From Pseudonocardia ammonioxydans (lineage in GTDB: Bacteria; Actinomycetota; Actinomycetes; Mycobacteriales; Pseudonocardiaceae), in the NCBI RefSeq assembly GCF_900115005.1, contig NZ_FOUY01000002.1, positions 310,001-374,000 on the forward strand: a stretch of 64,000 bases of DNA, given 5' to 3'. Positions 1-64,000 of this stretch are shown piece after piece (the first letter of the stretch is position 1; the number at the start of each line of letters is the position of its first letter). Below the pieces are notes generated by a model. That model did not search any database, was not told the origin of the DNA, and saw only the letters and a program-made list of their open reading frames with translations. Position numbers and translations under genes: made by a program.

Positions 1-1
1 C

Positions 2-730
2 ATGGCCGACACCGTCCGCTGGACCGGTTCCACGAGCCCCCAACGCACGGCCCGCCCGCAGTCGCAGCAGTCCGGCACCGATCTGGCCGACATCCTGGAG
101 CGGGTCCTGGACAAGGGCATCGTCATCGCCGGGGACATCCAGGTGAACCTGCTCGACGTCGAGCTGCTCACCATCAAGATCCGCCTGGTGGTGGCGTCCG
201 TGGACCGGGCCAAGGAGATGGGCATCGACTGGTGGGAGCGTGACCCGACGCTCTCGGCCGGGCGCGGTGACCTGGAGGACGAGAACGCCCGGCTCCGGGA
301 ACGGATCGAGCGGTTGGAGGCCGCCGCGTCCGGCGACGGCCAGGGGCCCGACACCGCCGAACTGCCCGAGGGCAGGGACGACGTGAGCCGCACCCGTCCC
401 GAGCGCGAGCGCGAGCCCGCCGCCCGGGCCGAGCGCCGTCCCGACGACCGCTCCGAGCCCGAGCCGGAGGACGGGTTCGAGCCGGAGGACGAGTTCGAGG
501 AGCAGCAGCCCGAGTCCGAGGACGGGCTCGGTGAGCAGGTCGAACCCGATGAGCAGGCCGAGCCCGGTGAGCAGGCCGAGCCCGGTGAGCAGGCCGAGAC
601 CGAGGACGCCCCCGAGTCCGAGGACGGGACCGATCCGGAGGCGGAGGAGACCGGCCGGTCCGGGGACGACGAGGACACCGACGAGCGACCGCGCCGGCAG
701 CGGTCCGCGCGTCCGAAACGGAGGCGGTGA
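2..730 (+). CDS. gvpJ: Gas vesicle protein GvpJ (GvpA/J family) with long acidic tail
   Basis: Minor gas vesicle shell protein of the GvpA/GvpJ family. Residues about 25-80 are the GvpA-type core: a helix (LADILERVLDKGIVIAGDI) followed by a strand-rich stretch (IQVNLLDVELLTIKIRLVV). The rest, about 160 residues, is Glu/Asp/Pro-rich, low in complexity and probably disordered, with an 18-nt tandem repeat encoding GEQAEP. GvpJ proteins are usually much shorter, so the acidic tail is unusual. The ATG lies at the window edge, so an upstream start cannot be excluded. The order J-L-S-K matches the distal part of actinobacterial gvp clusters; gvpO/A/F/G would be expected to the left, outside the window. 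Confidence 0.85.
   Translation: MADTVRWTGSTSPQRTARPQSQQSGTDLADILERVLDKGIVIAGDIQVNLLDVELLTIKIRLVVASVDRAKEMGIDWWERDPTLSAGRGDLEDENARLRERIERLEAAASGDGQGPDTAELPEGRDDVSRTRPEREREPAARAERRPDDRSEPEPEDGFEPEDEFEEQQPESEDGLGEQVEPDEQAEPGEQAEPGEQAETEDAPESEDGTDPEAEETGRSGDDEDTDERPRRQRSARPKRRR
533..604 (+). repeat. 18-nt in-frame tandem repeat in gvpJ tail
   Basis: Four consecutive 18-nt units based on GAGCAGGCCGAGCCCGGT encode repeats of EQAEPG in the acidic tail of GvpJ. The first and last units are diverged and the middle two are identical. The period is a multiple of three, so unit gain or loss keeps the reading frame. Confidence 0.85.
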
Positions 731-732
731 CC

Positions 733-1506
733 ATGGCCGACGACCCGACGTACGTCTACGCCGCCGGCGAGGGCGACCCACCCGAGCTGCCGGGTGGTCT
801 CACCGGCGTCGCCGACCGGCCGCTGCGGGTGATCGAGGCACACGGCATGTGGGCGGCGGTGAGCACCGTGCCGTCCACCGACTTCACCCAGGACGCCCTG
901 CAGGAACGGCTGGAGGACCTCGCCTGGCTGGCCACGACCGCCCGCGCCCACCACGACGTCGTCGACGAGCTCGGCAGGTGGACCACGCCGGCCCCGATGG
1001 CGCTGGCCACCGTCTACCTCGACGACGACCGGGTGCGCGCGATGCTCGACGAGCGCGGCACCGAGCTGGCCGGGATCGTGCGGCGGTTCCGCGGTCACAC
1101 GGAGTGGGGGGTGAAGGCCTACGTGGCCCCGCAGGCCACCCGGGAACCCGAACCGGCCGGTCGTGCGGCGTCCGGTGCGGACTACCTGCGCCGCCGGCGC
1201 GCGGCCCGTGATCGTGCCACCGACGCCGACAGCGTCGCGCACGACGCCGCGGAGCGGTTGCACGAGGCCGCCGCGACGCATGCCGCCGACACCCGACGGC
1301 ACCGGCTGCACGCCCCGGCCCTGACCGGTCGCTCCGACCGGATGGTGCTCAACGGTGCCTACCTCGTCCCGGCCGGGGACGAGGACCGCTGGCGCGCCGC
1401 CGTCGACGATGGCGGCGACGGCGGGCTGACGGTCGAGATCACCGGGCCGTGGGTGCCGTACTCGTTCGTCGCGGTGCCGGCGCAGCCGGCGGAGGAGGGC
1501 CGATGA
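733..1506 (+). CDS. gvpL: Gas vesicle protein GvpL/GvpF family
   Basis: Accessory gas vesicle assembly protein of the GvpF/GvpL family, 257 aa. It starts with the family's YVYA-type strand and contains the typical WLATTARAHHDVVDEL helix around residues 60-80 and a TEWGVKAYV segment around 120. A GTG at 727 overlaps the gvpJ stop, but the GGAGGC at 720-725 is correctly spaced only for the ATG at 733, which is chosen. The stop overlaps the gvpS start (ATGA), so translation is probably coupled. Family knowledge: GvpF/L bind GvpA monomers during vesicle nucleation. Confidence 0.88.
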   Translation: MADDPTYVYAAGEGDPPELPGGLTGVADRPLRVIEAHGMWAAVSTVPSTDFTQDALQERLEDLAWLATTARAHHDVVDELGRWTTPAPMALATVYLDDDRVRAMLDERGTELAGIVRRFRGHTEWGVKAYVAPQATREPEPAGRAASGADYLRRRRAARDRATDADSVAHDAAERLHEAAATHAADTRRHRLHAPALTGRSDRMVLNGAYLVPAGDEDRWRAAVDDGGDGGLTVEITGPWVPYSFVAVPAQPAEEGR

Positions 1507-1727
1507 CGGGGACCGTCGCGCCCGTCGAGAGCGCTGAGCCGGTGTCCGGGCTCGCGAACCGCGAGATCGCGCTGGTCGACCTGCTCGACCGGCTGCTGGC
1601 CGGCGGCGTCGTGCTCGCCGGTGACCTGACGGTGTCGCTGGCCGGGGTCGACCTGATCCGCATCTCGTTGCGGGCGTTGATCACGTCGATCACCCCGGTC
1701 GGCCCGGCGGAGGAGGAGCCGTCGTGA
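1503..1727 (+). CDS. gvpS: Gas vesicle protein GvpS (GvpA-like)
   Basis: A 74-aa GvpA-family protein. The core (REIALVDLLDRLLAGGVVLA, then a strand-rich part ending LRALITSI) is nearly all of the protein, without the acidic tail seen in GvpJ. The ATG overlaps the gvpL stop and the TGA overlaps the GTG of gvpK, so it sits in a tightly coupled operon. The name GvpS follows its position between gvpL and gvpK in Streptomyces-type clusters; it could equally be called a second GvpJ/GvpM-like minor shell protein. Confidence 0.85.
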   Translation: MTGTVAPVESAEPVSGLANREIALVDLLDRLLAGGVVLAGDLTVSLAGVDLIRISLRALITSITPVGPAEEEPS

Positions 1728-2098
1728 GCGGGTCGGAGGCGAGCCGCGTCGGCCTGCACGACAACGCGGGTCGCGACGGTGCCGCCGACAACGCGGGACG
1801 CGTCGACATCGACAACAACGCGGGACGCGTCGACATCGACAAGGACGCCGTCCGCCGGGACCTGATGAAGCTCGTGCTCACCATCGTCGAGCTGCTGCGT
1901 CAGCTGATGGAACGGCAGGTGCTGCGCCGGGTCGACCAGGGCGACCTCGACGACGAGCAGGTCGAGGACCTCGGGACCTCGCTGATGCACCTCGAAGAGG
2001 CGATGGACGAGCTCACCGAGCAGTTCGGGCTCACGCTCGGGGACCTGAACCTCGAACTCGGCCCGCTCGGTCCGCTGCTGCCCCGGGACCGCTGGTGA
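1724..2098 (+). CDS. gvpK: Gas vesicle protein GvpK
   Basis: GvpK family, 124 aa. The conserved part starts near residue 38 (VRRDLMKLVLTIVELLRQLMERQ) and runs through a second helix (LMHLEEAMDELTEQFGLTLGDLNL) to a Gly/Leu/Pro-rich end; this two-helix layout is diagnostic. The N-terminal 35 residues are specific to this protein and carry a duplicated NAGRVDID motif made by a 27-nt direct repeat. The GTG at 1724 overlaps the gvpS stop. It is the last gene of the gvp operon. Its 3' end overlaps the convergent regulator gene by about 68 nt. Confidence 0.88.
   Translation: MSGSEASRVGLHDNAGRDGAADNAGRVDIDNNAGRVDIDKDAVRRDLMKLVLTIVELLRQLMERQVLRRVDQGDLDDEQVEDLGTSLMHLEEAMDELTEQFGLTLGDLNLELGPLGPLLPRDRW
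1790..1840 (+). repeat. 27-nt direct repeat in gvpK N-terminus
   Basis: A 24-nt block beginning AACGCGGGACGCGTCGACAT occurs identically at 1790-1813 and 1817-1840 (period 27 nt). It duplicates the peptide NAGRVDID. A third, diverged copy (NAGRDGAAD) lies just upstream. Confidence 0.85.
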
Positions 2099-2381
2099 CG
2101 GCCCGGACGGCGCGGACCTGCTCGTCGTACTCCCGGCGCCGGATCCGCAACGACCGGGTCCCCGCTGCGGTGAGGCGGTACCCGCTGCCGTCGGGGCGGT
2201 GCACCAGCCGGTTGCGTTCGAGCCGGTGCAGCGCCCGGTACCCGACCCGCCGGGACAGCTCGACCGCCCGGTCCGAGCGCTCGTGCACCGCGCGCAGCAC
2301 CGCGGCCCCGTCCCCGGGAGCGGTCGCCACCGCGCCGAGGAGCAGCAGGTCCAGCAGCGACCGGTCCTCGATCCGCACCAT
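2031..2381 (-). CDS. PadR-like winged-helix regulator next to gvp operon
   Basis: A 116-aa protein with a winged-helix fold: helices (LLLGAVATAPGDGAAVLRAVHERS), a recognition helix near RRVGYRALHRLERNRLVHR, a wing (PDGSGYRLTAAGTRSLRIRRREYDEQ), then a short basic tail. The layout resembles PadR-type regulators without the long C-terminal coiled coil. The ATG at 2381 has a strong GGAGG 7-8 nt upstream; the more distal start in frame lacks one. It is convergent with gvpK and divergent from the small membrane-protein gene at 2526, so it may regulate that gene or the gvp operon. The family call is moderate. Confidence 0.6.
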   Translation of the reverse strand: MVRIEDRSLLDLLLLGAVATAPGDGAAVLRAVHERSDRAVELSRRVGYRALHRLERNRLVHRPDGSGYRLTAAGTRSLRIRRREYDEQVRAVRAVTSGPGAAADRAGRVRGSGPRA

Positions 2382-2525
2382 GGTCGAACGCCTCCTTCCG
2401 AGGGGGCCGGGCACCGCCTACCCGCCGGGGCCGCCGCGGAACACCCGTGGCGGTGCGGCGGGTCGGCAGGCGCCCGGGCGGGGCGCCTGCGGCCGGGGAG
2501 CCGGCGGTCCGGGCGCGGTGCACCG

Positions 2526-2930
2526 ATGAGCGCGCCGACCGCCGCGGCGGGGGCCGACCCCACGGTCGCCGAGCTGGGCACCCGGGTGCGCGAGGCCGGC
2601 GAGCGACTGCTCGCCGCGCTGATCGACCGGTGCGCGGGGATCGCCCTGGAGAAGGTCGACGAGCTGGCCGCCGGGCTGGAACGGGTCGCGGCGGACGCCG
2701 GCGTCGGTCCCTCCGCGGCACTCGGGGCCGGATCGGCGCTGCTGCAGGGCCGCAGCCCGCTGTGGGGCGCGCTGCGCGGCGGATGGGCCGCGCTGGGGAC
2801 CGCGGCCCGGATCCTGGCCGGCGTCGTGCTGGCCTTCGCCCCGGTGCTGCTCGTGGTGGCGCTGCTCGTGGCCGTGGTGGCGGCCCTGGTGTGGGCGGTG
2901 GTCGCCGCCGTCCGGGCGATCGCGGGCTGA
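2526..2930 (+). CDS. Small membrane protein, divergent from PadR-like gene
   Basis: A 134-aa protein with no recognised domain. The N-terminal half is amphipathic helix (VAELGTRVREAGERLLAALIDRCAGIALEKVDELAAGLERV). Residues about 95-130 are a long hydrophobic segment (ILAGVVLAFAPVLLVVALLV and on), probably one long or two short membrane helices. Codon use is typical of the genome (GC-rich third positions), which supports coding. No clear Shine-Dalgarno is visible. It lies 145 nt from the divergent PadR-like regulator, the arrangement PadR proteins use to control small membrane or efflux proteins. Function unknown. Confidence 0.55.
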   Translation: MSAPTAAAGADPTVAELGTRVREAGERLLAALIDRCAGIALEKVDELAAGLERVAADAGVGPSAALGAGSALLQGRSPLWGALRGGWAALGTAARILAGVVLAFAPVLLVVALLVAVVAALVWAVVAAVRAIAG

Positions 2931-2944
2931 GCGATGGTGCCCGG

Positions 2945-3769
2945 TCACGGCGAGCCGGGCGGGGGCGGACGTTCGGTCAGCCAACCCCCGGCCGTGGTCC
3001 CGGCGAGCTCCCGGAAGTCCCGGGCCAGGTGCTGCTGGTCGGCGTAACCACAGGTCACAGCCACCTCGGCCAGTGCGGGGGCGGCGGGGGAGCGCAGCAG
3101 GGTGCAGGCCCGCTCGAACCGGATCACCCGGGCCGCGGTCTTCGTCCCGAGGCCGGTCTCGCGCCGGATGCGCTCGCCGAGGTGCCGGGGTGACCAGCCG
3201 ACGTCCGCGGCCAGGTCGGCGACCCGCAGCGTCCCACCGGAGCGGATCAGCAGATCCCAGGCGCGGCCGACCTCGGCGGGGCCGCGAACTCCGGACGGCG
3301 CCGACGCCGCGATCCGGCACAGCTCGGCGTCGAGCAGCGCGCACCGCTCGGCCCACGACCCGGCCGCGTGCAGCCGGTCCAGCAGTGGCTCCACCCCCGG
3401 GAGCAGGGTGGCGAGGTCGACGACGTCGAACGCCAGCTCGGCCGCGGGCAGGCCCAGCAGCACCCGGGCGCCCCGCCAGGTCAGCGCCAGCTGCAGCCCC
3501 GCCTGCTCCGGCCCGGTCGCGATCACCGCGGGGCTGGCGTGCAGCCCGGCCGCCGACGCCGCGTACGGGCCGCCCCCGCCCGTCGCGCCGGGTTTGCGCA
3601 GCAGCTCCACTCGGCCGTCGATGCAGAGGATCACGGTGAGGTGCGCGCTGGCGACGCCCTGGTGGGTCCCCGGGGGCCCGGCGGCGCTGCGCCACGCCCA
3701 GATCTCGGGAACGAGCGGGCGCAGCGCGGCCGACGACCGCCACCGCCACGCCCCGACCGGTTCCGTCAC
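2945..3769 (-). CDS. AraC/XylS-family transcriptional regulator
   Basis: A 274-aa protein with an N-terminal effector-type domain and a C-terminal AraC double helix-turn-helix at about residues 175-265. The first HTH is LRVADLAADVGWSPRHLGERIRRETG and the second ALAEVAVTCGYADQQHLARDFRELAG, both good matches to the family. The N-terminal half has a DUF6597-like beta-rich layout, but the ligand cannot be read from it. It is followed by a small gap and then argA on the same strand; no target gene is obvious. The start is a GTG in a region without a clear ribosome binding site. Confidence 0.82.
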   Translation of the reverse strand: MTEPVGAWRWRSSAALRPLVPEIWAWRSAAGPPGTHQGVASAHLTVILCIDGRVELLRKPGATGGGGPYAASAAGLHASPAVIATGPEQAGLQLALTWRGARVLLGLPAAELAFDVVDLATLLPGVEPLLDRLHAAGSWAERCALLDAELCRIAASAPSGVRGPAEVGRAWDLLIRSGGTLRVADLAADVGWSPRHLGERIRRETGLGTKTAARVIRFERACTLLRSPAAPALAEVAVTCGYADQQHLARDFRELAGTTAGGWLTERPPPPGSP

Positions 3770-3811
3770 GCCGACCCGCCCCGATGCTCGCTCCGCACGC
3801 CGTGCCGCGAC

Positions 3812-4321
3812 CTACAGTGTCAGCAGCATCCGCACGTTGCCCAGTGTGTTCGGCTTGACGTGCGCGAGGTCCAGGAACTCGGCGACGCCCGCGTCGTAGG
3901 AGCGCAGCATCGCGGCGAACACCTCGGCCGACACCGGCGTCCCGTCGATCTCGGCGAAGCCGTGCCGGGCGAAGAACTGCTTCTCGAAGGTCAGCACGAA
4001 CAGCCGCTTGAGGCCGAGCTCGCGCGCCCCCTCGATCAGCGCGGCGACGATCCGGTGCCCCACCCCGCGGCCCAGCACGGACGGCGACACCGCGACCGTC
4101 CGGATCTCGCCGAGGTCCTCCCACAGCACGTGCAGCGCGCCGCAGCCCACGACGGTCCCGTCGATCTCGGCGACCAGGAACTCCGGCACGGCCTCGTAGA
4201 GCGTCACCGTCTCCTTGGCCAGCAGCACCCGCCCGGCGTACTCGTCGACCAGCTCACGGATCATGCGGACGTCCGGGGTGCGGGCGCGGCGGACGTGCAC
4301 GGCGGGGAGTGGATCGGCCAC
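3812..4321 (-). CDS. argA: Amino-acid N-acetyltransferase (single-domain ArgA type, GNAT)
   Basis: GNAT acetyltransferase of 169 aa that transfers acetyl from acetyl-CoA to glutamate, the first step of arginine synthesis. The acetyl-CoA binding loop is [19 protein letters not shown] at about residues 80-98, followed by the [16 protein letters not shown] strand and helix typical of N-acetylglutamate synthases. It lacks the kinase-like domain of E. coli ArgA, as in the mycobacterial enzyme (recalled as Rv2747), and sits next to rimO-pgsA-clgR as there. The GTG start lies 8 nt downstream of a minus-strand TAGGCT (4335-4330), which suggests a leaderless mRNA. Confidence 0.82.
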
Positions 4322-4390
4322 GACCGCTCAGCCTAGAGGGTCGCCCCGCCCCGTCCCGACGCCGCGCCCGGGGCCGTCCCGCCCGCCGTC

Positions 4391-4396
4391 TATCCT
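4391..4396 (+). promoter_or_regulatory. -10 element for leaderless rimO
   Basis: TATCCT fits TANNNT and ends 7 nt before the GTG start codon of rimO, where the transcription start would be expected. A GGAGG at 4397-4401 is only 2 nt from the GTG, too close to act as a ribosome binding site. Leaderless initiation is therefore the better reading. Confidence 0.6.
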
Positions 4397-4403
4397 GGAG
4401 GTC

Positions 4404-5921
4404 GTGGCTTCCCCCGAGAACGCGCCCCGGCGCGCCGCCCTGCTGACCCTGGGCTGCGCACGCAACGAGGTCGACTCCGAGGAGCTCGCCGGCCGGCTGG
4501 CCGGGTCCGGCTGGGAGCTGGTGGACGCCGAGGACGGCTCGGCCGACGTCATCGTCGTCAACACCTGCGGGTTCGTCGAGCAGGCCAAGAAGGACTCGAT
4601 CGACACCGTGCTGGCCGCGTCCGACGTGGCCCGCCCGGCCGGGGCGAAGGTCGTCGCCGTCGGCTGCCTGGCCGAGCGGTACGGCGCGGAGCTGGCGCGC
4701 GACCTGCCCGAGGCCGACGCCGTACTCGGGTTCGACGCCTACCCCGAACTCGCCGAGCGGCTCGGGGACGTGATCGGCGGCCACGCGCCCGCCCCGCACG
4801 TGCCCACCGACCGGCGCATGCTGCTGCCGATCTCGCCGGTGGAGCGGCCCGCGGCGACCGCGGACGTCTCGGTGCCGGGGCACGACTGGGTGCCCGACAT
4901 CGCGCGGGTCGCGCGCACGCGCCTGTCCGGCGGGCCGGTCGCGTCGCTGAAGCTGGCCTCGGGCTGCGACCGGCGCTGCGCGTTCTGCGCGATCCCGTCG
5001 TTCCGCGGCAGCTTCGTGTCCCGCCCGCCGGCCGACGTCCTCGGCGAGGCCGCCTGGCTGGCCTCCGACGGCGTGCGGGAGCTGGTGCTGGTCAGCGAGA
5101 ACTCGACGTCGTACGGCAAGGACCTGCCCGGTGGCACCCGTTCCCTGGTCGACCTGCTGCCCGGCCTCGCGGCGATCGAGGGCATCGAGCGGATCCGGGT
5201 GTCCTACCTGCAGCCCGCGGAGCTGCGGCCGGACCTGCTGACCGCGATCGCCGGCACGCCTGGTGTCGCCCCGTACTTCGACCTGTCGTTCCAGCACGCC
5301 AGCGCGGCGGTGCTGCGCCGGATGCGCCGCTTCGGCTCGCGCACCGACTTCCTCGACCTGTGCTCGCGGATCCGCGAGCACGCACCCGAGGCCGGGATCC
5401 GCTCCAACGTGATCGTCGGCTTCCCCGGTGAGACCGAGGAGGACCTGGTCGAGCTGGAGCAGTTCCTGATCGGTGCCCGGCTCGACGCGGTCGGGGTGTT
5501 CGGCTACTCCGACGAGGACGGCACCGAGGCCGAGGGCTACGACGGCAAGGTCGACCCGGCCGAGGTCCGGGCCCGGGTCGAGCGGATCTCCGCGCTCGTC
5601 GACGAGCTGATGGAGCAGCGGGCCGAGGAGCGGGTCGGCACCGACGTGGTGGTGCTCGTCGAGCGCGCCGCGGACGACTCCGGTGACGGGGACTTCTCCG
5701 GCGAGGACGTCGTGGGCCGGGCGGCCCACCAGGGGCCGGACGCCGACGGCGAGTCCACCGTCGTCGCGGCCGCCGACGGCGGGCCCGAGCCGTCCGACCT
5801 GCGTCCGGGCGACCTCGTGCGGTGCCGGGTCGTCGACACCGAGGGCGTCGACCTGGTCGTCGAGGCGCTGGAGATCGTGTCCCGGGCCGGCGCCGCGGCG
5901 GCCCTGGCGGGGAGCGGATGA
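4404..5921 (+). CDS. rimO: Ribosomal protein S12 methylthiotransferase RimO
   Basis: Radical SAM enzyme that methylthiolates the conserved aspartate of ribosomal protein S12; 505 aa, a little longer than E. coli RimO (about 440). It has the N-terminal UPF0004 domain with cluster cysteines C18 ([12 protein letters not shown]), C55 ([15 protein letters not shown]) and C88 (VGCLAERYG), then the radical SAM motif CDRRCAFC near residues 188-195 and a C-terminal TRAM domain from about 435. The ARNEVDSEE sequence after the first cysteine and the EQAKKDSI helix distinguish it from MiaB, which is also present at 49.7 kb. The stop overlaps the pgsA start, so the two are co-translated. Confidence 0.93.
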
Positions 5922-6526
5922 GCTCGTCGCAGCCGGCCGGGGAGACCGTCCCGGTCGGCGGGCAGGCGCCGCTGCTGAACATCGCGAACGCGCTGACCTG
6001 CCTGCGGCTGGTCCTCGTACCGGTGTTCGTCGCGGCCCTGTTCACCGAGGGCGGCACCGACACGACCTGGCGCCTGGCCGCCTTCGCCGTGTTCGCGGTC
6101 GCCGCCCTGACCGACCGGCTCGACGGCCAGCTGGCCCGCAGCCGCGGTCTCGTCACCTGGTTCGGCGCGCTCGCCGACCCGATCGCGGACAAGGCGCTGA
6201 CCGGTGCCGCGCTGATCGGGCTGTCGATCCTGGCCGTCGTCCCGTGGTGGGTGACGATCGTGATCCTCGGCCGCGAGATCGGCATCACGGTGCTGCGGTT
6301 CGTCGTCATCCGCCGGGGAGTGATCCCGGCCAGCCGGGGCGGCAAGGCCAAGACGGTCGCGCAGACGGTCGCGATCGGGCTGTTCCTGCTGCCGCTGGTG
6401 CTGCTGTTCCCCGGGGCCGCGGTCGCCGTCCTGGCCGTGCAGTGGACCGCGATGGTGATCGCGCTGGTGCTGACCGTGGTGACCGGTGCCGACTACGTCG
6501 TCAAGGCCGTGCGGGCGAGCACCTGA
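5918..6526 (+). CDS. pgsA: CDP-diacylglycerol--glycerol-3-phosphate 3-phosphatidyltransferase
   Basis: Membrane enzyme that makes phosphatidylglycerol phosphate from CDP-diacylglycerol and glycerol-3-phosphate. The CDP-alcohol phosphotransferase motif is complete: D66-x2-D69-G70-x2-A73-R74-x8-G83-x3-D87-x3-D91. About five or six hydrophobic segments span the 202 residues. The family also includes phosphatidylinositol phosphate synthases; the PgsA call rests on similarity and on position after rimO and before clgR, matching mycobacterial pgsA3. The ATG overlaps the rimO stop (ATGA). Confidence 0.88.
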
Positions 6527-6570
6527 CCGTCGGCCGGCGGGATGGGATCGGCGCGTCCGCGCGTTGGAAT

Positions 6571-6587
6571 GTTCGCCGTGGGCGGAC
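6571..6587 (+). promoter_or_regulatory. Putative ClgR operator upstream of clgR
   Basis: GTTCGCC-GTG-GGCGGAC is an inverted repeat with 7-nt arms and one mismatch. It contains CGC-N5-GCG, the core reported for ClgR operators in corynebacteria (recalled from the literature). It lies 112 nt before the clgR ATG, so autoregulation is plausible. Confidence 0.45.
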
Positions 6588-6698
6588 AGGCTCACGGGTG
6601 TTCGACCGCGCAGGGCAGGCCCGCGAGTCGGTACGGTGATTCACACCGGTCCCCGCGCCCCGGCGCCGGTGACCCGGTGGACGAGTCGAGGAGGGCAC

Positions 6699-7064
6699 AT
6701 GCTGCTGCGGGAAGCGATCGGCAGCCGGCTGCGGGAGGCGCGTACGTCGCGCCGGCGCACGCTGCGCGACATCTCCCGGGCGGCGCGGATCAGCCTCGGG
6801 TACCTCTCGGAGGTCGAGCGCGGTCGCAAGGAACCCTCCAGCGAGCTGCTCGCCTCGATCTGCGAGGCCCTCGGCATCACGGTCCCGGACCTGCTGACCT
6901 CGGTGGCGGTCGAGATGACGGCGGCGAGCGAGGCCGCGCTGCCCGCCCGTGAGGACGTCCTGGTCCCGATCGGCCAGCGGCACACCGAGCTGCGCCTCGC
7001 CGGTCGTCCCGGCACTCCGGTGGCCGCCCCGGCCACCTCCGGTCCGGTCGCGTCCGCGGCCTGA
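6699..7064 (+). CDS. clgR: Clp protease gene regulator ClgR (XRE family)
   Basis: A 121-aa transcription activator with an N-terminal XRE/Cro helix-turn-helix at about residues 10-62 (LRDISRAARISLGYLSEVERGRKEPSS is split here only by description; the recognition helix is ISLGYLSEVERG). The C-terminal 50 residues are Ala/Pro-rich. ClgR in actinobacteria activates clpP1P2, clpC and the Psp envelope-stress genes. The placement rimO-pgsA-clgR-pspA is the mycobacterial order, which supports orthology. The ATG at 6699 has a clear GAGGAGGG upstream. A ClgR-box-like inverted repeat lies at 6571-6587. Confidence 0.88.
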   Translation: MLLREAIGSRLREARTSRRRTLRDISRAARISLGYLSEVERGRKEPSSELLASICEALGITVPDLLTSVAVEMTAASEAALPAREDVLVPIGQRHTELRLAGRPGTPVAAPATSGPVASAA

Positions 7065-7107
7065 CCGGCACCCGGCCGTCGCCGGGGACCGCTCCGGATC
7101 GTCACGG

Positions 7108-7113
7108 TAGGGT
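7108..7113 (+). promoter_or_regulatory. Candidate -10 element upstream of pspA
   Basis: TAGGGT fits TANNNT and lies about 150 nt before the pspA ATG in the clgR-pspA gap, implying a long leader or a second promoter closer in. No convincing -35 partner was found. Confidence 0.3.
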
Positions 7114-7261
7114 GCGCTCGTACTGGCAGCGGTGTCAGGATGGAGAGGGCCGGAGCGCGAGCGCCGACCGCGGGGGGATCGCGGAGTCGGTTGTGCCCGG
7201 TGCGCCCGTTCGACGAGCGGGTTCAGTCGTAAGCGAGCGCTGGCGGAGGTAGGCGGAGAAG

Positions 7262-8119
7262 ATGGCCAACGGATTCACCAAGGCCTGGAGCTACCTGATG
7301 GCCCTGTTCTCGTCGAAGGTCGACGAGCACGCGGACCCCAAGGTTCAGATCCAGCAGGCCATCGAGGACGCCCAGCGCCAGCACCAGCAGCTGTCGCAGC
7401 AGGCGGCGGCGGTGATCGGCAACCAGCGGCAGCTGGAGATGAAGCTGAACCGGCAGCTGGGGGAGATCGAGAAGCTGCAGTCCTCGGCCCGGCAGGCACT
7501 CGTCCTCGCCGACCAGGCCCGCGCCCAGGGCGACGAGCAGAAGGCCCAGCAGTACGAGCAGTCCGCCCAGTCGTTCGCGACCCAGCTCGTGACGGCCGAG
7601 CAGGGCGTCGAGGACCTCAAGACGCTGCACGACCAGTCGATCGGTGCCGCCGAGCAGGCCAAGCAGGCCGTCGAGCGCAACTCGATGGTGCTGCAGCAGA
7701 AGATCGCCGAGCGGACCAAGCTGCTCAGCCAGCTCGAGCAGGCCAAGATGCAGGAGCAGGCCGCGAGCTCGCTGCAGCAGATGAGCGAGCTGTCCGCGCC
7801 CCGCAACGCCCCGTCCCTGGACGAGGTCCGCGACAAGATCGAGAAGCGGTACGCGAACGCGCTCGGTTCGGCCGAGCTCGCCCAGAACTCCGTGCAGGGC
7901 CGGATGCTCGAGGTCCAGCAGTCGACCACCGACATGGCCGGTGCGTCCCGGCTCGACCAGATCCGGGCCTCGATGTCGGGCGCCCCGATCGCCGGCGGGC
8001 AGGAGGCCCCGCAGGTCCGACAGGGTGAGCAGAGCACCCAGCAGCTGGGGGCGTCGCCGGCCCCGGCCCAGCAGCAGAACCCGGCGCAGCAGAACCAGCA
8101 GCAGCCCGGTACCGCCTGA
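7262..8119 (+). CDS. pspA: Phage shock protein A homologue (PspA/IM30)
   Basis: A 285-aa member of the PspA/IM30 family, the peripheral inner-membrane protein that stabilises the envelope under stress. It opens with a short amphipathic helix ([21 protein letters not shown]) and continues as a long coiled coil rich in Gln, Glu and Lys to about residue 225. The last 50 residues are a Gln/Pro/Ala-rich linker ([15 protein letters not shown]) that is probably disordered. It is the counterpart of the mycobacterial 35-kDa antigen downstream of clgR, whose membrane partners (recalled as Rv2743c and Rv2742c) are not seen here. A strong hairpin follows the gene. Confidence 0.92.
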
Positions 8120-8136
8120 CCCGACCCGGGCACCGA

Positions 8137-8170
8137 ACGACGCCGCCGGACCCCGGTCCGGCGGCGTCGT
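8137..8170 (+). terminator. Hairpin terminator after pspA
   Basis: A perfect 15-bp stem (ACGACGCCGCCGGAC paired with its complement at 8156-8170) with a 4-nt CCCG loop begins 17 nt after the pspA stop. There is no U-tract, which is common for actinobacterial terminators. It could also act on the convergent strand. Confidence 0.75.
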
Positions 8171-8259
8171 CGTATGTCGGGGGCCGGTGGCGCCGCTGCG
8201 TCGCGCTTCCGGGCGAGCCGTACGCTGCGGCGGGCAGTGGGGGACCGGCGGTGGACGAG

Positions 8260-8435
8260 CCGGCAGGCCGGAGCGGACCGATCCGAGGTGCCGCCGTGCA
8301 CCACGTCCGGCCGGTCGGTGCGCCAGGCCCGGGCCGGCCCCGCCGACAGCTCCGGGATGTGGTCGACGAGCTCGTCCCCTCGGGCGCGCCGTGTCGAATC
8401 CGGCGTTCTCCAGCAGCTCGGCCGGGCGGCCGTGC
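8260..8435 (-). pseudogene. Possible frameshifted coding remnant downstream of nei
   Basis: Minus-strand reading gives a coding-like segment (VVEHGRPAELLENAGFDTA) that breaks frame and continues as RGDELVDHIPELSAGPARAW in another frame. Both parts have GC-rich third positions. Neither half has a start or a plausible complete domain. The rest of the gap from 8171 to 8260 shows nothing. It may be a decayed gene or a chance composition effect; confidence is low. Confidence 0.22.
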
Positions 8436-9299
8436 TCAACGACCGGCGGGCGGGCGGCCCGGCGCACCGCGCCGCGGGCCGGTGTTGCGGCGGACCGGGC
8501 GGGGTGCGGGGCCCTGCTGGCAGCGCGGGCACCAGTAGGTCACCCGCGCGTAGGGCGGTTCGCCCTGGTCCGCGGTCCGGATCCGGGCCCCGCAGCGCCG
8601 GCACGGCCGCCCCGCCCGCTCGAACACCCAGTGCGCCTCCCCGGCCGCGAGCGACCCGGTCGTGGTCTGCTCCGGACGGTCCTTGTTGGACGACAGCAGC
8701 CGGTGCGACAAGGCGATCACCCTCGGCAGATCCCCGGCCTCGCGCACCGGGACCCACGGCGTCAGTCCGAGCAGGAAACAGATGTCGTTGCGGTAGAGGT
8801 TCCCCAGCCCGGCCATGACCCGCTGTTCCAGCAGCACGAGCCCGAGCTGGTGGTCGGCGCGGGCGGACATGCGGCGCAGCGCCTCGGCCGCGTGCTCCTC
8901 GCCCCAGGCCGGGTCGAGCAGGTCGGGCCCGAGGTGACCCACGAGGGTGTGCTCGTCGGCGGTCGGCAGCAGCTCCAGGTCGTGCAGGGCGAACCCGACC
9001 GCGACCCGGTCCGCGGTCTCCAGCACGGCGCGTGCCTCGTGCGCGGGCCGGCGCCAGCGCATCCCGGGACGGTAGAGGTGCCAGGCGCCGTCCATGCGGA
9101 AGTGGCTGTGCAGGCTGCGACCGTCGTCGAAGCGGGTGAACAGGTGCTTGCCGACCGGGACCACGGCACCGACGGTGGACCCGGCCAGGTCGTGCTGCAC
9201 CAGCCTCGGGTGCCGGAGCTCCCCGCGGACGAGCCGCTGCCCGGCCAGCGCCGTGTGCAGCCGCTTGCCGGCCAGGTACACGGTGTCTCCCTCGGGCAC
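8436..9299 (-). CDS. Fpg/Nei-family DNA glycosylase (Nei2-like)
   Basis: Base-excision repair glycosylase/AP lyase, 287 aa. The GTG at 9299 puts the catalytic N-terminus in place: after Met removal, Pro2-Glu3 (PEGDTVYLAGKRL). The helix-two-turn-helix region (VMAGLGNLYRNDICFL) is conserved. The C-terminal zinc finger is CRRCG ... YWCPRC. Compared with MutM, the lesion-recognition loop looks Nei-like, so oxidised pyrimidines are the likely substrate, as for mycobacterial Nei2. It is not in the matching place in mycobacteria. The longer open frame upstream overlaps the DoxX-like gene and is not used. Confidence 0.88.
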   Translation of the reverse strand: MPEGDTVYLAGKRLHTALAGQRLVRGELRHPRLVQHDLAGSTVGAVVPVGKHLFTRFDDGRSLHSHFRMDGAWHLYRPGMRWRRPAHEARAVLETADRVAVGFALHDLELLPTADEHTLVGHLGPDLLDPAWGEEHAAEALRRMSARADHQLGLVLLEQRVMAGLGNLYRNDICFLLGLTPWVPVREAGDLPRVIALSHRLLSSNKDRPEQTTTGSLAAGEAHWVFERAGRPCRRCGARIRTADQGEPPYARVTYWCPRCQQGPAPRPVRRNTGPRRGAPGRPPAGR

Positions 9300-9309
9300 G
9301 CCGGTGACG

Positions 9310-9738
9310 CTACCCGCGCGCGGGCACCCGGTCCGCCGATCGCGCCGGGCGGACGCGCGCGATCCGCAGCGCCCACAGCACCAGCGGGACCTGCAGCGGG
9401 AGCCGCCCCCAGGCGATCGCGCGGTACACCGGCGGCTTGCGCTGCCACTGCAGTGCCATCGACACGTTCGCCGGGAACACCGCCGCGAACAGGGCGGTCG
9501 CGGCCCAGCCGCCGGCCCGCCGGGTCCGCGGCCAGGCGAGCGCCGCGGCCACCGCGCCCTCGGCGGCACCGGACGCGTACGTCCAGAACCGCGGCTCACC
9601 CGGCAGGGACTCCGGCACGATCGAGTCGAACGGTTCCGGCCGCACCACGTGCAGGACGGCGGCGGTGCCGAGCAGGCCGGCCAGGGCGTGGGCCGTACGG
9701 CGGTCGCGACGGGTGCGGTCGGGGGAGCGGCGGATCAT
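9310..9738 (-). CDS. DoxX-like small membrane protein
   Basis: A 142-aa membrane protein with about four hydrophobic segments (HALAGLLGTAAVLHVV, ASGAAEGAVAAALAW, GGWAATALFAAVFPANVSMAL, LPLQVPLVLWALRIA). The pattern FPANVSMALQWQ and overall size resemble the DoxX/SURF4-like family. The ATG at 9738 is preferred over an upstream in-frame ATG because it begins right at the family's N-terminus. It lies 10 nt upstream of the Nei-type glycosylase on the same strand and may share its transcript. No specific function can be assigned. Confidence 0.65.
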   Translation of the reverse strand: MIRRSPDRTRRDRRTAHALAGLLGTAAVLHVVRPEPFDSIVPESLPGEPRFWTYASGAAEGAVAAALAWPRTRRAGGWAATALFAAVFPANVSMALQWQRKPPVYRAIAWGRLPLQVPLVLWALRIARVRPARSADRVPARG

Positions 9739-9922
9739 GCCCCGGATCGTGCCATCCGGGTGCGGCGAGCGCCGGGCGTCGGCGGCCACGGGCACTCGAC
9801 CCGACGCCCCGCCTCACCGAACGCCTCCCGGCCCCGCCGCCCCGCCGGGCCTGGCGCCGTGCCGGCCCGCCGGGCGTGTCGCCGTGCCGGGCCGGGCGCA
9901 CCGCCCGCCGGACCCGCCGGCG

Positions 9923-12900
9923 TCAGGCCCGCAACCGCAGGCCCTTCGGCGTCACCCGGAACCCGGCCTCGGTGAGCACCGCGGACAGCTCCGAGGCCAG
10001 CGAGTCCTGCCCGTCGGCACGTTCCACGGCGAGCGAACCCAGCCAGCCCTCGTGCACGGCACCGGCCAAGGCCTCGGCCCCGGCCCGCAGCTCGTCGCGA
10101 TCGGTGGTGAACGAGAGCAGCGACTTGCCGCCCCGCTCGACGTACAGCGCAGGTGCACCGTCCACCACGGTCACGAGCGCGCCGGCCTTCCGCCCGGGCC
10201 GGTGCCGGGTCTCACCGACGGTGTCGGGCCAGGGCAGCGCCGCGCCGTACGGCTGGGCCGGATCGGCAGCGGCGAGCACGACCCGAGTCAGCGACCGCCA
10301 GGCGTCCCCGGCGCTGCGCGGCCCGCGGCCCGCGCCCCCGCCGTCGAACTCGTCGTGCCGGCCCGCACCGGAGCCGGGGAACATGCCGGGCCGGCGCAGG
10401 TCGTCGGGCACGGCGTCCTCGGGCACGGCGTCCTCGGGCACGGCGTCCTCGGGCAGGGCGTGATCGGGCGCGGCGTGACCGGGCACATCGCGGTCGGACA
10501 CGGCGCCGTACGGCCGGTCGCCGTACCGGTCGTCGCGTACCGGGCCGTCGGTACCGGCCAGCGCCCGGACCCGGTCGATCGCACCGGGCACCGCGAACTG
10601 CGCGGCCCCGAGACCGTCGACGATGTAGCCGCGCCGGCACCGCCCGGACTCCTCCATCGCGCGCAGCACCTTGTAGACGCCCGCGAACCCGCCGGTCACC
10701 CGCTCGGTGCCGAGCGCCCCGCGGGTCAGGACGCCGTGCCGTTCGAGGAAGGCCTCGGCCGCCGCGTGTGCCCGGCGCGTGGGGTCCGGCTCCCGCGGCA
10801 CCGCGACCGACCAGCGCCCGCCCACCGACGGCGGCCCGGTCCGGCTCGGCATCGCCGGCCGACCGGCCCGGAGCTGGGCGTAGCGGCCGCGCGGCGCCCG
10901 GCGGCCCGTGCGGTGCGCCCCGCCCTGGCGGCCGGCGCCGCCGCGCCGGCTCCCGCCCCCGGACAACCGGGCCCGCAGCGGGCCGAGGGTGTCATTGCTC
11001 AGCGCCCCGGCCCACACCAGGTCCCAGACCGCGGCGACCACGTCGTCGTCGCCGGGGACGGGTTCGTCCTGCTCCTTGAGCAGCTGGCCGGCCCGGGTGG
11101 CGAGCTCCCGGAAGAACAGCGCCCCGCCCGCCTGCCCGGCGGCGAGATCCGGGTCGGTCAGCGCCGCCTGGTCGGTGAGCCCGAGCGCGGCGAGCACCGC
11201 GGCGTGCAGCGGGGTGCCCGCGGTGTCCAGGTCGGGCGCGGGCAGCAGCAGGTCGGCGACATCGGCCGGGGCCAGCGCCAGCCAGCCGTCCTGGCCGGCG
11301 AGTGCACCGCAGCCGACCCAGGTCACCTCACCGGCCGCGGTCAGCTCGTCGAGCAGCGCCGGGGTGTAACCGGGCAGCCGCGCGGGCAGGATCAGCGACT
11401 CGACGGCGCTCGCGGGCAGCGGTGCCCCGGCCAGCTGCTCCACCACACCCAGCACGTCGTCGGCGCCGGGCGCCCGCCGGACCCGCCCGCGACGGTCGGA
11501 ACCGGCGTGCACCTGCACCCCCTGCCAGGCGGGCAGGAACCGGCCCAGTGCGCGCTGCTCCACCGGCTCGACCTCGTGGCGCAGTTTCGCCAGCGACGCC
11601 CGCCGCAGCCGGCGCAGCACCTCGGCGTCGCAGTACTCGGTCTCGCTGCGCACCCCGGCCGGCACCGCCACCTGCGGGCGCAGCTCGCCCTTGACGAGCC
11701 GGCCGGTCCCGGTGAGCCGGTCCAGCACGCCGGTGACCACGGCGACGCCGAGCCCGAAGCGGGTGGCGCACTCGGCCGCCGTGAACGGGCCGTGCGTGCG
11801 CCCGTAGCGCAGCACCAGGTCCCCGAGCGGGTCCGGTACCGGCTCGGTGAACGCCTCCGGCACGCCGACGGGCAGTGCCGCGCCGAGCGCGTCGCGGATG
11901 CGGCCGGCGTCCTCGATCGCGATGAACCGCTCGGCACCGGCGATCCGGACCCGCAGCGCCCGCCGGGTGCGTTCCAGCTCGGCGAACCAGGCCGGGTCGA
12001 CACCCCGGGCCCGGCCCTCGTCCTCGGACAGGTCGCCGACGAACCGGAGCAGGTCGGCGGCCCCCTCCGTGTCCCGCGCGCGCCGTTCCGGGTCGGTGCG
12101 TTGCAGCTGGGCCTCGATCTCGGCGAGCACCTCGGGATCGAGCAGTTCCCGGATCGCCTCCGAGCCGAGCAGCTCGGCGAGCAGCGTCGAGTCCAGCGAG
12201 AGTGCCGCCGCCCGCCGCTCGGCCAGCGGGGCGTCGGCCTCGTACAGGAACATCCCGACGTAGCCGAACAGCAGGCTGCGCGCGAACGGCGACGGCTGCG
12301 GCGTCTCGATCTCGGTGACCTTCACCCGGCGTGCGCCGACGTCGCTCATGAGCTCGCGCAGTCCGGGCAGGTCGTAGACGTCCTGCACGCACTCGCGCAT
12401 CGCCTCGAGCGTGATCGGGAACTGCTCGAACTTCCCGGCCACCGACAGCAGCTGGGCCGAGCGCTGGCGCTGCTGCCACAGCGGGCTGCGCCGGCGCGGG
12501 TCGCGGCGGGGGAGCAGCAGCGCCCGGGCCGCGCACTCGCGGAACCGGGACGCGTAGAGCGCCGAGTTCCCCAGCTCCGCCACGACGATCTGCTCGATCT
12601 CGCCCGGCTCGAGCAGCACGTCCTCGGCGGTCGGGACCACCTCGGCCCCCGCGTCGTCGACGGCGTCGGGCAGCCGGAGCACGATCCCGTCGTCGGCCCC
12701 GGACGCGCTGACCTCCACGCCGCGCCGCTCCCGCATCCGGGCCGCGATCGCCAGCGCCCACGGCCCGTTGACCTGCGCGCCGAACGGCGAGTGCACCACC
12801 AGGCGCCAGTCACCGAGCTCGTCACGGAAACGTTCCACCAGGATCGTCCGGTCGCTCGGCACGTGCCGCGTCGACTCGCGCTGCTCGCGCAGGTAGGACA

Positions 12901-14935
12901 GCAGGTTGTCGCAGGCCCACTCGTCGAGCCCGGCGGCCGCGGCGCGCTCGCGCGCGGCCTCCTCGGCGAGTCCGGACATCTCCCGGACGAACGCGCCGAC
13001 CGCGCGACCCAGCTCGAGCGGCCGGCCGATCGACTCGCCCTTCCAGAAGGGCATCCGGGCCGGGACCCCGGGCGCCGGGGTGACGATCACGCGGTCGTGG
13101 GTGATGTCCTCGACCCGCCACGACGACGTCCCCAGCAGGAACGTGTCACCGACCCGGGACTCGTAAACCATCTCCTCGTCGAGCTCACCGACCCGCGAGC
13201 CCGCCCCGTCGGCACCGCCCGGCGTCATCACGGTGAACAGGCCGCGGTCCGGGATCGTCCCGCCGGAGGTCACCGCGAGCCGCTGCGCGCCGGGCCGGCC
13301 GCGCAGCTCGTCGGTCACCCGGTCCCAGGTGATCCGGGCGCGCAGCTCGCCGAACTCCTCCGACGGGTAGCGCCCGGCGAGCATGTCGAGCACCGAGTGC
13401 AGCGCCGAGTCCGGCAGCGCCGCGAACGGCGCCGCCCGGCGGACCGTGGCGGCCAGTTCCGGCAGCGACCACGGCTCCATCGCGACCATGGCCACGATCT
13501 GCTGAGCGAGGACGTCGAGCGGGTTGCGCGGGTAGCGGGTCGACTCGATCGACCCGGCCGTCATCCGCTCCGCGACGACCGCACAGGATACCAGGTCACC
13601 GCGGAACTTCGGGAACACCACGCCCTCGGACACCGCCCCGACCTGGTGCCCGGCCCGGCCGACCCGCTGCAGCCCGGACGCGACCGACGGTGGTGCCTCC
13701 ACCTGCACCACGAGGTCGACCGCGCCCATGTCGATCCCGAGTTCCAGACTGGACGTGGCGATCACACAGGGCAGGACCCCGGACTTCAGCTCCTCCTCGA
13801 CCAGGGTGCGCTGGTCGCGCGACATCGACCCGTGGTGGGCCTTCGCCACCGCGGCCGGTGCGCCACCGCCGACCCCGGACTGGCCGACGGCCTCGGCCGG
13901 GAACGCGGCCGGTCCGGTGGGCGCGGCCCCGTCCTCGGCGGCCACCTTGTGTTCGGCCGCCTCGTGCTCGGCAGCGGCCTGCTCGGCGGTGGCCTGGTCG
14001 GCAGCCAGCTCGTTGAGCCGGGAGGTCAGCCGCTCCGCGAGCCGGCGGGAGTTGGCGAACACGATCGTCGAGCGGTGCTCGCGGACCAGCCCGAGCAGCC
14101 GTTCCTCGACCGCGGGCCAGATCGACGGCCTCTGCGCGGTACCCGCGGCCGACCCGACGACCTCCTCGTCGGTGCCACCGGGCGCGGGCCGCTCGTCGAG
14201 CGCGGCGAGGTCCGGCACCGGGACCTGGACCTCGACCTGCAGCGTCTTCGGTGTGCTCGGCTGGACGACCTCCACCGGCCGGGTGCCGGACAGGAACGTC
14301 GACACCTCGTCGACCGGCCGGACGGTCGCGGACAGCCCGATCCGCTGCGGTGCGGACCCGGTGATCTCCTCCAGGCGCTCCAGTGACAGCGCCAGGTGCG
14401 CGCCACGCTTGGTGCCTGCGACGGCGTGCACCTCGTCCACGATGACCGTCGACACCCCGCGCAGCGACTCCCGCGCCGCCGAGGTGAGCAGCAGGAACAG
14501 CGACTCCGGGGTCGTGACCAGCACGTCCGGCGGGGTCCGCTGGAACTGCCTGCGCTCGTCGGCCGGGGTGTCGCCGGTCCGCATCCCGACGGTGATGTCG
14601 GGGACCGGCTCACCGAGGCGCTGGGCGGCCTGCCGGATTCCGGTCAGCGGCGAGCGCAGGTTGCGCTGCACGTCGACGGCCAGCGCCTTGAGCGGCGAGA
14701 CGTAGAGGACCCGGCAGCGCCGCGTCGGTTCCTCCGGCGGCGGGTCCGCGGCGAGCCGGTCGAGTGCCCACAGGAACGCCGCGAGCGTCTTCCCGGAACC
14801 TGTCGGGGCCACGACCAGGGCGTTGCGCCCGTTCTGCGTGGCCGTCCACGCGCCCTCCTGGGCGGCCGTCGGCGCGGCGAAGGCGCCCTCGAACCACTGG
14901 CGGGTGGCGGGCGAGAAGCCGTCGAGTGCGCTCAC
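9923..14935 (-). CDS. lhr: Large ATP-dependent helicase Lhr
   Basis: Superfamily 2 helicase, 1,670 aa, the long Lhr form known from mycobacteria. Motif I is APTGSGKT near residue 45, motif II is DEVH (VIVDEVHAVAG) near 170, motif III SAT (GLSATVRPV), and motif VI QRVGRAGHQ near 430. These are followed by the winged-helix and Lhr-specific domains and a very long C-terminal extension with the DUF-type Lhr tail. It translocates 3'-5' on single-stranded DNA and is linked to DNA damage survival. Starts GTG 14959, ATG 14947/14944 and GTG 14935 are possible; 14935 begins right before the conserved LDGFSPATRQWF. An in-frame 15-nt repeat inserts PEDAV units about residue 1,490. Confidence 0.93.
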   Translation of the reverse strand: MSALDGFSPATRQWFEGAFAAPTAAQEGAWTATQNGRNALVVAPTGSGKTLAAFLWALDRLAADPPPEEPTRRCRVLYVSPLKALAVDVQRNLRSPLTGIRQAAQRLGEPVPDITVGMRTGDTPADERRQFQRTPPDVLVTTPESLFLLLTSAARESLRGVSTVIVDEVHAVAGTKRGAHLALSLERLEEITGSAPQRIGLSATVRPVDEVSTFLSGTRPVEVVQPSTPKTLQVEVQVPVPDLAALDERPAPGGTDEEVVGSAAGTAQRPSIWPAVEERLLGLVREHRSTIVFANSRRLAERLTSRLNELAADQATAEQAAAEHEAAEHKVAAEDGAAPTGPAAFPAEAVGQSGVGGGAPAAVAKAHHGSMSRDQRTLVEEELKSGVLPCVIATSSLELGIDMGAVDLVVQVEAPPSVASGLQRVGRAGHQVGAVSEGVVFPKFRGDLVSCAVVAERMTAGSIESTRYPRNPLDVLAQQIVAMVAMEPWSLPELAATVRRAAPFAALPDSALHSVLDMLAGRYPSEEFGELRARITWDRVTDELRGRPGAQRLAVTSGGTIPDRGLFTVMTPGGADGAGSRVGELDEEMVYESRVGDTFLLGTSSWRVEDITHDRVIVTPAPGVPARMPFWKGESIGRPLELGRAVGAFVREMSGLAEEAARERAAAAGLDEWACDNLLSYLREQRESTRHVPSDRTILVERFRDELGDWRLVVHSPFGAQVNGPWALAIAARMRERRGVEVSASGADDGIVLRLPDAVDDAGAEVVPTAEDVLLEPGEIEQIVVAELGNSALYASRFRECAARALLLPRRDPRRRSPLWQQRQRSAQLLSVAGKFEQFPITLEAMRECVQDVYDLPGLRELMSDVGARRVKVTEIETPQPSPFARSLLFGYVGMFLYEADAPLAERRAAALSLDSTLLAELLGSEAIRELLDPEVLAEIEAQLQRTDPERRARDTEGAADLLRFVGDLSEDEGRARGVDPAWFAELERTRRALRVRIAGAERFIAIEDAGRIRDALGAALPVGVPEAFTEPVPDPLGDLVLRYGRTHGPFTAAECATRFGLGVAVVTGVLDRLTGTGRLVKGELRPQVAVPAGVRSETEYCDAEVLRRLRRASLAKLRHEVEPVEQRALGRFLPAWQGVQVHAGSDRRGRVRRAPGADDVLGVVEQLAGAPLPASAVESLILPARLPGYTPALLDELTAAGEVTWVGCGALAGQDGWLALAPADVADLLLPAPDLDTAGTPLHAAVLAALGLTDQAALTDPDLAAGQAGGALFFRELATRAGQLLKEQDEPVPGDDDVVAAVWDLVWAGALSNDTLGPLRARLSGGGSRRGGAGRQGGAHRTGRRAPRGRYAQLRAGRPAMPSRTGPPSVGGRWSVAVPREPDPTRRAHAAAEAFLERHGVLTRGALGTERVTGGFAGVYKVLRAMEESGRCRRGYIVDGLGAAQFAVPGAIDRVRALAGTDGPVRDDRYGDRPYGAVSDRDVPGHAAPDHALPEDAVPEDAVPEDAVPDDLRRPGMFPGSGAGRHDEFDGGGAGRGPRSAGDAWRSLTRVVLAAADPAQPYGAALPWPDTVGETRHRPGRKAGALVTVVDGAPALYVERGGKSLLSFTTDRDELRAGAEALAGAVHEGWLGSLAVERADGQDSLASELSAVLTEAGFRVTPKGLRLRA
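10401..10475 (-). repeat. 15-nt in-frame tandem repeat inside lhr
   Basis: Five 15-nt units based on TCCTCGGGCACGGCG (plus strand) encode repeated PEDAV on the minus strand, in the C-terminal extension of Lhr. The two central units are identical and the outer ones diverged. The insert lies in a Asp/Gly/Pro-rich linker, not in a helicase motif. Confidence 0.85.
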
Positions 14936-14983
14936 GCCGACCATCATGCGGCGGGGCACCGACAGTTTCGCGTCGGCGGGCGC

Positions 14984-15508
14984 TCAGCTCCCGGTCCGGG
15001 CCCGGTCGGCGCCGGTGCGCGGCCAGATCTCGTCCGGGTCGTCGGCGGGGAACTCGGCGACCAGTCCCGCGACGGTCCAGACCATGGTGGCCAGGAAGTC
15101 CTCGCCGAGCGCCTCGACGTAGTGCGAGGTCTCCCGGGCGTTCTCCGGGTCGACCAGCGGTGTGACCGTGTAGCGGGCGCGGGCGGCGAAGCGCTTCCCG
15201 ACGTGGGCGGCGATCCAGGCCAGTGCCCGCTCGGCCGGGTCGTCGTGCTCGACCAGCGCGGTGCGGGCGGCGTCGTACCAGTCGGCGAGCACCAGGAACG
15301 CCAGCGACCAGCCGGGCGGGGTGGCGTCCTCGGGCACGTCCTGATCGACGGCGGTCAGCTGGGCGACGGCGAACCGGGCCGGGTCCGGCCCCGGTGCGGC
15401 GAGCGTCTCGCGGACCGCACCCTCGAGGACGTCGGACACCAGCCGGTAGGCGTCCTCGATGTCGGCGGCACCGTCACCACGGCCGCCCTCGGCCTTCCTG
15501 CGCGCCAT
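14984..15508 (-). CDS. Conserved hypothetical protein, lhr-adjacent
   Basis: A 174-aa soluble protein with no domain recognised. It is predicted mostly alpha-helical and acidic, with several Trp (PPGWSLAFLVLADWYDAARTAL, RALAWIAAHVGKRF) and a basic N-terminus (MARRKAEGGRG). The ATG at 15508 has a textbook GGAGGAG 5-6 nt upstream, which rejects the longer upstream frame. It ends about 50 nt before lhr on the same strand and could be its operon partner. Function not known. Confidence 0.65.
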   Translation of the reverse strand: MARRKAEGGRGDGAADIEDAYRLVSDVLEGAVRETLAAPGPDPARFAVAQLTAVDQDVPEDATPPGWSLAFLVLADWYDAARTALVEHDDPAERALAWIAAHVGKRFAARARYTVTPLVDPENARETSHYVEALGEDFLATMVWTVAGLVAEFPADDPDEIWPRTGADRARTGS

Positions 15509-15584
15509 CGACGCTCCTCCCTCGTGATCGGTCCGGCAGCCTAACGCGCTGGTGTCCCGGGCCCGGCCGGGGCAGCATCCGGGC

Positions 15585-16856
15585 GTGACCGAGCACCAGC
15601 ACGTCCAGGATCCCGCCCAGCCCCGCCTGCTGGCCGTGCTCGCCGCCGGCCAGGTGCTCGGCGGTACGGCGGTGGCGACCTCGATCGCGGTGAGCTCGCT
15701 GGTCGCGGCGCGCCTCTCCGGCTCGCCGGCGGTGGGTGGTGCCGCGTCGACGGCCATCGTGCTCGGGGCCGCCGGCGCGGCCGCGGTGGTGGCCCGGGTG
15801 GCCGAACGCCGCGGCCGCCGTCCGGCGCTGGCCGGTGGCTACCTGCTCGCGCTCGCCGGGGCGCTCGGTGCCGTCCTGGCGACCGAGGCGGGCAGTGCGT
15901 TCGCGCTGCTCGCGGCGTTGCTGCTGGTCGGATCCGGGACGGCGGTGGGGCTGGCCGCGCGGTACGCCGCGACCGATCTGGCGACGCCGGACCGGGCCGG
16001 GCGTGCCCTGGCGCTGGTGGTCTGGGCGACGACCGTGGGCGCGGTGGCCGGACCGAACCTGCTCGGCCCGCTGCAGTCCGCCGCGACCGGGCTCGGACTC
16101 GACCCGGCGACCGGCCCGTACCTGCTGTGCGCGGGTGCCTTCGCCGCCGCGGTACTGGTCAGCTGGCTGGGCCTGCGGCCGGACCCCCTATTCCGAGCCC
16201 GCGAACGGGCGGCCGCCCCGGGGCCGGGTGCCGTGGCGGAGCAGGGGACGGCACGGCCGTGGGCGACGCTGCGCGGCTCCCGCCCCGCCCTGATCGGCGC
16301 GGCCGGGATCGTGCTGGGTCACGCGGTGATGGTCGGGCTGATGTCGATGACGCCGGTGCACATGGACCACGGAGGTGCCGCGCTGACCGTCGTCGGTCTG
16401 GTCATCAGCCTGCACATCGCCGGGATGTACGCGCTGAGCCCGGTGTTCGGCTGGCTGGCCGACCGGGTGGGCGCGGGCCGGGTGCTGGCGTCGGCGGCGG
16501 TGCTGCTCCTCGTGGCCGGCGTGCTCTGCGCGCTGGCCGCGCCGACCGCGACCGTGCTGCTCACCTGTGCGCTGGTCCTGCTCGGGCTGGGCTGGTCGGC
16601 CGCGCTGGTGGGCGGGTCCGCGCTGCTGACGGCGTCGGTGCCGGTGGCCGACCGCCCACGGGTGCAGGGGACGGTGGACGTGGCGATGAACCTCGGCGGC
16701 GCCGCGGCCGGCATCGTGGCCGGGGTGCTGGTGACGGTGACGTCCTACGCGGTGCTCGGGGTCGTCGCGGTGGTGGTCACGGCGTTGTTCCTGCCGGTGG
16801 TGCTGCCGCTCGCCCGTCCGGCGGGCTCCCGGCCCGCGGCGAGCCCGGCCGGCTGA
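15585..16856 (+). CDS. MFS transporter, probable drug exporter
   Basis: Major facilitator superfamily protein of 423 aa with about 12 hydrophobic segments in two halves. The central loop (about residues 195-225) separates them (RERAAAPGPGAVAEQ), and the loop between helices 2 and 3 carries basic residues (ARVAERRGRRPAL), as in the MFS signature. The second half has a similar loop (FGWLADRVGAGRVL). No substrate can be read from sequence; single-component exporters of this type usually carry drugs or sugars. The GTG at 15585 is the likeliest start, although no clear Shine-Dalgarno precedes it. It is convergent with the small gene at 16911. Confidence 0.8.
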   Translation: MTEHQHVQDPAQPRLLAVLAAGQVLGGTAVATSIAVSSLVAARLSGSPAVGGAASTAIVLGAAGAAAVVARVAERRGRRPALAGGYLLALAGALGAVLATEAGSAFALLAALLLVGSGTAVGLAARYAATDLATPDRAGRALALVVWATTVGAVAGPNLLGPLQSAATGLGLDPATGPYLLCAGAFAAAVLVSWLGLRPDPLFRARERAAAPGPGAVAEQGTARPWATLRGSRPALIGAAGIVLGHAVMVGLMSMTPVHMDHGGAALTVVGLVISLHIAGMYALSPVFGWLADRVGAGRVLASAAVLLLVAGVLCALAAPTATVLLTCALVLLGLGWSAALVGGSALLTASVPVADRPRVQGTVDVAMNLGGAAAGIVAGVLVTVTSYAVLGVVAVVVTALFLPVVLPLARPAGSRPAASPAG

Positions 16857-16910
16857 CCGGCGGCCCTGCGGCGGAGCCGGCGGTGCTGCGGCGGTCGCGG
16901 CCGGGACCGC

Positions 16911-17072
16911 TCAGCGCTTGCGCTGGTGGTACCACCAGCGCACCAGCACGGCCAGCGCGGAGAGCAGCGCCAGCAGCGAGACGATCTGCCAGGCCAGCGG
17001 GGACCCGATCCCGGTGGTCGCGAGGACCTCGTCGGCGACGTCGACGGGCGCGGCGGCCAGCAGTCCGGACAT
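16911..17072 (-). CDS. Micro-protein with LATTG motif and membrane anchor
   Basis: A 53-aa protein: 18 residues (MSGLLAAAPVDVADEVLA), then LATTG, a 20-residue hydrophobic helix (WQIVSLLALLSALAVLV) and a basic tail (RWWYHQRKR). This is the layout of a sortase cell-wall sorting signal, and LAXTG is the motif of class E sortases in actinobacteria (family knowledge). The mature part would be very short, so it may be a truncated surface protein, a tiny anchor or a plain membrane peptide. ATG 17072 sits 7 nt after a minus-strand TAGGAT (17085-17080), fitting a leaderless start; ATG 17081 overlaps that hexamer. It is divergent from DUF3046. Confidence 0.6.
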   Translation of the reverse strand: MSGLLAAAPVDVADEVLATTGIGSPLAWQIVSLLALLSALAVLVRWWYHQRKR

Positions 17073-17135
17073 ATGCCCCATCCTACCGACCGCGGGGCGG
17101 TTGTGGGCCCGGACCGCGCACCCCGATGGGGCGTC

Positions 17136-17141
17136 TACCCT
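17136..17141 (+). promoter_or_regulatory. -10 element for leaderless DUF3046 gene
   Basis: TACCCT ends 6 nt before the GTG of the DUF3046 gene. The divergent TAGGAT for the LATTG gene lies only about 50 nt away, so the two promoters are back to back. Confidence 0.6.
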
Positions 17142-17147
17142 CGCGGC

Positions 17148-17342
17148 GTGCGACTGAGCCACTTCCGGGAGCTGATGGAGGGCGAGTTCGGACCGATGCG
17201 GGCGTCGTCGCTGTCTCGCGACCACGTGTTCGCCGAGCTGGACGGGCAGACCGTCGAGGAGGCGATCGAGTCCGGGGCCGACCTGCGCCGGATCTGGCGC
17301 GCGGTCTGCGAGGCCTACGAGGTCCCGCCCGCCCGCCGCTGA
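17148..17342 (+). CDS. DUF3046 protein (Rv2738c-like)
   Basis: A 64-aa protein of the DUF3046 family, found almost only in actinobacteria just upstream of recA. Conserved elements are RLSHFRELMEGEFG at the N-terminus, SLSRDHVFAELDGQTVEEAIESG in the middle and IWRAVCEAYEVP near the end. The mycobacterial counterpart is Rv2738c, next to recA there too. No biochemical role is established to my knowledge. The GTG start lies 6 nt after TACCCT, consistent with a leaderless message separate from recA. Confidence 0.85.
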   Translation: MRLSHFRELMEGEFGPMRASSLSRDHVFAELDGQTVEEAIESGADLRRIWRAVCEAYEVPPARR

Positions 17343-17437
17343 CCCGGCTGCTGACCGGGGGGCGGTCGGGGAGAGCGGGGCGGGGGGGCGACCGCTCGGC
17401 TCCCCGCGACGCCCGGTCGGCGTGTCGTGCTGTCGGA

Positions 17438-17453
17438 TCGAACGCGTGTTCGT
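17438..17453 (+). promoter_or_regulatory. LexA SOS box upstream of recA
   Basis: TCGAACGCGTGTTCGT matches the actinobacterial SOS box TCGAAC-N4-GTTCGA at 15 of 16 positions counting the spacer as free. A TANNNT hexamer (TAGTGT, 17455-17460) begins one nucleotide after it, so LexA would occlude this promoter. This corresponds to the upstream LexA-dependent recA promoter of mycobacteria. Confidence 0.85.
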
Positions 17454-17454
17454 C

Positions 17455-17460
17455 TAGTGT
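17455..17460 (+). promoter_or_regulatory. -10 element of LexA-controlled recA promoter
   Basis: TAGTGT fits TANNNT and directly follows the SOS box. Predicted start near 17467, giving a leader of about 146 nt before the recA ATG. Confidence 0.55.
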
Positions 17461-17526
17461 CCCGGGTGGGACACGGCGCTGCACAACCCGACGAGTTGTC
17501 CACAGGCGTCGATCCGGTCGCCGAAA

Positions 17527-17549
17527 CTGTCGGGGGGACCCCATACCGT
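17527..17549 (+). promoter_or_regulatory. RecA-NDp (PafBC-type) promoter of recA
   Basis: CTGTCGGGG, 8 nt, TACCGT. The consensus recalled for the LexA-independent damage promoter of mycobacteria is TTGTCRGTG-N8-TANNNT; the left part matches at 7 of 9 and the spacing is exact. It lies downstream of the LexA promoter and upstream of the recA ribosome binding site, as in M. tuberculosis. Confidence 0.75.
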
Positions 17550-17612
17550 TGCGGTGTGCCCCCCCGAAAGACAGCAGCAGGCCCCGATCGCCGACCAGCG
17601 AGGAGTCAAGAG

Positions 17613-18668
17613 ATGTCCGCTCCGGACCGCGAGAAGGCGCTCGAACTCGCCCTCGCCCAGATCGAGAAGAACCACGGCAAGGGATCGGTGATGCGGCTGG
17701 GCGACCAGACCCGCGTCCCGATCAGTGCCATCTCCACCGGCTCCATCGCGCTCGACGTGGCGCTCGGGGTCGGCGGCATCCCCCGTGGCCGGGTCGTGGA
17801 GATCTACGGCCCGGAGTCGAGCGGTAAGACCACCGTCGCGCTGCACGCGGTGGCGAACGCGCAGGCCGCCGGTGGCGTGGCCGCGTTCGTCGACGCCGAG
17901 CACGCACTCGACCCGGAGTACGCCAAGGCGCTCGGGGTGAACACCGACGACCTGCTGGTCTCCCAGCCGGACACCGGTGAGCAGGCGCTCGAGATCGCGG
18001 ACATGCTGATCCGCTCCGGCGCGCTCGACGTCATCGTCATCGACTCGGTGGCCGCGCTCGTGCCGCGTGCCGAGATCGAGGGCGAGATGGGTGACAGCCA
18101 CGTCGGTCTGCAGGCCCGGCTGATGAGCCAGGCGCTGCGGAAGATCACCGGCGCGCTGAGCACCTCGGGCACCACCGCGATCTTCATCAACCAGCTGCGC
18201 GAGAAGATCGGCGTGATGTTCGGGTCACCGGAGACCACGACCGGTGGCAAGGCGCTGAAGTTCTACGCCTCGGTGCGGATGGACATCCGCCGGATCGAGA
18301 CCCTGAAGGACGGCACCGACATGGTCGGCAGCCGGACCCGGGTCAAGGTCGTGAAGAACAAGGTGGCCCCGCCCTTCAAGCAGGCCGAGTTCGACGTGCT
18401 CTACGGCGTCGGCATCAGCCGGGAGGGCTCGTTGATCGACGTGGGCGTCGAGCAGGGGATCATCCGCAAGTCCGGGGCCTGGTACACCTACGAGGGCGAC
18501 CAGATGGGGCAGGGCAAGGAGAACGCCCGCAAGTTCCTCAAGGAGAACCCCGACGTCGCCGCGGAGGTCGAGAAGCGGATCAAGGAGAAGCTCGGGATCG
18601 GCGCGGTCGTCGATGCCGAGGAGACCTCCGATCCGGTCGAGCCGCTGCCGGCTCCGGTCGACTTCTGA
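17613..18668 (+). CDS. recA: Recombinase RecA
   Basis: DNA strand-exchange ATPase and LexA/RecX partner, 351 aa. Walker A is GPESSGKT at residues 66-73, Walker B is in [12 protein letters not shown] near 147, and the L1/L2 loops ([42 protein letters not shown]) are intact. The acidic C-terminus ([13 protein letters not shown]) is present. No intein interrupts it, unlike the M. tuberculosis gene. The ATG at 17613 has AGGAG 7 nt upstream. Two DNA-damage promoters are visible upstream (LexA box and RecA-NDp). recX starts 2 nt after the stop. Confidence 0.98.
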
Positions 18669-18670
18669 GT

Positions 18671-20047
18671 GTGCCCGGCCCGCACAGCGGCTCCCGGAGC
18701 ACACCCGACATGGACGGCGCAGACGGCACGGAGACCTCGGGACCCCGTGCCGTCTCGCTGGACGAGCTGTTCGGCGAGCCCGCTCCGGCCGCCGGCGCCG
18801 CCGACGACGCCGGCGCGAGCGCGGACGTCGAGGCCGGGAGCTGGGCCGACAGCGCCCGGACCGACGGGACGCGCGCCGGCGAGGCAGCGCACGACGCCCC
18901 CGGCCGGACGGACCGGCCGGTCGACCCCACCGCCGCGTCCGACGGACCGGTCGGTGCCGGCGAACCCGGTGACGGGCCGGGGCCCACCTCGCGCACGGTC
19001 ACGTTCGAGCAGCTGAGCACCGATTCCGGGGACCGCTCCGACACCGCGGACGGTCCGCGGACCGTCTCCCTCACGGACCCGGATCCGGACCGCTCCGTCC
19101 CCGGCACCGGGGACCGCCGCGGGACCGGGAGCCGGACCCACAGTGGGCCCGGCAGTGGGCCTGACAGTGGGCCCGGAGGTGGGACCGACAGGGGGACCGA
19201 GGACGGAGCCGGGCCGGAAGCACCCCGCACGGTGTCGTTCGACGAGCTCTCCGGCGCCCGGCGCCGCCCGGGTGGAGCCGGCCGGGGCGCGCGTACCGGC
19301 GGCAGGCACCCGCGCGGGACCGGCGACACACCACGCCGGGCCGACGGCGGCCGCACCCGGCGCCGCGAGCGGACGGCCGGGCCGGACACCCTCGCGAGCC
19401 CGGGGGAGGAGCTGCCCACGACCGGGCCCGGCGACGACCCCGAGACCGGGCGCGGCGCCACCGGACGCGACGGGCGCCGGCGCGGTGGCCGCCGCGGCGG
19501 AGCGGCAACCGCCCCGCGGGACGAGACCCCGGCGGAGCAGGAGGCACGCGCGAAGGAGATCTGCCTGCGCCTGCTCACCGACCGGGCCCGCACCGTCAAG
19601 GAGCTCGGCGACGCGCTGCGGCGCAAGGAGATCCCGGACGAGGTCGCGGACCGCGTCCTGGAGCGGTTCGACGAGGTCGGCCTGGTCGACGACAAGGCGT
19701 TCGCCGACCAGTGGGTCCGCTCCCGGCACCGGTTCCGCGGGCTCGGGAAACGGGCGATCGCGCTCGAGCTGCAACGCAAGGGAGTCGACCGGGAGACCGC
19801 CGACGAGGCGCTGACCGGGATCGACGAGGACGACGAGCGCGAGCGTGCCCGCGAGCTCGTCGCGAAGCGGCTGCGCGGCCTGCCGATCAGCACCCGGGAG
19901 GAGCGGCAGGCGAGCGCCCGCAAGCTGGTCGGGATGCTCGCGCGCAAGGGCTACGGTCCCGGCGTCGCCTACGGCGTCGTCAAGGACGAGATCGCCGCCG
20001 CCGGCGCGGACGCCGAGGAGCTCGGCGAGGATCCCCCCGAGGACTGA
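18671..20047 (+). CDS. recX: Regulatory protein RecX with long repeat-bearing N-terminus
   Basis: RecX inhibits RecA filaments. The conserved helical RecX domain occupies about residues 285-450 (EICLRLLTDRARTVKELGDAL, then VLERFDEVGLVDDKAFADQW, then the repeated three-helix units ending near GPGVAYGVV). Typical RecX is 150-270 aa; this one is 458 aa. The N-terminal 280 residues are disordered, rich in Asp, Gly, Pro and Thr, and contain four copies of a short motif R(A/T)V(S/T)(L/F)xEL at residues 26-33, 108-115, 130-136 (partial) and 186-193. The GTG starts 2 nt after the recA stop; an internal ATG at 18710 would drop only 13 residues and keep all four motifs. Confidence 0.88.
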   Translation: MPGPHSGSRSTPDMDGADGTETSGPRAVSLDELFGEPAPAAGAADDAGASADVEAGSWADSARTDGTRAGEAAHDAPGRTDRPVDPTAASDGPVGAGEPGDGPGPTSRTVTFEQLSTDSGDRSDTADGPRTVSLTDPDPDRSVPGTGDRRGTGSRTHSGPGSGPDSGPGGGTDRGTEDGAGPEAPRTVSFDELSGARRRPGGAGRGARTGGRHPRGTGDTPRRADGGRTRRRERTAGPDTLASPGEELPTTGPGDDPETGRGATGRDGRRRGGRRGGAATAPRDETPAEQEARAKEICLRLLTDRARTVKELGDALRRKEIPDEVADRVLERFDEVGLVDDKAFADQWVRSRHRFRGLGKRAIALELQRKGVDRETADEALTGIDEDDERERARELVAKRLRGLPISTREERQASARKLVGMLARKGYGPGVAYGVVKDEIAAAGADAEELGEDPPED

Positions 20048-20123
20048 GCCGCGGCACCGGCACGGCCACCGCCGGCGAGCGAACGCCCGCCGGGGTGCCC
20101 CCGGAGCCGCGAGCCCCGCGCCC

Positions 20124-21089
20124 TCACCCCAATAGCTCGCGACCGCTGCGGTGCCGGTGCAGCACCTGCACGTCGCTCGTCCCCTCCCGCAGGGTGGCCG
20201 AGGTGTCGGACATGTGCTCCAGCAGGGTGTCCGCGAACGCGATGACGGCCGGGGTCGGCGCGATGTCGGCGCGGCGGGCCAGCGCCACGGTCCGGTGCAG
20301 GGCGGGGTTCAGCACGGTCCGGCGCAGCCGGGGCCGCCCGCTGAACACCAGGTCCGGCACCACCGCGACCCCGGTGCCCGCCTCCACCATCCGCAGCACG
20401 GCGTCCATCTGGCCGCCCTCCACCGCGATCCGCGGCGTCACCCCGGCCACCGCGTACGCCCGCAGCGTCACCTCCCGCAGGTCGTAGCCCCGGCGCACCA
20501 TCACCAGGTCGTGCTTGGCCAGCTCCGCCACCGAGATCGAGCCGCGCGGGGTCAGCGGCCGCCGGCCCCGCGGGGACGCCACCGACAGCCGTTCGCGCAG
20601 CAGGGGAGCGGAGTGCAGCGCCGGGTCCACGCCGTCCGGCGGAACGATCACCAGCGCCACGTCGAGCTCGTTGCGCACCAGGGACGTCTCCAGCGGCTGC
20701 GAGCCGTCCTCGGCGAGCTCCACCGCGATCTCCGGGTGCCGCGCGTGGAACACCCGCAGCACGTCCGCCAGCACGCCGATGCACAGCGACGGCGTCGCAC
20801 CGACCCGCACCCGGCCACTGCGCAACCCGACCATCTCGGCGACCGTCGACCGGACCATGTCGGAGTCGGCGATCATCCGCTGGGCCAGGGGCAGCACCGC
20901 CTCACCGGCCGGGGTCAGGGTCACCACCGCACCGCGGTTGATCAACGGGGCACCCAGCTCGTCCTCCAGCGACCGCAGCGCGCGGCTGAGAGTGGGCTGG
21001 GTAACACCCACCTGGTCGGCCGCCCGAGTGAAGCTGCGCACGTCGGCCACAGCCACGAAGTACATGAGCTGCTGAAGTGTCACCGGCAT
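20124..21089 (-). CDS. LysR-family regulator upstream of sdhCAB
   Basis: A 321-aa LysR-type regulator. The N-terminal HTH is LQQLMYFVAVADVRSFTRAADQVGVTQPTLSRALRSLEDELG-type at residues 5-47, and the periplasmic-binding-like effector domain begins near residue 90 (SGRVRVGATPSLCIGVLADVL). It is divergent from the sdhC-sdhA-sdhB operon with only 81 nt between start codons, and an AGTGC-TATG-GCACT inverted repeat lies in that gap, so it very likely regulates the sdh operon and itself. The ligand is unknown. A TAGGCT directly abuts the ATG on the minus strand, so the true start could be slightly downstream. Confidence 0.85.
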   Translation of the reverse strand: MPVTLQQLMYFVAVADVRSFTRAADQVGVTQPTLSRALRSLEDELGAPLINRGAVVTLTPAGEAVLPLAQRMIADSDMVRSTVAEMVGLRSGRVRVGATPSLCIGVLADVLRVFHARHPEIAVELAEDGSQPLETSLVRNELDVALVIVPPDGVDPALHSAPLLRERLSVASPRGRRPLTPRGSISVAELAKHDLVMVRRGYDLREVTLRAYAVAGVTPRIAVEGGQMDAVLRMVEAGTGVAVVPDLVFSGRPRLRRTVLNPALHRTVALARRADIAPTPAVIAFADTLLEHMSDTSATLREGTSDVQVLHRHRSGRELLG

Positions 21090-21094
21090 AGCCT

Positions 21095-21108
21095 AGTGCT
21101 ATGGCACT
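21095..21108. promoter_or_regulatory. Inverted repeat, candidate LysR operator for sdhC
   Basis: AGTGC-TATG-GCACT is a perfect 5-bp-arm inverted repeat in the 81-nt LysR/sdhC gap. It overlaps the LysR start region. A -10-like TAGACT for sdhC lies at 21154-21159. Confidence 0.5.
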
Positions 21109-21170
21109 CGACCGCTCGATGCATTGGACGGTCGCAAGCCTTGGTATGTCCACTAGACTCCGTGGTCACC

Positions 21171-21881
21171 ATGTCCGAGAAGTCCCGGGCCGGCGGCGCC
21201 GCCGCGCCCCGGCGCCCGCGCACACCGAGTGCGCTGCTGAAGTTCGTGATGGCGGTGAGCGGCGTCTTCCTGCTGCTCTACGTCGTCCTGCACATGATCG
21301 GGAACCTGAAGATCTTCTTCGGTCCCGCGGCGATCGACGAGTACGCGTCCTGGCTGCGGACCATCCTCGAGCCCGCACTGCCCTACGAGGGCATGCTGTG
21401 GATCGTCCGGGTGGTCCTGCTGGTGTCGGTGATCGCGCACATCTGGTCGGCCACGGTGCTGACCCTGCGCGCCCGCCGGGCCCGGCCGATCAAGTACGCG
21501 GGTGGCTCCTACCGGGTGAAGGGCAGCTACGCGGCCCGCACCATGCGCTGGGGCGGCGTCATCATCGCGCTGTTCGTCATCTACCACCTGCTCGACCTGA
21601 CCTTCGGTGTCGCCAACCCGAACGGCGTGCACCTGGAGGTCTACGACAACATCGCCGCCGGCTTCGCCCCGGAGCGCTGGTACGTGACGCTGTTCTACGT
21701 GCTGGCCGTCGTCGCGCTGGGCTTCCACGTCCAGCACGGCATCTTCTCGGGCATCCAGACCCTCGGCTGGTCCTCCAACAGCCGGGAACGCACCATCAAG
21801 GTGGTGTCCACCGTGTTCGCCGTCGTGCTCACCCTGGGCTTCATCTCGGTGCCCCTCGCCGTCACGTTCGGAGTGGTCTGA
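21171..21881 (+). CDS. sdhC: Succinate dehydrogenase cytochrome b subunit (b558 family)
   Basis: Membrane anchor of a B. subtilis/Corynebacterium-type succinate dehydrogenase, 236 aa. Five membrane helices are visible (FVMAVSGVFLLLYVVLHMIG; GMLWIVRVVLLVSVIAHIW; MRWGGVIIALFVIYHLLDL; VTLFYVLAVVALGFHVQHG; IKVVSTVFAVVLTLGFISV). Histidines inside helices (H42, H84-region, H142, H185) are candidates for the two haem b groups of this family. The basic N-terminus is cytoplasmic. sdhA begins 3 nt after the stop. Confidence 0.88.
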   Translation: MSEKSRAGGAAAPRRPRTPSALLKFVMAVSGVFLLLYVVLHMIGNLKIFFGPAAIDEYASWLRTILEPALPYEGMLWIVRVVLLVSVIAHIWSATVLTLRARRARPIKYAGGSYRVKGSYAARTMRWGGVIIALFVIYHLLDLTFGVANPNGVHLEVYDNIAAGFAPERWYVTLFYVLAVVALGFHVQHGIFSGIQTLGWSSNSRERTIKVVSTVFAVVLTLGFISVPLAVTFGVV

Positions 21882-21884
21882 CCC

Positions 21885-23879
21885 ATGACTGACGCCAATT
21901 CCCACCAGAACCACAGCGACACCGACAGCGGGACGGGCCTGTACTCGGACTACACGACCGGTGAGCCGGTCGTCGACAAGGCCGTCCCGTCCGGGCCGAT
22001 CGAAACCCGCTGGGAGCGCCGCCGCTTCGGCGTGAAGCTGGTCAACCCGGCCAACAAGCGGTCGAAGAAGGTCATCGTCGTCGGCTCCGGCCTGGCCGGT
22101 GGTGCCGCGTCGGCCACGCTCGGCGAGGCCGGCTACCAGGTCAAGACGTTCTGCTACCAGGACAGCCCGCGCCGCGCCCACTCGATCGCGGCACAGGGCG
22201 GCATCAACGCGGCGAAGAACTACCGCAACGACGGCGACAGCGTCTACCGGCTGTTCTACGACACCGTGAAGGGCGGCGACTTCCGCGCCCGCGAGTCGAA
22301 CGTGCACCGGCTCGCCGAGATCAGCCGCCAGATCATCGACCAGTGTGTCGCGCAGGGCGTCCCGTTCGCCCGCGACTACGGCGGCCTGCTCGACACCCGG
22401 TCGTTCGGTGGCGTGCAGGTCTCGCGCACCTTCTACGCCCGCGGCCAGACCGGCCAGCAGCTGCTGCTCGGCGCCTACCAGGCCCTCGAGCGTCAGGTGC
22501 AGGCCGGCACCGTCGAGATGTTCACCCGGCACGAGATGCTCGAGCTGATCGTGGTCGAGGGCCGGGCCCGCGGCATCGTCGCCCGTGACATGGTCACCGG
22601 CGAGATCGAGGTGCACACCGCCGACGCGGTCGTGCTCTGCTCGGGTGGCTACGGCAACGTCTTCTACCTGTCGACGAACGCCAAGGGCTGCAACGTCACC
22701 GCCGGGTGGCGGGCGCACCGCAAGGGCGCGCTGTTCGCGAACCCCTGCTTCACCCAGATCCACCCGACCTGCATCCCGGTCTCCGGCGACCACCAGTCGA
22801 AGCTGACCCTGATGTCGGAGTCGCTGCGCAACGACGGCCGTGTCTGGGTCCCGACGAAGCTCGGCGACGACCGTGGCCCGAACGAGATCCCGCACGAGGA
22901 GCGTGACTACTTCCTCGAGCGCAAGTACCCCGCGTTCGGCAACCTGGTGCCCCGCGACATCGCGTCCCGGGCCGCCAAGGAGGTCTGCGACGAGCAGCGC
23001 GGCGTCGGCCCGGGCGGGCTCGGCGTCTACCTGGACTTCGACGACGCCATCCAGCGGCTCGGCCGCAAGGCCGTCGAGGCCAAGTACGGCAACCTGTTCG
23101 AGATGTACGAGCGGATCACGGGCGAGAACCCGTACGAGGTCCCGATGCGGATCTACCCCGCCGTGCACTACACGATGGGTGGCCTGTGGGTCGACTACGA
23201 CCTGCAGTCCACGATCCCGGGGCTCTACGTCGGCGGCGAGGCGAACTTCTCCGACCACGGTGCGAACCGGCTCGGCGCCTCCGCCCTGATGCAGGGCCTG
23301 GCCGACGGCTACTTCGTCCTGCCGGTGACCATCGGCGACTACATCGCCAAGCACAACCTCGACGACGTCCCCGAGGACGCGCCCGAGGTGCAGGAGGCGG
23401 TCAAGTCGGTCACCGACCGGATCGACCAGCTGCTGTCGATCAACGGCACCCGCACGGTGGACTCCTTCCACCGCGAGCTGGGCCAGATCATGTGGGACTA
23501 CTGCGGCATGGAGCGCTCCGAGGAGGGCCTGCGCAAGGCGCTGGACCGCATCCCCGAGCTGCGCCGCGAGTTCTGGAGCAACGTGAAGGTGCCCGGCACG
23601 GGTGCGGAGCTCAACCAGAGCCTGGAGAAGGCCGGCCGGGTGGCCGACTTCCTCGAGCTCGGCGAGCTCATGTGCCTGGACGCGCTGGTGCGTCGCGAGT
23701 CCTGCGGTGGTCACTTCCGTGCGGAGAGCCAGACCGAGGACGGCGAGGCGCAGCGCGACGACGAGAACTTCTCCTTCACCTCGGCCTGGGAGTACACCGG
23801 CCGCGGGCAGGCACCGGTCCTGCACCAGGAGGAGCTCGTCTTCGAGTACGTGCACCCGACCCAGCGCAGCTACAAGTAA
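21885..23879 (+). CDS. sdhA: Succinate dehydrogenase/fumarate reductase flavoprotein subunit
   Basis: FAD subunit that oxidises succinate, 664 aa. The dinucleotide fold is [22 protein letters not shown] near residue 66; the FAD-linking histidine is in [14 protein letters not shown] near 110. The catalytic region includes [18 protein letters not shown] and [18 protein letters not shown]. The length and the class (shared with the five-helix SdhC) match the Corynebacterium-type enzyme rather than the second sdhA here. The N-terminal 55 residues are an extension rich in Asp, Ser and Thr. Confidence 0.93.
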
Positions 23880-23890
23880 GGCGAGCAGAC

Positions 23891-24643
23891 GTGAAACTGA
23901 CTCTGAAGGTCTGGCGGCAGCGCGACGCGATCGACAAGGGTCGCCTGGCCACCTATGACGTCGAGGCGCACGAGGACATGTCGTTCCTCGAGATGCTCGA
24001 CGTGCTGAACGAGGAGCTGATCACCTCCGGCGAGGACCCGGTCGCGTTCGACCACGACTGCCGTGAGGGCATCTGCGGTACCTGCAGCATGGTCATCGAC
24101 GGCCAGCCGCACGGTCCGCAGCGGGCGACGACCACCTGCCAGCTGCACATGCGGCACTACAACGACGGCGACACGATCGTCATCGAGCCGTTCCGCTCCG
24201 GCGCGTTCCCGGTGATCAAGGACCTGATCGTCGACCGCGGTGCGTTCGACAAGGTCATCCAGGCCGGGGGCTACATCTCGGCCAACACCGGGTCGGCACC
24301 GGAGGCCAACGCCAACGCCGTCCAGAAGGAGCACGCCGACCGCGCCTTCGCCGCAGCGAACTGCATCGGGTGCGGTGCCTGCGTGGCGGCCTGCCCGAAC
24401 GGCTCCGCGTCGCTGTTCCTCGGGGCCAAGCTGACCCACCTCGGTGAGCTGCCGCAGGGTCAGCCGGAGCGCTACCAGCGCGTCGTCGAGATGGTGCAGA
24501 CCCACGAGGACGCCGGGTTCGGCGGCTGCACCAACACCGGCGCCTGCGCCACCGCCTGCCCGAAGGAGATCCCGCTCGACGTGATCTCCCAGCTCAACCG
24601 CGACTACCTCGCGGCGACGGTGGGCGGCAAGAAGAAGGGCTGA
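23891..24643 (+). CDS. sdhB: Succinate dehydrogenase iron-sulfur subunit
   Basis: Electron-transfer subunit, 250 aa. The [2Fe-2S] cluster ligands are CREGICGTC and the downstream TTTCQLH; the [4Fe-4S] ligands are [12 protein letters not shown]; the [3Fe-4S]/[4Fe-4S] ligands are [14 protein letters not shown]. The GTG at 23891 starts 11 nt after the sdhA stop with GCGAG upstream. Third gene of the sdhCAB operon; a strong hairpin shared with gdhA follows. Confidence 0.93.
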
Positions 24644-24667
24644 CCCGCAGCCCGCACACAGCACAGA

Positions 24668-24714
24668 ACGGCCGGGCCGGTCCGCTCCCCGAAGGGGCGG
24701 GCCGGCCCGGCCGT
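24668..24714. terminator. Bidirectional hairpin between sdhB and gdhA
   Basis: ACGGCCGGGCCGG (24668-24680) pairs perfectly with CCGGCCCGGCCGT (24702-24714), a 13-bp stem. A second short stem, CCCC-GAA-GGGG, lies inside the loop. A TTT follows on the plus strand and AA precedes on the minus side, so it can terminate both the sdh operon and convergent gdhA. Confidence 0.85.
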
Positions 24715-24731
24715 TTCGTGGCTCGGGCGGC

Positions 24732-26078
<1,347 letters not shown>

Positions 26079-26337
26079 TCACGTTCCTTCCCATGGAATG
26101 GTCGGACACCTCGGTCAGTCTATTTCCCGCTCCGGCCGGTAGCCGTTCCGCCTGACGCCACCGGGATGGCAGCGACTTGTCGTAGAGCACACTCCTCGCT
26201 CCATCGGGTCGAGCGGATGTGACTCGTGCCGCCGCCCCGTCCGGGTGGTGTCCGGGTCGTCCGGAACGCCTCGTCCCCCAGGCCGGGCCGGGGTCACGCT
26301 GCGCGCACCGGCCCTCGACCGCCTGTGACGGGTGTGA

Positions 26338-26451
26338 GCCGTGTCTCGATACGGCTGCGGACCCGAGGTCCGCGTAGATCACATGTGATGTGCGTCGTAC
26401 GCTCTGCCGACGCCGTGCCTGCAGGCCGGCGACAGAGCATCGAGACACGGC
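26338..26451. promoter_or_regulatory. 13-bp inverted repeat pair and palindrome at second sdh promoter
   Basis: GCCGTGTCTCGAT (26338-26350) and its exact complement ATCGAGACACGGC (26439-26451) flank 88 nt. Between them are a 12-bp perfect palindrome ATCACATGTGAT (26378-26389) and a -10-like TACGCT (26398-26403). This looks like a regulated promoter for the sdhC2 operon, with paired outer sites and a central operator. The rest of the 26,070-26,508 gap holds the gdhA -10 and nothing coding that I can support. Confidence 0.55.
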
Positions 26452-26508
26452 GCCGTGTCCGGCCCGTACGGGGCCGCGGTGCCGGTGAGACGACAGGAGC
26501 TCCCGCGC

Positions 26509-27321
26509 GTGTCAACCACCACTGACACCAGCGGCCGGACCGGCGCAGGCCGGGCCACGATCGCCGCCCGCACACTGCGCACCGACCGATGGTGGCTCCC
26601 GCCGCTCGCGACGTTCGTGGCGTTCGTCGCCTGGGTCGCCTACGCGACGGTCCGGGCGTTCATGCAGGAGTACTACTTCGTCAGCGAGTACGGCTACCTC
26701 ACGCCGTTCTACTCGCCGTGCGTCTCGGTCGGCTGCGTCGAGGGCTCGTCGCACTTCGGGACGTTCCTGCCCGACGTCTGGTGGCTGCCCTACGCGGCGG
26801 TCTCCCTGCCGTTCCTGCTGCTGTTCCGGCTGACCTGCTACTACTACCGCAAGGCCTACTACCGGGCCTTCTGGTTGTCGCCGCCGGCCTGCGCGGTCGC
26901 CGAGCCGCACGCGCGCTACACCGGGGAGACGCGGTTCCCGCTGATCCTGCAGAACGCGCACCGCTACTTCTTCTACCTCGCCGCGATCGTCACGCTGGTC
27001 AACACCTACGACGCGGTGCTCGCCTTCGCCAAGCCGGGCGGCGGGTTCGGCCTGGGCCTGGGCAACATCATCCTGGTCGCGAACGTCGTGCTGCTCTGGG
27101 GCTACACGGCCTCGTGCCACTCGTGCCGCAGCGCCGTCGGCGGGCGGCTCAACCATTTCTCCCGGCACCCGGTCCGCTACAAGATGTGGACCTTCGTGTC
27201 GAAGCTGAACACCCGGCACAGCCAGTACGCGTGGGCGACGCTGGCCAGCCTGGCCATCACCGACTTCTACGTCATGGCCGTCTCCGCCGGGTGGATCTCC
27301 GACCTGCGGATCGTGGGGTGA
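26509..27321 (+). CDS. Membrane anchor of second (Sdh1-type) succinate dehydrogenase
   Basis: A 270-aa membrane protein like mycobacterial Rv0249c, the anchor of SDH1. About five membrane helices are visible. Two Cys/His clusters stand out: PCVSVGCVEGSSHFG near residue 75 and SCHSCRSAVGG near 205. Family knowledge: the SDH1 of M. smegmatis was reported to hold a membrane-embedded Rieske-type [2Fe-2S] cluster; these motifs are the likely ligands here (inference). GTG 26509 with AGGAG upstream is chosen, since the open frame continues upstream without a better start. It is followed by sdhA2 after 6 nt. Confidence 0.82.
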   Translation: MSTTTDTSGRTGAGRATIAARTLRTDRWWLPPLATFVAFVAWVAYATVRAFMQEYYFVSEYGYLTPFYSPCVSVGCVEGSSHFGTFLPDVWWLPYAAVSLPFLLLFRLTCYYYRKAYYRAFWLSPPACAVAEPHARYTGETRFPLILQNAHRYFFYLAAIVTLVNTYDAVLAFAKPGGGFGLGLGNIILVANVVLLWGYTASCHSCRSAVGGRLNHFSRHPVRYKMWTFVSKLNTRHSQYAWATLASLAITDFYVMAVSAGWISDLRIVG

Positions 27322-27327
27322 GCTGAG

Positions 27328-29244
27328 ATGACCGAACAGATCGAGCAGCACAGCTACGACGTCGTCGTCATCGGGGCCGGTGGGGCCGGCCTGCGGGCGG
27401 CGATCGAGGCGCGGCTGCAGGGCAAGCGGACCGCGATCATCTCCAAGTCGCTGTTCGGCAAGGCGCACACCGTGATGGCCGAGGGTGGCTGCGCCGCGTC
27501 GATGGGCAATGCCAACCCGAACGACAACTGGCAGGTCCACTTCCGCGACACCATGCGCGGCGGCAAGTTCCTCAACAACTGGCGGATGGCCGAGCTGCAC
27601 GCCAGGGAGGCCCCGGACCGGGTCTGGGAGCTGGAGACCTACGGCGCCCTGTTCGACCGCACGGCCGAGGGCAAGATCAGCCAGCGGAACTTCGGCGGGC
27701 ACACCTACCCGCGGCTGGCCCACGTCGGCGACCGCACCGGGCTGGAGCTGATCCGCACCCTGCAGCAGAAGGTCGTGTCGCTGCAGCAGGAGGACTTCGC
27801 CGAGACCGGGGACTACGAGTCCCGGATCCGGGTGTTCGCCGAGTGCACGATCACCGAGCTGTTCACGACCAGCGAGGGCCCGGGCGAACGCGGCGCGATC
27901 TCGGGCTGCTTCGGCTACTTCCGCGACGACGGCCGGTTCGTCCGGTTCGACGCCCCGTCGATCGTGCTGGCCACCGGCGGGGTCGGGAAGAGCTACTCGG
28001 TGACCTCGAACTCCTGGGAGTACACCGGCGACGGCCACGCACTGGCCCTGCGCGCCGGCGCCACTCTGATCAACATGGAGTTCCTGCAGTTCCATCCCAC
28101 CGGGATGGTCTGGCCGCCGTCGGTGAAGGGGATCCTGGTCACCGAGTCGGTCCGCGGTGACGGCGGGGTGCTGCGCAACTCCGACGGCGAGCGGTTCATG
28201 TTCTCCTACGTCCCGGACGTGTTCCGGGACCAGTACGCCACCTCCGAGGAGGAGGGCGACCGCTGGTACACCGACCCGGACAACAACCGCCGCCCGCCGG
28301 AGCTGCTGCCCCGTGACGAGGTCGCCCGGGCGATCAACTCCGAGGTGAAGGCCGGGCGGGGGAGCCCGCACGGCGGCGTCTTCCTCGACGTCTCCACCCG
28401 GCTGAAGGCCGAGGAGATCCTCAAGCGGCTCCCGTCGATGCACCACCAGTTCAAGGAGCTGGCCGACGTCGACATCACCGCCGAGCCGATGGAGGTCGGA
28501 CCGACCTGTCACTACGTGATGGGCGGGGTCGAGGTCGACCCGGACTCCGCGATGTCGAGCGTGCCGGGCCTGTTCGCGGCCGGTGAGGTCGCCGGTGGCA
28601 TGCACGGCTCCAACCGGCTGGGCGGCAACTCGCTGTCGGACCTGCTGGTGTTCGGCCGCCGGGCCGGGCTGCACGCCGCGCAGCACGCCGACCGGGGACG
28701 CCCGGCCGTCACCGAGTCCGACGTGCAGGACGCGGTCGAGCGGGCGCTGCTGCCGTTCTCCACCGCCACCGACGGCGGGGAGAACCCGTTCATGGTGCAG
28801 CAGGAGCTGCAGAAGACCATGCACGAGCTCGTCGGGATCATCCGCAAGGAAGACGAGATGGAGATGGCCCTCAAGAAACTGGAGGACATCGCCACCCGCA
28901 CCCGCACCGTCTCGGTCGAGGGGCACCGGACGTTCAACCCGGGCTGGCACCTCGCGCTGGACCTGCGCAACATGCTGCTGGTCTCGCTGTGCGTCGGGAA
29001 GGCCGCGCTGGAGCGGCAGGAGTCCCGCGGCGGGCACACCCGCGACGACTACCCGGTCATGGACTCGGACTGGCGGCACCAGCTGCTCGTGTGCAGCGCG
29101 CTCGGCGAGGATGACATCGAGCTGACCCGCAAGGACCAGATCGCGATGCGCGCGGACCTGTTCGACCTGTTCGAGATGGACGAGCTGAAGAAGTACTACA
29201 CCGGCGAGGAGCTCGGCGGGCACCGAACGGAGCTTGCGGAGTGA
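27328..29244 (+). CDS. Flavoprotein subunit of second succinate dehydrogenase
   Basis: FAD subunit like mycobacterial Rv0248c, 638 aa. The dinucleotide fold is VVVIGAGGAGLRAAIEA near residue 11; the FAD-linking histidine is in GKAHTVMAEGGCAASMG. Catalytic elements: HPTGMVWP, ESVRGDGGVLRN, GPTCHYVMGGV and NRLGGNSLSDLLVFGRRAG. It is only distantly similar to the first sdhA (about 21.9 kb), so the two are different enzyme classes rather than a recent duplication. The acidic C-terminus (EELGGHRTELAE) abuts sdhB2 38 nt downstream. Confidence 0.9.
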   Translation: MTEQIEQHSYDVVVIGAGGAGLRAAIEARLQGKRTAIISKSLFGKAHTVMAEGGCAASMGNANPNDNWQVHFRDTMRGGKFLNNWRMAELHAREAPDRVWELETYGALFDRTAEGKISQRNFGGHTYPRLAHVGDRTGLELIRTLQQKVVSLQQEDFAETGDYESRIRVFAECTITELFTTSEGPGERGAISGCFGYFRDDGRFVRFDAPSIVLATGGVGKSYSVTSNSWEYTGDGHALALRAGATLINMEFLQFHPTGMVWPPSVKGILVTESVRGDGGVLRNSDGERFMFSYVPDVFRDQYATSEEEGDRWYTDPDNNRRPPELLPRDEVARAINSEVKAGRGSPHGGVFLDVSTRLKAEEILKRLPSMHHQFKELADVDITAEPMEVGPTCHYVMGGVEVDPDSAMSSVPGLFAAGEVAGGMHGSNRLGGNSLSDLLVFGRRAGLHAAQHADRGRPAVTESDVQDAVERALLPFSTATDGGENPFMVQQELQKTMHELVGIIRKEDEMEMALKKLEDIATRTRTVSVEGHRTFNPGWHLALDLRNMLLVSLCVGKAALERQESRGGHTRDDYPVMDSDWRHQLLVCSALGEDDIELTRKDQIAMRADLFDLFEMDELKKYYTGEELGGHRTELAE

Positions 29245-29281
29245 GCATCAGCACGAGCGCCGGCGGCGCGGAGGGAGCACA

Positions 29282-30058
29282 ATGACTAGCACCCAGAACG
29301 GCACCCACCTGCAGCACTTCAAGGTCTGGCGGGGCGACGACACCAAGGGCGAGCTGGTCGACTACGCGGTCGAGGTGAACGAGGGCGAGGTCGTCCTCGA
29401 CATCATCCACCGGCTGCAGGCCACCGAGGCCAACGACCTGGCGGTGCGCTGGAACTGCAAGGCCGGCAAGTGCGGCTCCTGCTCTGCGGAGATCAACGGC
29501 AGGCCGCGGCTGCTGTGCATGACCCGGATGAACACGTTCGCGGAGAACGAGGTCGTCACGGTCACGCCGTTGCGGACCTTCCCGGTGATCCGGGACCTGG
29601 TGACCGACGTGTCGTTCAACTACACCAAGGCCCGTGAGATCCCGTCGTTCACCCCGCCGGAGGGCGTGGAGCCGGGCGAGTACCGGATGCAGCAGGTCGA
29701 CGTCGAGCGGAGCCAGGAGTTCCGCAAGTGCATCGAGTGCTACCTGTGCCAGAACACCTGCCACGTGGTCCGCGACCACGAGGAGAACAAGCAGGAGTTC
29801 GCCGGCCCGCGCTACCTGATGCGGATGGCCGAACTCGACATGCACCCGCTCGATGCGCACGGCAACCGGGCCGTCGAGTCGCAGGAGGAGCACGGCCTGG
29901 GCTTCTGCAACATCACCAAGTGCTGCACCGAGGTCTGCCCCGAGCACATCAAGATCACCGACAACGCGTTGATCCCGATGAAGGAGCGGGCGGTGGACCG
30001 CAAGTACGACCCGCTGGTCTGGCTCGGGAACAAGATCTTCCGGCGCCCGGGGTCGTGA
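29282..30058 (+). CDS. Iron-sulfur subunit of second succinate dehydrogenase
   Basis: A 258-aa Rv0247c-like subunit. The [2Fe-2S] ligands are CKAGKCGSC and GRPRLLC; the [4Fe-4S] ligands are CIECYLCQNTC; the remaining cluster ligands are CNITKCCTEVCP. ATG 29282 is preceded by GGAGGGAG 5 nt upstream, better than the upstream in-frame start. This subunit has a longer middle part than the first sdhB. Together with the two genes upstream it forms a complete second SDH; a separate small hydrophobic subunit, if any, is not visible nearby. Confidence 0.92.
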   Translation: MTSTQNGTHLQHFKVWRGDDTKGELVDYAVEVNEGEVVLDIIHRLQATEANDLAVRWNCKAGKCGSCSAEINGRPRLLCMTRMNTFAENEVVTVTPLRTFPVIRDLVTDVSFNYTKAREIPSFTPPEGVEPGEYRMQQVDVERSQEFRKCIECYLCQNTCHVVRDHEENKQEFAGPRYLMRMAELDMHPLDAHGNRAVESQEEHGLGFCNITKCCTEVCPEHIKITDNALIPMKERAVDRKYDPLVWLGNKIFRRPGS

Positions 30059-30068
30059 GGAGCGCCGG

Positions 30069-30317
30069 CTAGCGGCCCATCGAGCGGCGGATCTCGGCCA
30101 GCTTGTCGGCGGCCTTGCGCTCGCGCTGGGCGAAGGCCTCCTCGGCCTCCCGGGCGCGGGTGTCGCCCCCGGCCAGCTCCTCCGCGGCGGCGGCCGTCGC
30201 CGCCCGGCCCTCGATCCGGTCGCGGACGTGCTCGAAGGTCGGCACGCCCTCGTCGGTGTAGCCGGTGGGCGGGGGACCCGGGTCGAGCGGGTCCGGGACG
30301 GTGGGCTGCTCGCTCAT
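30069..30317 (-). CDS. Small helical protein convergent with second sdh operon
   Basis: An 82-aa protein with no recognised domain. The first 30 residues are Pro/Asp-rich (PDPLDPGPPPTGYTDEGVPTF). The rest is a charged alpha helix, possibly a coiled coil (AREAEEAFAQRERKAADKLAEIRRSM). No membrane segment. ATG 30317 has a GGAGG 4 nt upstream. It is convergent with sdhB2 and separated by 10 nt; whether it works with the dehydrogenase is unknown. Conservation next to actinobacterial sdh1 operons would need a search. Confidence 0.6.
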   Translation of the reverse strand: MSEQPTVPDPLDPGPPPTGYTDEGVPTFEHVRDRIEGRAATAAAAEELAGGDTRAREAEEAFAQRERKAADKLAEIRRSMGR

Positions 30318-30387
30318 CACGCCTCCTCGTGGGGACGCCTACCACCGTAGGCGATGAGAAGGGCCGCGCGGAGCGGTCGGATAGAAC

Positions 30388-31068
30388 ATGACGACGTTCG
30401 CGCTGGTCCCCGGAGCCGGGGCCGACAGCTGGTACTGGGGTCCGCTGGCGTGGGAGCTGACCGGGCGCGGCCACCGGGCCGTCCCGGTCGACCTGCCCTG
30501 CACCGACGACGACGCCCGTCTCGAGGACTACGCCGACGCCGTCGTGGCGGCGGTGACCCGCGACGGCCACGAGCCGGACGACCTGGTCGTCGTCGCGCAC
30601 TCGTTCGGCGGGTTCACCGCGCCCCTGGTCTGCGACCGGCTGCCGGTGCGGGAGCTGGTGCTGGTGTCGGCGATGGTCCCGGCGCCGGGGGAGTCGGGCG
30701 CGGACTGGTGGGAGGCCACCGGGCACCCGCAGGCACTCGCCGCGCAGGACGCGAAGGACGGCCGCGACCCCGACGACATCGTGGCGCTGTTCTACCACGA
30801 CGTCCCCGAGCAGACCGCGAACGAGGCGCTGCGCCACGAGCTCGACCAGTCCGGCACCGCGTTCGAGCAGCCCTGGCCGCGGGAGAGCTGGCCGGAGGTC
30901 CGCACCCGCTACCTGCTCTGCCGCGAGGACAAGCTCTTCCCGAAGGCGTTCGTGCGGACGATGCTGGCCCGGCGGCTGCGCGGGACGGTGCCCGAGGCGA
31001 TCACCGGGTCGCACCACCCGATGCTGTCGCACCCGGCGCGGCTGGCCGGGACGATCCTGTCGGGCTGA
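30388..31068 (+). CDS. Alpha/beta hydrolase
   Basis: A 226-aa alpha/beta hydrolase. The nucleophile is S72 in VVAHSFGGFTA, the oxyanion region is LVPGAGADSWYW near residue 8, and the catalytic histidine is in GSHHPMLSHP near the C-terminus. The HPMLSHPARLA end is typical of the hydroxynitrile lyase/methylesterase-like branch. The substrate cannot be read from sequence. It is followed by a thioredoxin-like gene 48 nt downstream on the same strand. Confidence 0.82.
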   Translation: MTTFALVPGAGADSWYWGPLAWELTGRGHRAVPVDLPCTDDDARLEDYADAVVAAVTRDGHEPDDLVVVAHSFGGFTAPLVCDRLPVRELVLVSAMVPAPGESGADWWEATGHPQALAAQDAKDGRDPDDIVALFYHDVPEQTANEALRHELDQSGTAFEQPWPRESWPEVRTRYLLCREDKLFPKAFVRTMLARRLRGTVPEAITGSHHPMLSHPARLAGTILSG

Positions 31069-31116
31069 GCGGTACCGCCGGCGTACCGGCCGGGGGACGG
31101 CGGCGATGATGTCCCG

Positions 31117-31449
31117 GTGGCACGCGCGCGGATCCGGGAGCTGGTGGTGGTGCACGACGCGGCGTGCGCGCCGTGCTCGCGGATCGCGCAGGAGCTGCCC
31201 GGCTGCGTGACCGTGCGGGTCCGGGCGCGGTCCTGCCGCGAACCCCGCCTCGCCGAGATCTACCCGAACCTTCCGGCCGACGTCGGGTCCTGCCGGGCGC
31301 CTGCGGTCGGTGTGCTGCGCACCGACGGGCAGGTGCGCTGGTGGGCCGGGATGCGCGGGGTGCTGGGGATCGCGCCGGTGCTGCGCCCGGGTGCGCTGCC
31401 GACGGCGCTGCGGTTGCTGCGCGAGACCGTGGTCGCCGCGCGCCGGTGA
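31117..31449 (+). CDS. Small thioredoxin-fold protein with CxxC
   Basis: A 110-aa protein. The N-terminal VVVHDAACAPCSRIAQELP is a thioredoxin/glutaredoxin-type strand plus CAPC redox pair at about residues 17-20. Further conserved features are the VGVLRTDGQVRWWAGMRGV strand pair. It lacks a signal peptide, so it is cytoplasmic. It resembles DCC-type or glutaredoxin-like small proteins of actinobacteria; the reaction is not known. GTG start, no clear leader. Confidence 0.65.
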   Translation: MARARIRELVVVHDAACAPCSRIAQELPGCVTVRVRARSCREPRLAEIYPNLPADVGSCRAPAVGVLRTDGQVRWWAGMRGVLGIAPVLRPGALPTALRLLRETVVAARR

Positions 31450-31510
31450 GCCCGGCCCGACCCGCCCGGCTGCCCGGCCGATCCGATGTCGACGTCCCCC
31501 GGCGAGGCAC

Positions 31511-31516
31511 TAGCGT
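31511..31516 (+). promoter_or_regulatory. -10 element for leaderless S9 peptidase gene
   Basis: TAGCGT ends 7 nt before the GTG start of the peptidase gene, the spacing expected when transcription begins at the start codon. Confidence 0.55.
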
Positions 31517-31523
31517 GGGCGGG

Positions 31524-33542
31524 GTGACGATCTCGGGGTACGGGTCGTGGCCCACGCCGGTCACGTCCGAACTGGTGGTGACGGCGGCGGTACGGCTGGG
31601 CGACGTCCGGCCGGACGGGGAGCCCGGCACCGAGGGCGCCGCGGTGATCTGGGCCGAGGGCCGCGCGACCGAGGGTGGGCGGACCCAGCTGGTCCGCCGG
31701 CCCGACCGCAGCACCGACGGCTCCCGGAGCGACCTGCTGCCCGCCGGCGCGAACGCCCGCACCGCCGTGCACGAGTACGGCGGGGGCGCGTGGTGGCTGC
31801 ACCCGGGCAGCCCCGGCGTCGTCTGGTACGTGGAGTGGTCCGACCAGCGCGTGTACCGCCTGGACCACCGCGCCGGCGACGACCCGGTGGCGCTGACCCC
31901 GGAGCCCGCGGTCGCGCGCGGGGACCGCTACGCCGACGGCCACGTCGCCCCGGACGGGTCCTGGCTCGTCGCGGTCCGGGAGCACCACCCGTCCGAGCAG
32001 GCACCGGCCACCGAGGTCGTGAACGAGGTCGTCCGGCTGGACGCCCGGGTGCCCTCCACGCCGCAGGTGCTGGTCACCGGCCCGGACTTCGTCGCCGCGC
32101 CCCGGATCTCGCCGGACGGCGCCGCGCTCGCCTGGCTGTCCTGGGACCACCCCTCGATGCCCTGGGACGACGTCGAGCTCACCGTCCGCGACCTGGTGAC
32201 CGGTGTGGACACCGTCGTCGCCGGCGGGCCGGGGGAGTCGGTCACCGAGCCGCAGTGGCAGCCCGACGGGTCCCTGACGTTCCTGTCCGACCGGACCGGC
32301 TGGTGGAACCTCTACCGCTGGATGCCCGGTGAGGACATCGAGCCGCTCGTGCGGATCGACGCCGAGATCGGGGTGCCCGGCTGGGCGCTCGGCGGATCCC
32401 GCTACGCACTCCTCGACGACGGCCGGGTGGTGTTCGCGCGGTCCTCGCACGGCTTCGACGCGCTGGCCGTCCGCGAGCTGGACGGCACGATCACCGAGCT
32501 GGACACGCCGTTCTCGGTGGTCGGCTCGGTGCGTGCGGACGGGCCGCACGCCGTCGTCTGCGTGGCCGGGAGCCCGACCGCCGAGCCCGGCGTGCACCGG
32601 GTCGTCCCCGCGCCGGCGAGTGCGGGGGAGCCCGGCGCGGCCGGCGTGCAGACCCTGCGCGCGCCCCGCGACCTCGGGCTGCACCCGGAGACGATCTCGG
32701 TGCCGGAGCCGATCCAGTTCCTCTCCGGCGATGCCGAGGGCAGCCCGCGCACCGGCTACGCGCTGTACTACCCGCCCCTCGGCGCGCACGACGCGCCCGC
32801 CGACGAGCTGCCGCCGCTGCTCGTGGTGATCCACGGCGGACCGACCGGGGCCGCCGCGCCGGTGCTGTCGGTCGGGGTCCAGTACTGGACCAGCCGCGGG
32901 TTCGGCGTCGTCGACGTCGACTACGCCGGATCCACCGGGTACGGCCGCGAGTACCGCGAGCAGCTCAAGGGCGCGTGGGGGGTGGTCGACGTGGCCGACT
33001 GCCTGGCCGCGGCGCGCACCCTCGCCGAGACCGGCCGGGTCGACCCGGCGCGGATGGCGATCCGCGGCGGCTCGGCGGGCGGGTTCACCACGCTCGCCGC
33101 GCTGGCCCGCGCGGACACCCCGTTCTCGGCGGGAGCGGACCACTTCGGCGTCGCCGACCTGGCAGCGCTCGCCGCGGACACGCACAAGTTCGAGTCCCGC
33201 TACCTGGACGGCCTGGTCGGGCCCTACCCGGAGGCCGGTGACGTCTACCGCGAGCGCTCGCCGCTGACCCACGTCGACCGCTTCTCGACCCCGTTGATCG
33301 TGCTGCAGGGCGACGAGGACGCGATCGTGCCGCCCAACCAGTCCGAGATGATCGTCGACGCGTTGCGCGCGCGGGGTGTCCCGGTGGCCTACCTGCTGTT
33401 CCGCGGGGAGCAGCACGGGTTCCGCAAGGCCGAGAACATCCGCCGCGCGCTCGACGCGGAGCTGGCCTTCTACGCGCGGGTCTTCGGGTTCGCGCTGCCC
33501 GCGGACGAGGCCATCGAGCCGGTGGAGATCGAGAACCTCTGA
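31524..33542 (+). CDS. S9 family peptidase (prolyl oligopeptidase type)
   Basis: A 672-aa serine peptidase. The N-terminal part is a beta propeller with WWNLYRW- and VWYVEW-type blades; the C-terminal catalytic alpha/beta domain begins near residue 420. The catalytic Ser517 is in GGSAGGFTT, Asp599 in GDEDAIVPP and His631 in GEQHGF. Proteins of this class cleave peptides on the carboxyl side of proline or remove acyl-amino acids. No signal peptide is visible. The GTG start is preceded by a TAGCGT -10 element 7 nt upstream. Confidence 0.85.
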   Translation: MTISGYGSWPTPVTSELVVTAAVRLGDVRPDGEPGTEGAAVIWAEGRATEGGRTQLVRRPDRSTDGSRSDLLPAGANARTAVHEYGGGAWWLHPGSPGVVWYVEWSDQRVYRLDHRAGDDPVALTPEPAVARGDRYADGHVAPDGSWLVAVREHHPSEQAPATEVVNEVVRLDARVPSTPQVLVTGPDFVAAPRISPDGAALAWLSWDHPSMPWDDVELTVRDLVTGVDTVVAGGPGESVTEPQWQPDGSLTFLSDRTGWWNLYRWMPGEDIEPLVRIDAEIGVPGWALGGSRYALLDDGRVVFARSSHGFDALAVRELDGTITELDTPFSVVGSVRADGPHAVVCVAGSPTAEPGVHRVVPAPASAGEPGAAGVQTLRAPRDLGLHPETISVPEPIQFLSGDAEGSPRTGYALYYPPLGAHDAPADELPPLLVVIHGGPTGAAAPVLSVGVQYWTSRGFGVVDVDYAGSTGYGREYREQLKGAWGVVDVADCLAAARTLAETGRVDPARMAIRGGSAGGFTTLAALARADTPFSAGADHFGVADLAALAADTHKFESRYLDGLVGPYPEAGDVYRERSPLTHVDRFSTPLIVLQGDEDAIVPPNQSEMIVDALRARGVPVAYLLFRGEQHGFRKAENIRRALDAELAFYARVFGFALPADEAIEPVEIENL

Positions 33543-33586
33543 CCGGCCGCAGGCGTGCCCGCCACGGCAGCGGGTACGCCCGGCGG

Positions 33587-34750
33587 GTGCACGACTCGGA
33601 CACGCACCCGGACCGTTACGGCTTCGCGCTCGACCCGCGGTTCCGGTCCGTGCTCCGCCCGTTCGGAGTGCGCGACCCGTCCGAAGCCGAGGTGGTCCTG
33701 GACGCCGACCGGCTGCTGGTCCGGTTCGGCCACTGGTCGCTCGCGACCCCGGTCCGCAACCTGGCGGGCGCCCGGGTCACCGGGCCGTTCGCCGCGTCGA
33801 AGGTGCTCGGCCCCCGCCTGTCGCTCGCCGACCGCGGTCTCACGTTCGGTACCAGCACCGAGCGCGGGGTCTGCATCCGCTTCCACCGGCCGGTGCCGGG
33901 GCTCGAACCGCTGGGGGTGCTCCGGCACCCGGCGGTCACCGTGACGGTGCGGGACCCGGACGCGCTGGCCGCGGCCGTCGAGCGGCACGCCGCGGCGGCC
34001 CCGGACCGGACCCCGGGCCGGACGCCGCACCGCCCGGAGCCGACCCCGCAGCCCGGCCCGCTCCGGCGGGCCGCCGCGATCGCCCGCTACCCCGCCGGTC
34101 TGGCGCTGAGCACGGCCCGATACGTCCGCTGCGCGGGCCGGATCGAGCGCAGCGAGGCGGCCGGTGACGCGACGGATCGCCCGCCCGCGCTGCCGGACGG
34201 CTCCCTCGACGCCCATCTCACGACGGCCGAGGAGGGCTCGGGACCGCTGCTGCACCGCACGTTCCGCGTGCTGATCCGGGGCGCACGGGTCGACGCGGCC
34301 GGTCTGGTGGACCGGCTCTGCGCCGACCCGGACCGGGCCGCGCCGTCCGAGGTGGCCTCGTTCCGCAAGCTCCGCGGGCGGCTCGGCGAGCTGCAGGCCG
34401 GTGACGAGTACGTCGTGCGGATGCCGGCCCCCTGGAGCGGTCCGGTCCGGGTGGTCGCCCGGGACGCGACGTCGTTCCGGTTCGCGACGCTCGCCGGCCA
34501 CATCGAGGCCGGGCAGATCGAGTTCCGGGCCCGCGACGTCGACGGCGGGCTGGAGTTCGGCGTCGAGGCCTGGTCCCGTCCCGGCGACGGACCCGCCGCG
34601 GTGGTGTTCGACCGGCTCGGGATCGGCAAGGAGATCCAGCTGCACATGTGGACCCAGTTCTGCCTGGCGGCCTGCCGGGTCGCCGGTGGGCGGTCGGTGG
34701 GACCGATCCGGGTCCACACCCGCCGGTGCGCGTGGCCGCCGACCCCGTGA
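33587..34750 (+). CDS. DUF1990-domain protein with unknown N-terminal half
   Basis: A 387-aa protein. The C-terminal half (about residues 200-380: TFRVLIRGARVDAAGLVDRLC, FATLAGHIEAGQIEFRARDVDGG, HMWTQFCLAACRV) matches the DUF1990 family, beta-rich and of unknown activity. The N-terminal ~120 residues (ALDPRFRSVLRPFGV ... GPRLSLADRGLTFGTST) look like a separate conserved domain, and a Pro/Arg-rich linker (TPGRTPHRPEPTPQPGPLRR) joins them. The fusion is unusual among DUF1990 proteins, which are mostly single-domain. GTG start, no clear Shine-Dalgarno. Confidence 0.7.
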   Translation: MHDSDTHPDRYGFALDPRFRSVLRPFGVRDPSEAEVVLDADRLLVRFGHWSLATPVRNLAGARVTGPFAASKVLGPRLSLADRGLTFGTSTERGVCIRFHRPVPGLEPLGVLRHPAVTVTVRDPDALAAAVERHAAAAPDRTPGRTPHRPEPTPQPGPLRRAAAIARYPAGLALSTARYVRCAGRIERSEAAGDATDRPPALPDGSLDAHLTTAEEGSGPLLHRTFRVLIRGARVDAAGLVDRLCADPDRAAPSEVASFRKLRGRLGELQAGDEYVVRMPAPWSGPVRVVARDATSFRFATLAGHIEAGQIEFRARDVDGGLEFGVEAWSRPGDGPAAVVFDRLGIGKEIQLHMWTQFCLAACRVAGGRSVGPIRVHTRRCAWPPTP

Positions 34751-34797
34751 ACGGGCGTCCCTCCCTGGCGCGCGCCCCGCACGGCGCGCGCCACGGG

Positions 34798-35661
34798 TCA
34801 CGCCGGGGCCGGGAGTGCCGTCACGTCCGCCCCGGGGCGCCCGCCCGGCCCGTCGTCGTGCGCCGCGATCAGGCCGTCGACGACGGCCGAGCGGGCGTGC
34901 GGACCGACCAGCAGCCCGACGTGGCTGCCCGGCACCTCGACGTTGCGTACCCGGGTCCGGTGTGCCGCGGAGTCGTGCGTGGCGCAGGCGCGGCACGCCT
35001 CGTACGGCACCACCCGGTCCTCGCGGCTGTAGACGCTGGTGAACGGCACCCCGTCCGGGACGGGGGCCCGCAGGTCGGCGCGGAAACGACGGCAGCAGCC
35101 ACCGGCCAGGCAGGTGACGCGGGCCAGCCCGCCGATCCCGAGCGTCCCCGCCAGCGTGATGGCGGCGGCGGTGAGGAACGTCGGCCAGCGCAGCGCGTAC
35201 AGGTCGAACGGGGTACCGACCGTGACCAGCGCCCCGGTGAGGTCCGGACGCCGCCGGGCCAGCACCCGGGCGAACTGGCCTCCCCGGCTGTGCCCGACCA
35301 GCCGGACCCGGCGGCGGGAGCGGTCGGCCACGTCCTCCAGCACGCCCGCCAGCTCGTCGACGGTCTGCTCGGCGCAGTCCAGGCCGGCCCCGACCGTGAC
35401 CGGGGTGACCGCGTAGCCACGCTGCCCGAGCCACCGGGTGAGCGGGCGCAGGAACGGGGCGGTGGTGCCCAGCCCGCCGATGAGCAGCACCGGAGCGCCG
35501 TCGCCGGGGCCGGCGGGGGTGTGGCCGGCCACGGCGGACCGGGCATCGTCCTCGAGCCGACCGCTGCCGGACCGGTTCTCGGCGGGCCGGCTCTGGTCGA
35601 GCACCGCCATCGACACCTCGGCGAAGCGCTCCAGTCCCGCGGTGAGGAGTGAGGCGAACAC
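34798..35661 (-). CDS. Alpha/beta hydrolase (esterase)
   Basis: A 287-aa alpha/beta hydrolase. S125 in GHSRGGQFA is the nucleophile; LLIGGLGTTAPFLRPL near residue 59 supplies the oxyanion loop; GSHVGLLVG near 260 carries the histidine. GTG 35661 is chosen because GGAGG sits 8 nt upstream; an in-frame GTG three codons earlier would overlap that site. A hydrophobic stretch (FLTAAAITLAGTLGIGGLARV) may be a cap domain. Genes on both sides point away, so it is probably monocistronic. Confidence 0.8.
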   Translation of the reverse strand: MFASLLTAGLERFAEVSMAVLDQSRPAENRSGSGRLEDDARSAVAGHTPAGPGDGAPVLLIGGLGTTAPFLRPLTRWLGQRGYAVTPVTVGAGLDCAEQTVDELAGVLEDVADRSRRRVRLVGHSRGGQFARVLARRRPDLTGALVTVGTPFDLYALRWPTFLTAAAITLAGTLGIGGLARVTCLAGGCCRRFRADLRAPVPDGVPFTSVYSREDRVVPYEACRACATHDSAAHRTRVRNVEVPGSHVGLLVGPHARSAVVDGLIAAHDDGPGGRPGADVTALPAPA

Positions 35662-35856
35662 GAACCGCACCTCCGCTCGGTCAGGGGTGTGCGGAAGCCG
35701 GCTACCCGGGAACAGGTGTCCGATGCGCGCCGCGACTGTGCGGAGGACGACAACCGGTGTCAGGGATACCGGCGCGCGAGGCGCGCCGCACGGCCGGGAC
35801 GGAGCCGGTCGTCGAGGGAGTTTCCGGCCGGGGCACCGCCGGGTGCGCGGGTGGGG

Positions 35857-36366
35857 TCACGGCGGGGGCCGTTCCGGGACATGCCCGGGCCCGCCCGGTG
35901 GCGCGGGACGGGCCTCGTGCACGACCCGCGGGCCCGCGGGGGTGACCTCCACGTCCGGGCCGCCCGGCGGGAGAAAGCGCAGGCTGCGCACGGCCGGCGC
36001 GGCGGCGTGCACGACGAGCTGCAGCCGTCCACCGAGCCGGCCGGCGTGCCGGTGTGTCTCGATCAGCACCGCCAGCCCGCAGGCGGCGAGGAACTCGACG
36101 AGGTCCAGGTCGACGACGGCGACGTGGCACGGGCTGGCGTCGACGGCGCGGTGCAGGGTCGCGCCGAACTCGGCGCAGGTGCTCAGGTCGATCTCGCCGG
36201 CCACGTCGACGACGGCCACGCCCGACGCGTCCTGCGTCAGGGTGACCGCCATGGATCCGGTCGCGGCACGTTCCGGGAGGGACGCAGGAGACACAGAGGA
36301 CACAGGGGGCACAGGGGACACGGGCGCCGCCGGCTCGCCGGCGACGGGTGTCGGAGAACTGTTCAT
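35857..36366 (-). CDS. STAS-domain protein lacking the phosphorylated serine
   Basis: A 169-aa protein with one STAS domain at about residues 40-125, the fold of anti-sigma-factor antagonists (SpoIIAA). Where SpoIIAA has D-S58-S-G-L, this protein has A94-A95-C96-G97-L98, so the phosphoacceptor serine and its neighbours are missing. The N-terminal 35 residues are Pro/Val/Ser-rich and built on a short GGACACAG-type DNA repeat. It is divergent from the CheB-like gene and probably acts in the same signalling island. ATG 36366 is the last start before the domain; longer starts only add a low-complexity tail. Confidence 0.7.
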   Translation of the reverse strand: MNSSPTPVAGEPAAPVSPVPPVSSVSPASLPERAATGSMAVTLTQDASGVAVVDVAGEIDLSTCAEFGATLHRAVDASPCHVAVVDLDLVEFLAACGLAVLIETHRHAGRLGGRLQLVVHAAAPAVRSLRFLPPGGPDVEVTPAGPRVVHEARPAPPGGPGHVPERPPP

Positions 36367-36924
36367 GGTCAGTCCGGTACGGACGGGCCGCGCCGGGGCG
36401 CAGCTGGGGGAAGGGGCCCGGGTCCGCTGGTTGGAACCTGCCTCGCAGGGGTGCGTGGGGAACGACTCCGCTCGGCCGCACGACCCTGTCGAGAATAGCC
36501 GCCGGGGTTCGGCGTTGTCCACGGAACGTCATCGAGCGGCCACCGGCGCGGGACCGGTGCAGACCCCCGGGGAGCGCGGTGCGCACGTGTCGGGGCGGCA
36601 GCGCCGGGCGGGGCCGCCGCCGGGAACGGCCACCGTGGCGGGGACGCCGCGATCCCCGCACGACGACGCCGGAGCAGCGTGCCGGGCGACGGTGTGCGGG
36701 GGTCCGTCCGGCGCAGCGCCGGGACCGTCGACCACGTCGTCCCGCTGGGGCAGGGACGCTCGTGACCACCCGACCGGTGGTGTAGAAGAATGCGTTTCGC
36801 GGTACCGGGGAGCAGGCGCGGCCGTCACGCTGCGCGGCCGGGACCGGGTACGCCGCGGGCGCGCGGCGATGAGTGTCGTGGCCGGATCGAGCGCGATCCG
36901 GCCGGGAAGTGGTCGAGGTGCGGT
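36367..36924. other. Intergenic gap between STAS and CheB-like genes, nothing identified
   Basis: 558 nt between two divergent genes. No convincing gene, RNA or inverted repeat was found. Promoters for both genes must lie here, but no strong -35/-10 pair or SigB-like element (GTTT ... GGGTA) could be identified by eye. Confidence 0.4.
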
Positions 36925-38010
36925 GTGGTCGAGGACGCGCGACGTGACCCGGACGGGGCGTCCGGGGGACCCGGCGTCGGCGCGCCCACGCTGCGCCGGG
37001 CGGTCGGGATCGGCGCCTCCGCGGGCGGCGTCGAGGCGCTGCTGGAGCTGGTGGGGTCGCTGGACCCCGGGCTGCCCGCCCCGGTGCTGGTGACGGTGCA
37101 CCAGCCTGCGGACGCCTCGACCGTGCTGCCGCAGCTGCTGGCCCGCCGGGGACCGCTGCCCGCCGCCCACGCCCGGGACGGCGAGACGCTACAGCCGGGC
37201 CGCATCTACGTGGCCCCGCCCGATCACCACCTCCTGGTCGACAAGGAGGGCACGGCGGTACTCAGCCGCGGCCCGAAGGAGAACGGCCACCGGCCCGCGG
37301 TCGACCCGCTCCTGCGGTCGCTGGCGCTGCACGTCGGCGCGGGTGCGGTCGGCATCGTGCTCAGCGGGGCCCTCGACGACGGAGCCTCCGGGATGCTCGA
37401 GGTGGTGCGGCACGGAGGAACGGGACTGGTCCAGGACCCCGAGCAGGCGCTCTACCCGAGCATGCCGCGCGCCGCGCTCGACCAGGTGCCGGGCGCCCTG
37501 GTCGAACCCGCCGGCCTGCTCGGCGCCGCCCTGTCGCGGGTGCTCGGCCGCGACCTGCCGGGTACCGCCACCGGGCGCGGCTCGTCGCGCCTGCTGTGGG
37601 AGGTCGCGGTGGCACGAATGGAGGCGCCGGAGATGACCGACATCGACCCGCCCGGCACGGCGGCCGGGCTCGCCTGTCCGGACTGCGCCGGACCGCTGTT
37701 CGAGCTGCACGACGGCGGGGCCGTGCGGTACCGGTGCCGGGTCGGGCACGCCTGGTCCCAGCACGCCCTCGGTTCGGAGCAGGACCACTCGGTGGAGACC
37801 GCGCTCTACATGGCCCTGCGCGCGCTGGAGGACAAGGCCGCCCTGCAGCGGCGGATCGCGGCGACGGCGGCCAAGCAGGGCGCGGACCGGGTGGTGGCCC
37901 GCGCCCGGGATGCCGCAGACGAGGCGGTCCGATCGGCCGGGGTGCTGCGCCGGCTGCTGGCCGGTACCCCCGGCACGTACGACGACCCGCACGGGAAGGG
38001 ACCTGCATGA
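36925..38010 (+). CDS. CheB-like methylesterase with C-terminal zinc ribbon
   Basis: A 361-aa protein with a CheB methylesterase domain at about residues 25-200. The triad is S32 (IGASAGG), H59 (TVHQP) and D152 (SGALDDG). There is no receiver domain in front of it, unlike classical CheB. The C-terminal part has a zinc-ribbon-like pair (CPDCAG ... RYRCRVGHAW) near 250. GTG 36925 is chosen because GAGG lies 6 nt upstream; the longer frame would add a basic low-complexity tail. The stop overlaps the CheR-PAS start (ATGA). Confidence 0.8.
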   Translation: MVEDARRDPDGASGGPGVGAPTLRRAVGIGASAGGVEALLELVGSLDPGLPAPVLVTVHQPADASTVLPQLLARRGPLPAAHARDGETLQPGRIYVAPPDHHLLVDKEGTAVLSRGPKENGHRPAVDPLLRSLALHVGAGAVGIVLSGALDDGASGMLEVVRHGGTGLVQDPEQALYPSMPRAALDQVPGALVEPAGLLGAALSRVLGRDLPGTATGRGSSRLLWEVAVARMEAPEMTDIDPPGTAAGLACPDCAGPLFELHDGGAVRYRCRVGHAWSQHALGSEQDHSVETALYMALRALEDKAALQRRIAATAAKQGADRVVARARDAADEAVRSAGVLRRLLAGTPGTYDDPHGKGPA

Positions 38011-39923
38011 GCGAGCTCGTCGACGAGGGGCCGGATCCGGAGTTCGAGCAGCTCCTGGAGTTCCTGAAGGAGACGCGCGGGTTCGACTTCACCGGCTACA
38101 AGCGGTCGAGCCTGCGCCGGCGGATCGCGCGCCGCATGCAGCAGCTCTCCTTCACCGGGATCGACGAGTACCTCGACCGGCTGCAGGTGGACCAGGAGGA
38201 GTTCACCCGGCTGTTCAACACGGTCCTGATCAACGTCACCGGGTTCTTCCGGGACCACGACTCGTGGGTGCACCTGCAGCACGAAGTGCTGCCGAGGTTG
38301 CTGTCGGCCCTGCGCCCGGGCGAGCCGGTACGGGTGTGGTCGGCCGGGTGCGCCAGCGGGGAGGAGGCCTACGGGCTCGCGATCCTGCTGGCCGAGGCGC
38401 TCGGGCCCGAGCAGTTCCGCGAGCGCGTCAAGATCTACGGGACCGACGTCGACGAGGACGCGCTGGCCACGGCCCGTCAGGCCGCCTACACCGACAAGGA
38501 ACTCGAACCCGTCCCGGCCGAGTGGCGGGAACGCTACTTCGACCGCAACGGCCAGCGGTTCGTGTTCCGCCCGGACCTGCGCCGCTCGGTCATCTTCGGC
38601 CGCAACGACCTCGTGCAGGACGCCCCGATCAGCCGGCTCGACCTGCTCGTCTGCCGCAACACGCTGATGTATCTGAACGCCCAGACCCAGGCCCAGGTGC
38701 TCGCCCGGTTCCACTTCGCGCTCAAGCCCGGCGGCGCCCTGTTCCTGGGCAAGGCCGAGATGCTGCTCAGCCATGCCCGGCTGTTCGTCCCGACGGATCT
38801 CAAGCGGCGGTTCTTCCGCAAGGCCGACACGGTGGGCGCAGCGCCCACGGTGATCGAGCCGGTGTACTCCACCAGTGCCGCGGCCACCCCGCGGATCGAG
38901 GACGAGGCGCTGATGTCCAGCCCGGTGGCAGCGCTCGCCGTCGTGCCGGACGGGGTCCTGGGCCTGGCCAACCGCCGCGCGGAGACCCAGCTCGGGGTGT
39001 CCGCCCGCGACGTCGGCCGGCACGTCGGCGAGCTCGAGCTGTTCGCCGGTCTGCCCGAACTGGCCTCCGCGGTGGACCAGGTCCAGCAGCAGCGCGGCTC
39101 CGTGGCGCTGCACGAGGTCGAGTGGACCCACAACAACGAGACGCTGCACTTCGACATCCAGCTCGTGCCGCTCCCGGCCGGCCCGCGCGGCGTCGCCTCG
39201 GTCGCGGTGTTCTTCACCGACGTCAGCCGGTACCGCCAGCTCGCCTCCGAGCTCGAGCACGCCCACCGCCAGGTGGAGTCCGCCTACGAGCAGCTGCAGT
39301 CGACGGTCGAGGAACTGGAGACCACCAACGAGGAGCTGCAGTCGACGGTCGAGGAGCTCGAGACCACCAACGAGGAGCTGCAGTCGACCAACGAGGAGCT
39401 CGAGACGATGAACGAGGAGCTGCAGTCGACCAACGACGAGCTCCAGTCGATCAACGACGAGCTGCGGGACCGCACCTCCGAGCTCGACGACACCAACGAC
39501 TTCCTCCAGGCCGTGCTGGAGAGCCTGCGCTCCGGCGTGGTGGTGGTCGACTCGGAGCTGATGGTGCAGGCGTGGAACCACCGGGCCGCCGACCTGTGGG
39601 GGCTGCGGTCCGACGAGGCGGTCGGCCGGCACCTGCTCAACCTCGACATCGGGCTGCCGACCGACCGGATCCGGCCGATCGTGCGCAACGCCCTCACCGA
39701 CGGCCGTTCCGGCACCGACGGGGAGGACCGGGCCCTGTCCCGGACCGACGACCAGACCGACTCCCCTGCTCCCGCCGAGCGGGTCGCCCTGACCGTGGAG
39801 GCGATCAACCGCCGCGGCCGCACCGTCCGGATCGCGATCACGGTGGACCCGCTGCGCTACCGCGACCGGGACCGCAGCGGGGCCATCATCATCATGGACC
39901 AGCTCGACGACCTCGCCCCGTGA
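38007..39923 (+). CDS. CheR methyltransferase-PAS protein with coiled coil
   Basis: A 638-aa protein. N-terminal CheR helical domain (residues 10-90: GFDFTGYKRSSLRRRIARRM, DRLQVDQEEFTRLFNTVLINVTGFFRD) and SAM-binding domain (VWSAGCASGEEAYGLAILLAEA near 108; LLVCRNTLMYLN near 215). A PAS-like domain follows (about 290-410). Residues 425-495 form a long heptad coiled coil of repeated ELQST/EELETTNEE, and a second PAS-type domain ends the protein. This is the CheB-CheR-PAS architecture found in split form here. It methylates glutamates in a chemoreceptor-like target, but no receptor gene is in the window. Confidence 0.82.
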   Translation: MSELVDEGPDPEFEQLLEFLKETRGFDFTGYKRSSLRRRIARRMQQLSFTGIDEYLDRLQVDQEEFTRLFNTVLINVTGFFRDHDSWVHLQHEVLPRLLSALRPGEPVRVWSAGCASGEEAYGLAILLAEALGPEQFRERVKIYGTDVDEDALATARQAAYTDKELEPVPAEWRERYFDRNGQRFVFRPDLRRSVIFGRNDLVQDAPISRLDLLVCRNTLMYLNAQTQAQVLARFHFALKPGGALFLGKAEMLLSHARLFVPTDLKRRFFRKADTVGAAPTVIEPVYSTSAAATPRIEDEALMSSPVAALAVVPDGVLGLANRRAETQLGVSARDVGRHVGELELFAGLPELASAVDQVQQQRGSVALHEVEWTHNNETLHFDIQLVPLPAGPRGVASVAVFFTDVSRYRQLASELEHAHRQVESAYEQLQSTVEELETTNEELQSTVEELETTNEELQSTNEELETMNEELQSTNDELQSINDELRDRTSELDDTNDFLQAVLESLRSGVVVVDSELMVQAWNHRAADLWGLRSDEAVGRHLLNLDIGLPTDRIRPIVRNALTDGRSGTDGEDRALSRTDDQTDSPAPAERVALTVEAINRRGRTVRIAITVDPLRYRDRDRSGAIIIMDQLDDLAP

Positions 39924-40003
39924 GCCGCAGCGACCGACGCCGGACACCCGCGCATCCGGGGCCCGACGGTGACGGACCCGGTGCGCCGGGACCGCAGCCT
40001 GCC

Positions 40004-40009
40004 TATGCT
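40004..40009 (+). promoter_or_regulatory. -10 element for leaderless ANTAR-like/AraC gene
   Basis: TATGCT ends 6 nt before the GTG at 40016, so the gene likely has its own leaderless promoter after the CheR gene. Confidence 0.55.
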
Positions 40010-40015
40010 GGCGCC

Positions 40016-40801
40016 GTGGCCGACATCGATGCACCCGCCGACGTGGCGGCGTTCCTCGAATCGGTGGCCGCCCTGCTCGACGACGAGGTGCCCCACGACG
40101 CGCGTCCTGCGGACCAGGCGGCCGGGGCCGCCGAGGACCGGGCGGTCACGCGGGCCCGGGCCCGGCAGGCGCGCAGCCGCGCCGCCGCCCTGGGGGAGCG
40201 GGTCGAGGGTCTGTGGCACCGCCACGAGGAGCTGCGCGACGCCACCGCCCACGCGGCACCCGCCCGGGCCTCAGCGACCCAGCAGCAGGCCACCGGCATG
40301 CTGATGGTGGTGTTCGGGCTGACCGCGAGCCAGGCCGGGCAGCTGCTGGCGATGCTGGGCTGGCGGCAGGACAGCTCCCCGGACGAGCTTGCCCGGCGGA
40401 TGGTCGCCGCCTGCGAGCGCGGTGCGGACCCCGTGGCGATGCTGCGCGGCGGCGGCGAGGACGGCCGGGGCCGGGCGCCGCTCGTCGTGCGGCGGGCGAT
40501 GGCCTTCATCGAGCAGAATGCCGGCCGTGACATCGGCATCGACGACATCGGTGCCGCGGCCGGGGTGGGGAAGCGCGGTCTCCAGCACGCGTTCCGCCGC
40601 TACTGCGGGGTCAGCCCGATCCGCTACCTGCGCCAGGTCCGGATGGCGAACGCCCACCGCGACCTCGTCTCCGCGGACCCGTCGCGCGGGGACACCGTCG
40701 CCGCGATCGCCGACGCCTGGCAGTTCACCCATCACGGCCGCTTCGCCCTGGACTACCGGACCGCCTACGGCGTCACCCCCGGGCAGACCCTCCGCGGCTG
40801 A
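40016..40801 (+). CDS. Regulator with ANTAR-like segment and AraC DNA-binding domain
   Basis: A 261-aa protein. Residues about 95-140 (QQQATGMLMVVFGLTASQAGQLLAML) resemble the ANTAR helix bundle used for RNA antitermination, but key positions are diverged. Residues about 165-255 form an AraC-type double HTH (DIGIDDIGAAAGVGKRGLQHAFRRYCG; TVAAIADAWQFTHHGRFALDYRTAYG). A combined ANTAR and AraC protein would be unusual; the first part may only be a sensory helix bundle. It follows CheR by 92 nt with its own promoter and is convergent with the GAF-ANTAR gene. Confidence 0.65.
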   Translation: MADIDAPADVAAFLESVAALLDDEVPHDARPADQAAGAAEDRAVTRARARQARSRAAALGERVEGLWHRHEELRDATAHAAPARASATQQQATGMLMVVFGLTASQAGQLLAMLGWRQDSSPDELARRMVAACERGADPVAMLRGGGEDGRGRAPLVVRRAMAFIEQNAGRDIGIDDIGAAAGVGKRGLQHAFRRYCGVSPIRYLRQVRMANAHRDLVSADPSRGDTVAAIADAWQFTHHGRFALDYRTAYGVTPGQTLRG

Positions 40802-40807
40802 CCGCCG

Positions 40808-41548
40808 TCAGCGCTGTGACCGGGACCGGCGCACCGGTCCGGCCGTGACCTCCCGCGCGACGTCGTGCAGCTTCGTGTTGGTGTGCTGGGAGTAGCGCAC
40901 GAGCAGGTTGAACGCCTGGTGGTCGTCGAGACCGAAGCGTTCCATCACGATGCCCTTGGCCTGGCCGATCACGTCCCGGGTGGTGAGCGCCTGTTCCAGG
41001 TCGGCGACGGCGGTCGCGCCGTAGACCAGCACCGCGGCCTGGGTGGCGAACGCCCCGGCGATGGCCTGGGCGGTCTCGTCGAACGCGTCGGGCACGGTGC
41101 TGTAGAGGTTCAGCGCCCCGGATGGGGCCTCGTACGGCGCCATGGCGAACGACAGCAGGCTGCGGACGCCCCGCTCGACGGCCGCCGGGCCGAACCGCGG
41201 CCAGCGTTGCTCGGACGGTAGGGCGAAGTCGGGGACCCGGAGCCGGCTGGAGGTTCCGGGCGTGAGCGTCGTCACACAGGGGCCCTCCGCCCACTCGGCC
41301 TGCAACCGGTCGAGATCGGCGATCAGGGGGTCGCTCGGTGCCCGCGACTGCAGTCCGTCGCCGTCACGCATGGTCAGCCCGGCGTAGGTGGCGCCGGGCA
41401 CACTGGCGACCGCGGCGACGGTGAGCTGTTCCAGGAGCTGCTCGCTGCGGGGACCGGGCCGGCGCGGGCCGCGGTCGGTGATCCGCTCGGCGATCTGTGC
41501 CAGCACGGCGGGCATGGAGTCCGACGAGCCGACCGGCACGGTGTCCAT
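40808..41548 (-). CDS. GAF-ANTAR regulator
   Basis: A 246-aa protein. The N-terminal GAF domain (about 30-160: VASVPGATYAGLTMRDGDGLQS, WPRFGPAAVERGVRSLLSFAM) is followed by an ANTAR RNA-binding domain at about 180-230 (DVIGQAKGIVMERFGLDDHQAFNLLVRYSQ). ANTAR proteins bind paired hairpins in leaders and prevent termination. ATG 41548 has GGAGGAGG 5 nt upstream, far better than the upstream in-frame starts. It is the clearest output regulator of the signalling island. Confidence 0.85.
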   Translation of the reverse strand: MDTVPVGSSDSMPAVLAQIAERITDRGPRRPGPRSEQLLEQLTVAAVASVPGATYAGLTMRDGDGLQSRAPSDPLIADLDRLQAEWAEGPCVTTLTPGTSSRLRVPDFALPSEQRWPRFGPAAVERGVRSLLSFAMAPYEAPSGALNLYSTVPDAFDETAQAIAGAFATQAAVLVYGATAVADLEQALTTRDVIGQAKGIVMERFGLDDHQAFNLLVRYSQHTNTKLHDVAREVTAGPVRRSRSQR

Positions 41549-41720
41549 GTCGCCCTCCTCCGGACGGCGTCCTCGGCGGACGAGGACGCTGGTCGTCTGC
41601 GCGGCCCGGTACGGAGCCGCTCCGTCCGAGAGTATCCGTTCCACGCACGAGCCATCCGTCCGGCGAGAGATCGACATCGTGTGTCCGGACGCGGTCACGA
41701 CCCGGCTACCGTGCTGGGCG

Positions 41721-42458
41721 ATGCCGAGCAGTTCCGCCGCCGGGCACTTCCTCGCCCGCACGAGCCTGGCGCCGGACGCACCGGACGCCGGCTACCCGTT
41801 CGACCTGCCGGTGGTGCGGTGGTTGCGCGAGCACGGCGGCCTGGTCCTGCGCCCGGGCGTGACGTTCCTGGTGGGGGAGAACGGCTCCGGCAAGTCGACC
41901 CTGGTGGAGGCGCTCGCCGTCGCGCTCGGGCTCAACCCGGAGGGCGGCTCGCGCTCGTTCCGGTTCGCCACCCGCTCCAGCGAGTCCGACCTCGGCACCC
42001 ACCTGCGGGTCGCGCGCCGGCCCGGACGGGAGCGCATCAGCTTCTTCCTGCGGGCCGAGTCGTACTACAACGTCGCCACCGAGGTGGAGAACATCGGCCA
42101 CGGGTTGCCCGCGGCCTTCGGCGGGTCACCGCACGAGCGGTCGCACGGCGAGTCGTTCCTCGCGCTGCTCAACCACCGCTTCGGCCCGCGCGGGCTCTAC
42201 CTGCTCGACGAACCCGAGGCCGCGCTCTCGCCGACCGGCGCGATGGCGGTGCTGGGCCGGATGGCCGACCTGACCGCGCAGGGCTGCCAGTTCGTCGTCG
42301 CCACCCACTCGCCGATCCTGCTGGCGCTGCCCGGCGCGACCATCCTGGAGATCGGCGACGACGGCGCCGTGCGGCGGACCGCCTACGACGACGCCGCCCC
42401 CGTCGTCCTCACCCGGGGTTTCCTCGCAGACCCGGACGCGTTCCTGCGCCACCTCTGA
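41721..42458 (+). CDS. AAA/ABC-type ATPase
   Basis: A 245-aa ATPase of the ABC/SMC-like class (COG3910 group). Walker A is GENGSGKSTLVEAL near residue 55, the signature-like SHGESF near 140 and Walker B LYLLDEPEAALS near 160, followed by the H-loop (FVVATHSPILL). It has no membrane partner nearby and no nuclease domain, so it is not obviously a transporter or a defence system. A TACCGT lies 8 nt before the ATG. It is convergent with gluD. Confidence 0.75.
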   Translation: MPSSSAAGHFLARTSLAPDAPDAGYPFDLPVVRWLREHGGLVLRPGVTFLVGENGSGKSTLVEALAVALGLNPEGGSRSFRFATRSSESDLGTHLRVARRPGRERISFFLRAESYYNVATEVENIGHGLPAAFGGSPHERSHGESFLALLNHRFGPRGLYLLDEPEAALSPTGAMAVLGRMADLTAQGCQFVVATHSPILLALPGATILEIGDDGAVRRTAYDDAAPVVLTRGFLADPDAFLRHL

Positions 42459-42476
42459 CCGTCCCTACGGGGAGGG

Positions 42477-43346
42477 TCAGACGCCGCCGTGGCCGGCCTG
42501 CGGGGCGACCAGGTCGGGGTCGGCGGGCTTGGCCTTGCGCGGGCCGTGCGCGAGCCGCTTCTCCACCAGCCGCGAGATCCCGGTCAGGATCAGGCAGAGC
42601 CCGATGTAGATGACCGCGACGACCAGCGCGACCGGCAGGATCGGCGCCCCGAGCTGGTTCTGGCTGCCCAGGAAGCGCGCCTGGTAGAGCAGCTCCGGGT
42701 AGAGGATGATGAACCCGAGCGCGGTGTCCTTGAGGACCACCACCAGCTGCGACAGGATCGTCGGCAGCATCGAGCGGACCGCCTGCGGGAGCAGCACGCT
42801 GGTCATCACCTGGCCCTTGCGCAGGCCCAGCGCGTACGCGGCCTCGCTCTGGCCACGCGGCACCGCGTTCACCCCGGCCCGGAAGACCTCGGCGAGCACC
42901 GAGCCGTTGTAGAGCATCAGGCCGAGCACGACGGCCCAGAAGGCATCGATCGTGATGCCCAGCCCGCGGTCGAGGCCGTAGAACAGGATGAAGATCAGGA
43001 TCAGCAGCGGGACGGCGCGGAAGAGCTCGACCACCGCCGTCGCGGGAACGCTGATCCAGCGGTGGTCGGAGAGCCTGCCCGCGGCGAACACGGCACCGAA
43101 CACCAGCGACAGCACCGCGGCGACCAGGAACGCGCTGACCGTCGCCCACAGCGCGTTCAGCAGCAGGTACTGGATGTTGATGTAGGTGATCCACTCCCAC
43201 AGCCGCGGGGAGAACTGCCCGGCGTCGTAGAAGCGGTAGACCACGAAGACCAGCACCGCGACGATCGCCGCGACGCCGATGGCGCCGACGGTGCGGTTGC
43301 GGGCCCGGGCCGCGGGGCCGGGGATGTCGTAGAGGACGGAACTCAT
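42477..43346 (-). CDS. gluD: Glutamate-type ABC transporter permease GluD
   Basis: A 289-aa permease of the polar amino acid (HAAA) family with about five or six membrane helices. The EAA-type loop is RGQSEAAYALGLRKGQVMTSVLLPQA near residue 160. It pairs with GluC to form the membrane channel of a glutamate uptake system, as in Corynebacterium gluABCD. It starts 52 nt after gluC ends, on the same strand. Confidence 0.88.
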   Translation of the reverse strand: MSSVLYDIPGPAARARNRTVGAIGVAAIVAVLVFVVYRFYDAGQFSPRLWEWITYINIQYLLLNALWATVSAFLVAAVLSLVFGAVFAAGRLSDHRWISVPATAVVELFRAVPLLILIFILFYGLDRGLGITIDAFWAVVLGLMLYNGSVLAEVFRAGVNAVPRGQSEAAYALGLRKGQVMTSVLLPQAVRSMLPTILSQLVVVLKDTALGFIILYPELLYQARFLGSQNQLGAPILPVALVVAVIYIGLCLILTGISRLVEKRLAHGPRKAKPADPDLVAPQAGHGGV

Positions 43347-43398
43347 GACGCCTCCGCGGGCAGACGTACGTCGGGTCGGTGCGTGTCGCCTCCGCGGC

Positions 43399-44046
43399 TC
43401 ATCGGGCCGCGCTCCAGCGCTGGTCGAGCCGCCGCTGCAGGATCGTCAGCGGGACCACGAGGATGATGAAGAACAGCGCGACCCACAGCAGGCCCACGAA
43501 CACGTTGTAGCCGCGCTCGGAGAGGTTGGCGTAGATGCCGCCCGCCTCGACCACGGCGAAACCGGCCGCGATCGTGGTGTTCTTCAACAGGGCGATCTGC
43601 ACGTTCGTCAACGGTGGGACCACGGCCCGGACCGCCTGGGGCAGCACGACCTGGCCCAGGGTCTGGGTGAAGCTGAAGCCCAGCGCCCGGGAGGCCTCGG
43701 CCTGCCCGACCGGGACGGTGTTGATCCCCGAGCGGACGACCTCGCAGACGAACGCCGCGGTGTAGAGGGTCAGGCCGATGCAGGCCAGGGTGTAGAACGA
43801 CAGCTCCACCAGTTCGAGACGCGGGTAGGCGAAGGCGAAGAAGAACAGCACCAGCGTGAGCGGGGTGTTCCGCAGGACCGTCACGTACAGCGTCCCGACG
43901 CCACGCAGCACCGGGACCGGGCTGACCCGCATGCCGGCGATGATGGTGCCGAGGATCAGCGACCCGATCGCGGAGACCACGAACAGGGCGAGGGTGCCGC
44001 CGAAACCCCTGAGGTACAGGTCGAGGTTGTCCAGCAGGACGTTCAC
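43399..44046 (-). CDS. gluC: Glutamate-type ABC transporter permease GluC
   Basis: A 215-aa permease with the conserved loop VGQAEASRALGFSFTQTLGQVVLPQAVRA is described here by its core GQAEASRALGFSFTQT, near residue 130. About five hydrophobic segments. GTG start at 44046. It lies after a 20-bp hairpin that separates it from gluB, so it is probably expressed below gluB. Confidence 0.88.
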   Translation of the reverse strand: MNVLLDNLDLYLRGFGGTLALFVVSAIGSLILGTIIAGMRVSPVPVLRGVGTLYVTVLRNTPLTLVLFFFAFAYPRLELVELSFYTLACIGLTLYTAAFVCEVVRSGINTVPVGQAEASRALGFSFTQTLGQVVLPQAVRAVVPPLTNVQIALLKNTTIAAGFAVVEAGGIYANLSERGYNVFVGLLWVALFFIILVVPLTILQRRLDQRWSAAR

Positions 44047-44072
44047 CGCGACGCTCTCCTTCCGCGCTCGGG

Positions 44073-44117
44073 CACGGTGTGGCCCGCGGTGACGGGCTCA
44101 CCGCGGGCCACACCGTG
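44073..44117 (-). terminator. 20-bp hairpin between gluB and gluC
   Basis: CACGGTGTGGCCCGCGGTGA (44073-44092) pairs perfectly with the segment at 44098-44117, giving a 20-bp stem with a 5-nt CGGGC loop. It starts 7 nt after the gluB stop and lies wholly in the 77-nt gap. No U-tract follows, so it more likely slows transcription or protects gluB mRNA than stops it completely. Confidence 0.75.
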
Positions 44118-44123
44118 GGGTGG

Positions 44124-45008
44124 TCAGTAGCGCTCGACCTGCGGCGGGTCGGCCGGGGTACCGGACTTGCCCAGCGTGCCGTCGTAGATCGTCTTCCAGG
44201 TGCCGTCGTCGGCCGCGGCCTGCAGCAGATCGTTGATCTTGTTGCGGAAGGCGGCGTCGTCCCGCGGGACACCGACGCCGTAGGGCTCCTCGGAGAACGT
44301 CTCGCCGGTGACCTTCAGCTGCTCCGGGTTCTGCGAGGCGTAGCCGAGCAGGATCGCGTCGTCGGTGGTGACGGCGTCGACCTGGCCGTTGATCAGCTGG
44401 TCCACGCACTGGGTGTAGGTCTGGAACTCGACGATCTGGTCGGTCAGGTTCTGCTCCCGGACCCGCTGGATCGGGGTGGACCCGGTGGCCGAGCAGACCG
44501 TCTTGCCCTGCAGCGTCTGCGGGCCGGTGATCTCGTTGTCGTCGGCCCGCACCAGCAGGCCCTGACCGGCGATGTAGTACGGGCCGGCGAACCCGACGCG
44601 CTCCTTGCGCTTGTCGTTGATGGTGTAGGTGCCGACGTAGTAGTCGACCTCGCCGCGCTCGATGGCGTCCTCCCGGGCGGCGGACGGCACGACCTTGTAG
44701 TCGATCTGGTCCGGGGAGAACCCGAGGCCACCGGCGATCATCTTCGCGATGTCGATGTCGAAGCCGGAGAACTGGCCGGTGGTGGCGTCGCGGAAGCCCA
44801 TGCCCGGCTGGTCGTCCTTCACGCCCACGATCAGGCGGCCGCGCTGCTGGATCTTGTCGAAGGTCGGGGAGCCCTCGACCGTGACGTTCTCGGCGACGGC
44901 CGGCTCGTAGCCGGAGCCCTGCGCTCCGGGGGAGCCCTGCTGGCCGCAGCCGGCCAGCGCGAGGGCGCCGGCCAGCACGGCCGCCACCAGCATCCGGGTT
45001 CTCTTCAT
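44124..45008 (-). CDS. gluB: Glutamate-type ABC transporter substrate-binding lipoprotein GluB
   Basis: A 294-aa lipoprotein. The lipobox is LALAGC with C21 as the lipidated residue. The solute-binding domain starts at GRLIVGVKDDQPGMGF and continues through FDIDIAKMIAGGLG and VTTDDAILLGYAS, typical of family 3 binding proteins for glutamate/aspartate. It is expressed with GluA, GluC and GluD; the strong hairpin after it suggests it is made in excess. Confidence 0.9.
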   Translation of the reverse strand: MKRTRMLVAAVLAGALALAGCGQQGSPGAQGSGYEPAVAENVTVEGSPTFDKIQQRGRLIVGVKDDQPGMGFRDATTGQFSGFDIDIAKMIAGGLGFSPDQIDYKVVPSAAREDAIERGEVDYYVGTYTINDKRKERVGFAGPYYIAGQGLLVRADDNEITGPQTLQGKTVCSATGSTPIQRVREQNLTDQIVEFQTYTQCVDQLINGQVDAVTTDDAILLGYASQNPEQLKVTGETFSEEPYGVGVPRDDAAFRNKINDLLQAAADDGTWKTIYDGTLGKSGTPADPPQVERY

Positions 45009-45066
45009 GCGTCGATCTCCACTCGTGAGGGAAAGGGGTGGCGCCGGTCGGGTGCAGCTCAGTTGC

Positions 45067-45822
<756 letters not shown>

Positions 45823-45925
45823 GCTGCCTCCGGACATGGCGAGAGCCTGGACGGATCCGAGGGGTGAGTCCACCACCTTGAGGAAGCCTTAGGGTCTCGG
45901 CCACGTAACGGAAGGGACGGTCGGT

Positions 45926-46609
45926 GTGCACATCCTGCTGATCGAGGACGATGACAGGGTGGCGGCGGCGCTGCGGCCGGCGCTGCACCGGCACGGCATG
46001 ACCACGACCCGGCTCGACCACGGGCGCGGCGTGACCGACCACCTCGACGGGGTCGACGTCGTGCTCCTGGACCTGGGCCTGCCCGACACCGACGGTCTCG
46101 ACGTCTGCCGGGAGATCCGCGCGGTCAGCGAGGTCCCGGTGCTCATGGTGACCGCCCGGGGCGAGATCACCGACCGGATCGAGGGCCTGCACACCGGGGC
46201 CGACGACTACCTGGTCAAGCCCTACGACATCGGCGAGCTGGTCGCCCGGGTGCACGCCGTGCAGCGCCGCCGCAAGGTCGGCACGGACGGGGTCGCGGCG
46301 CCGGCCGGGAGCGGCCCGGTCACGGTGGGGGACGTCCGCGTCGACCCCGACCGGCACGCGGTGACCGTGGCGGACACCGAGGTCGTCCTCACCCGCAAGG
46401 AGTTCCAGGTCCTCGCGCTGCTCGCCCGGGCCGACGGTGCGGTCTGCACCCGCGCGCAGATCGTCGCCGAGGTGTGGGGCCGCGGCTGGGCCGGGGCGAA
46501 CCGGACGCTCGACGTGCACGTGGCGACGTTGCGCACCAAACTCGGCCGGCCCGAGCTGATCCGGACCGTCCGCGGCGTCGGCTACCGGTTCGCCGCCACC
46601 GAGGACTGA
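45926..46609 (+). CDS. OmpR-family response regulator
   Basis: A 227-aa response regulator. Receiver: acidic pocket ED8D9D10-type at the N-terminus, phosphoacceptor D49 (VVLLDLGLPD), T76 and K98 (YLVKPYD). The C-terminal winged helix (VLTRKEFQVLALLARADGAVCTR, then TLDVHVATLRTKLG, then IRTVRGVGYRF) is OmpR/PhoB type. It is 24 nt upstream of the histidine kinase gene and divergent from gluABCD. Its target is unknown; gluABCD and the convergent TAXI gene are candidates. Confidence 0.92.
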   Translation: MHILLIEDDDRVAAALRPALHRHGMTTTRLDHGRGVTDHLDGVDVVLLDLGLPDTDGLDVCREIRAVSEVPVLMVTARGEITDRIEGLHTGADDYLVKPYDIGELVARVHAVQRRRKVGTDGVAAPAGSGPVTVGDVRVDPDRHAVTVADTEVVLTRKEFQVLALLARADGAVCTRAQIVAEVWGRGWAGANRTLDVHVATLRTKLGRPELIRTVRGVGYRFAATED

Positions 46610-46633
46610 CGCGGCCGGCGGGGGAACGACGGA

Positions 46634-48133
46634 ATGCGGAGCCGGTTGCTGCTGGTCTTCCTGGTGCTCGTCGGCCTGCTCGCCGCCGGGCTCGGGGTGC
46701 CGCTGGCGCTCACGCACGCCCAGCGCAGCCAGGAGGAGGTCTTCACCGACCGGCTGACCGACACGATCTCGTTCGCGTCCGGGGCGCAGCGCCTGCTGAT
46801 CGAGTCGCCGGACGGGCACTCCGCGTCGACCGCGTTCGTCGCGGAGATCGCGCGCTACGACGAGGTGTACGACGTCGCCGTGGCCGTGTTCGACCGCACC
46901 GGCGGGCTGCTGGTCGCGTCCCGGCCGCCGGAACGCCTGCCCGGTCTCGAGGGCGAACCGGCCGACCGGTTGCGCGTCGCGCTGGCCGGGCGCCGGTCGG
47001 AGACCCACCCGCTGCTCATGCCGTGGGACGACCGGCCGATCGTGCTCGCCGAACCCGTGCTGGTCGACGGCGAGGTGGTCGGCGCGACGATGACCGTCTC
47101 ACCCACCGACGCGCTGCGGTCCGCGGAGCTGCGTGCCTGGTCGGTGATCGCCGGCGTGGCGCTGCTGGCACTGCTCGCCGGGGCCCTGGTCGCGCTGCCG
47201 CTGACGGTGTGGATCCTGCGTCCGGTGCGCCGGCTCGACGCGGCGATGGGGCGGGTCGGGACCGCGGTGGTGGCCGGGGGGCCGCCCGGCCCGCCGATGC
47301 GCCGGACCGGCCCGCCGGAGCTGCGCCTGCTCGCGGGCTCGTTCGACCGGATGACCGAGACCGTGCGCGGGGCGCTCGACGCGCAGCGGGCCTTCGTCGC
47401 CGACGCCTCGCACCAGCTGCGCAACCCGCTCACCGCGCTCCGGCTGCGCCTGTCCAACCTGGACGGGCACGTGGATCCGGCCGCGGCCGAGGAGCACGCC
47501 GCGGCGCTGGAGGAGTCCGAGCGGCTGTCCCGGGTGCTCGACGGCCTGCTCGCGCTCGCCCGTGCCGAGCGCGCCGCCGACACCGCGTCCGGCGAGACCG
47601 TCACCGGGCTCGACGACGTCGTCGAGGACCGGCTCGAGAACTGGCGGCCGCTGGCCGAGCACATCGGGGTCGAGCTGCGGCGCAGCGGGCCCCGCGGGCT
47701 GCGCGCCCGGATCGACCCGGCCGGGCTGGAGACCGTGCTCGACGCGGTGCTGGACAACGCGCTGAAGTACACGCCCGAGGGCGGGCGGGTCCGGATCGCG
47801 ACGCTGCGGGTCGCCGACCGGGTCGGCGTCAGCGTCGTCGACGGGGGCCCCGGGATGACCGTCGAGGAACGCGCCCGGGCCACCGACCGGTTCTGGCGGG
47901 CACCGGGGCAGTCCAACGTGGAGGGCAGCGGACTGGGTCTGGCGATCGCCTCGCGCACCGCCGCGGCCGCGGGCGGGAGGCTGGCGCTGGACCCCGCGCC
48001 CGGGGGCGGACTGCGCGTCACACTCTGGCTCGAGCCGGCCCCACCCGCGCCCGCCGCCCCATCCCCGCCCTCGTCCCCGCCCTCGTCTCCGTCCCCGTCC
48101 CACGCGCCCCCAGGGGCACCCTCGGGGCCCTGA
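46634..48133 (+). CDS. Sensor histidine kinase, C-terminus ends inside a repeat element
   Basis: A 499-aa membrane kinase. Two membrane helices (LLLVFLVLVGLLAAGLGVPLAL at 5-25 and VIAGVALLALLAGALVALPLT near 172-190) enclose an extracytoplasmic sensor. The HAMP-like linker is followed by the dimerisation helix with phosphoacceptor H260 (DASHQLRNPLTALRLRL) and the ATPase domain (VLDNALKYTPEGG; VVDGGPGMT; EGSGLGLAIA). The last 25 residues are Pro/Ser-rich, and the final seven (PGAPSGP) with the TGA are encoded by the first of the 41-nt palindromic repeats. The sensed signal is unknown. Confidence 0.9.
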   Translation: MRSRLLLVFLVLVGLLAAGLGVPLALTHAQRSQEEVFTDRLTDTISFASGAQRLLIESPDGHSASTAFVAEIARYDEVYDVAVAVFDRTGGLLVASRPPERLPGLEGEPADRLRVALAGRRSETHPLLMPWDDRPIVLAEPVLVDGEVVGATMTVSPTDALRSAELRAWSVIAGVALLALLAGALVALPLTVWILRPVRRLDAAMGRVGTAVVAGGPPGPPMRRTGPPELRLLAGSFDRMTETVRGALDAQRAFVADASHQLRNPLTALRLRLSNLDGHVDPAAAEEHAAALEESERLSRVLDGLLALARAERAADTASGETVTGLDDVVEDRLENWRPLAEHIGVELRRSGPRGLRARIDPAGLETVLDAVLDNALKYTPEGGRVRIATLRVADRVGVSVVDGGPGMTVEERARATDRFWRAPGQSNVEGSGLGLAIASRTAAAAGGRLALDPAPGGGLRVTLWLEPAPPAPAAPSPPSSPPSSPSPSHAPPGAPSGP

Positions 48134-48152
48134 GCGCTACGGGGGTGCCCCT
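48112..48152. repeat. 41-nt palindromic repeat, copy 1
   Basis: Begins AGGGGCACC and ends GGTGCCCCT, 9-bp complementary arms, 23-nt centre containing GAGCGCTAC. The 5' half overlaps the last codons and stop of the histidine kinase gene. Copies 1-4 lie in one orientation within 380 nt. Confidence 0.85.
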
Positions 48153-48246
48153 CGCGGCGCGGCGGCGCGGGGCGCGGCGCGCGCGGCGTCAGGCGCTGGG
48201 CAACGTCGAGGCCCCGCTCGGGCCCGGTGCCGGGCCCGATGCCCCG

Positions 48247-48287
48247 AGGGGCACCTTGGGGGCCCCGAGCGCTACGGGGGTGCCCTT
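48247..48287. repeat. 41-nt palindromic repeat, copy 2
   Basis: Exactly 41 nt, AGGGGCACC ... GAGCGCTAC ... GGTGCCCTT. One arm base differs from copy 1. A linker of about 55 nt (with a GCGCCGGCCGGGCCCCGCTC core) separates it from copy 3 and recurs between copies 3 and 4. Confidence 0.85.
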
Positions 48288-48344
48288 GGGGCGCGGAGGT
48301 GTGGGGGCCGGACTCGATGGGCGCCGGCCGGGCCCCGCTCCCCG

Positions 48345-48385
48345 AGGGGCACCCTGGGGGCGTCGAGCGCTACGGGGGTGCCCCT
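48345..48385. repeat. 41-nt palindromic repeat, copy 3
   Basis: Exactly 41 nt, arms AGGGGCACC and GGTGCCCCT perfectly complementary, centre with GAGCGCTAC. Followed by the same linker type as after copy 2. Confidence 0.85.
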
Positions 48386-48450
48386 GGGGGCGCGGAGGTG
48401 CGGGGCGCCGGGCTCGATGAGCGCCGGCCGGGCCCCGCTCCCGTGCTCCG

Positions 48451-48491
48451 GGGGGCACCCTGGGGGCGCTGAGCGCTACGAGGGTGCCCCT
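48451..48491. repeat. 41-nt palindromic repeat, copy 4
   Basis: Exactly 41 nt, with one change in the first arm base and one in the last part of the centre (CTACGAGGG). It lies about 100 nt before the end of the TAXI gene. The remainder of the 48,134-48,597 gap is linker and GC-rich filler with no gene seen. Confidence 0.85.
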
Positions 48492-48597
48492 CGGGGCGTG
48501 GCGCGCCGGAGCACCGGCCGGCGCGGACCGGGCGCGCGTCGGGCGGTCGGCGGGCGGGAGGCGCCGGGCGTGCCGTCATGGGCACGGAGTGTGGTGG

Positions 48598-49566
48598 TCA
48601 GTAGCCCTTCGTCGACCGGTAGAACTCGACCGCACCCGGGTGCAGCGGAACCGGCTGCGTCCCGATCGCCGAGCGCGAGTCGATCGTCACCGCGGCCGGG
48701 CTGGCCTGGGCCAGCCGGGGCTGCTCGGCGAAGGCGGCGTCGATCAGGGCGCGTGCGGTGGCCCCGTCCAACCCGGCAGACACCAGCAGCACGTTGCGCA
48801 CCGACAGGCACGACACCGGGCCGGGCAGGCCGTAGGTGTTCGCCGGGACGGTGCCGACGGAGTAGACGGGGAAGCGCTCGCGCATCCGGTCCAGGACCGC
48901 GCCGAGGTCCAGCAGCCGGATCGGGAGCTCCGCGGCCAGGTCGCGGATCCCGCCGGTCGGCACACCACCGGACCAGAAGAACGCGTCGATCGCGTCGGTG
49001 CGCAGCGCCTCGATCGCCTCCGGGAGCCCGAGCTCGGCCCGTTGGCCCAGACCCTCGGCGCCGAGCCCGGCGACCTGGAGCAGCCGCAGGGCGATCGGCT
49101 GGTACCCGCTCCCCGCGGGGCCGATCGAGACCCGCGCCCCGCGCAGGTCGTCGAGCGTGCGGAACCGTGAGTCCCGGCGGACCACGATGTGGGTGATGTC
49201 GTCGTACAACCGGGCCAGCGCCATCGGCTCCGCATCCCCGGTGACACCGGCGGCGAGGTCGGCGGCCACGTCGACCTGGCTGATCGTCACGGTCGCCGCG
49301 CCGGTGAGCAGCAGCTGCATGTTCTGGGTGCTCCCGGCGGTGGTCAGGACCTCGGGCGGATCCGGCAGCCTCAACCACTCCTCCCAGATCCCGGCGAGGG
49401 CGCGGGCCAGGGAGATGTAGACGCCGGGCTGCACCCCACCGGCGATCACCAGCCGGGGTGGCGGGGCCGCGCCGGTGCAGCCCGCGGCCCCCAGCACGAC
49501 GCCGGCCGCGAGACCGGCGCGCAGCACGGCGCGCCGCGAGAGCGCCGACCCGGGCACGGTCCCCAT
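48598..49566 (-). CDS. TAXI-family solute-binding lipoprotein, orphan
   Basis: A 322-aa secreted binding protein of the TAXI (TRAP-associated extracytoplasmic immunogenic) family. The signal has a twin-arginine-like [11 protein letters not shown] and a lipobox with C30 (VVLGAAGC). The binding domain starts at [21 protein letters not shown] and includes [23 protein letters not shown] proteins usually feed a fused DctQM permease; no permease is present here. It is convergent with the histidine kinase, so it may instead present a ligand to that sensor, as for TctC/TctDE-type systems (inference). ATG 49566 has GGAGG 8 nt upstream. Confidence 0.82.
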
Positions 49567-49602
49567 CCGGCCATCCTCCCCGGCCGGGTGCCCGATGTCC
49601 CG

Positions 49603-49643
49603 AGGGGCACCCCGGTGGCGCCCGGCGCCCCGAGGGTGCCCCC
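49603..49643. repeat. 41-nt palindromic repeat, copy 5 (diverged)
   Basis: Exactly 41 nt with arms AGGGGCACC and GGTGCCCCC, but a diverged centre (the GAGCGCTAC core is replaced by a GGCGCCCGGCGCCC-type sequence). It lies in the gap between the TAXI gene and miaB, on the far side of the TAXI gene from copies 1-4. Confidence 0.75.
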
Positions 49644-49706
49644 GGGAGCACGGGGGGCGGGCGCCGGGCACACCGCCCCGCACGGCAGGTCGGAGCCGGT
49701 GACGCC

Positions 49707-49712
49707 TACCCT
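49707..49712 (+). promoter_or_regulatory. -10 element for leaderless miaB
   Basis: TACCCT ends 6 nt before the miaB GTG (49719). A second GTG two bases earlier is out of frame. Confidence 0.6.
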
Positions 49713-49718
49713 CGGGGT

Positions 49719-51224
49719 GTGAGCCGCAGCTACACCGTGCGCACCTACGGGTGCCAGATGAACGTGCACGACACGGAGCGGATGGCGGGTCTGCTGGAGG
49801 AGGCCGGCTACGCCCGTGCCGAGGACCCGGACACCGCCGACGTCGTCGTGTTCAACACCTGTGCGGTGCGCGAGAACGCGGACAACAAGCTCTACGGCAA
49901 CCTCGGTCATCTCCGGCCGCGCAAGCAGGCGAACCCGGACATGCAGATCGCCGTCGGCGGATGCCTCGCCCAGAAGGACCGCGACACGATCACCCGGAAG
50001 GCCCCGTGGGTCGACGTCGTGTTCGGAACGCACAACGTGCACGCCCTGCCGACCCTGCTCGAACGTGCCCGGCACAACGAGAATGCGCAGGTCGAGATCG
50101 CCGAGGCGCTCGAGGTGTTCCCCTCGACGCTGCCGGCGCGCCGCGAGTCCGCCTACGCGGGCTGGGTGTCGATCTCGGTGGGGTGCAACAACACCTGCAC
50201 GTTCTGCATCGTCCCGTCGCTGCGCGGCAAGGAGCGCGACCGGCGCCCCGGCGACGTGCTCGCCGAGGTCGAGGCCCTGGCCGCGGACGGCGTGTCCGAG
50301 GTGACCCTGCTCGGGCAGAACGTCAACGCCTACGGCTCGGACTTCAGCGAGGGCGCAGGTGACCGGTCCGCCTTCTCGAAGCTGCTGCGGGCCTGCGGCG
50401 ACGTGCCGGGCCTGGAGCGCGTCCGCTTCACCTCCCCGCACCCGCGCGACTTCACCTCCGACGTGATCGCCGCGATGGCCGAGACGCCGAACGTCTGCCC
50501 GCAGCTGCACATGCCGCTGCAGTCCGGCTCCGACGACGTCCTGCGCCGGATGCGTCGCTCCTACCGCTCCGAGCGCTTCCTGCGGATCCTCGCCGACGTG
50601 CGTGCCTCGATCCCGCACGCGGCGATCTCGACCGACATCATCGTCGGGTTCCCGGGGGAGACCGAGCAGGACTTCCAGGCGACGCTGGAGGTGGTGCGGC
50701 AGGCCCGGTTCGCCCAGGCGTTCACCTTCCAGTACTCGTCGCGCCCGGGCACCCCGGCCGCCGAGATGGACGGGCAGCTGCCCAAGCACGTCGTCCAGGA
50801 ACGCTATGAGCGTCTCGTCGCGCTGCAGGAGGAGATCTCCTGGGCGGAGAACCGCGCGCAGGAGGGCCGGGAGGTCGAGCTGCTGGTCTCCACCGGCGAG
50901 GGCCGCAAGGACGACGCCACCCGGCGGCTCACCGGCCGGGCGCGGGACGGCCGGCTGGTGCACTTCGCCCCCGGGGAGACGAGCGGGATCCGCCCGGGCG
51001 ACCTGGTGACGGTCGTCGTGGACCGGGGCGCCCCGCACCACCTGATCGCCGACGGCGGGGTCCTGACCCACCGTCGTACCCGGGCCGGGGACATGGCGGA
51101 GGCGGGCGAGCGTCCCAGCGGGGCGCCCACCACCCTCGGCCTGCCCGCGTTCGGGCAGCCGGCCGCGCAGCCCGAGCCGGTCTCGCCGTGCGCGGTCCCC
51201 GTCACGTCCGGAGGTGCCCGATGA
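49719..51224 (+). CDS. miaB: tRNA-2-methylthio-N6-dimethylallyladenosine synthase MiaB
   Basis: Methylthiolates i6A37 of tRNAs, 501 aa. The N-terminal UPF0004 cysteines are C12 ([10 protein letters not shown]), C48 ([15 protein letters not shown]) and one in GGCLAQKD near 82. The radical SAM motif is CNNTCTFC near residues 156-163, and a TRAM domain lies near 385-455. QMN after the first cysteine and the ENADNK helix mark MiaB rather than RimO. It is a TACCCT-leaderless gene. Its substrate is made by MiaA (54.1 kb). The stop overlaps the next small membrane gene. Confidence 0.94.
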
Positions 51225-51670
51225 GTGGAGACGTCTCGCCGGAGACCCGGGCCGAGATCGACAGCGCCGGCCGGGCCGCGCTGCGCCGGATCGACCCCGG
51301 TGGCCGCCGCGCCATGGTGATCGCGGTCGGGGTGCTGGCCGCCGTCGTCGGGCTGCTGCTGCCGTGGGTGGCGGGCAGCCCGGGCTGGGAGGTCCTGGCC
51401 ACCGGGGCGGCCGGGCCGATGCCGTCGCTGTTCGCGATCACGCTCAGCACGTTCGGCATCGTCGTCCCGACGGCGGCGCTGCTGACCCGGCTGTGGGTGC
51501 TGGCCTGGCTGGCCGCGTTCGGCTCCGGCATCTCCTCGGTCACCGGCATGTGGGCGGTCTGGTCCCAGCAGACCGGGGGCAACGGCCCCGGGTTCGGGCT
51601 GGTGCTGGCGCTGGCGACCATGGTGGTGCTGACGTTCGTGTGGGCCGGGACGGCCCTGCAGCGCGACTAG
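51221..51670 (+). CDS. Small membrane protein, Rv2732c-like
   Basis: A 149-aa protein with four hydrophobic segments ([77 protein letters not shown]). The N-terminus is charged and cytoplasmic. The position directly after miaB, with overlapping start (ATGA), equals that of mycobacterial Rv2732c. No function is known. An AGGTG Shine-Dalgarno-like run precedes the ATG. Confidence 0.75.
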
Positions 51671-51700
51671 GAGTGGCTGCTGGCAGGGCGCCCCGCCGGC

Positions 51701-53098
51701 TCACCGCTCGTTGACCGACTGCTCGGCGGCCTCCAGCCACTCGCGCCACTGCGTCGCCTGCGCCCGGGCCTGCTCGGCACGGCGGCGGTCCCCGGACGCC
51801 TCGGCCTTCTCGGCCTGCGTCTCGAACTGCTCGACGCGCGCCCGGAACTGTTCGACGCGGGCCTGGGCCTCCGGGTCGGTACGGCGCCACTGGGCGTCGG
51901 CTGCGTCGGCGACCTTCTCCTCGATCCCGCGCAGCCTGCCCTCGAGGGTCCGGATCTCGTCGCGCGGGACCTTGCCGATCTCCTCCCAGCGCTCCTGCAC
52001 GTTCCGCAGGGCGGCGCGCGCGGTGTCCGGATCCGAGAGGTCGATCTTCTCGGCCTCGGCGAGCAGCTGCTTCTTGGCGTCGGCGTTCGCGGTGAACTCG
52101 GCGTCGCGGGCGGCGAAGTGCTCGTTGCGACGGGCGAAGAACCGGTCCTGGGCACCGCGGAACCGGGCCCACAGGGCGTCGTCGGCCTCGCGGTGGGCGC
52201 GCCCGGCGGCCTTCCACTCGGCCATCAGGTCCCGGTAGGCGGCCGCGGTCGACGACCACTCCTCGGAGCCGGCCAGCTCCTCGGCCTGCGCCGCCAGCTC
52301 CTCCTTGCGGCCCTTCGCCGCGACCCGCTGCCGGTCGAGGTCGGCGAAGTGCGAGCCGCGCCGCCGGTTGAACGCCTCGCGCGCCTTCGAGTAGCGCTTC
52401 CACAGCTGCTCGTCGGTCTTGCGGTCGACGCCCTTGATCGTGCGCCACTCGTCGAGGATCGCCTTGAACCGGTCCCCGGCCTGCTTCCACTGGGTGGAGT
52501 CCTCGGCCAGCTTCTCGGCCTCGACGGCGAGTGCCTCCTTGCGTGCGACGGCGTCGGTGCGGGCCCGGTCGCGCTCCTCGCGGGCCGCGGTGACGCCCTG
52601 CTCCGCGCGACCGACGAGCTCGTCGAGCCGGACGTGCAGGCCCGCGACGTCCCCCACGACGGCGGCCTCGTCGAGGCCGTCGCGCAGTGTCCGCAGCGCG
52701 GTCAGCGACGCCTTCGGGTCCCCGCCCCCGGCGATCCGGGCGGCGAGCACCTCGGTCTCGGTGACCAGCGCGTCGAAGCGCTTCGCGTAGTGCTCCAGCC
52801 CCTCGGCCGGCGGGCCGGCCTGGTACGAGCCGACGACCCGGTCGCCGTCCGGGGTGATCAGGTGGATGGTGCCGTCGCCGTCGGCGCGGCCCCAGCGGCC
52901 CGGGTCGGCCGATGCGGCCGGGACCGGGGACGGGTGCGCGGCGGGCGGGGCCGGTGCGGCGGCCGCCGGTGCCGGGCCGGGCCGGCCGGCGGGCGGACCG
53001 GGACGGGGCGCGGCCCCGGGAGGCGGCCCCGGCTTCGGGATCGAGGCGGGGGTCGGCGGGCCGGGGCGTGGCCCCGGGGTGGCGTTGGTCTCGGGCAC
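51701..53098 (-). CDS. DUF349 repeat protein (Rv2731-like)
   Basis: A 465-aa cytoplasmic protein with several DUF349 repeats, each about 75 residues of charged helix (for example EWRTIKGVDRKTDEQLWKRYSKARE, RDLMAEWKAAGRAHREADDALWARFRGAQDRF). The first 60 residues are Pro/Gly-rich and disordered. It corresponds to Rv2731 in position and orientation: it faces the opposite way to the surrounding operons, as there. GTG 53098 has GGAGG 8 nt upstream. Biochemical role unknown. Confidence 0.85.
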   Translation of the reverse strand: MPETNATPGPRPGPPTPASIPKPGPPPGAAPRPGPPAGRPGPAPAAAAPAPPAAHPSPVPAASADPGRWGRADGDGTIHLITPDGDRVVGSYQAGPPAEGLEHYAKRFDALVTETEVLAARIAGGGDPKASLTALRTLRDGLDEAAVVGDVAGLHVRLDELVGRAEQGVTAAREERDRARTDAVARKEALAVEAEKLAEDSTQWKQAGDRFKAILDEWRTIKGVDRKTDEQLWKRYSKAREAFNRRRGSHFADLDRQRVAAKGRKEELAAQAEELAGSEEWSSTAAAYRDLMAEWKAAGRAHREADDALWARFRGAQDRFFARRNEHFAARDAEFTANADAKKQLLAEAEKIDLSDPDTARAALRNVQERWEEIGKVPRDEIRTLEGRLRGIEEKVADAADAQWRRTDPEAQARVEQFRARVEQFETQAEKAEASGDRRRAEQARAQATQWREWLEAAEQSVNER

Positions 53099-53404
53099 CG
53101 GTGTGTCCTCCTCGTTCGGCCCGCCGGATCAGTGGCGGGCGCCCCGCCCGGACGTCCTGCGGGGCCGTGCGCGCGCCGAGCCTCCTCGCCGCGGCGAGGG
53201 GTCGGAGACGCGATTCAAGCAGGTGAACCGCCTCCGGGGAAACCTGCGGGTCCCGCGGGGGTGGCCGTACGGGCCGCGAGCGGCCGCCGGCGGGCGGCGA
53301 ACGTGCCCGCGACCGGTCATTCCCCGCGCCGGCGCGGGGACGCCGGAGCCGCCCGACCGGATCGCCCGGGCAGCGTTCCGGGGCGCTGGCTACGCTCGGA
53401 GACC
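53099..53404. other. Divergent gap, DUF349 gene and dioxygenase-like gene
   Basis: 306 nt with the start of the minus-strand DUF349 gene and the plus-strand gene at 53405. A perfect 20-bp palindrome (TCCCCGCGCC GGCGCGGGGA) lies at 53321-53340, close to the plus-strand promoter (TACGCT at 53391). No gene is visible. Confidence 0.45.
53321..53340. promoter_or_regulatory. 20-bp perfect palindrome, candidate operator
   Basis: TCCCCGCGCCGGCGCGGGGA reads the same on both strands. It sits about 50 nt upstream of the -10-like TACGCT of the dioxygenase-like gene. Confidence 0.4.
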
Positions 53405-54106
53405 GTGCTCGCCGCGATCGCCGTCCTGCCCCATCCGCCGCTGCTGGTCCCCGAACTGAGCGGGGACGCAGCGATCGAGACCGAGACGCTGCGCGACGCC
53501 GTCCGGGACGCGGCGAAGGCGCTGGCCGCGGTGGCGCCCGTCTGGATCGCCGTCGGTGCGGACCCGGGTGGGCGGCGCACCGTCGCACCCGGGACCCGGG
53601 GCACCTTCACCGGGTACGGCCGCGACGTCCCGGTCGCGCTGCCCGGGCCGGGCTCCGCCGACGAGGGGCCGGAGCTGCCGTTGCCGCTGCTGGTCGCCGC
53701 GTGGGCCGCGGCGGGCACCGACGTGCGGTCGGTGCGGGGCGAGCTCGTCGCGCCGGACGCGTCGCCGGCCGACTGCCTGGCGCTCGGCCGGTCCCTGGCC
53801 CCCGAGGACGCCGGTCTGCTCGTGCTCGGTGACGGTGCCGCCATGCACACCGCGAAGGCCCCGGGCGGGTTCGACGAGCGGGCCGAGGGGTTCGACGCCG
53901 CCGTCGCCACCGCGCTGGACGTCCCCGACCCGGACGCCTTCGCCGGCCTCGCCCCGGACCTCGCGGCCGACCTGTGGGCCGCCGGACGCGCCCCGTGGCA
54001 GGTCATGGCCGGTGCCGCGGAGGGCCGCGGGTGGCGGGCCGCGCACCGGCACACCTCGATGCCCTACGGCGTCGCGTACCACGTGGCGCTGTGGGAACCG
54101 GCATGA
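53405..54106 (+). CDS. Class III extradiol dioxygenase-like protein (Rv2728c-like)
   Basis: A 233-aa protein of the LigB/class III extradiol dioxygenase superfamily by overall layout ([18 protein letters not shown] near the N-terminus; [23 protein letters not shown]). The HPP motif near residue 9 is where these enzymes bind metal; whether it is an active dioxygenase is not known. The position upstream of miaA matches Rv2728c. GTG start, preceded by TACGCT with an 8-nt spacer (leaderless-like), though a GGAG overlaps it. The stop overlaps miaA. Confidence 0.75.
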
Positions 54107-55041
54107 CGGCCGGGCCGGAACCGGGGCTGGTCGCCGTGGTCGGGCCGACCGCGACCGGCAAGTCCGACCTCGGGCTGGAGATCGCGCTCGCCCTCGGCGG
54201 CGAGGTGGTCAACGCCGACGCGATGCAGCTCTACCGGGGCCTCGACATCGGCACCGCGAAGCTGCCCGCCGACGAGCGGCGCGGCGTGCCGCACCACCTG
54301 CTCGACGTCCTCGGCGTGCGCGAGACCGCCTCCGTCGCCGCCTACCAGCGCGCCGCCCGCGCGGTGATCGAACGGCTGCGGGCCGCGGGCCGGACCCCGG
54401 TGCTGGTGGGCGGGTCCGGCCTGTACGTCCAGGCCGTGCTCGACGAGCTGGAGTTCCCCGGCACCGACCCCGCGCTGCGGGCCGAGCTGGAGGCCGAGCT
54501 GGAGGCGCTCGGGCCCGGCCCGCTGCACCGGCGGCTGGCCTCCGTCGACCCCGCGGCCGCCGCGGAGGTGCTCCCGTCGAACGGGCGGCGGATCGTGCGG
54601 GCGCTGGAGGTGATCGCGCTGACCGGGCGGCCGTTCCGGGCCACGCTGCCGACCACCGGCGAACCCCGCTACGACGCGGTCCTGCTCGGCGTCGACCGGG
54701 CCGTCGACGAGCTCGACGCCCGGGTCGCGGTCCGGGTCGACCGGATGCTCGAGGCTGGGCTGGTCGAGGAGACCCGGGCACTGCTGCCGCACGGGCTGGC
54801 CGAGGGCCGCACGGCGTCCCGGGCGCTGGGCTACCGGCAGGTGCTCGACGCCCTGACCGAGGACCCCGGCGCCCCCGACATCGACGCGATCCGGGACGGC
54901 ACGGTCCGCGCGACCCGCAAGTTCGTGCGGCGCCAGCGGTCCTGGTTCCGCCGGGACAAGCGCATCCACTGGCTGGACGGGGCCGACCCGGACCTGGCCG
55001 GGACCGCACGGTCGGTGCTCGCTCGTACCCTGGTCGCATGA
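54103..55041 (+). CDS. miaA: tRNA dimethylallyltransferase MiaA
   Basis: Transfers the dimethylallyl group to A37 of tRNAs reading UNN codons; 312 aa. P-loop [11 protein letters not shown] near residue 14, the [18 protein letters not shown] motif, and [16 protein letters not shown] near 97, then [15 protein letters not shown] near 280 are family signatures. It supplies i6A for MiaB encoded upstream, and the two flank the DUF349 and dioxygenase-like genes. ATG overlaps the previous stop; the stop overlaps dapF. Confidence 0.95.
55026..55031 (+). promoter_or_regulatory. -10 element for leaderless dapF (inside miaA)
   Basis: TACCCT lies 6 nt before the dapF ATG, inside the last codons of miaA, so dapF may be made both from the operon and from its own leaderless promoter. 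Confidence 0.5.
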
Positions 55042-55913
55042 GCACCGGCGGCATCGAGTTCACCAAGGGTCACGGCACGCAGAACGACTTCGTCGTGCTG
55101 CCGGATCCCGATGCCGCGCTCCAGCTCACGCCGGAGCGGGTCGCCGCGCTGTGCGACCGCCACCGCGGCCTCGGGGCCGACGGTGTGCTCCGCGTCGTGC
55201 GCTGGGCGAAGCTGGCCGGGGACGAGTCGGTCCCGGAGCCCGTCGAGGGTGTCGAGTGGTTCATGGACTACCGCAACGCCGACGGCTCGGTGGCCGAGAT
55301 GTGCGGCAACGGGGTGCGGGTGTTCGCCCGCTACCTGCACGACCGCGGCTGGGCCCCGGGAGGCGGTGCGATCGGCACCCGGGCCGGGGTGCGCACGGCG
55401 ACGATCTCCGGGGACACCGTGTCCGTCGACATGGGCCCGGTGGCGATCGGCGCCGCGTCCGTCGCGACCAGCGGTGACGCCCGGTTCGACGGGGTGGCGC
55501 TCGACGTCGGCAACCCGCACCTGGCCTGCGTGATCGCCGCCGACCCGGATGCGCTGGACCTGACCCGGGCGCCGTCGTACGACCGGCGGGTGTTCCCGCA
55601 CGGGGTGAACGTCGAGTTCGTGACCCCGCTGCAGGGGCCCGCCGACGGGGGCACGGTGCGGATGCGCGTGCACGAACGCGGGGTGGGGGAGACCCGGGCC
55701 TGCGGGACCGGGACGGTCGCCGCCGTCGTCGCGGCGTTGCGCTCGGCCGGGCACGACGCGGGCGACGTGCACGTCGCCACCCCGGGCGGGCGGCTGCGGG
55801 TGACCGTCGAAGCGGGGGACGGCGGCTCCACCGGCCCCACGGTGCTGCATGGCCCCGCCGTCCTCCTGGCCACCGGGGAGCTGGATCGGGCCTGGTGGGA
55901 GGCACCGGCCTGA
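55038..55913 (+). CDS. dapF: Diaminopimelate epimerase
   Basis: Converts LL- to meso-diaminopimelate for lysine and peptidoglycan synthesis; 291 aa. The two catalytic cysteines are in [13 protein letters not shown] near residue 88 and [11 protein letters not shown] near 222. The [11 protein letters not shown]-terminus is conserved. It overlaps the miaA stop by 4 nt and may also use an internal TACCCT promoter. hflX follows 98 nt later. Confidence 0.95.
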
Positions 55914-56011
55914 CGCCGGGCACACCGCAGGGCCGCCGGTCGGCGCGGCCGGGTGGAGCCGGGGAAACGAACCGGACAACGGACCCGGAACGTGGGACAC
56001 TCGGTGACGAG

Positions 56012-57457
56012 ATGACTGAAGCCCGCATGCCGTCCACCGGCGAACTCGAACTCGAGGAGCGTTCCTCGCTCCGCCGCGTCCGCGGCCTGTCCACCGAGCT
56101 CACCGACGTCACCGAGGTCGAGTACCGGCGCCTGCAACTGGAGCGCGTGGTGCTGGTCGGGGTCTGGACCGAGGGCTCGGCGGAGCAGGCCGAGGCCTCG
56201 CTCGCCGAGCTGGCCCGCCTCGCCGAGACCGCCGGCTCGGAGGTGCTCGACGGGCTGGTGCAGCGCCGCTCGACGCCGGACCCGGCGACGTTCATCGGCT
56301 CCGGCAAGGTCGACGAGCTGGGGCTCGCGGTGCGCACCTCCGAGGCCGACACCGTGATCTGCGACGGCGAGCTCTCGCCCGGTCAGCTCCGCCAGCTGGA
56401 GGAGCGGCTCAAGGTCAAGGTGATCGACCGGACCGCGTTGATCCTCGACATCTTCGCCCAGCACGCCCGCTCCCGGGACGGCAAGGCCCAGGTCGAGCTG
56501 GCCCAGCTGTCGTACCTGCTGCCGCGGCTGCGCGGTTGGGGTGAGGCGCTCTCCCGGCAGGTCGGCGGCCGGGCCGCGGGCGGTGTCGGGATCGGTGGCC
56601 GTGGCCCCGGTGAGACGAAGATCGAGCTGGACCGCCGCCGGATCCGGGCGCGCATGTCGAAGCTGCGCCGCGAGATCGGCGCGATGCGTCAGGTCCGCGA
56701 GACCCAGCGCGGCAGCCGCACGCGCAACGAGATCCCGTCGGTGGCGATCGTCGGCTACACCAACGCCGGCAAGTCCAGCCTGCTCAACCAGCTGACCGAC
56801 GCCGGGGTGCTGGTCGAGGACGCGCTGTTCGCGACGCTGGACCCCACCACCCGCCGCGCCGAGACGGCGGACGGCCGTGCCTACACCCTCACCGACACCG
56901 TCGGGTTCGTGCGGCACCTGCCGCACCAGCTGGTCGAGGCGTTCCGGTCGACGCTCGAGGAGGCCGCGCGGGCCGACCTGCTCGTGCACGTGGTCGACGG
57001 GGCCGACCCGCTGCCCGACGACCAGATCGCCGCCGTCCGCCAGGTCCTGGTCGAGATCGGTGAGGAGCAGGGCGGCACCATGCCGCCGGAACTCCTCGTG
57101 ATCAACAAGACCGACGCGGCCGGCGACCTCGCACTGGCCCGGCTGCGGCACGCCCAGCCCGACGCGGTGTTCGTGTCGGCGCACAACGGCGCCGGCATCG
57201 CGAAGCTGCGGGAGCGGATCGCCGAGCGGCTGCCGCGACCGGAGTACGACGTCGACCTGCTGCTGCCCTACACCGAGGGCGCGCTCGTGGCGCGGCTGCA
57301 CGACGAGGGCGAGATCCTCGCGGAGGAGCACACCGGCGACGGCACCCGCATCCGGGCCCGGGTCGGGCCCGAGCTCGGCACCGCGGTGCTGCCGTACGCG
57401 GTCGGCGGGAGCGCGGTGGAGTCCACCGACCTCCCCGCGACGGTGGTCGGGCGCTGA
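56012..57457 (+). CDS. hflX: GTPase HflX
   Basis: Ribosome-associated GTPase that splits stalled ribosomes; 481 aa. The N-terminal domain contains GSGKVDELGL and the DRTALILDIFAQHA helix; GGRGPGETKIELDRRRI precedes the G domain. G1 is GYTNAGKSSLLNQL, G3 DTVGFVRHLPH, G4 NKTD. ATG 56012 is chosen because the ORF upstream is low-complexity and lacks similarity. Gene order dapF-hflX is as in mycobacteria. Confidence 0.95.
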   Translation: MTEARMPSTGELELEERSSLRRVRGLSTELTDVTEVEYRRLQLERVVLVGVWTEGSAEQAEASLAELARLAETAGSEVLDGLVQRRSTPDPATFIGSGKVDELGLAVRTSEADTVICDGELSPGQLRQLEERLKVKVIDRTALILDIFAQHARSRDGKAQVELAQLSYLLPRLRGWGEALSRQVGGRAAGGVGIGGRGPGETKIELDRRRIRARMSKLRREIGAMRQVRETQRGSRTRNEIPSVAIVGYTNAGKSSLLNQLTDAGVLVEDALFATLDPTTRRAETADGRAYTLTDTVGFVRHLPHQLVEAFRSTLEEAARADLLVHVVDGADPLPDDQIAAVRQVLVEIGEEQGGTMPPELLVINKTDAAGDLALARLRHAQPDAVFVSAHNGAGIAKLRERIAERLPRPEYDVDLLLPYTEGALVARLHDEGEILAEEHTGDGTRIRARVGPELGTAVLPYAVGGSAVESTDLPATVVGR

Positions 57458-57606
57458 CCCGGGGGCACCGGCCCACGCCCGGCCCGCTCCCTGCGGCCGC
57501 CTCCACCGGTTCCGCGGAACGCGTCGCGAACGGCCCGGCCGGGCGAGCGAGATCCGCCGGGGCCGCTGCGGCGCTCGCCTCGGCGACCCTGCTGCGGTCC
57601 ACCGCA

Positions 57607-57660
57607 GCCGTTGGTGTGACCGTGGCCGTTGGTATGGCGGTAGCCGTTGGTGTGGCTGGG
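57607..57660 (+). repeat. 18-nt tandem repeat encoding signal-peptide core
   Basis: Three 18-nt units beginning GCCGTTGGTGTG, GCCGTTGGTATG and GCCGTTGGTGTG encode AVGVTV, AVGMAV and AVGVAG, the hydrophobic part of the following protein's N-terminus. The putative start codons (GTG 57616, ATG 57634) lie inside the units. Confidence 0.8.
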
Positions 57661-58803
57661 GCCGTGCCGCCGGCCGGATCGGGGAGCGTGGTGGCGCCGA
57701 GCGCGGCACACGCCGTCGTACCGCCGGCCGGGCCGAGCGTTCCCGCCCGGCCGGACGGGCCCGTGACCTCGGACGATCGGCCCGGGCCGTCCGTCGGCCC
57801 GCCGGTCCCGGCCTGCACCGTGGACGACCCGTGGGTGGCCGAGATATCGGGTCTGGTCGCCGAGGGGCCCCGCGGAGCCCCGCCCGAGCGCTATCACGCC
57901 GTCGTCGACGGCGGCGGTACCGCGCAGCTGTTCACCCTGGACCCGGCGACCTGTGCGGTCACCGCCGTGCGCGACACCGCCGTCCCGGTCACCGATGTCG
58001 AGGACCTGGGCGCGACACCCGACGGCACGGTGTGGCTGGCCGACACCGGTGACAACGGGGCCCGCCGCGCTGCGGTGCGGCTGGTCGTGCTGCCGTTCGC
58101 GGGCCCGCCGCGGGTGCACGACCTGGTCTACCGGGACGGTCCGCGGGATGCGGAGGCGGTGCTCGTCGCCGACGACGGTGTCCCACTGATCGTCGAGAAG
58201 GACACCGGTGCCGCCGGTGTCTACCGGCCGTCCCGCGCGCTCGACGACACCGGGGGCGCCGCAGCCACCGGACCGGTACCGCTGGACCGGGTCGCGGACG
58301 TGGTGCTGCCGTACTCGGCGACCACGGGCGGTCCCCTCGGTGCGACCGGCTCGCGGACGGTCACCGGGGCTGCGGTCGGCCCACCCGGAGCCGACGGCGG
58401 CCGCGCCGCCGCGTTGCGGACCTACACTGACGCCTGGATCTTCCCGCTGCGTGATCCCGCGGCGCCGGTCACCGCGGACGCGCTGGTGGCGGCGTTGCGG
58501 GAGGCCCCGCTGCCGGTGCCGCTGCCGGACGAGGCGCAGGGGGAGGCGGTGGCGCTGGACGGCCGCGGGACGCTGCACTCCGCGTCGGAGGCCCGCGGCC
58601 TCTCCCCGGCCGGGATCCGTACGGTCCCCGGTGCGCTGCCCGCGGCGACCGCGGCCGCGGCACCGGTCGTCGAGCAGCCCGCGGAGGTGCCCGCGACACC
58701 GACGTTCCCGCCGTGGCTGCCCGCCGTCGCCGGAGCCGGCGGGCTCGGCCTGCTGCTGCTCGCCGGGGTCGGCGCGATGATCCTGCACGGGCGGCGCCGC
58801 TGA
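57616..58803 (+). CDS. Exported protein with C-terminal membrane anchor
   Basis: A 395-aa protein with a signal-peptide-like N-terminus (AVGMAVAVGVAGAVPPAG) made of an 18-nt repeat, an Ala/Pro/Gly-rich linker, a beta-rich exported domain (ISGLVAEGPRGAPPERYHAVVDGGGTAQL; VEDLGATPDGTVWLADTGDNG; propeller-like), and a C-terminal hydrophobic helix (WLPAVAGAGGLGLLLLAGVGAMILHG) with a basic tail. It lies where mycobacteria have Rv2721c, also an exported alanine-rich protein, but similarity is not certain. GTG 57616 is the only in-frame start upstream of ATG 57634. Confidence 0.7.
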   Translation: MTVAVGMAVAVGVAGAVPPAGSGSVVAPSAAHAVVPPAGPSVPARPDGPVTSDDRPGPSVGPPVPACTVDDPWVAEISGLVAEGPRGAPPERYHAVVDGGGTAQLFTLDPATCAVTAVRDTAVPVTDVEDLGATPDGTVWLADTGDNGARRAAVRLVVLPFAGPPRVHDLVYRDGPRDAEAVLVADDGVPLIVEKDTGAAGVYRPSRALDDTGGAAATGPVPLDRVADVVLPYSATTGGPLGATGSRTVTGAAVGPPGADGGRAAALRTYTDAWIFPLRDPAAPVTADALVAALREAPLPVPLPDEAQGEAVALDGRGTLHSASEARGLSPAGIRTVPGALPAATAAAAPVVEQPAEVPATPTFPPWLPAVAGAGGLGLLLLAGVGAMILHGRRR

Positions 58804-58849
58804 CCGCCCGGTGTCCGGGGCGAGGCCGCGGGTGCTCCGCGGGCCGCGC

Positions 58850-59578
58850 TCAGAGTCGCCGCAGCACCGCCACGACCCGCCCCAGGATCGACGCGTCGTC
58901 CCCCGGGATCGGCTCGTAGGCGTCGTTCGCCGGCATCAGCCAGATGTGTCCGTCCTTGCGGCGGAACGTCTTCACCGTGGCCTCGCCGTCGATCATCGCC
59001 GCGACGACCTCGCCCTGCTCGGCCACCGGCTGCTGCCGGACGACCACCCAGTCCCCGTCGGTGATCGCGGCGTTGATCATCGAGTCGCCCTTGACGTTCA
59101 GCAGGAACAACGTGCCCTCGCCGACGATCTCCCGGGGGAGCGGGAACACGTCCTGCACGGCCTGCTCGGCGAGGATCGGCCCGCCCGCGGCGATGTCGCC
59201 GATCAGCGGGACGAAGGCCGGCGACGGCGTCTCCGACGGGGCCGCGGCCTCCGCCTCCCCGCCGTCACCGCTGATCTGTTCCGGGCTGCGCACGTCCACC
59301 GCGCGGGTGCGGTTCGGGTCCCGGCGCAGGAACCCCTTGCGTTCCAGGGTCCGCAGCTGGTGGTGGACCGACGACGTGGAGGTCAGCCCCACCGCGTCGC
59401 CGATCTCGCGCACGCTCGGCGGGTAGCCGTAGCGGTCCACCCAGTCGCGGATGACCGTCAGGACCTTCCGCTGCCGTGGGGTCAGACCGCGCGTGTCGGA
59501 CCGGGGTTCGGGGAACTCCCGGACCTTCGCGGAGCCGCGCCCGGTGGGCGCCCCGCCTCCGGACTCGTCCGCTGCCAT
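58850..59578 (-). CDS. lexA: SOS repressor LexA
   Basis: A 242-aa repressor. The winged helix ([33 protein letters not shown], recognition helix [15 protein letters not shown]) is at about residues 32-85. The cleavage bond is A131-G132 (IAAGGPILA), and the catalytic serine and lysine are S166 (GDSMI) and K203. ATG 59578 has GAGGAGG 8 nt upstream; the longer frame is not used. Its own SOS box lies 142 nt upstream at 59720-59735. It is divergent from the membrane-protein gene at 60019, which has a RecA-NDp motif. Confidence 0.97.
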
Positions 59579-59719
59579 CGCATTCGCCTCCTCGAGGATG
59601 TACCGGCACCCACAGTAGCCACATTCCGGCCGTACGCCAAACATGCGTTCGAAGTTCGTGCCGGGCGTGTCGTGGATTCCGCCGGGCCCGTGGTGGTACA
59701 ACATCGCACGGGCGTTCGA

Positions 59720-59735
59720 TCGAACATCGATTCGA
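59720..59735 (-). promoter_or_regulatory. LexA SOS box in lexA/60019 intergenic region
   Basis: TCGAACATCGATTCGA matches TCGAAC-N4-GTTCGA at 15 of 16 positions. An overlapping perfect palindrome GTTCGATCGAAC (59714-59725) extends it. LexA bound here would repress lexA; it is 283 nt from the divergent gene start. Confidence 0.85.
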
Positions 59736-59862
59736 CCCCGGGTCGCGGTGGCGCCGGTGCACGTGCCGGCCGGCCGACGCGGGCCGGGCCGGGTGTCGGC
59801 GCCGGGCGGGACCGACCCGCCGCGGGCGCCGACCACCGTCCGGACCTGCGACGACGCGGATC

Positions 59863-59885
59863 CTGTCGGTGCCCGGTGCTAGACA
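59863..59885 (+). promoter_or_regulatory. RecA-NDp (PafBC-type) promoter for the 60019 gene
   Basis: CTGTCGGTG, 8 nt, TAGACA. The left part matches TTGTCRGTG at 8 of 9 and the spacing is exact; the last base of the TANNNT is A. Start expected near 59892, with a leader of about 127 nt before ATG 60019. Confidence 0.7.
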
Positions 59886-60018
59886 GCTCGTACGCCCGTT
59901 CGAGCGGCCTCGGGGAAGGGCCGGTCGGGGCGAGCAGGACGTGCGGCCGGGTGTGGCCGGGCGTCGACGGCGACGGCCCGCCACGCGGCGGTGCGGTCCT
60001 GGAGGAGCAGGAGGAGCC

Positions 60019-60699
60019 ATGCGAGAGCTCGACGTGCGAGAGGTGGCGCAGGGGCCGGGAACCGGCCGGGAGCGCCGCGGTCCCCGGCGATCGGCCGGTG
60101 CCGTGCGGTGTGGCGGGGCGCGTTCTGGCGGGGCGCGCTCTGCCGGGGCGCGCTCTGCCGGGGCGCGCTCTGCCGGGGTGACCCGGGCCGACGTGGGCGG
60201 GGCGGGCGCGAGGCGTGCCGGTGCGGGTCCGGTCCCGGTGGCCGGTGCGGCACCGCGTTCGATCGGGTTCCCGGTCAGGCGCTCGATCGGGTCCCTGGCC
60301 GGGCAGGCCTGCCCGGCCGGGGCGGCACCGTTCCCTGCGGCACTGCTTCCTGCAGCACCGTTCCCTGCGGTGCGGCCCGTCGTGGTGCGGGCCGTCCCGG
60401 CGGTCGGTGGCGCCCGGCGCGCTGCGGGGCGTCCCGGCTCCACCGGGCCGGCGATCGTGCCGCCGCGCACGGTCCGCCCGGCGACCCGGCGCTGCGTGGC
60501 CCCCGCGCGTCGCCGGAGCCCGCGGCTGCGGGTGCGCTCGGCCGGCGAGCGGTTCCTGATCGGGGTGGCCACGGTCGCCTGCGCCGCCACCGCGGTGGTG
60601 GTCCTCGGGCTGCTGGGCGACGCGGCCGCGGGATGGAACTCCGGCCCGGTGGAGCCGGTCGGCACGGGAGCCGTCGTGTCCGGGACGGCGGGCCGCTGA
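60019..60699 (+). CDS. Damage-inducible membrane protein in chiZ position, no LysM seen
   Basis: A 226-aa protein starting [15 protein letters not shown] long Gly/Ala/Arg-rich, repeat-bearing part (GARSA repeats from a 15-nt unit) leads to a Pro/Arg-rich segment and one membrane helix ([22 protein letters not shown]) near residues 180-202, with a short tail. In mycobacteria the gene divergent from lexA is Rv2719c (ChiZ), a damage-induced LysM wall hydrolase. Here the position, the membrane helix and the RecA-NDp promoter are shared, but no LysM domain is visible in any frame downstream. ATG 60019 has GGAGG 4 nt upstream. Confidence 0.6.
60112..60171 (+). repeat. 15-nt tandem repeat (GARSA) in the 60019 gene
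   Basis: Four 15-nt units based on GCCGGGGCGCGCTCT encode repeated GARSA. The last two units are identical. Confidence 0.85.
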
Positions 60700-60998
60700 T
60701 CCCCTCGGGCTCCCTGGTGTCGCCGGTCCCGGCGGCCCGCGCGGGGCGGCGTGTCATCCGGCCTGCGTGGGGCGGCGTGCCATCCGGCGCGCCGGTGCGG
60801 CGTGTCGCGGACCCGGGAGGCCGTCCGGCGCGGCCGTGCCGCGGCGACGGGCGGTCACCGCGCGGCCGTCGCACAGCCTGATCAGCGGCGATGCGCCCGG
60901 ACGTGCCGACGCGGGTCGGGGTGTCCCCGACAGCCGGTGTGCGAGGCTGCTTCCCGATCGGGCGAAGCTCGGCGCCACGCCGGACCCGGGATGGCCAA

Positions 60999-61014
60999 CC
61001 CCTAGATGTTGGGG
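60999..61014. promoter_or_regulatory. NrdR box 1
   Basis: CCCCTAGATGTTGGGG, with the outer AACCCC/GGGGTT arms extending the palindrome to 60997-61016. The second box is 32 nt downstream, the spacing of three helical turns reported for NrdR box pairs. Confidence 0.7.
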
Positions 61015-61030
61015 TTACATTGATGTCGTT

Positions 61031-61046
61031 CTCCCACAGGTTGGGG
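61031..61046. promoter_or_regulatory. NrdR box 2
   Basis: CTCCCACAGGTTGGGG agrees with box 1 at 12 of 16 positions. It lies just upstream of the -10 hexamer TATCAT (61055-61060), so bound NrdR would block the promoter. Confidence 0.65.
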
Positions 61047-61054
61047 GATCCGAG

Positions 61055-61060
61055 TATCAT
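61055..61060 (+). promoter_or_regulatory. -10 element for nrdR
   Basis: TATCAT fits TANNNT. A GTG lies exactly 6 nt after it (61067), as in leaderless genes, and the conserved ATG lies 42 nt after it (61103). Confidence 0.6.
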
Positions 61061-61102
61061 GGGCGAGTGCCCGGTACGCCACGGGAGAAGGGTGGGTCCG
61101 CC

Positions 61103-61591
61103 ATGCGCTGCCCGTTCTGTCGGCACCCGGACTCGCGGGTGATCGACTCCCGGACCGCCGACGACGGGACCTGTACCCGCCGTCGCCGGTCCTGCACCTC
61201 GTGTGGCCGGCGCTTCACCACGGTCGAGGAGACCGTGCTCGCCGTGGTCAAGCGCAGCGGGGTGAGCGAGCCCTTCAGCCGGCTGAAGGTGGTCGGCGGG
61301 GTTCGGCGGGCGTGCCAGGGCCGGCCGGTCGACGAGGACGACCTGCAGCAGCTCGCCCATCGGGTCGAGGAGGCGGTGCGTGCCCGCGGGGCGGCCGAGA
61401 TCCCCAGCCACGAGGTGGGGCTGGCGATCCTCGGACCGTTGCGCGATCTCGACGAGGTCGCGTACCTGCGGTTCGCGAGCGTCTACCGATCCTTCTCCTC
61501 CATCGAGGACTTCGAGAAGGAGATCGCCGACCTGCGTTCGGCGGCTGCCGGGGAAGCAGCCGACGACGAGGCCGGCAACCGGGACGGTTGA
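61103..61591 (+). CDS. nrdR: Transcriptional repressor NrdR
   Basis: Nucleotide-sensing repressor of ribonucleotide reductase genes, 162 aa. The zinc ribbon uses C3, C6, C31 and C34 (MRCPFCRHP ... CTSCGRRF). The ATP-cone domain spans about 46-136 ([24 protein letters not shown] and on). ATG 61103 gives the family N-terminus; a leaderless GTG at 61067 would add 12 residues. Two NrdR boxes lie upstream, so autoregulation with nrdJ is likely. It is 166 nt upstream of nrdJ. Confidence 0.93.
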
Positions 61592-61757
61592 GCGGGCTCC
61601 CGGCCGGGAGCGGTGTGGTGGCTGCAGGGGGCGCACACCGGGGCCGGGGCCGCGCGGCAGGACCGGAGTGAGACGGGGCGGTGGCCAGCACCGTCCCGCG
61701 CCGCCCGCGTACCCCAGCGCGCGGGCGGACAGGACACGTCGGATGCGGAGGCAGTGG

Positions 61758-64000
61758 ATGACCGAGACCGTCGGGGGCCCGACGACAGGTGCCGGGAACG
61801 ACACGGGCGGCACCGGGGAGGCGCCGGCGAAGGCCGCGCGCGGTCGCGGGAAGGCGGGCGCCAAGCGGCGCGGCCTGACCGTGCAGCGCGTCTTCACCAC
61901 CGAGGGCGTTCACCCGTTCGACCAGGTCGACTGGGAGCGCCGGGACGTCGTCATGACGAACTGGCGTGACGGGACGGTCAACTTCGAGCAGCGCGGCGTG
62001 GAGTTCCCGTCGTTCTGGTCGGTGAACGCCACCAACATCGTCACCAGCAAGTACTTCCGGGGCGCGGTCGGCAGCGACGCCCGCGAGTCCAGCCTCAAGC
62101 AGCTCATCGAGCGGGTGGTCGGGGCCTACCGCCGGGCCGGTGTCGAGCACGGCTACTTCGCGTCCGACGCCGACGCCGAGATCTTCGACCACGAGCTGAC
62201 CTGGATGCTGCTGCACCAGGTGTTCAGCTTCAACTCGCCGGTCTGGTTCAACGTCGGCACGCCGTCGCCGCAGCAGGTCAGCGCCTGCTTCATCCTCTCG
62301 GTCGACGACACCATGGAGTCGATCCTGAACTGGTACCGGGAGGAGGGGCTGATCTTCAAGGGCGGCTCCGGTGCCGGCCTGAACCTCTCCCGGATCCGCT
62401 CGTCGCGCGAGCTGCTGTCCTCCGGTGGCACGGCCTCCGGCCCGGTCTCGTTCATGCGCGGCGCCGACGCCTCGGCGGGCACCATCAAGTCCGGTGGCGC
62501 CACCCGCCGCGCGGCGAAGATGGTCGTCCTCGACGTCGACCACCCCGACATCGAGGAGTTCGTCGAGACCAAGGCCCAGGAGGAGGCCAAGATCCGCGTC
62601 CTGCGCGACGCCGGTTTCGACATGGACCTGGGCGGCTCCGACATCGCCTCGGTGCAGTACCAGAACGCGAACAACTCGGTCCGGGTGTCCGACGAGTTCA
62701 TGCGCGCCGTCGAGGAGGGCACCGAGTTCGGCCTGCGCTCCCGCACGACCGGCGAGGTCATCGACTCGATCGACGCGGGCAAGCTCTTCCACGGCATCGC
62801 CGAGGCGGCGTGGAACTGCGCCGACCCCGGCGTCCAGTACGACAGCACGATCAACGACTGGCACACCTGCCCGGAGTCGGGCCGGATCACCGCGTCGAAC
62901 CCGTGCTCGGAGTACATGCACCTGGACAACTCCAGCTGCAACCTGGCGTCGCTGAACCTGCTGAAGTTCCTCGACGCCGACGACCGGTTCGACGCCGACA
63001 CGTTCGCCCGGGCCGTCGAGCTGATCATCACCGCGATGGACATCTCGATCTGCTTCGCGGACTTCCCGACCGACCCGATCGCCGAGACCACCCGCACGTT
63101 CCGCCAGCTCGGGATCGGGTACGCCAACCTGGGCGCGCTGCTCATGGCGACCGGGCACGCCTACGACTCCGAGGGCGGCCGTGCGCTCGCCGGTGCCATC
63201 ACCTCGCTGATGACCGGTGCCGCGTACAAGCGCTCCGCCGAGCTCGCCGGGACCGTCGGCCCGTACGAGGGGTACGCCCGCAACGCCGAGGCCCACCAGC
63301 GGGTCATCCGCAAGCACGCCGCGGCGAACGACCAGATCCGCAGCTTCCCGGCCAGCGCGCCGGTGCAGACGCTGGCCACCCAGGTCTGGCAGCAGTGCCA
63401 GGAGATCGGCGCGGCCAACGGGTGGCGCAACGCCCAGGCGTCGGTGCTGGCCCCGACCGGCACGATCGGCCTGATGATGGACTGCGACACGACCGGCATC
63501 GAGCCGGACCTGGCGCTGGTCAAGTTCAAGAAGCTGGTCGGCGGCGGCTCCATGCAGATCGTCAACCAGTCGGTGCGCCGCGCCCTGGACAACCTCGGCT
63601 ACCAGGCCGAGCAGGCCGAGGCGATCGTCGAGTACGTGGCCGAGCACGGTCACGTCGTCGACGCACCGGGCATGAAGCCCGAGCACTACGAGGTCTTCGA
63701 CTGCGCCATGGGTGAGCGGTCCATCGCGCCGATGGGCCACGTCCGGATGATGGCGGCCGCGCAGCCGTTCCTGTCCGGTGCCATCTCCAAGACGGTGAAC
63801 ATGCCCGAGCGGGCCACCGTGGAGGACGTCGAGCGGATCTACCTCGAGGGCTGGCGGCTCGGGCTCAAGGCGCTGGCGATCTACCGCGACAACTGCAAGG
63901 TCGGCCAGCCGCTGTCGGCCGGCAAGGGCGGTTCCGGGGACGCGAAGCCGGAACCGGAGGTCGTCGTCGAGCAGCGGCCGATCCGCAAGCGGCTGCCGAA
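61758..64000 (+). CDS. nrdJ: Vitamin B12-dependent ribonucleotide reductase NrdJ (3' end outside window)
   Basis: Class II ribonucleotide reductase, which needs adenosylcobalamin; 747 codons are present and the gene runs off the right edge. Catalytic features: [16 protein letters not shown] (active-site cysteine), [26 protein letters not shown] (redox cysteine), and [23 protein letters not shown] 61758 has GGAGG upstream. With nrdR it forms an nrdRJ unit as in Streptomyces. The nrdR-nrdJ gap of 166 nt was checked for a cobalamin riboswitch and none was recognised. Confidence 0.96.

Follow-up and report, generated by a model that had tools for sequence, protein, structure and literature searches.

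An alanine-phosphosite STAS protein in a CheB-CheR-PAS/GAF-ANTAR neighbourhood of Pseudonocardia ammonioxydans

The window analysed here (64,000 nucleotides of contig NZ_FOUY01000002.1 of the soil actinomycete Pseudonocardia ammonioxydans) encodes a STAS-domain-only protein that, by its sequence and its predicted fold, is a genuine SpoIIAA/RsfB-fold protein with alanine at the phosphorylation site. Stand-alone STAS proteins of the textbook kind are turned on and off through phosphorylation of a single serine. The window protein probably works without phosphorylation, in a signalling module that is itself unstudied, and it falls among Pseudonocardia STAS proteins that lack a phosphosite and form a loose group, the genes of which, for several relatives, lie beside GAF-ANTAR and CheB-CheR-PAS genes. 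We propose that it is a phosphorylation-independent interaction protein of the CheB-CheR-PAS/GAF-ANTAR module; for this reading as a whole, fold and group membership included, we consider the chances of its being right and wrong to be evenly balanced. The combination found here (a phosphosite-free STAS domain, a cysteine pair and a CheB-CheR/ANTAR setting) was not met in the literature searched; its components are of kinds already known. Coordinates of the features are collected in Table 1.

Table 1. Features of the STAS gene and of its neighbourhood (positions in the window)
Feature	Position	Strand	Basis and remarks
STAS-domain-only protein	35857..36366	-	169 aa from ATG 36366; alternative ATG 36252, 131 aa
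C96, at +1 of the phosphosite and second in helix 95-110	36079..36081	-	codon TGC; AF2 model
A95, counterpart of the phosphorylated Ser (SpoIIAA S58)	36082..36084	-	codon GCC; alignments to solved proteins
C64, first residue of helix 64-77	36175..36177	-	co-occurs with C96-type Cys in relatives
CheB methylesterase	36790..38010	+	Pfam CheB_methylest 165 bits; divergent from the STAS gene; GTG 36925 also a possible start
CheR methyltransferase with long coiled coil and PAS	38007..39923	+	Pfam CheR 179 bits, CheR_N, PAS
AraC-type helix-turn-helix protein	40016..40801	+	Pfam HTH_18 67.3 bits
GAF-ANTAR regulator (RNA-binding antiterminator type)	40808..41548	-	Pfam ANTAR 76.1 bits, GAF_2 29.5 bits

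The STAS core and its alanine phosphosite

The window protein passes the Pfam cut-offs for STAS (PF01740; 33.8 bits, cut-off 22.6; match spanning approximately residues 47-119) and STAS_2 (PF13466; 33.9 bits, cut-off 29.2), and fails that of NCBIfam ant_ant_sig (TIGR00377; 43.9 bits, cut-off 53.45). An AF2 model, built on a seven-row alignment, had a mean pLDDT of 76.3, with residues 41-120 at 87-94 by blocks of ten, residues 121-140 at 79-81, and low confidence for residues 1-30 and the C-terminal tail. RsfB, in its complex with UsfX, was the top fold match of the model (30% identity; Z 15.2; 112 residues at rmsd 2.1). Fold matches by entry included 8ih8 (Z 15.2), 4qtp (Z 14.9) and 6m36 (Z 14.3), and a mycobacterial anti-sigma factor antagonist, RsbV and SpoIIAA were further best matches. 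The C-terminal part, outside the Pfam STAS match, differs from that of relatives.

The open reading frame is intact and has an actinobacterial codon-position GC pattern. Its start codon is unsure: the stretch 36366-36252 is rich in Pro, Ser and Val and is mostly poorly predicted, and a coding-potential heuristic based on codon-position GC favours ATG 36252 over ATG 36366. The residue numbers used here presume ATG 36366; counted from ATG 36252, A94-A95-C96 become residues 56-57-58. No Rfam family reached the gathering threshold within the window.

The motif of the protein is F92-L93-A94-A95-C96-G97 (minus-strand ORF 36366..35857), and its codons, with GCC for A94 at 36085-36087 (minus strand), confirm the motif letters that the earlier note had read at 36053-36105 (minus strand). 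That note had taken A94-A95-C96 as the replacement of D-S-S in SpoIIAA. The letters are right, but the counterpart of the phospho-acceptor is A95 and not C96: when aligned to solved proteins, FLAACGL falls over FMDSSGL (SpoIIAA) and FLGSVGL (RsfB), so that A95 corresponds to the phospho-Ser and C96 to the residue that follows it. Because C96 stands at +1 of the phosphosite, it is not the replacement of the phospho-Ser itself. The relevant serine is given as Ser58 for SpoIIAA in a passage of PMC8256260 and as Ser63 for M. smegmatis RsfB in a passage of PMC7693655. A phosphorylatable residue at the structurally equivalent position, which would have spoken against the loss claimed in the earlier note, was sought, and A95 rather than Ser or Thr was found there. 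The protein thus does not have the S/T that a phosphorylation-switched antagonist of the SpoIIAA/RsbV/RsfB kind needs at the phosphosite, and A95 gives the classic kinase/phosphatase partner switch no residue to act on.

Loss of the serine alone is ordinary in this genus, in which serine-less STAS domains are common, a point that the earlier note had missed. For a census we aligned the 69 STAS domains listed for five Pseudonocardia genomes (G002, G009, G014, G017 and that of the window), with a single weak G002 match set aside. S/T was present at the phosphosite in 41/69 and missing in 28/69, which rules out that Ser loss is remarkable by itself; within the window's own genome, 9 of the 16 STAS domains were without S/T and 7 were with it. 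That the loss of the preceding Asp (A94) is remarkable was ruled out as well, since Asp is also missing in 34 of the 41 S/T-bearing census domains: the residue before the phosphosite was Asp in 7/41, Gly in 20/41 and Ala in 7/41.

Relatives and the CheB-CheR-PAS/ANTAR neighbourhood

The window STAS (L009) grouped with L010, L011, L013 and L079 in a 111-domain tree (support 93/93), and the same grouping was recovered from 101 domains with the motif residues masked (support 94/94). In other tree samplings the group was loosely resolved, and its deeper position disagrees between trees. The four relatives carry the motifs AAH, GAC, SAR and SAH, none with S/T at the phosphosite, and this fits the phosphorylation-independent role that the earlier note had offered as one possibility. 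No orthologue of the window STAS was found in 61 other genomes of the genus (best match 38% identity, E 3.6e-14), in plasmid records or in a first scan of genome contigs; at E up to 1e-11, only two of 396 other genomes of the order gave a match, a weak one in each case.

An ANTAR domain lies within 1.2 kb of each of L010, L011, L013 and L079. The wider association was counted in a sample of 125 distinct STAS domains, drawn from matches to the window protein and from the top STAS matches and therefore selected partly by similarity: ANTAR was found within 1.5 kb of 6/28 domains with Ala or Val at the phosphosite (A/V-site), 1/85 with Ser or Thr (S/T-site) and 2/12 others. Counted from the ANTAR side (90 loci with 98 ANTAR domains, part of a longer list, 30 of the loci having only about 1.5 kb of flank), 18 STAS domains lay within 3 kb, and 5 of the 18 carried S/T vs 41/69 in the census (p about 0.02). 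Given the relatedness among the sampled genes, and the several STAS domains at some loci, this p-value, like that for the cysteines below, is descriptive. The window STAS is approximately 4.6 kb from its ANTAR domain and so is not itself among the ANTAR-near (1.5 kb) cases. Single ORFs joining STAS and ANTAR were found in L172 (3016-4029, minus strand), L342 (6720-7664, minus strand) and L344 (3138-4097, plus strand); all three keep the phosphosite Ser, GAF is also scored in L172, and two of them stand beside CheB-CheR. A literature search returned no work combining an ANTAR domain and a STAS domain, no ANTAR-linked or Cys-pair STAS was described in the titles and abstract openings searched, and the ANTAR RNA survey PMC8164766 contained 0 occurrences of 'sigma', 'GAF' and 'chemotaxis'. 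The N-terminal half of the AraC-type protein (40016-40801) is ANTAR-like by eye, and Pfam does not score it.

Homologues of the window CheR (E up to 1e-100) are present in 22 of 62 genus genomes, the window's own included. We compared the window with 20 of the 21 other loci, leaving out G060, whose E-value and identity were the same as those of G025. With the window counted in, at least one STAS match lay within 2.5 kb of CheB/CheR at 16 of 21 loci (15 without the weak L330 match, E 7e-4); chance alone should give far fewer than one (an estimate from 9-19 STAS per genome in four genomes). Three CheR loci are closest in layout to that of the window, those of P. dioxanivorans (G017), P. sulfidoxydans (G023) and G041. 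Each has, immediately upstream of cheB and in the same orientation, a STAS with Val at the phosphosite and Cys at +1; it ends 111-176 bp from the cheB match, and in two of the three it also carries a C64-type Cys. A STAS protein encoded together with both CheB and CheR, in the manner of CheS, occurs in the window and in L334, L337 and L341. The locus with the closest CheR homologue (G038, 81% identity; L326) had no STAS match in the surrounding 13.5 kb, nor was one found near CheB/CheR in L327, L328, L329 and L339. S/T is kept at the phosphosite in 8 of the 21 STAS domains near CheB/CheR, a share not clearly below that of the census, and this rules out that CheB-CheR-linked STAS proteins all lack S/T. 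In three genomes (L332, L333, L343) a degenerate STAS-like stretch with Pro in the phosphosite column lies between cheB and cheR.

No MCP signalling domain scored over the cut-off in six genomes, the window's own included, and the sub-threshold MCP-signal matches lie solely inside the CheR protein's own coiled coil. That coiled coil, in the CheR-PAS protein of the window (38007-39923), is highly repetitive (EELQST.EELETTNEELQS) and gives the sole, sub-threshold MCP-signal match in the genome. CheB and CheR might act on the CheR-PAS protein itself.

Sigma factor control, the cysteine pair and other readings

The earlier note had raised permanent binding of an anti-sigma factor. As a permanently active anti-anti-sigma factor, the protein would mimic the dephosphorylated form through its Ala, bind an RsbW/UsfX-type anti-sigma factor whenever it is expressed, and so free a stress sigma factor. 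This reading is still a rival because the closest fold is that of RsfB, there in complex with the anti-SigF factor UsfX. According to a section of PMC7693655, RsfB cannot interact with the anti-sigma factor RsbW1 once it is phosphorylated, and the genome holds 33 HATPase_c_2 matches, not all of which are necessarily of the RsbW type. However, none of the 33 falls within the window, where the neighbours are CheB, CheR-PAS and GAF-ANTAR genes, and relatives of the window STAS accompany CheB-CheR and ANTAR genes. Permanent anti-sigma factor binding thus found no direct support, and we consider it unlikely.

A second reading develops the earlier note's idea of redox control of Cys96 into a switch of two thiols: C64 and C96, at the starts of helices 1 and 2, would be joined by a disulfide or take up a ligand or metal, and would thereby gate partner binding in place of serine phosphorylation. 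Such a switch is hypothetical, and we judge it improbable. It draws on the distribution of the +1 Cys, which in the 125-domain sample occurred in 10/28 A/V-site STAS, 0/85 S/T-site STAS and 0/12 others (A/V-site vs S/T-site, Fisher 2e-7, without correction for ancestry), and in the less biased five-genome census in 2/69, namely the window protein and L266, both without S/T. Across 187 distinct STAS domains, 12 had the +1 Cys, and 7 of these 12 also had a Cys at the C64 site vs 1 of the other 175. A search with a Cys-pair profile gave 16 loci, 14 of them from Pseudonocardia, with both Cys in 11/14 and the +1 Cys only in 3/14; because the 14 include three identical pairs and several are the same loci as in the 187-domain count, these Cys pairs are only partly new evidence. 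A precedent is mycobacterial RsfA, a STAS protein and redox-controlled anti-SigF antagonist that is inactivated by a disulfide, as stated in a passage of PMC7693655.

Against a thiol switch, no other member of the nearest clade of the window STAS has both Cys, and the +1 residue there is C, R or H, so that C96 is not conserved among the nearest relatives. The pair occurs mainly in one other clade, in which L222 and L267 are without one or both Cys. Among 33 matches (29 class-level loci plus the locus of the window) both Cys were found in the window protein alone; L287 has a Cys at the C64 site only, and L300 has the +1 Cys plus a Cys at the phosphosite itself. A single clade of exactly the 10 Cys-pair rows, window protein included, was rejected (p-AU 3e-6), as was one of the 10 rows plus L222 (p-AU 0.004); the window protein as sister to an 11-row clade holding the other nine Cys-pair rows was not rejected (p-AU 0.187). 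Independent contrasts for co-variation of the two Cys were below significance (5 pairs on starred branches, 1.4 concordant on average, none discordant). What survives of the redox idea is the co-occurrence of C64 with the +1 Cys; what counts against it is that Cys96 lies off the phosphosite and varies among the nearest relatives. In L284, L290, L297 and L300 (same class), and in L331 near CheR, the serine is replaced in another way, the phosphosite residue itself being Cys (DCSG, DCAG, DCCG).

A broader form of the thiol reading is that a Pseudonocardia STAS lineage swapped the phospho-serine switch for the C64/C96 pair and became the thiol-gated partner of a chemoreceptor-free CheB-CheR-PAS/GAF-ANTAR module. 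We regard this as a long shot; if true, redox state would be coupled to methylation and antitermination and not to a sigma factor. A further reading takes the gene for a paralogue without function or with weak expression, which arose by duplication of a STAS gene and has been drifting since its phosphosite was lost; this agrees with the dearth of orthologues in genus and order, the divergent C-terminal part and the unsure start, but is distinctly improbable given an intact ORF with an actinobacterial codon-position GC pattern, STAS core residues that are kept and confidently folded in the AF2 model, and a place beside CheB-CheR that recurs in other species.

Proposed role and comparison with known systems

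As a phosphorylation-independent interaction protein, the window STAS would be a constitutively competent protein-binding module in a CheB-CheR-PAS/ANTAR sensory locus. Not serine phosphorylation but its expression, its partner or, possibly, the state of C64/C96 would gate it. This proposal draws together A95 at the phosphosite of a confidently predicted STAS core, the S/T-less nearest relatives, the proximity of ANTAR, the STAS genes beside CheB/CheR in 16 of 21 loci, the Val-site STAS upstream of cheB in G017, G023 and G041 and the single STAS-ANTAR ORFs, together with a window free of HATPase_c_2 matches and six genomes free of MCP domains over the cut-off. Against it stand the closest CheR homologue (G038) and four other loci that have no nearby STAS, and the Ser or S/T kept in 8 of 21 CheB/CheR-near STAS domains and in the STAS-ANTAR fusions. 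The window STAS gene is also divergent from cheB and not in its operon, lies about 4.6 kb from ANTAR and has no orthologue in 61 genus genomes, as a decaying or orphan paralogue might; and the ANTAR association carries no ancestry correction and comes from a 125-domain sample picked partly by similarity to the window protein.

Many STAS proteins of one genus lack the serine, and a sub-group pairs its loss with a recurring Cys pair. Should the link between STAS and CheB-CheR be functional, CheB/CheR would gain a testable role outside chemotaxis, and STAS one outside partner switching; otherwise the A95 substitution would be ordinary divergence.

The window STAS resembles the RsfB/SpoIIAA/RsbV antagonists, its top structural matches, in core fold and length, and differs from them in having Ala where they have a phosphorylated Ser and in a window that contains no HATPase_c_2 (kinase/anti-sigma type) match. 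RsfA is, like the window protein, a STAS protein, and thiols are reported to matter for it; the switch in the window STAS is hypothetical. CheS of alpha-proteobacteria is a stand-alone STAS protein whose gene is clustered with cheB and cheR (a passage of PMC12654446), as in the window, and anti-sigma factor antagonist genes are also noted for F7 chemosensory clusters in part of PMC7184735. CheS works with CheA and CheY, whereas no chemoreceptor scored over the cut-off in the six genomes; the window differs further from the CheS cluster in the coiled coil and PAS domains of its CheR and in the GAF-ANTAR gene found with it. The STAS-ANTAR fusions L172, L342 and L344, from the same genus and in two cases beside CheB-CheR, tie STAS to an ANTAR output; they do so within a single ORF that keeps the Ser phosphosite, whereas the window STAS is a separate gene with Ala.
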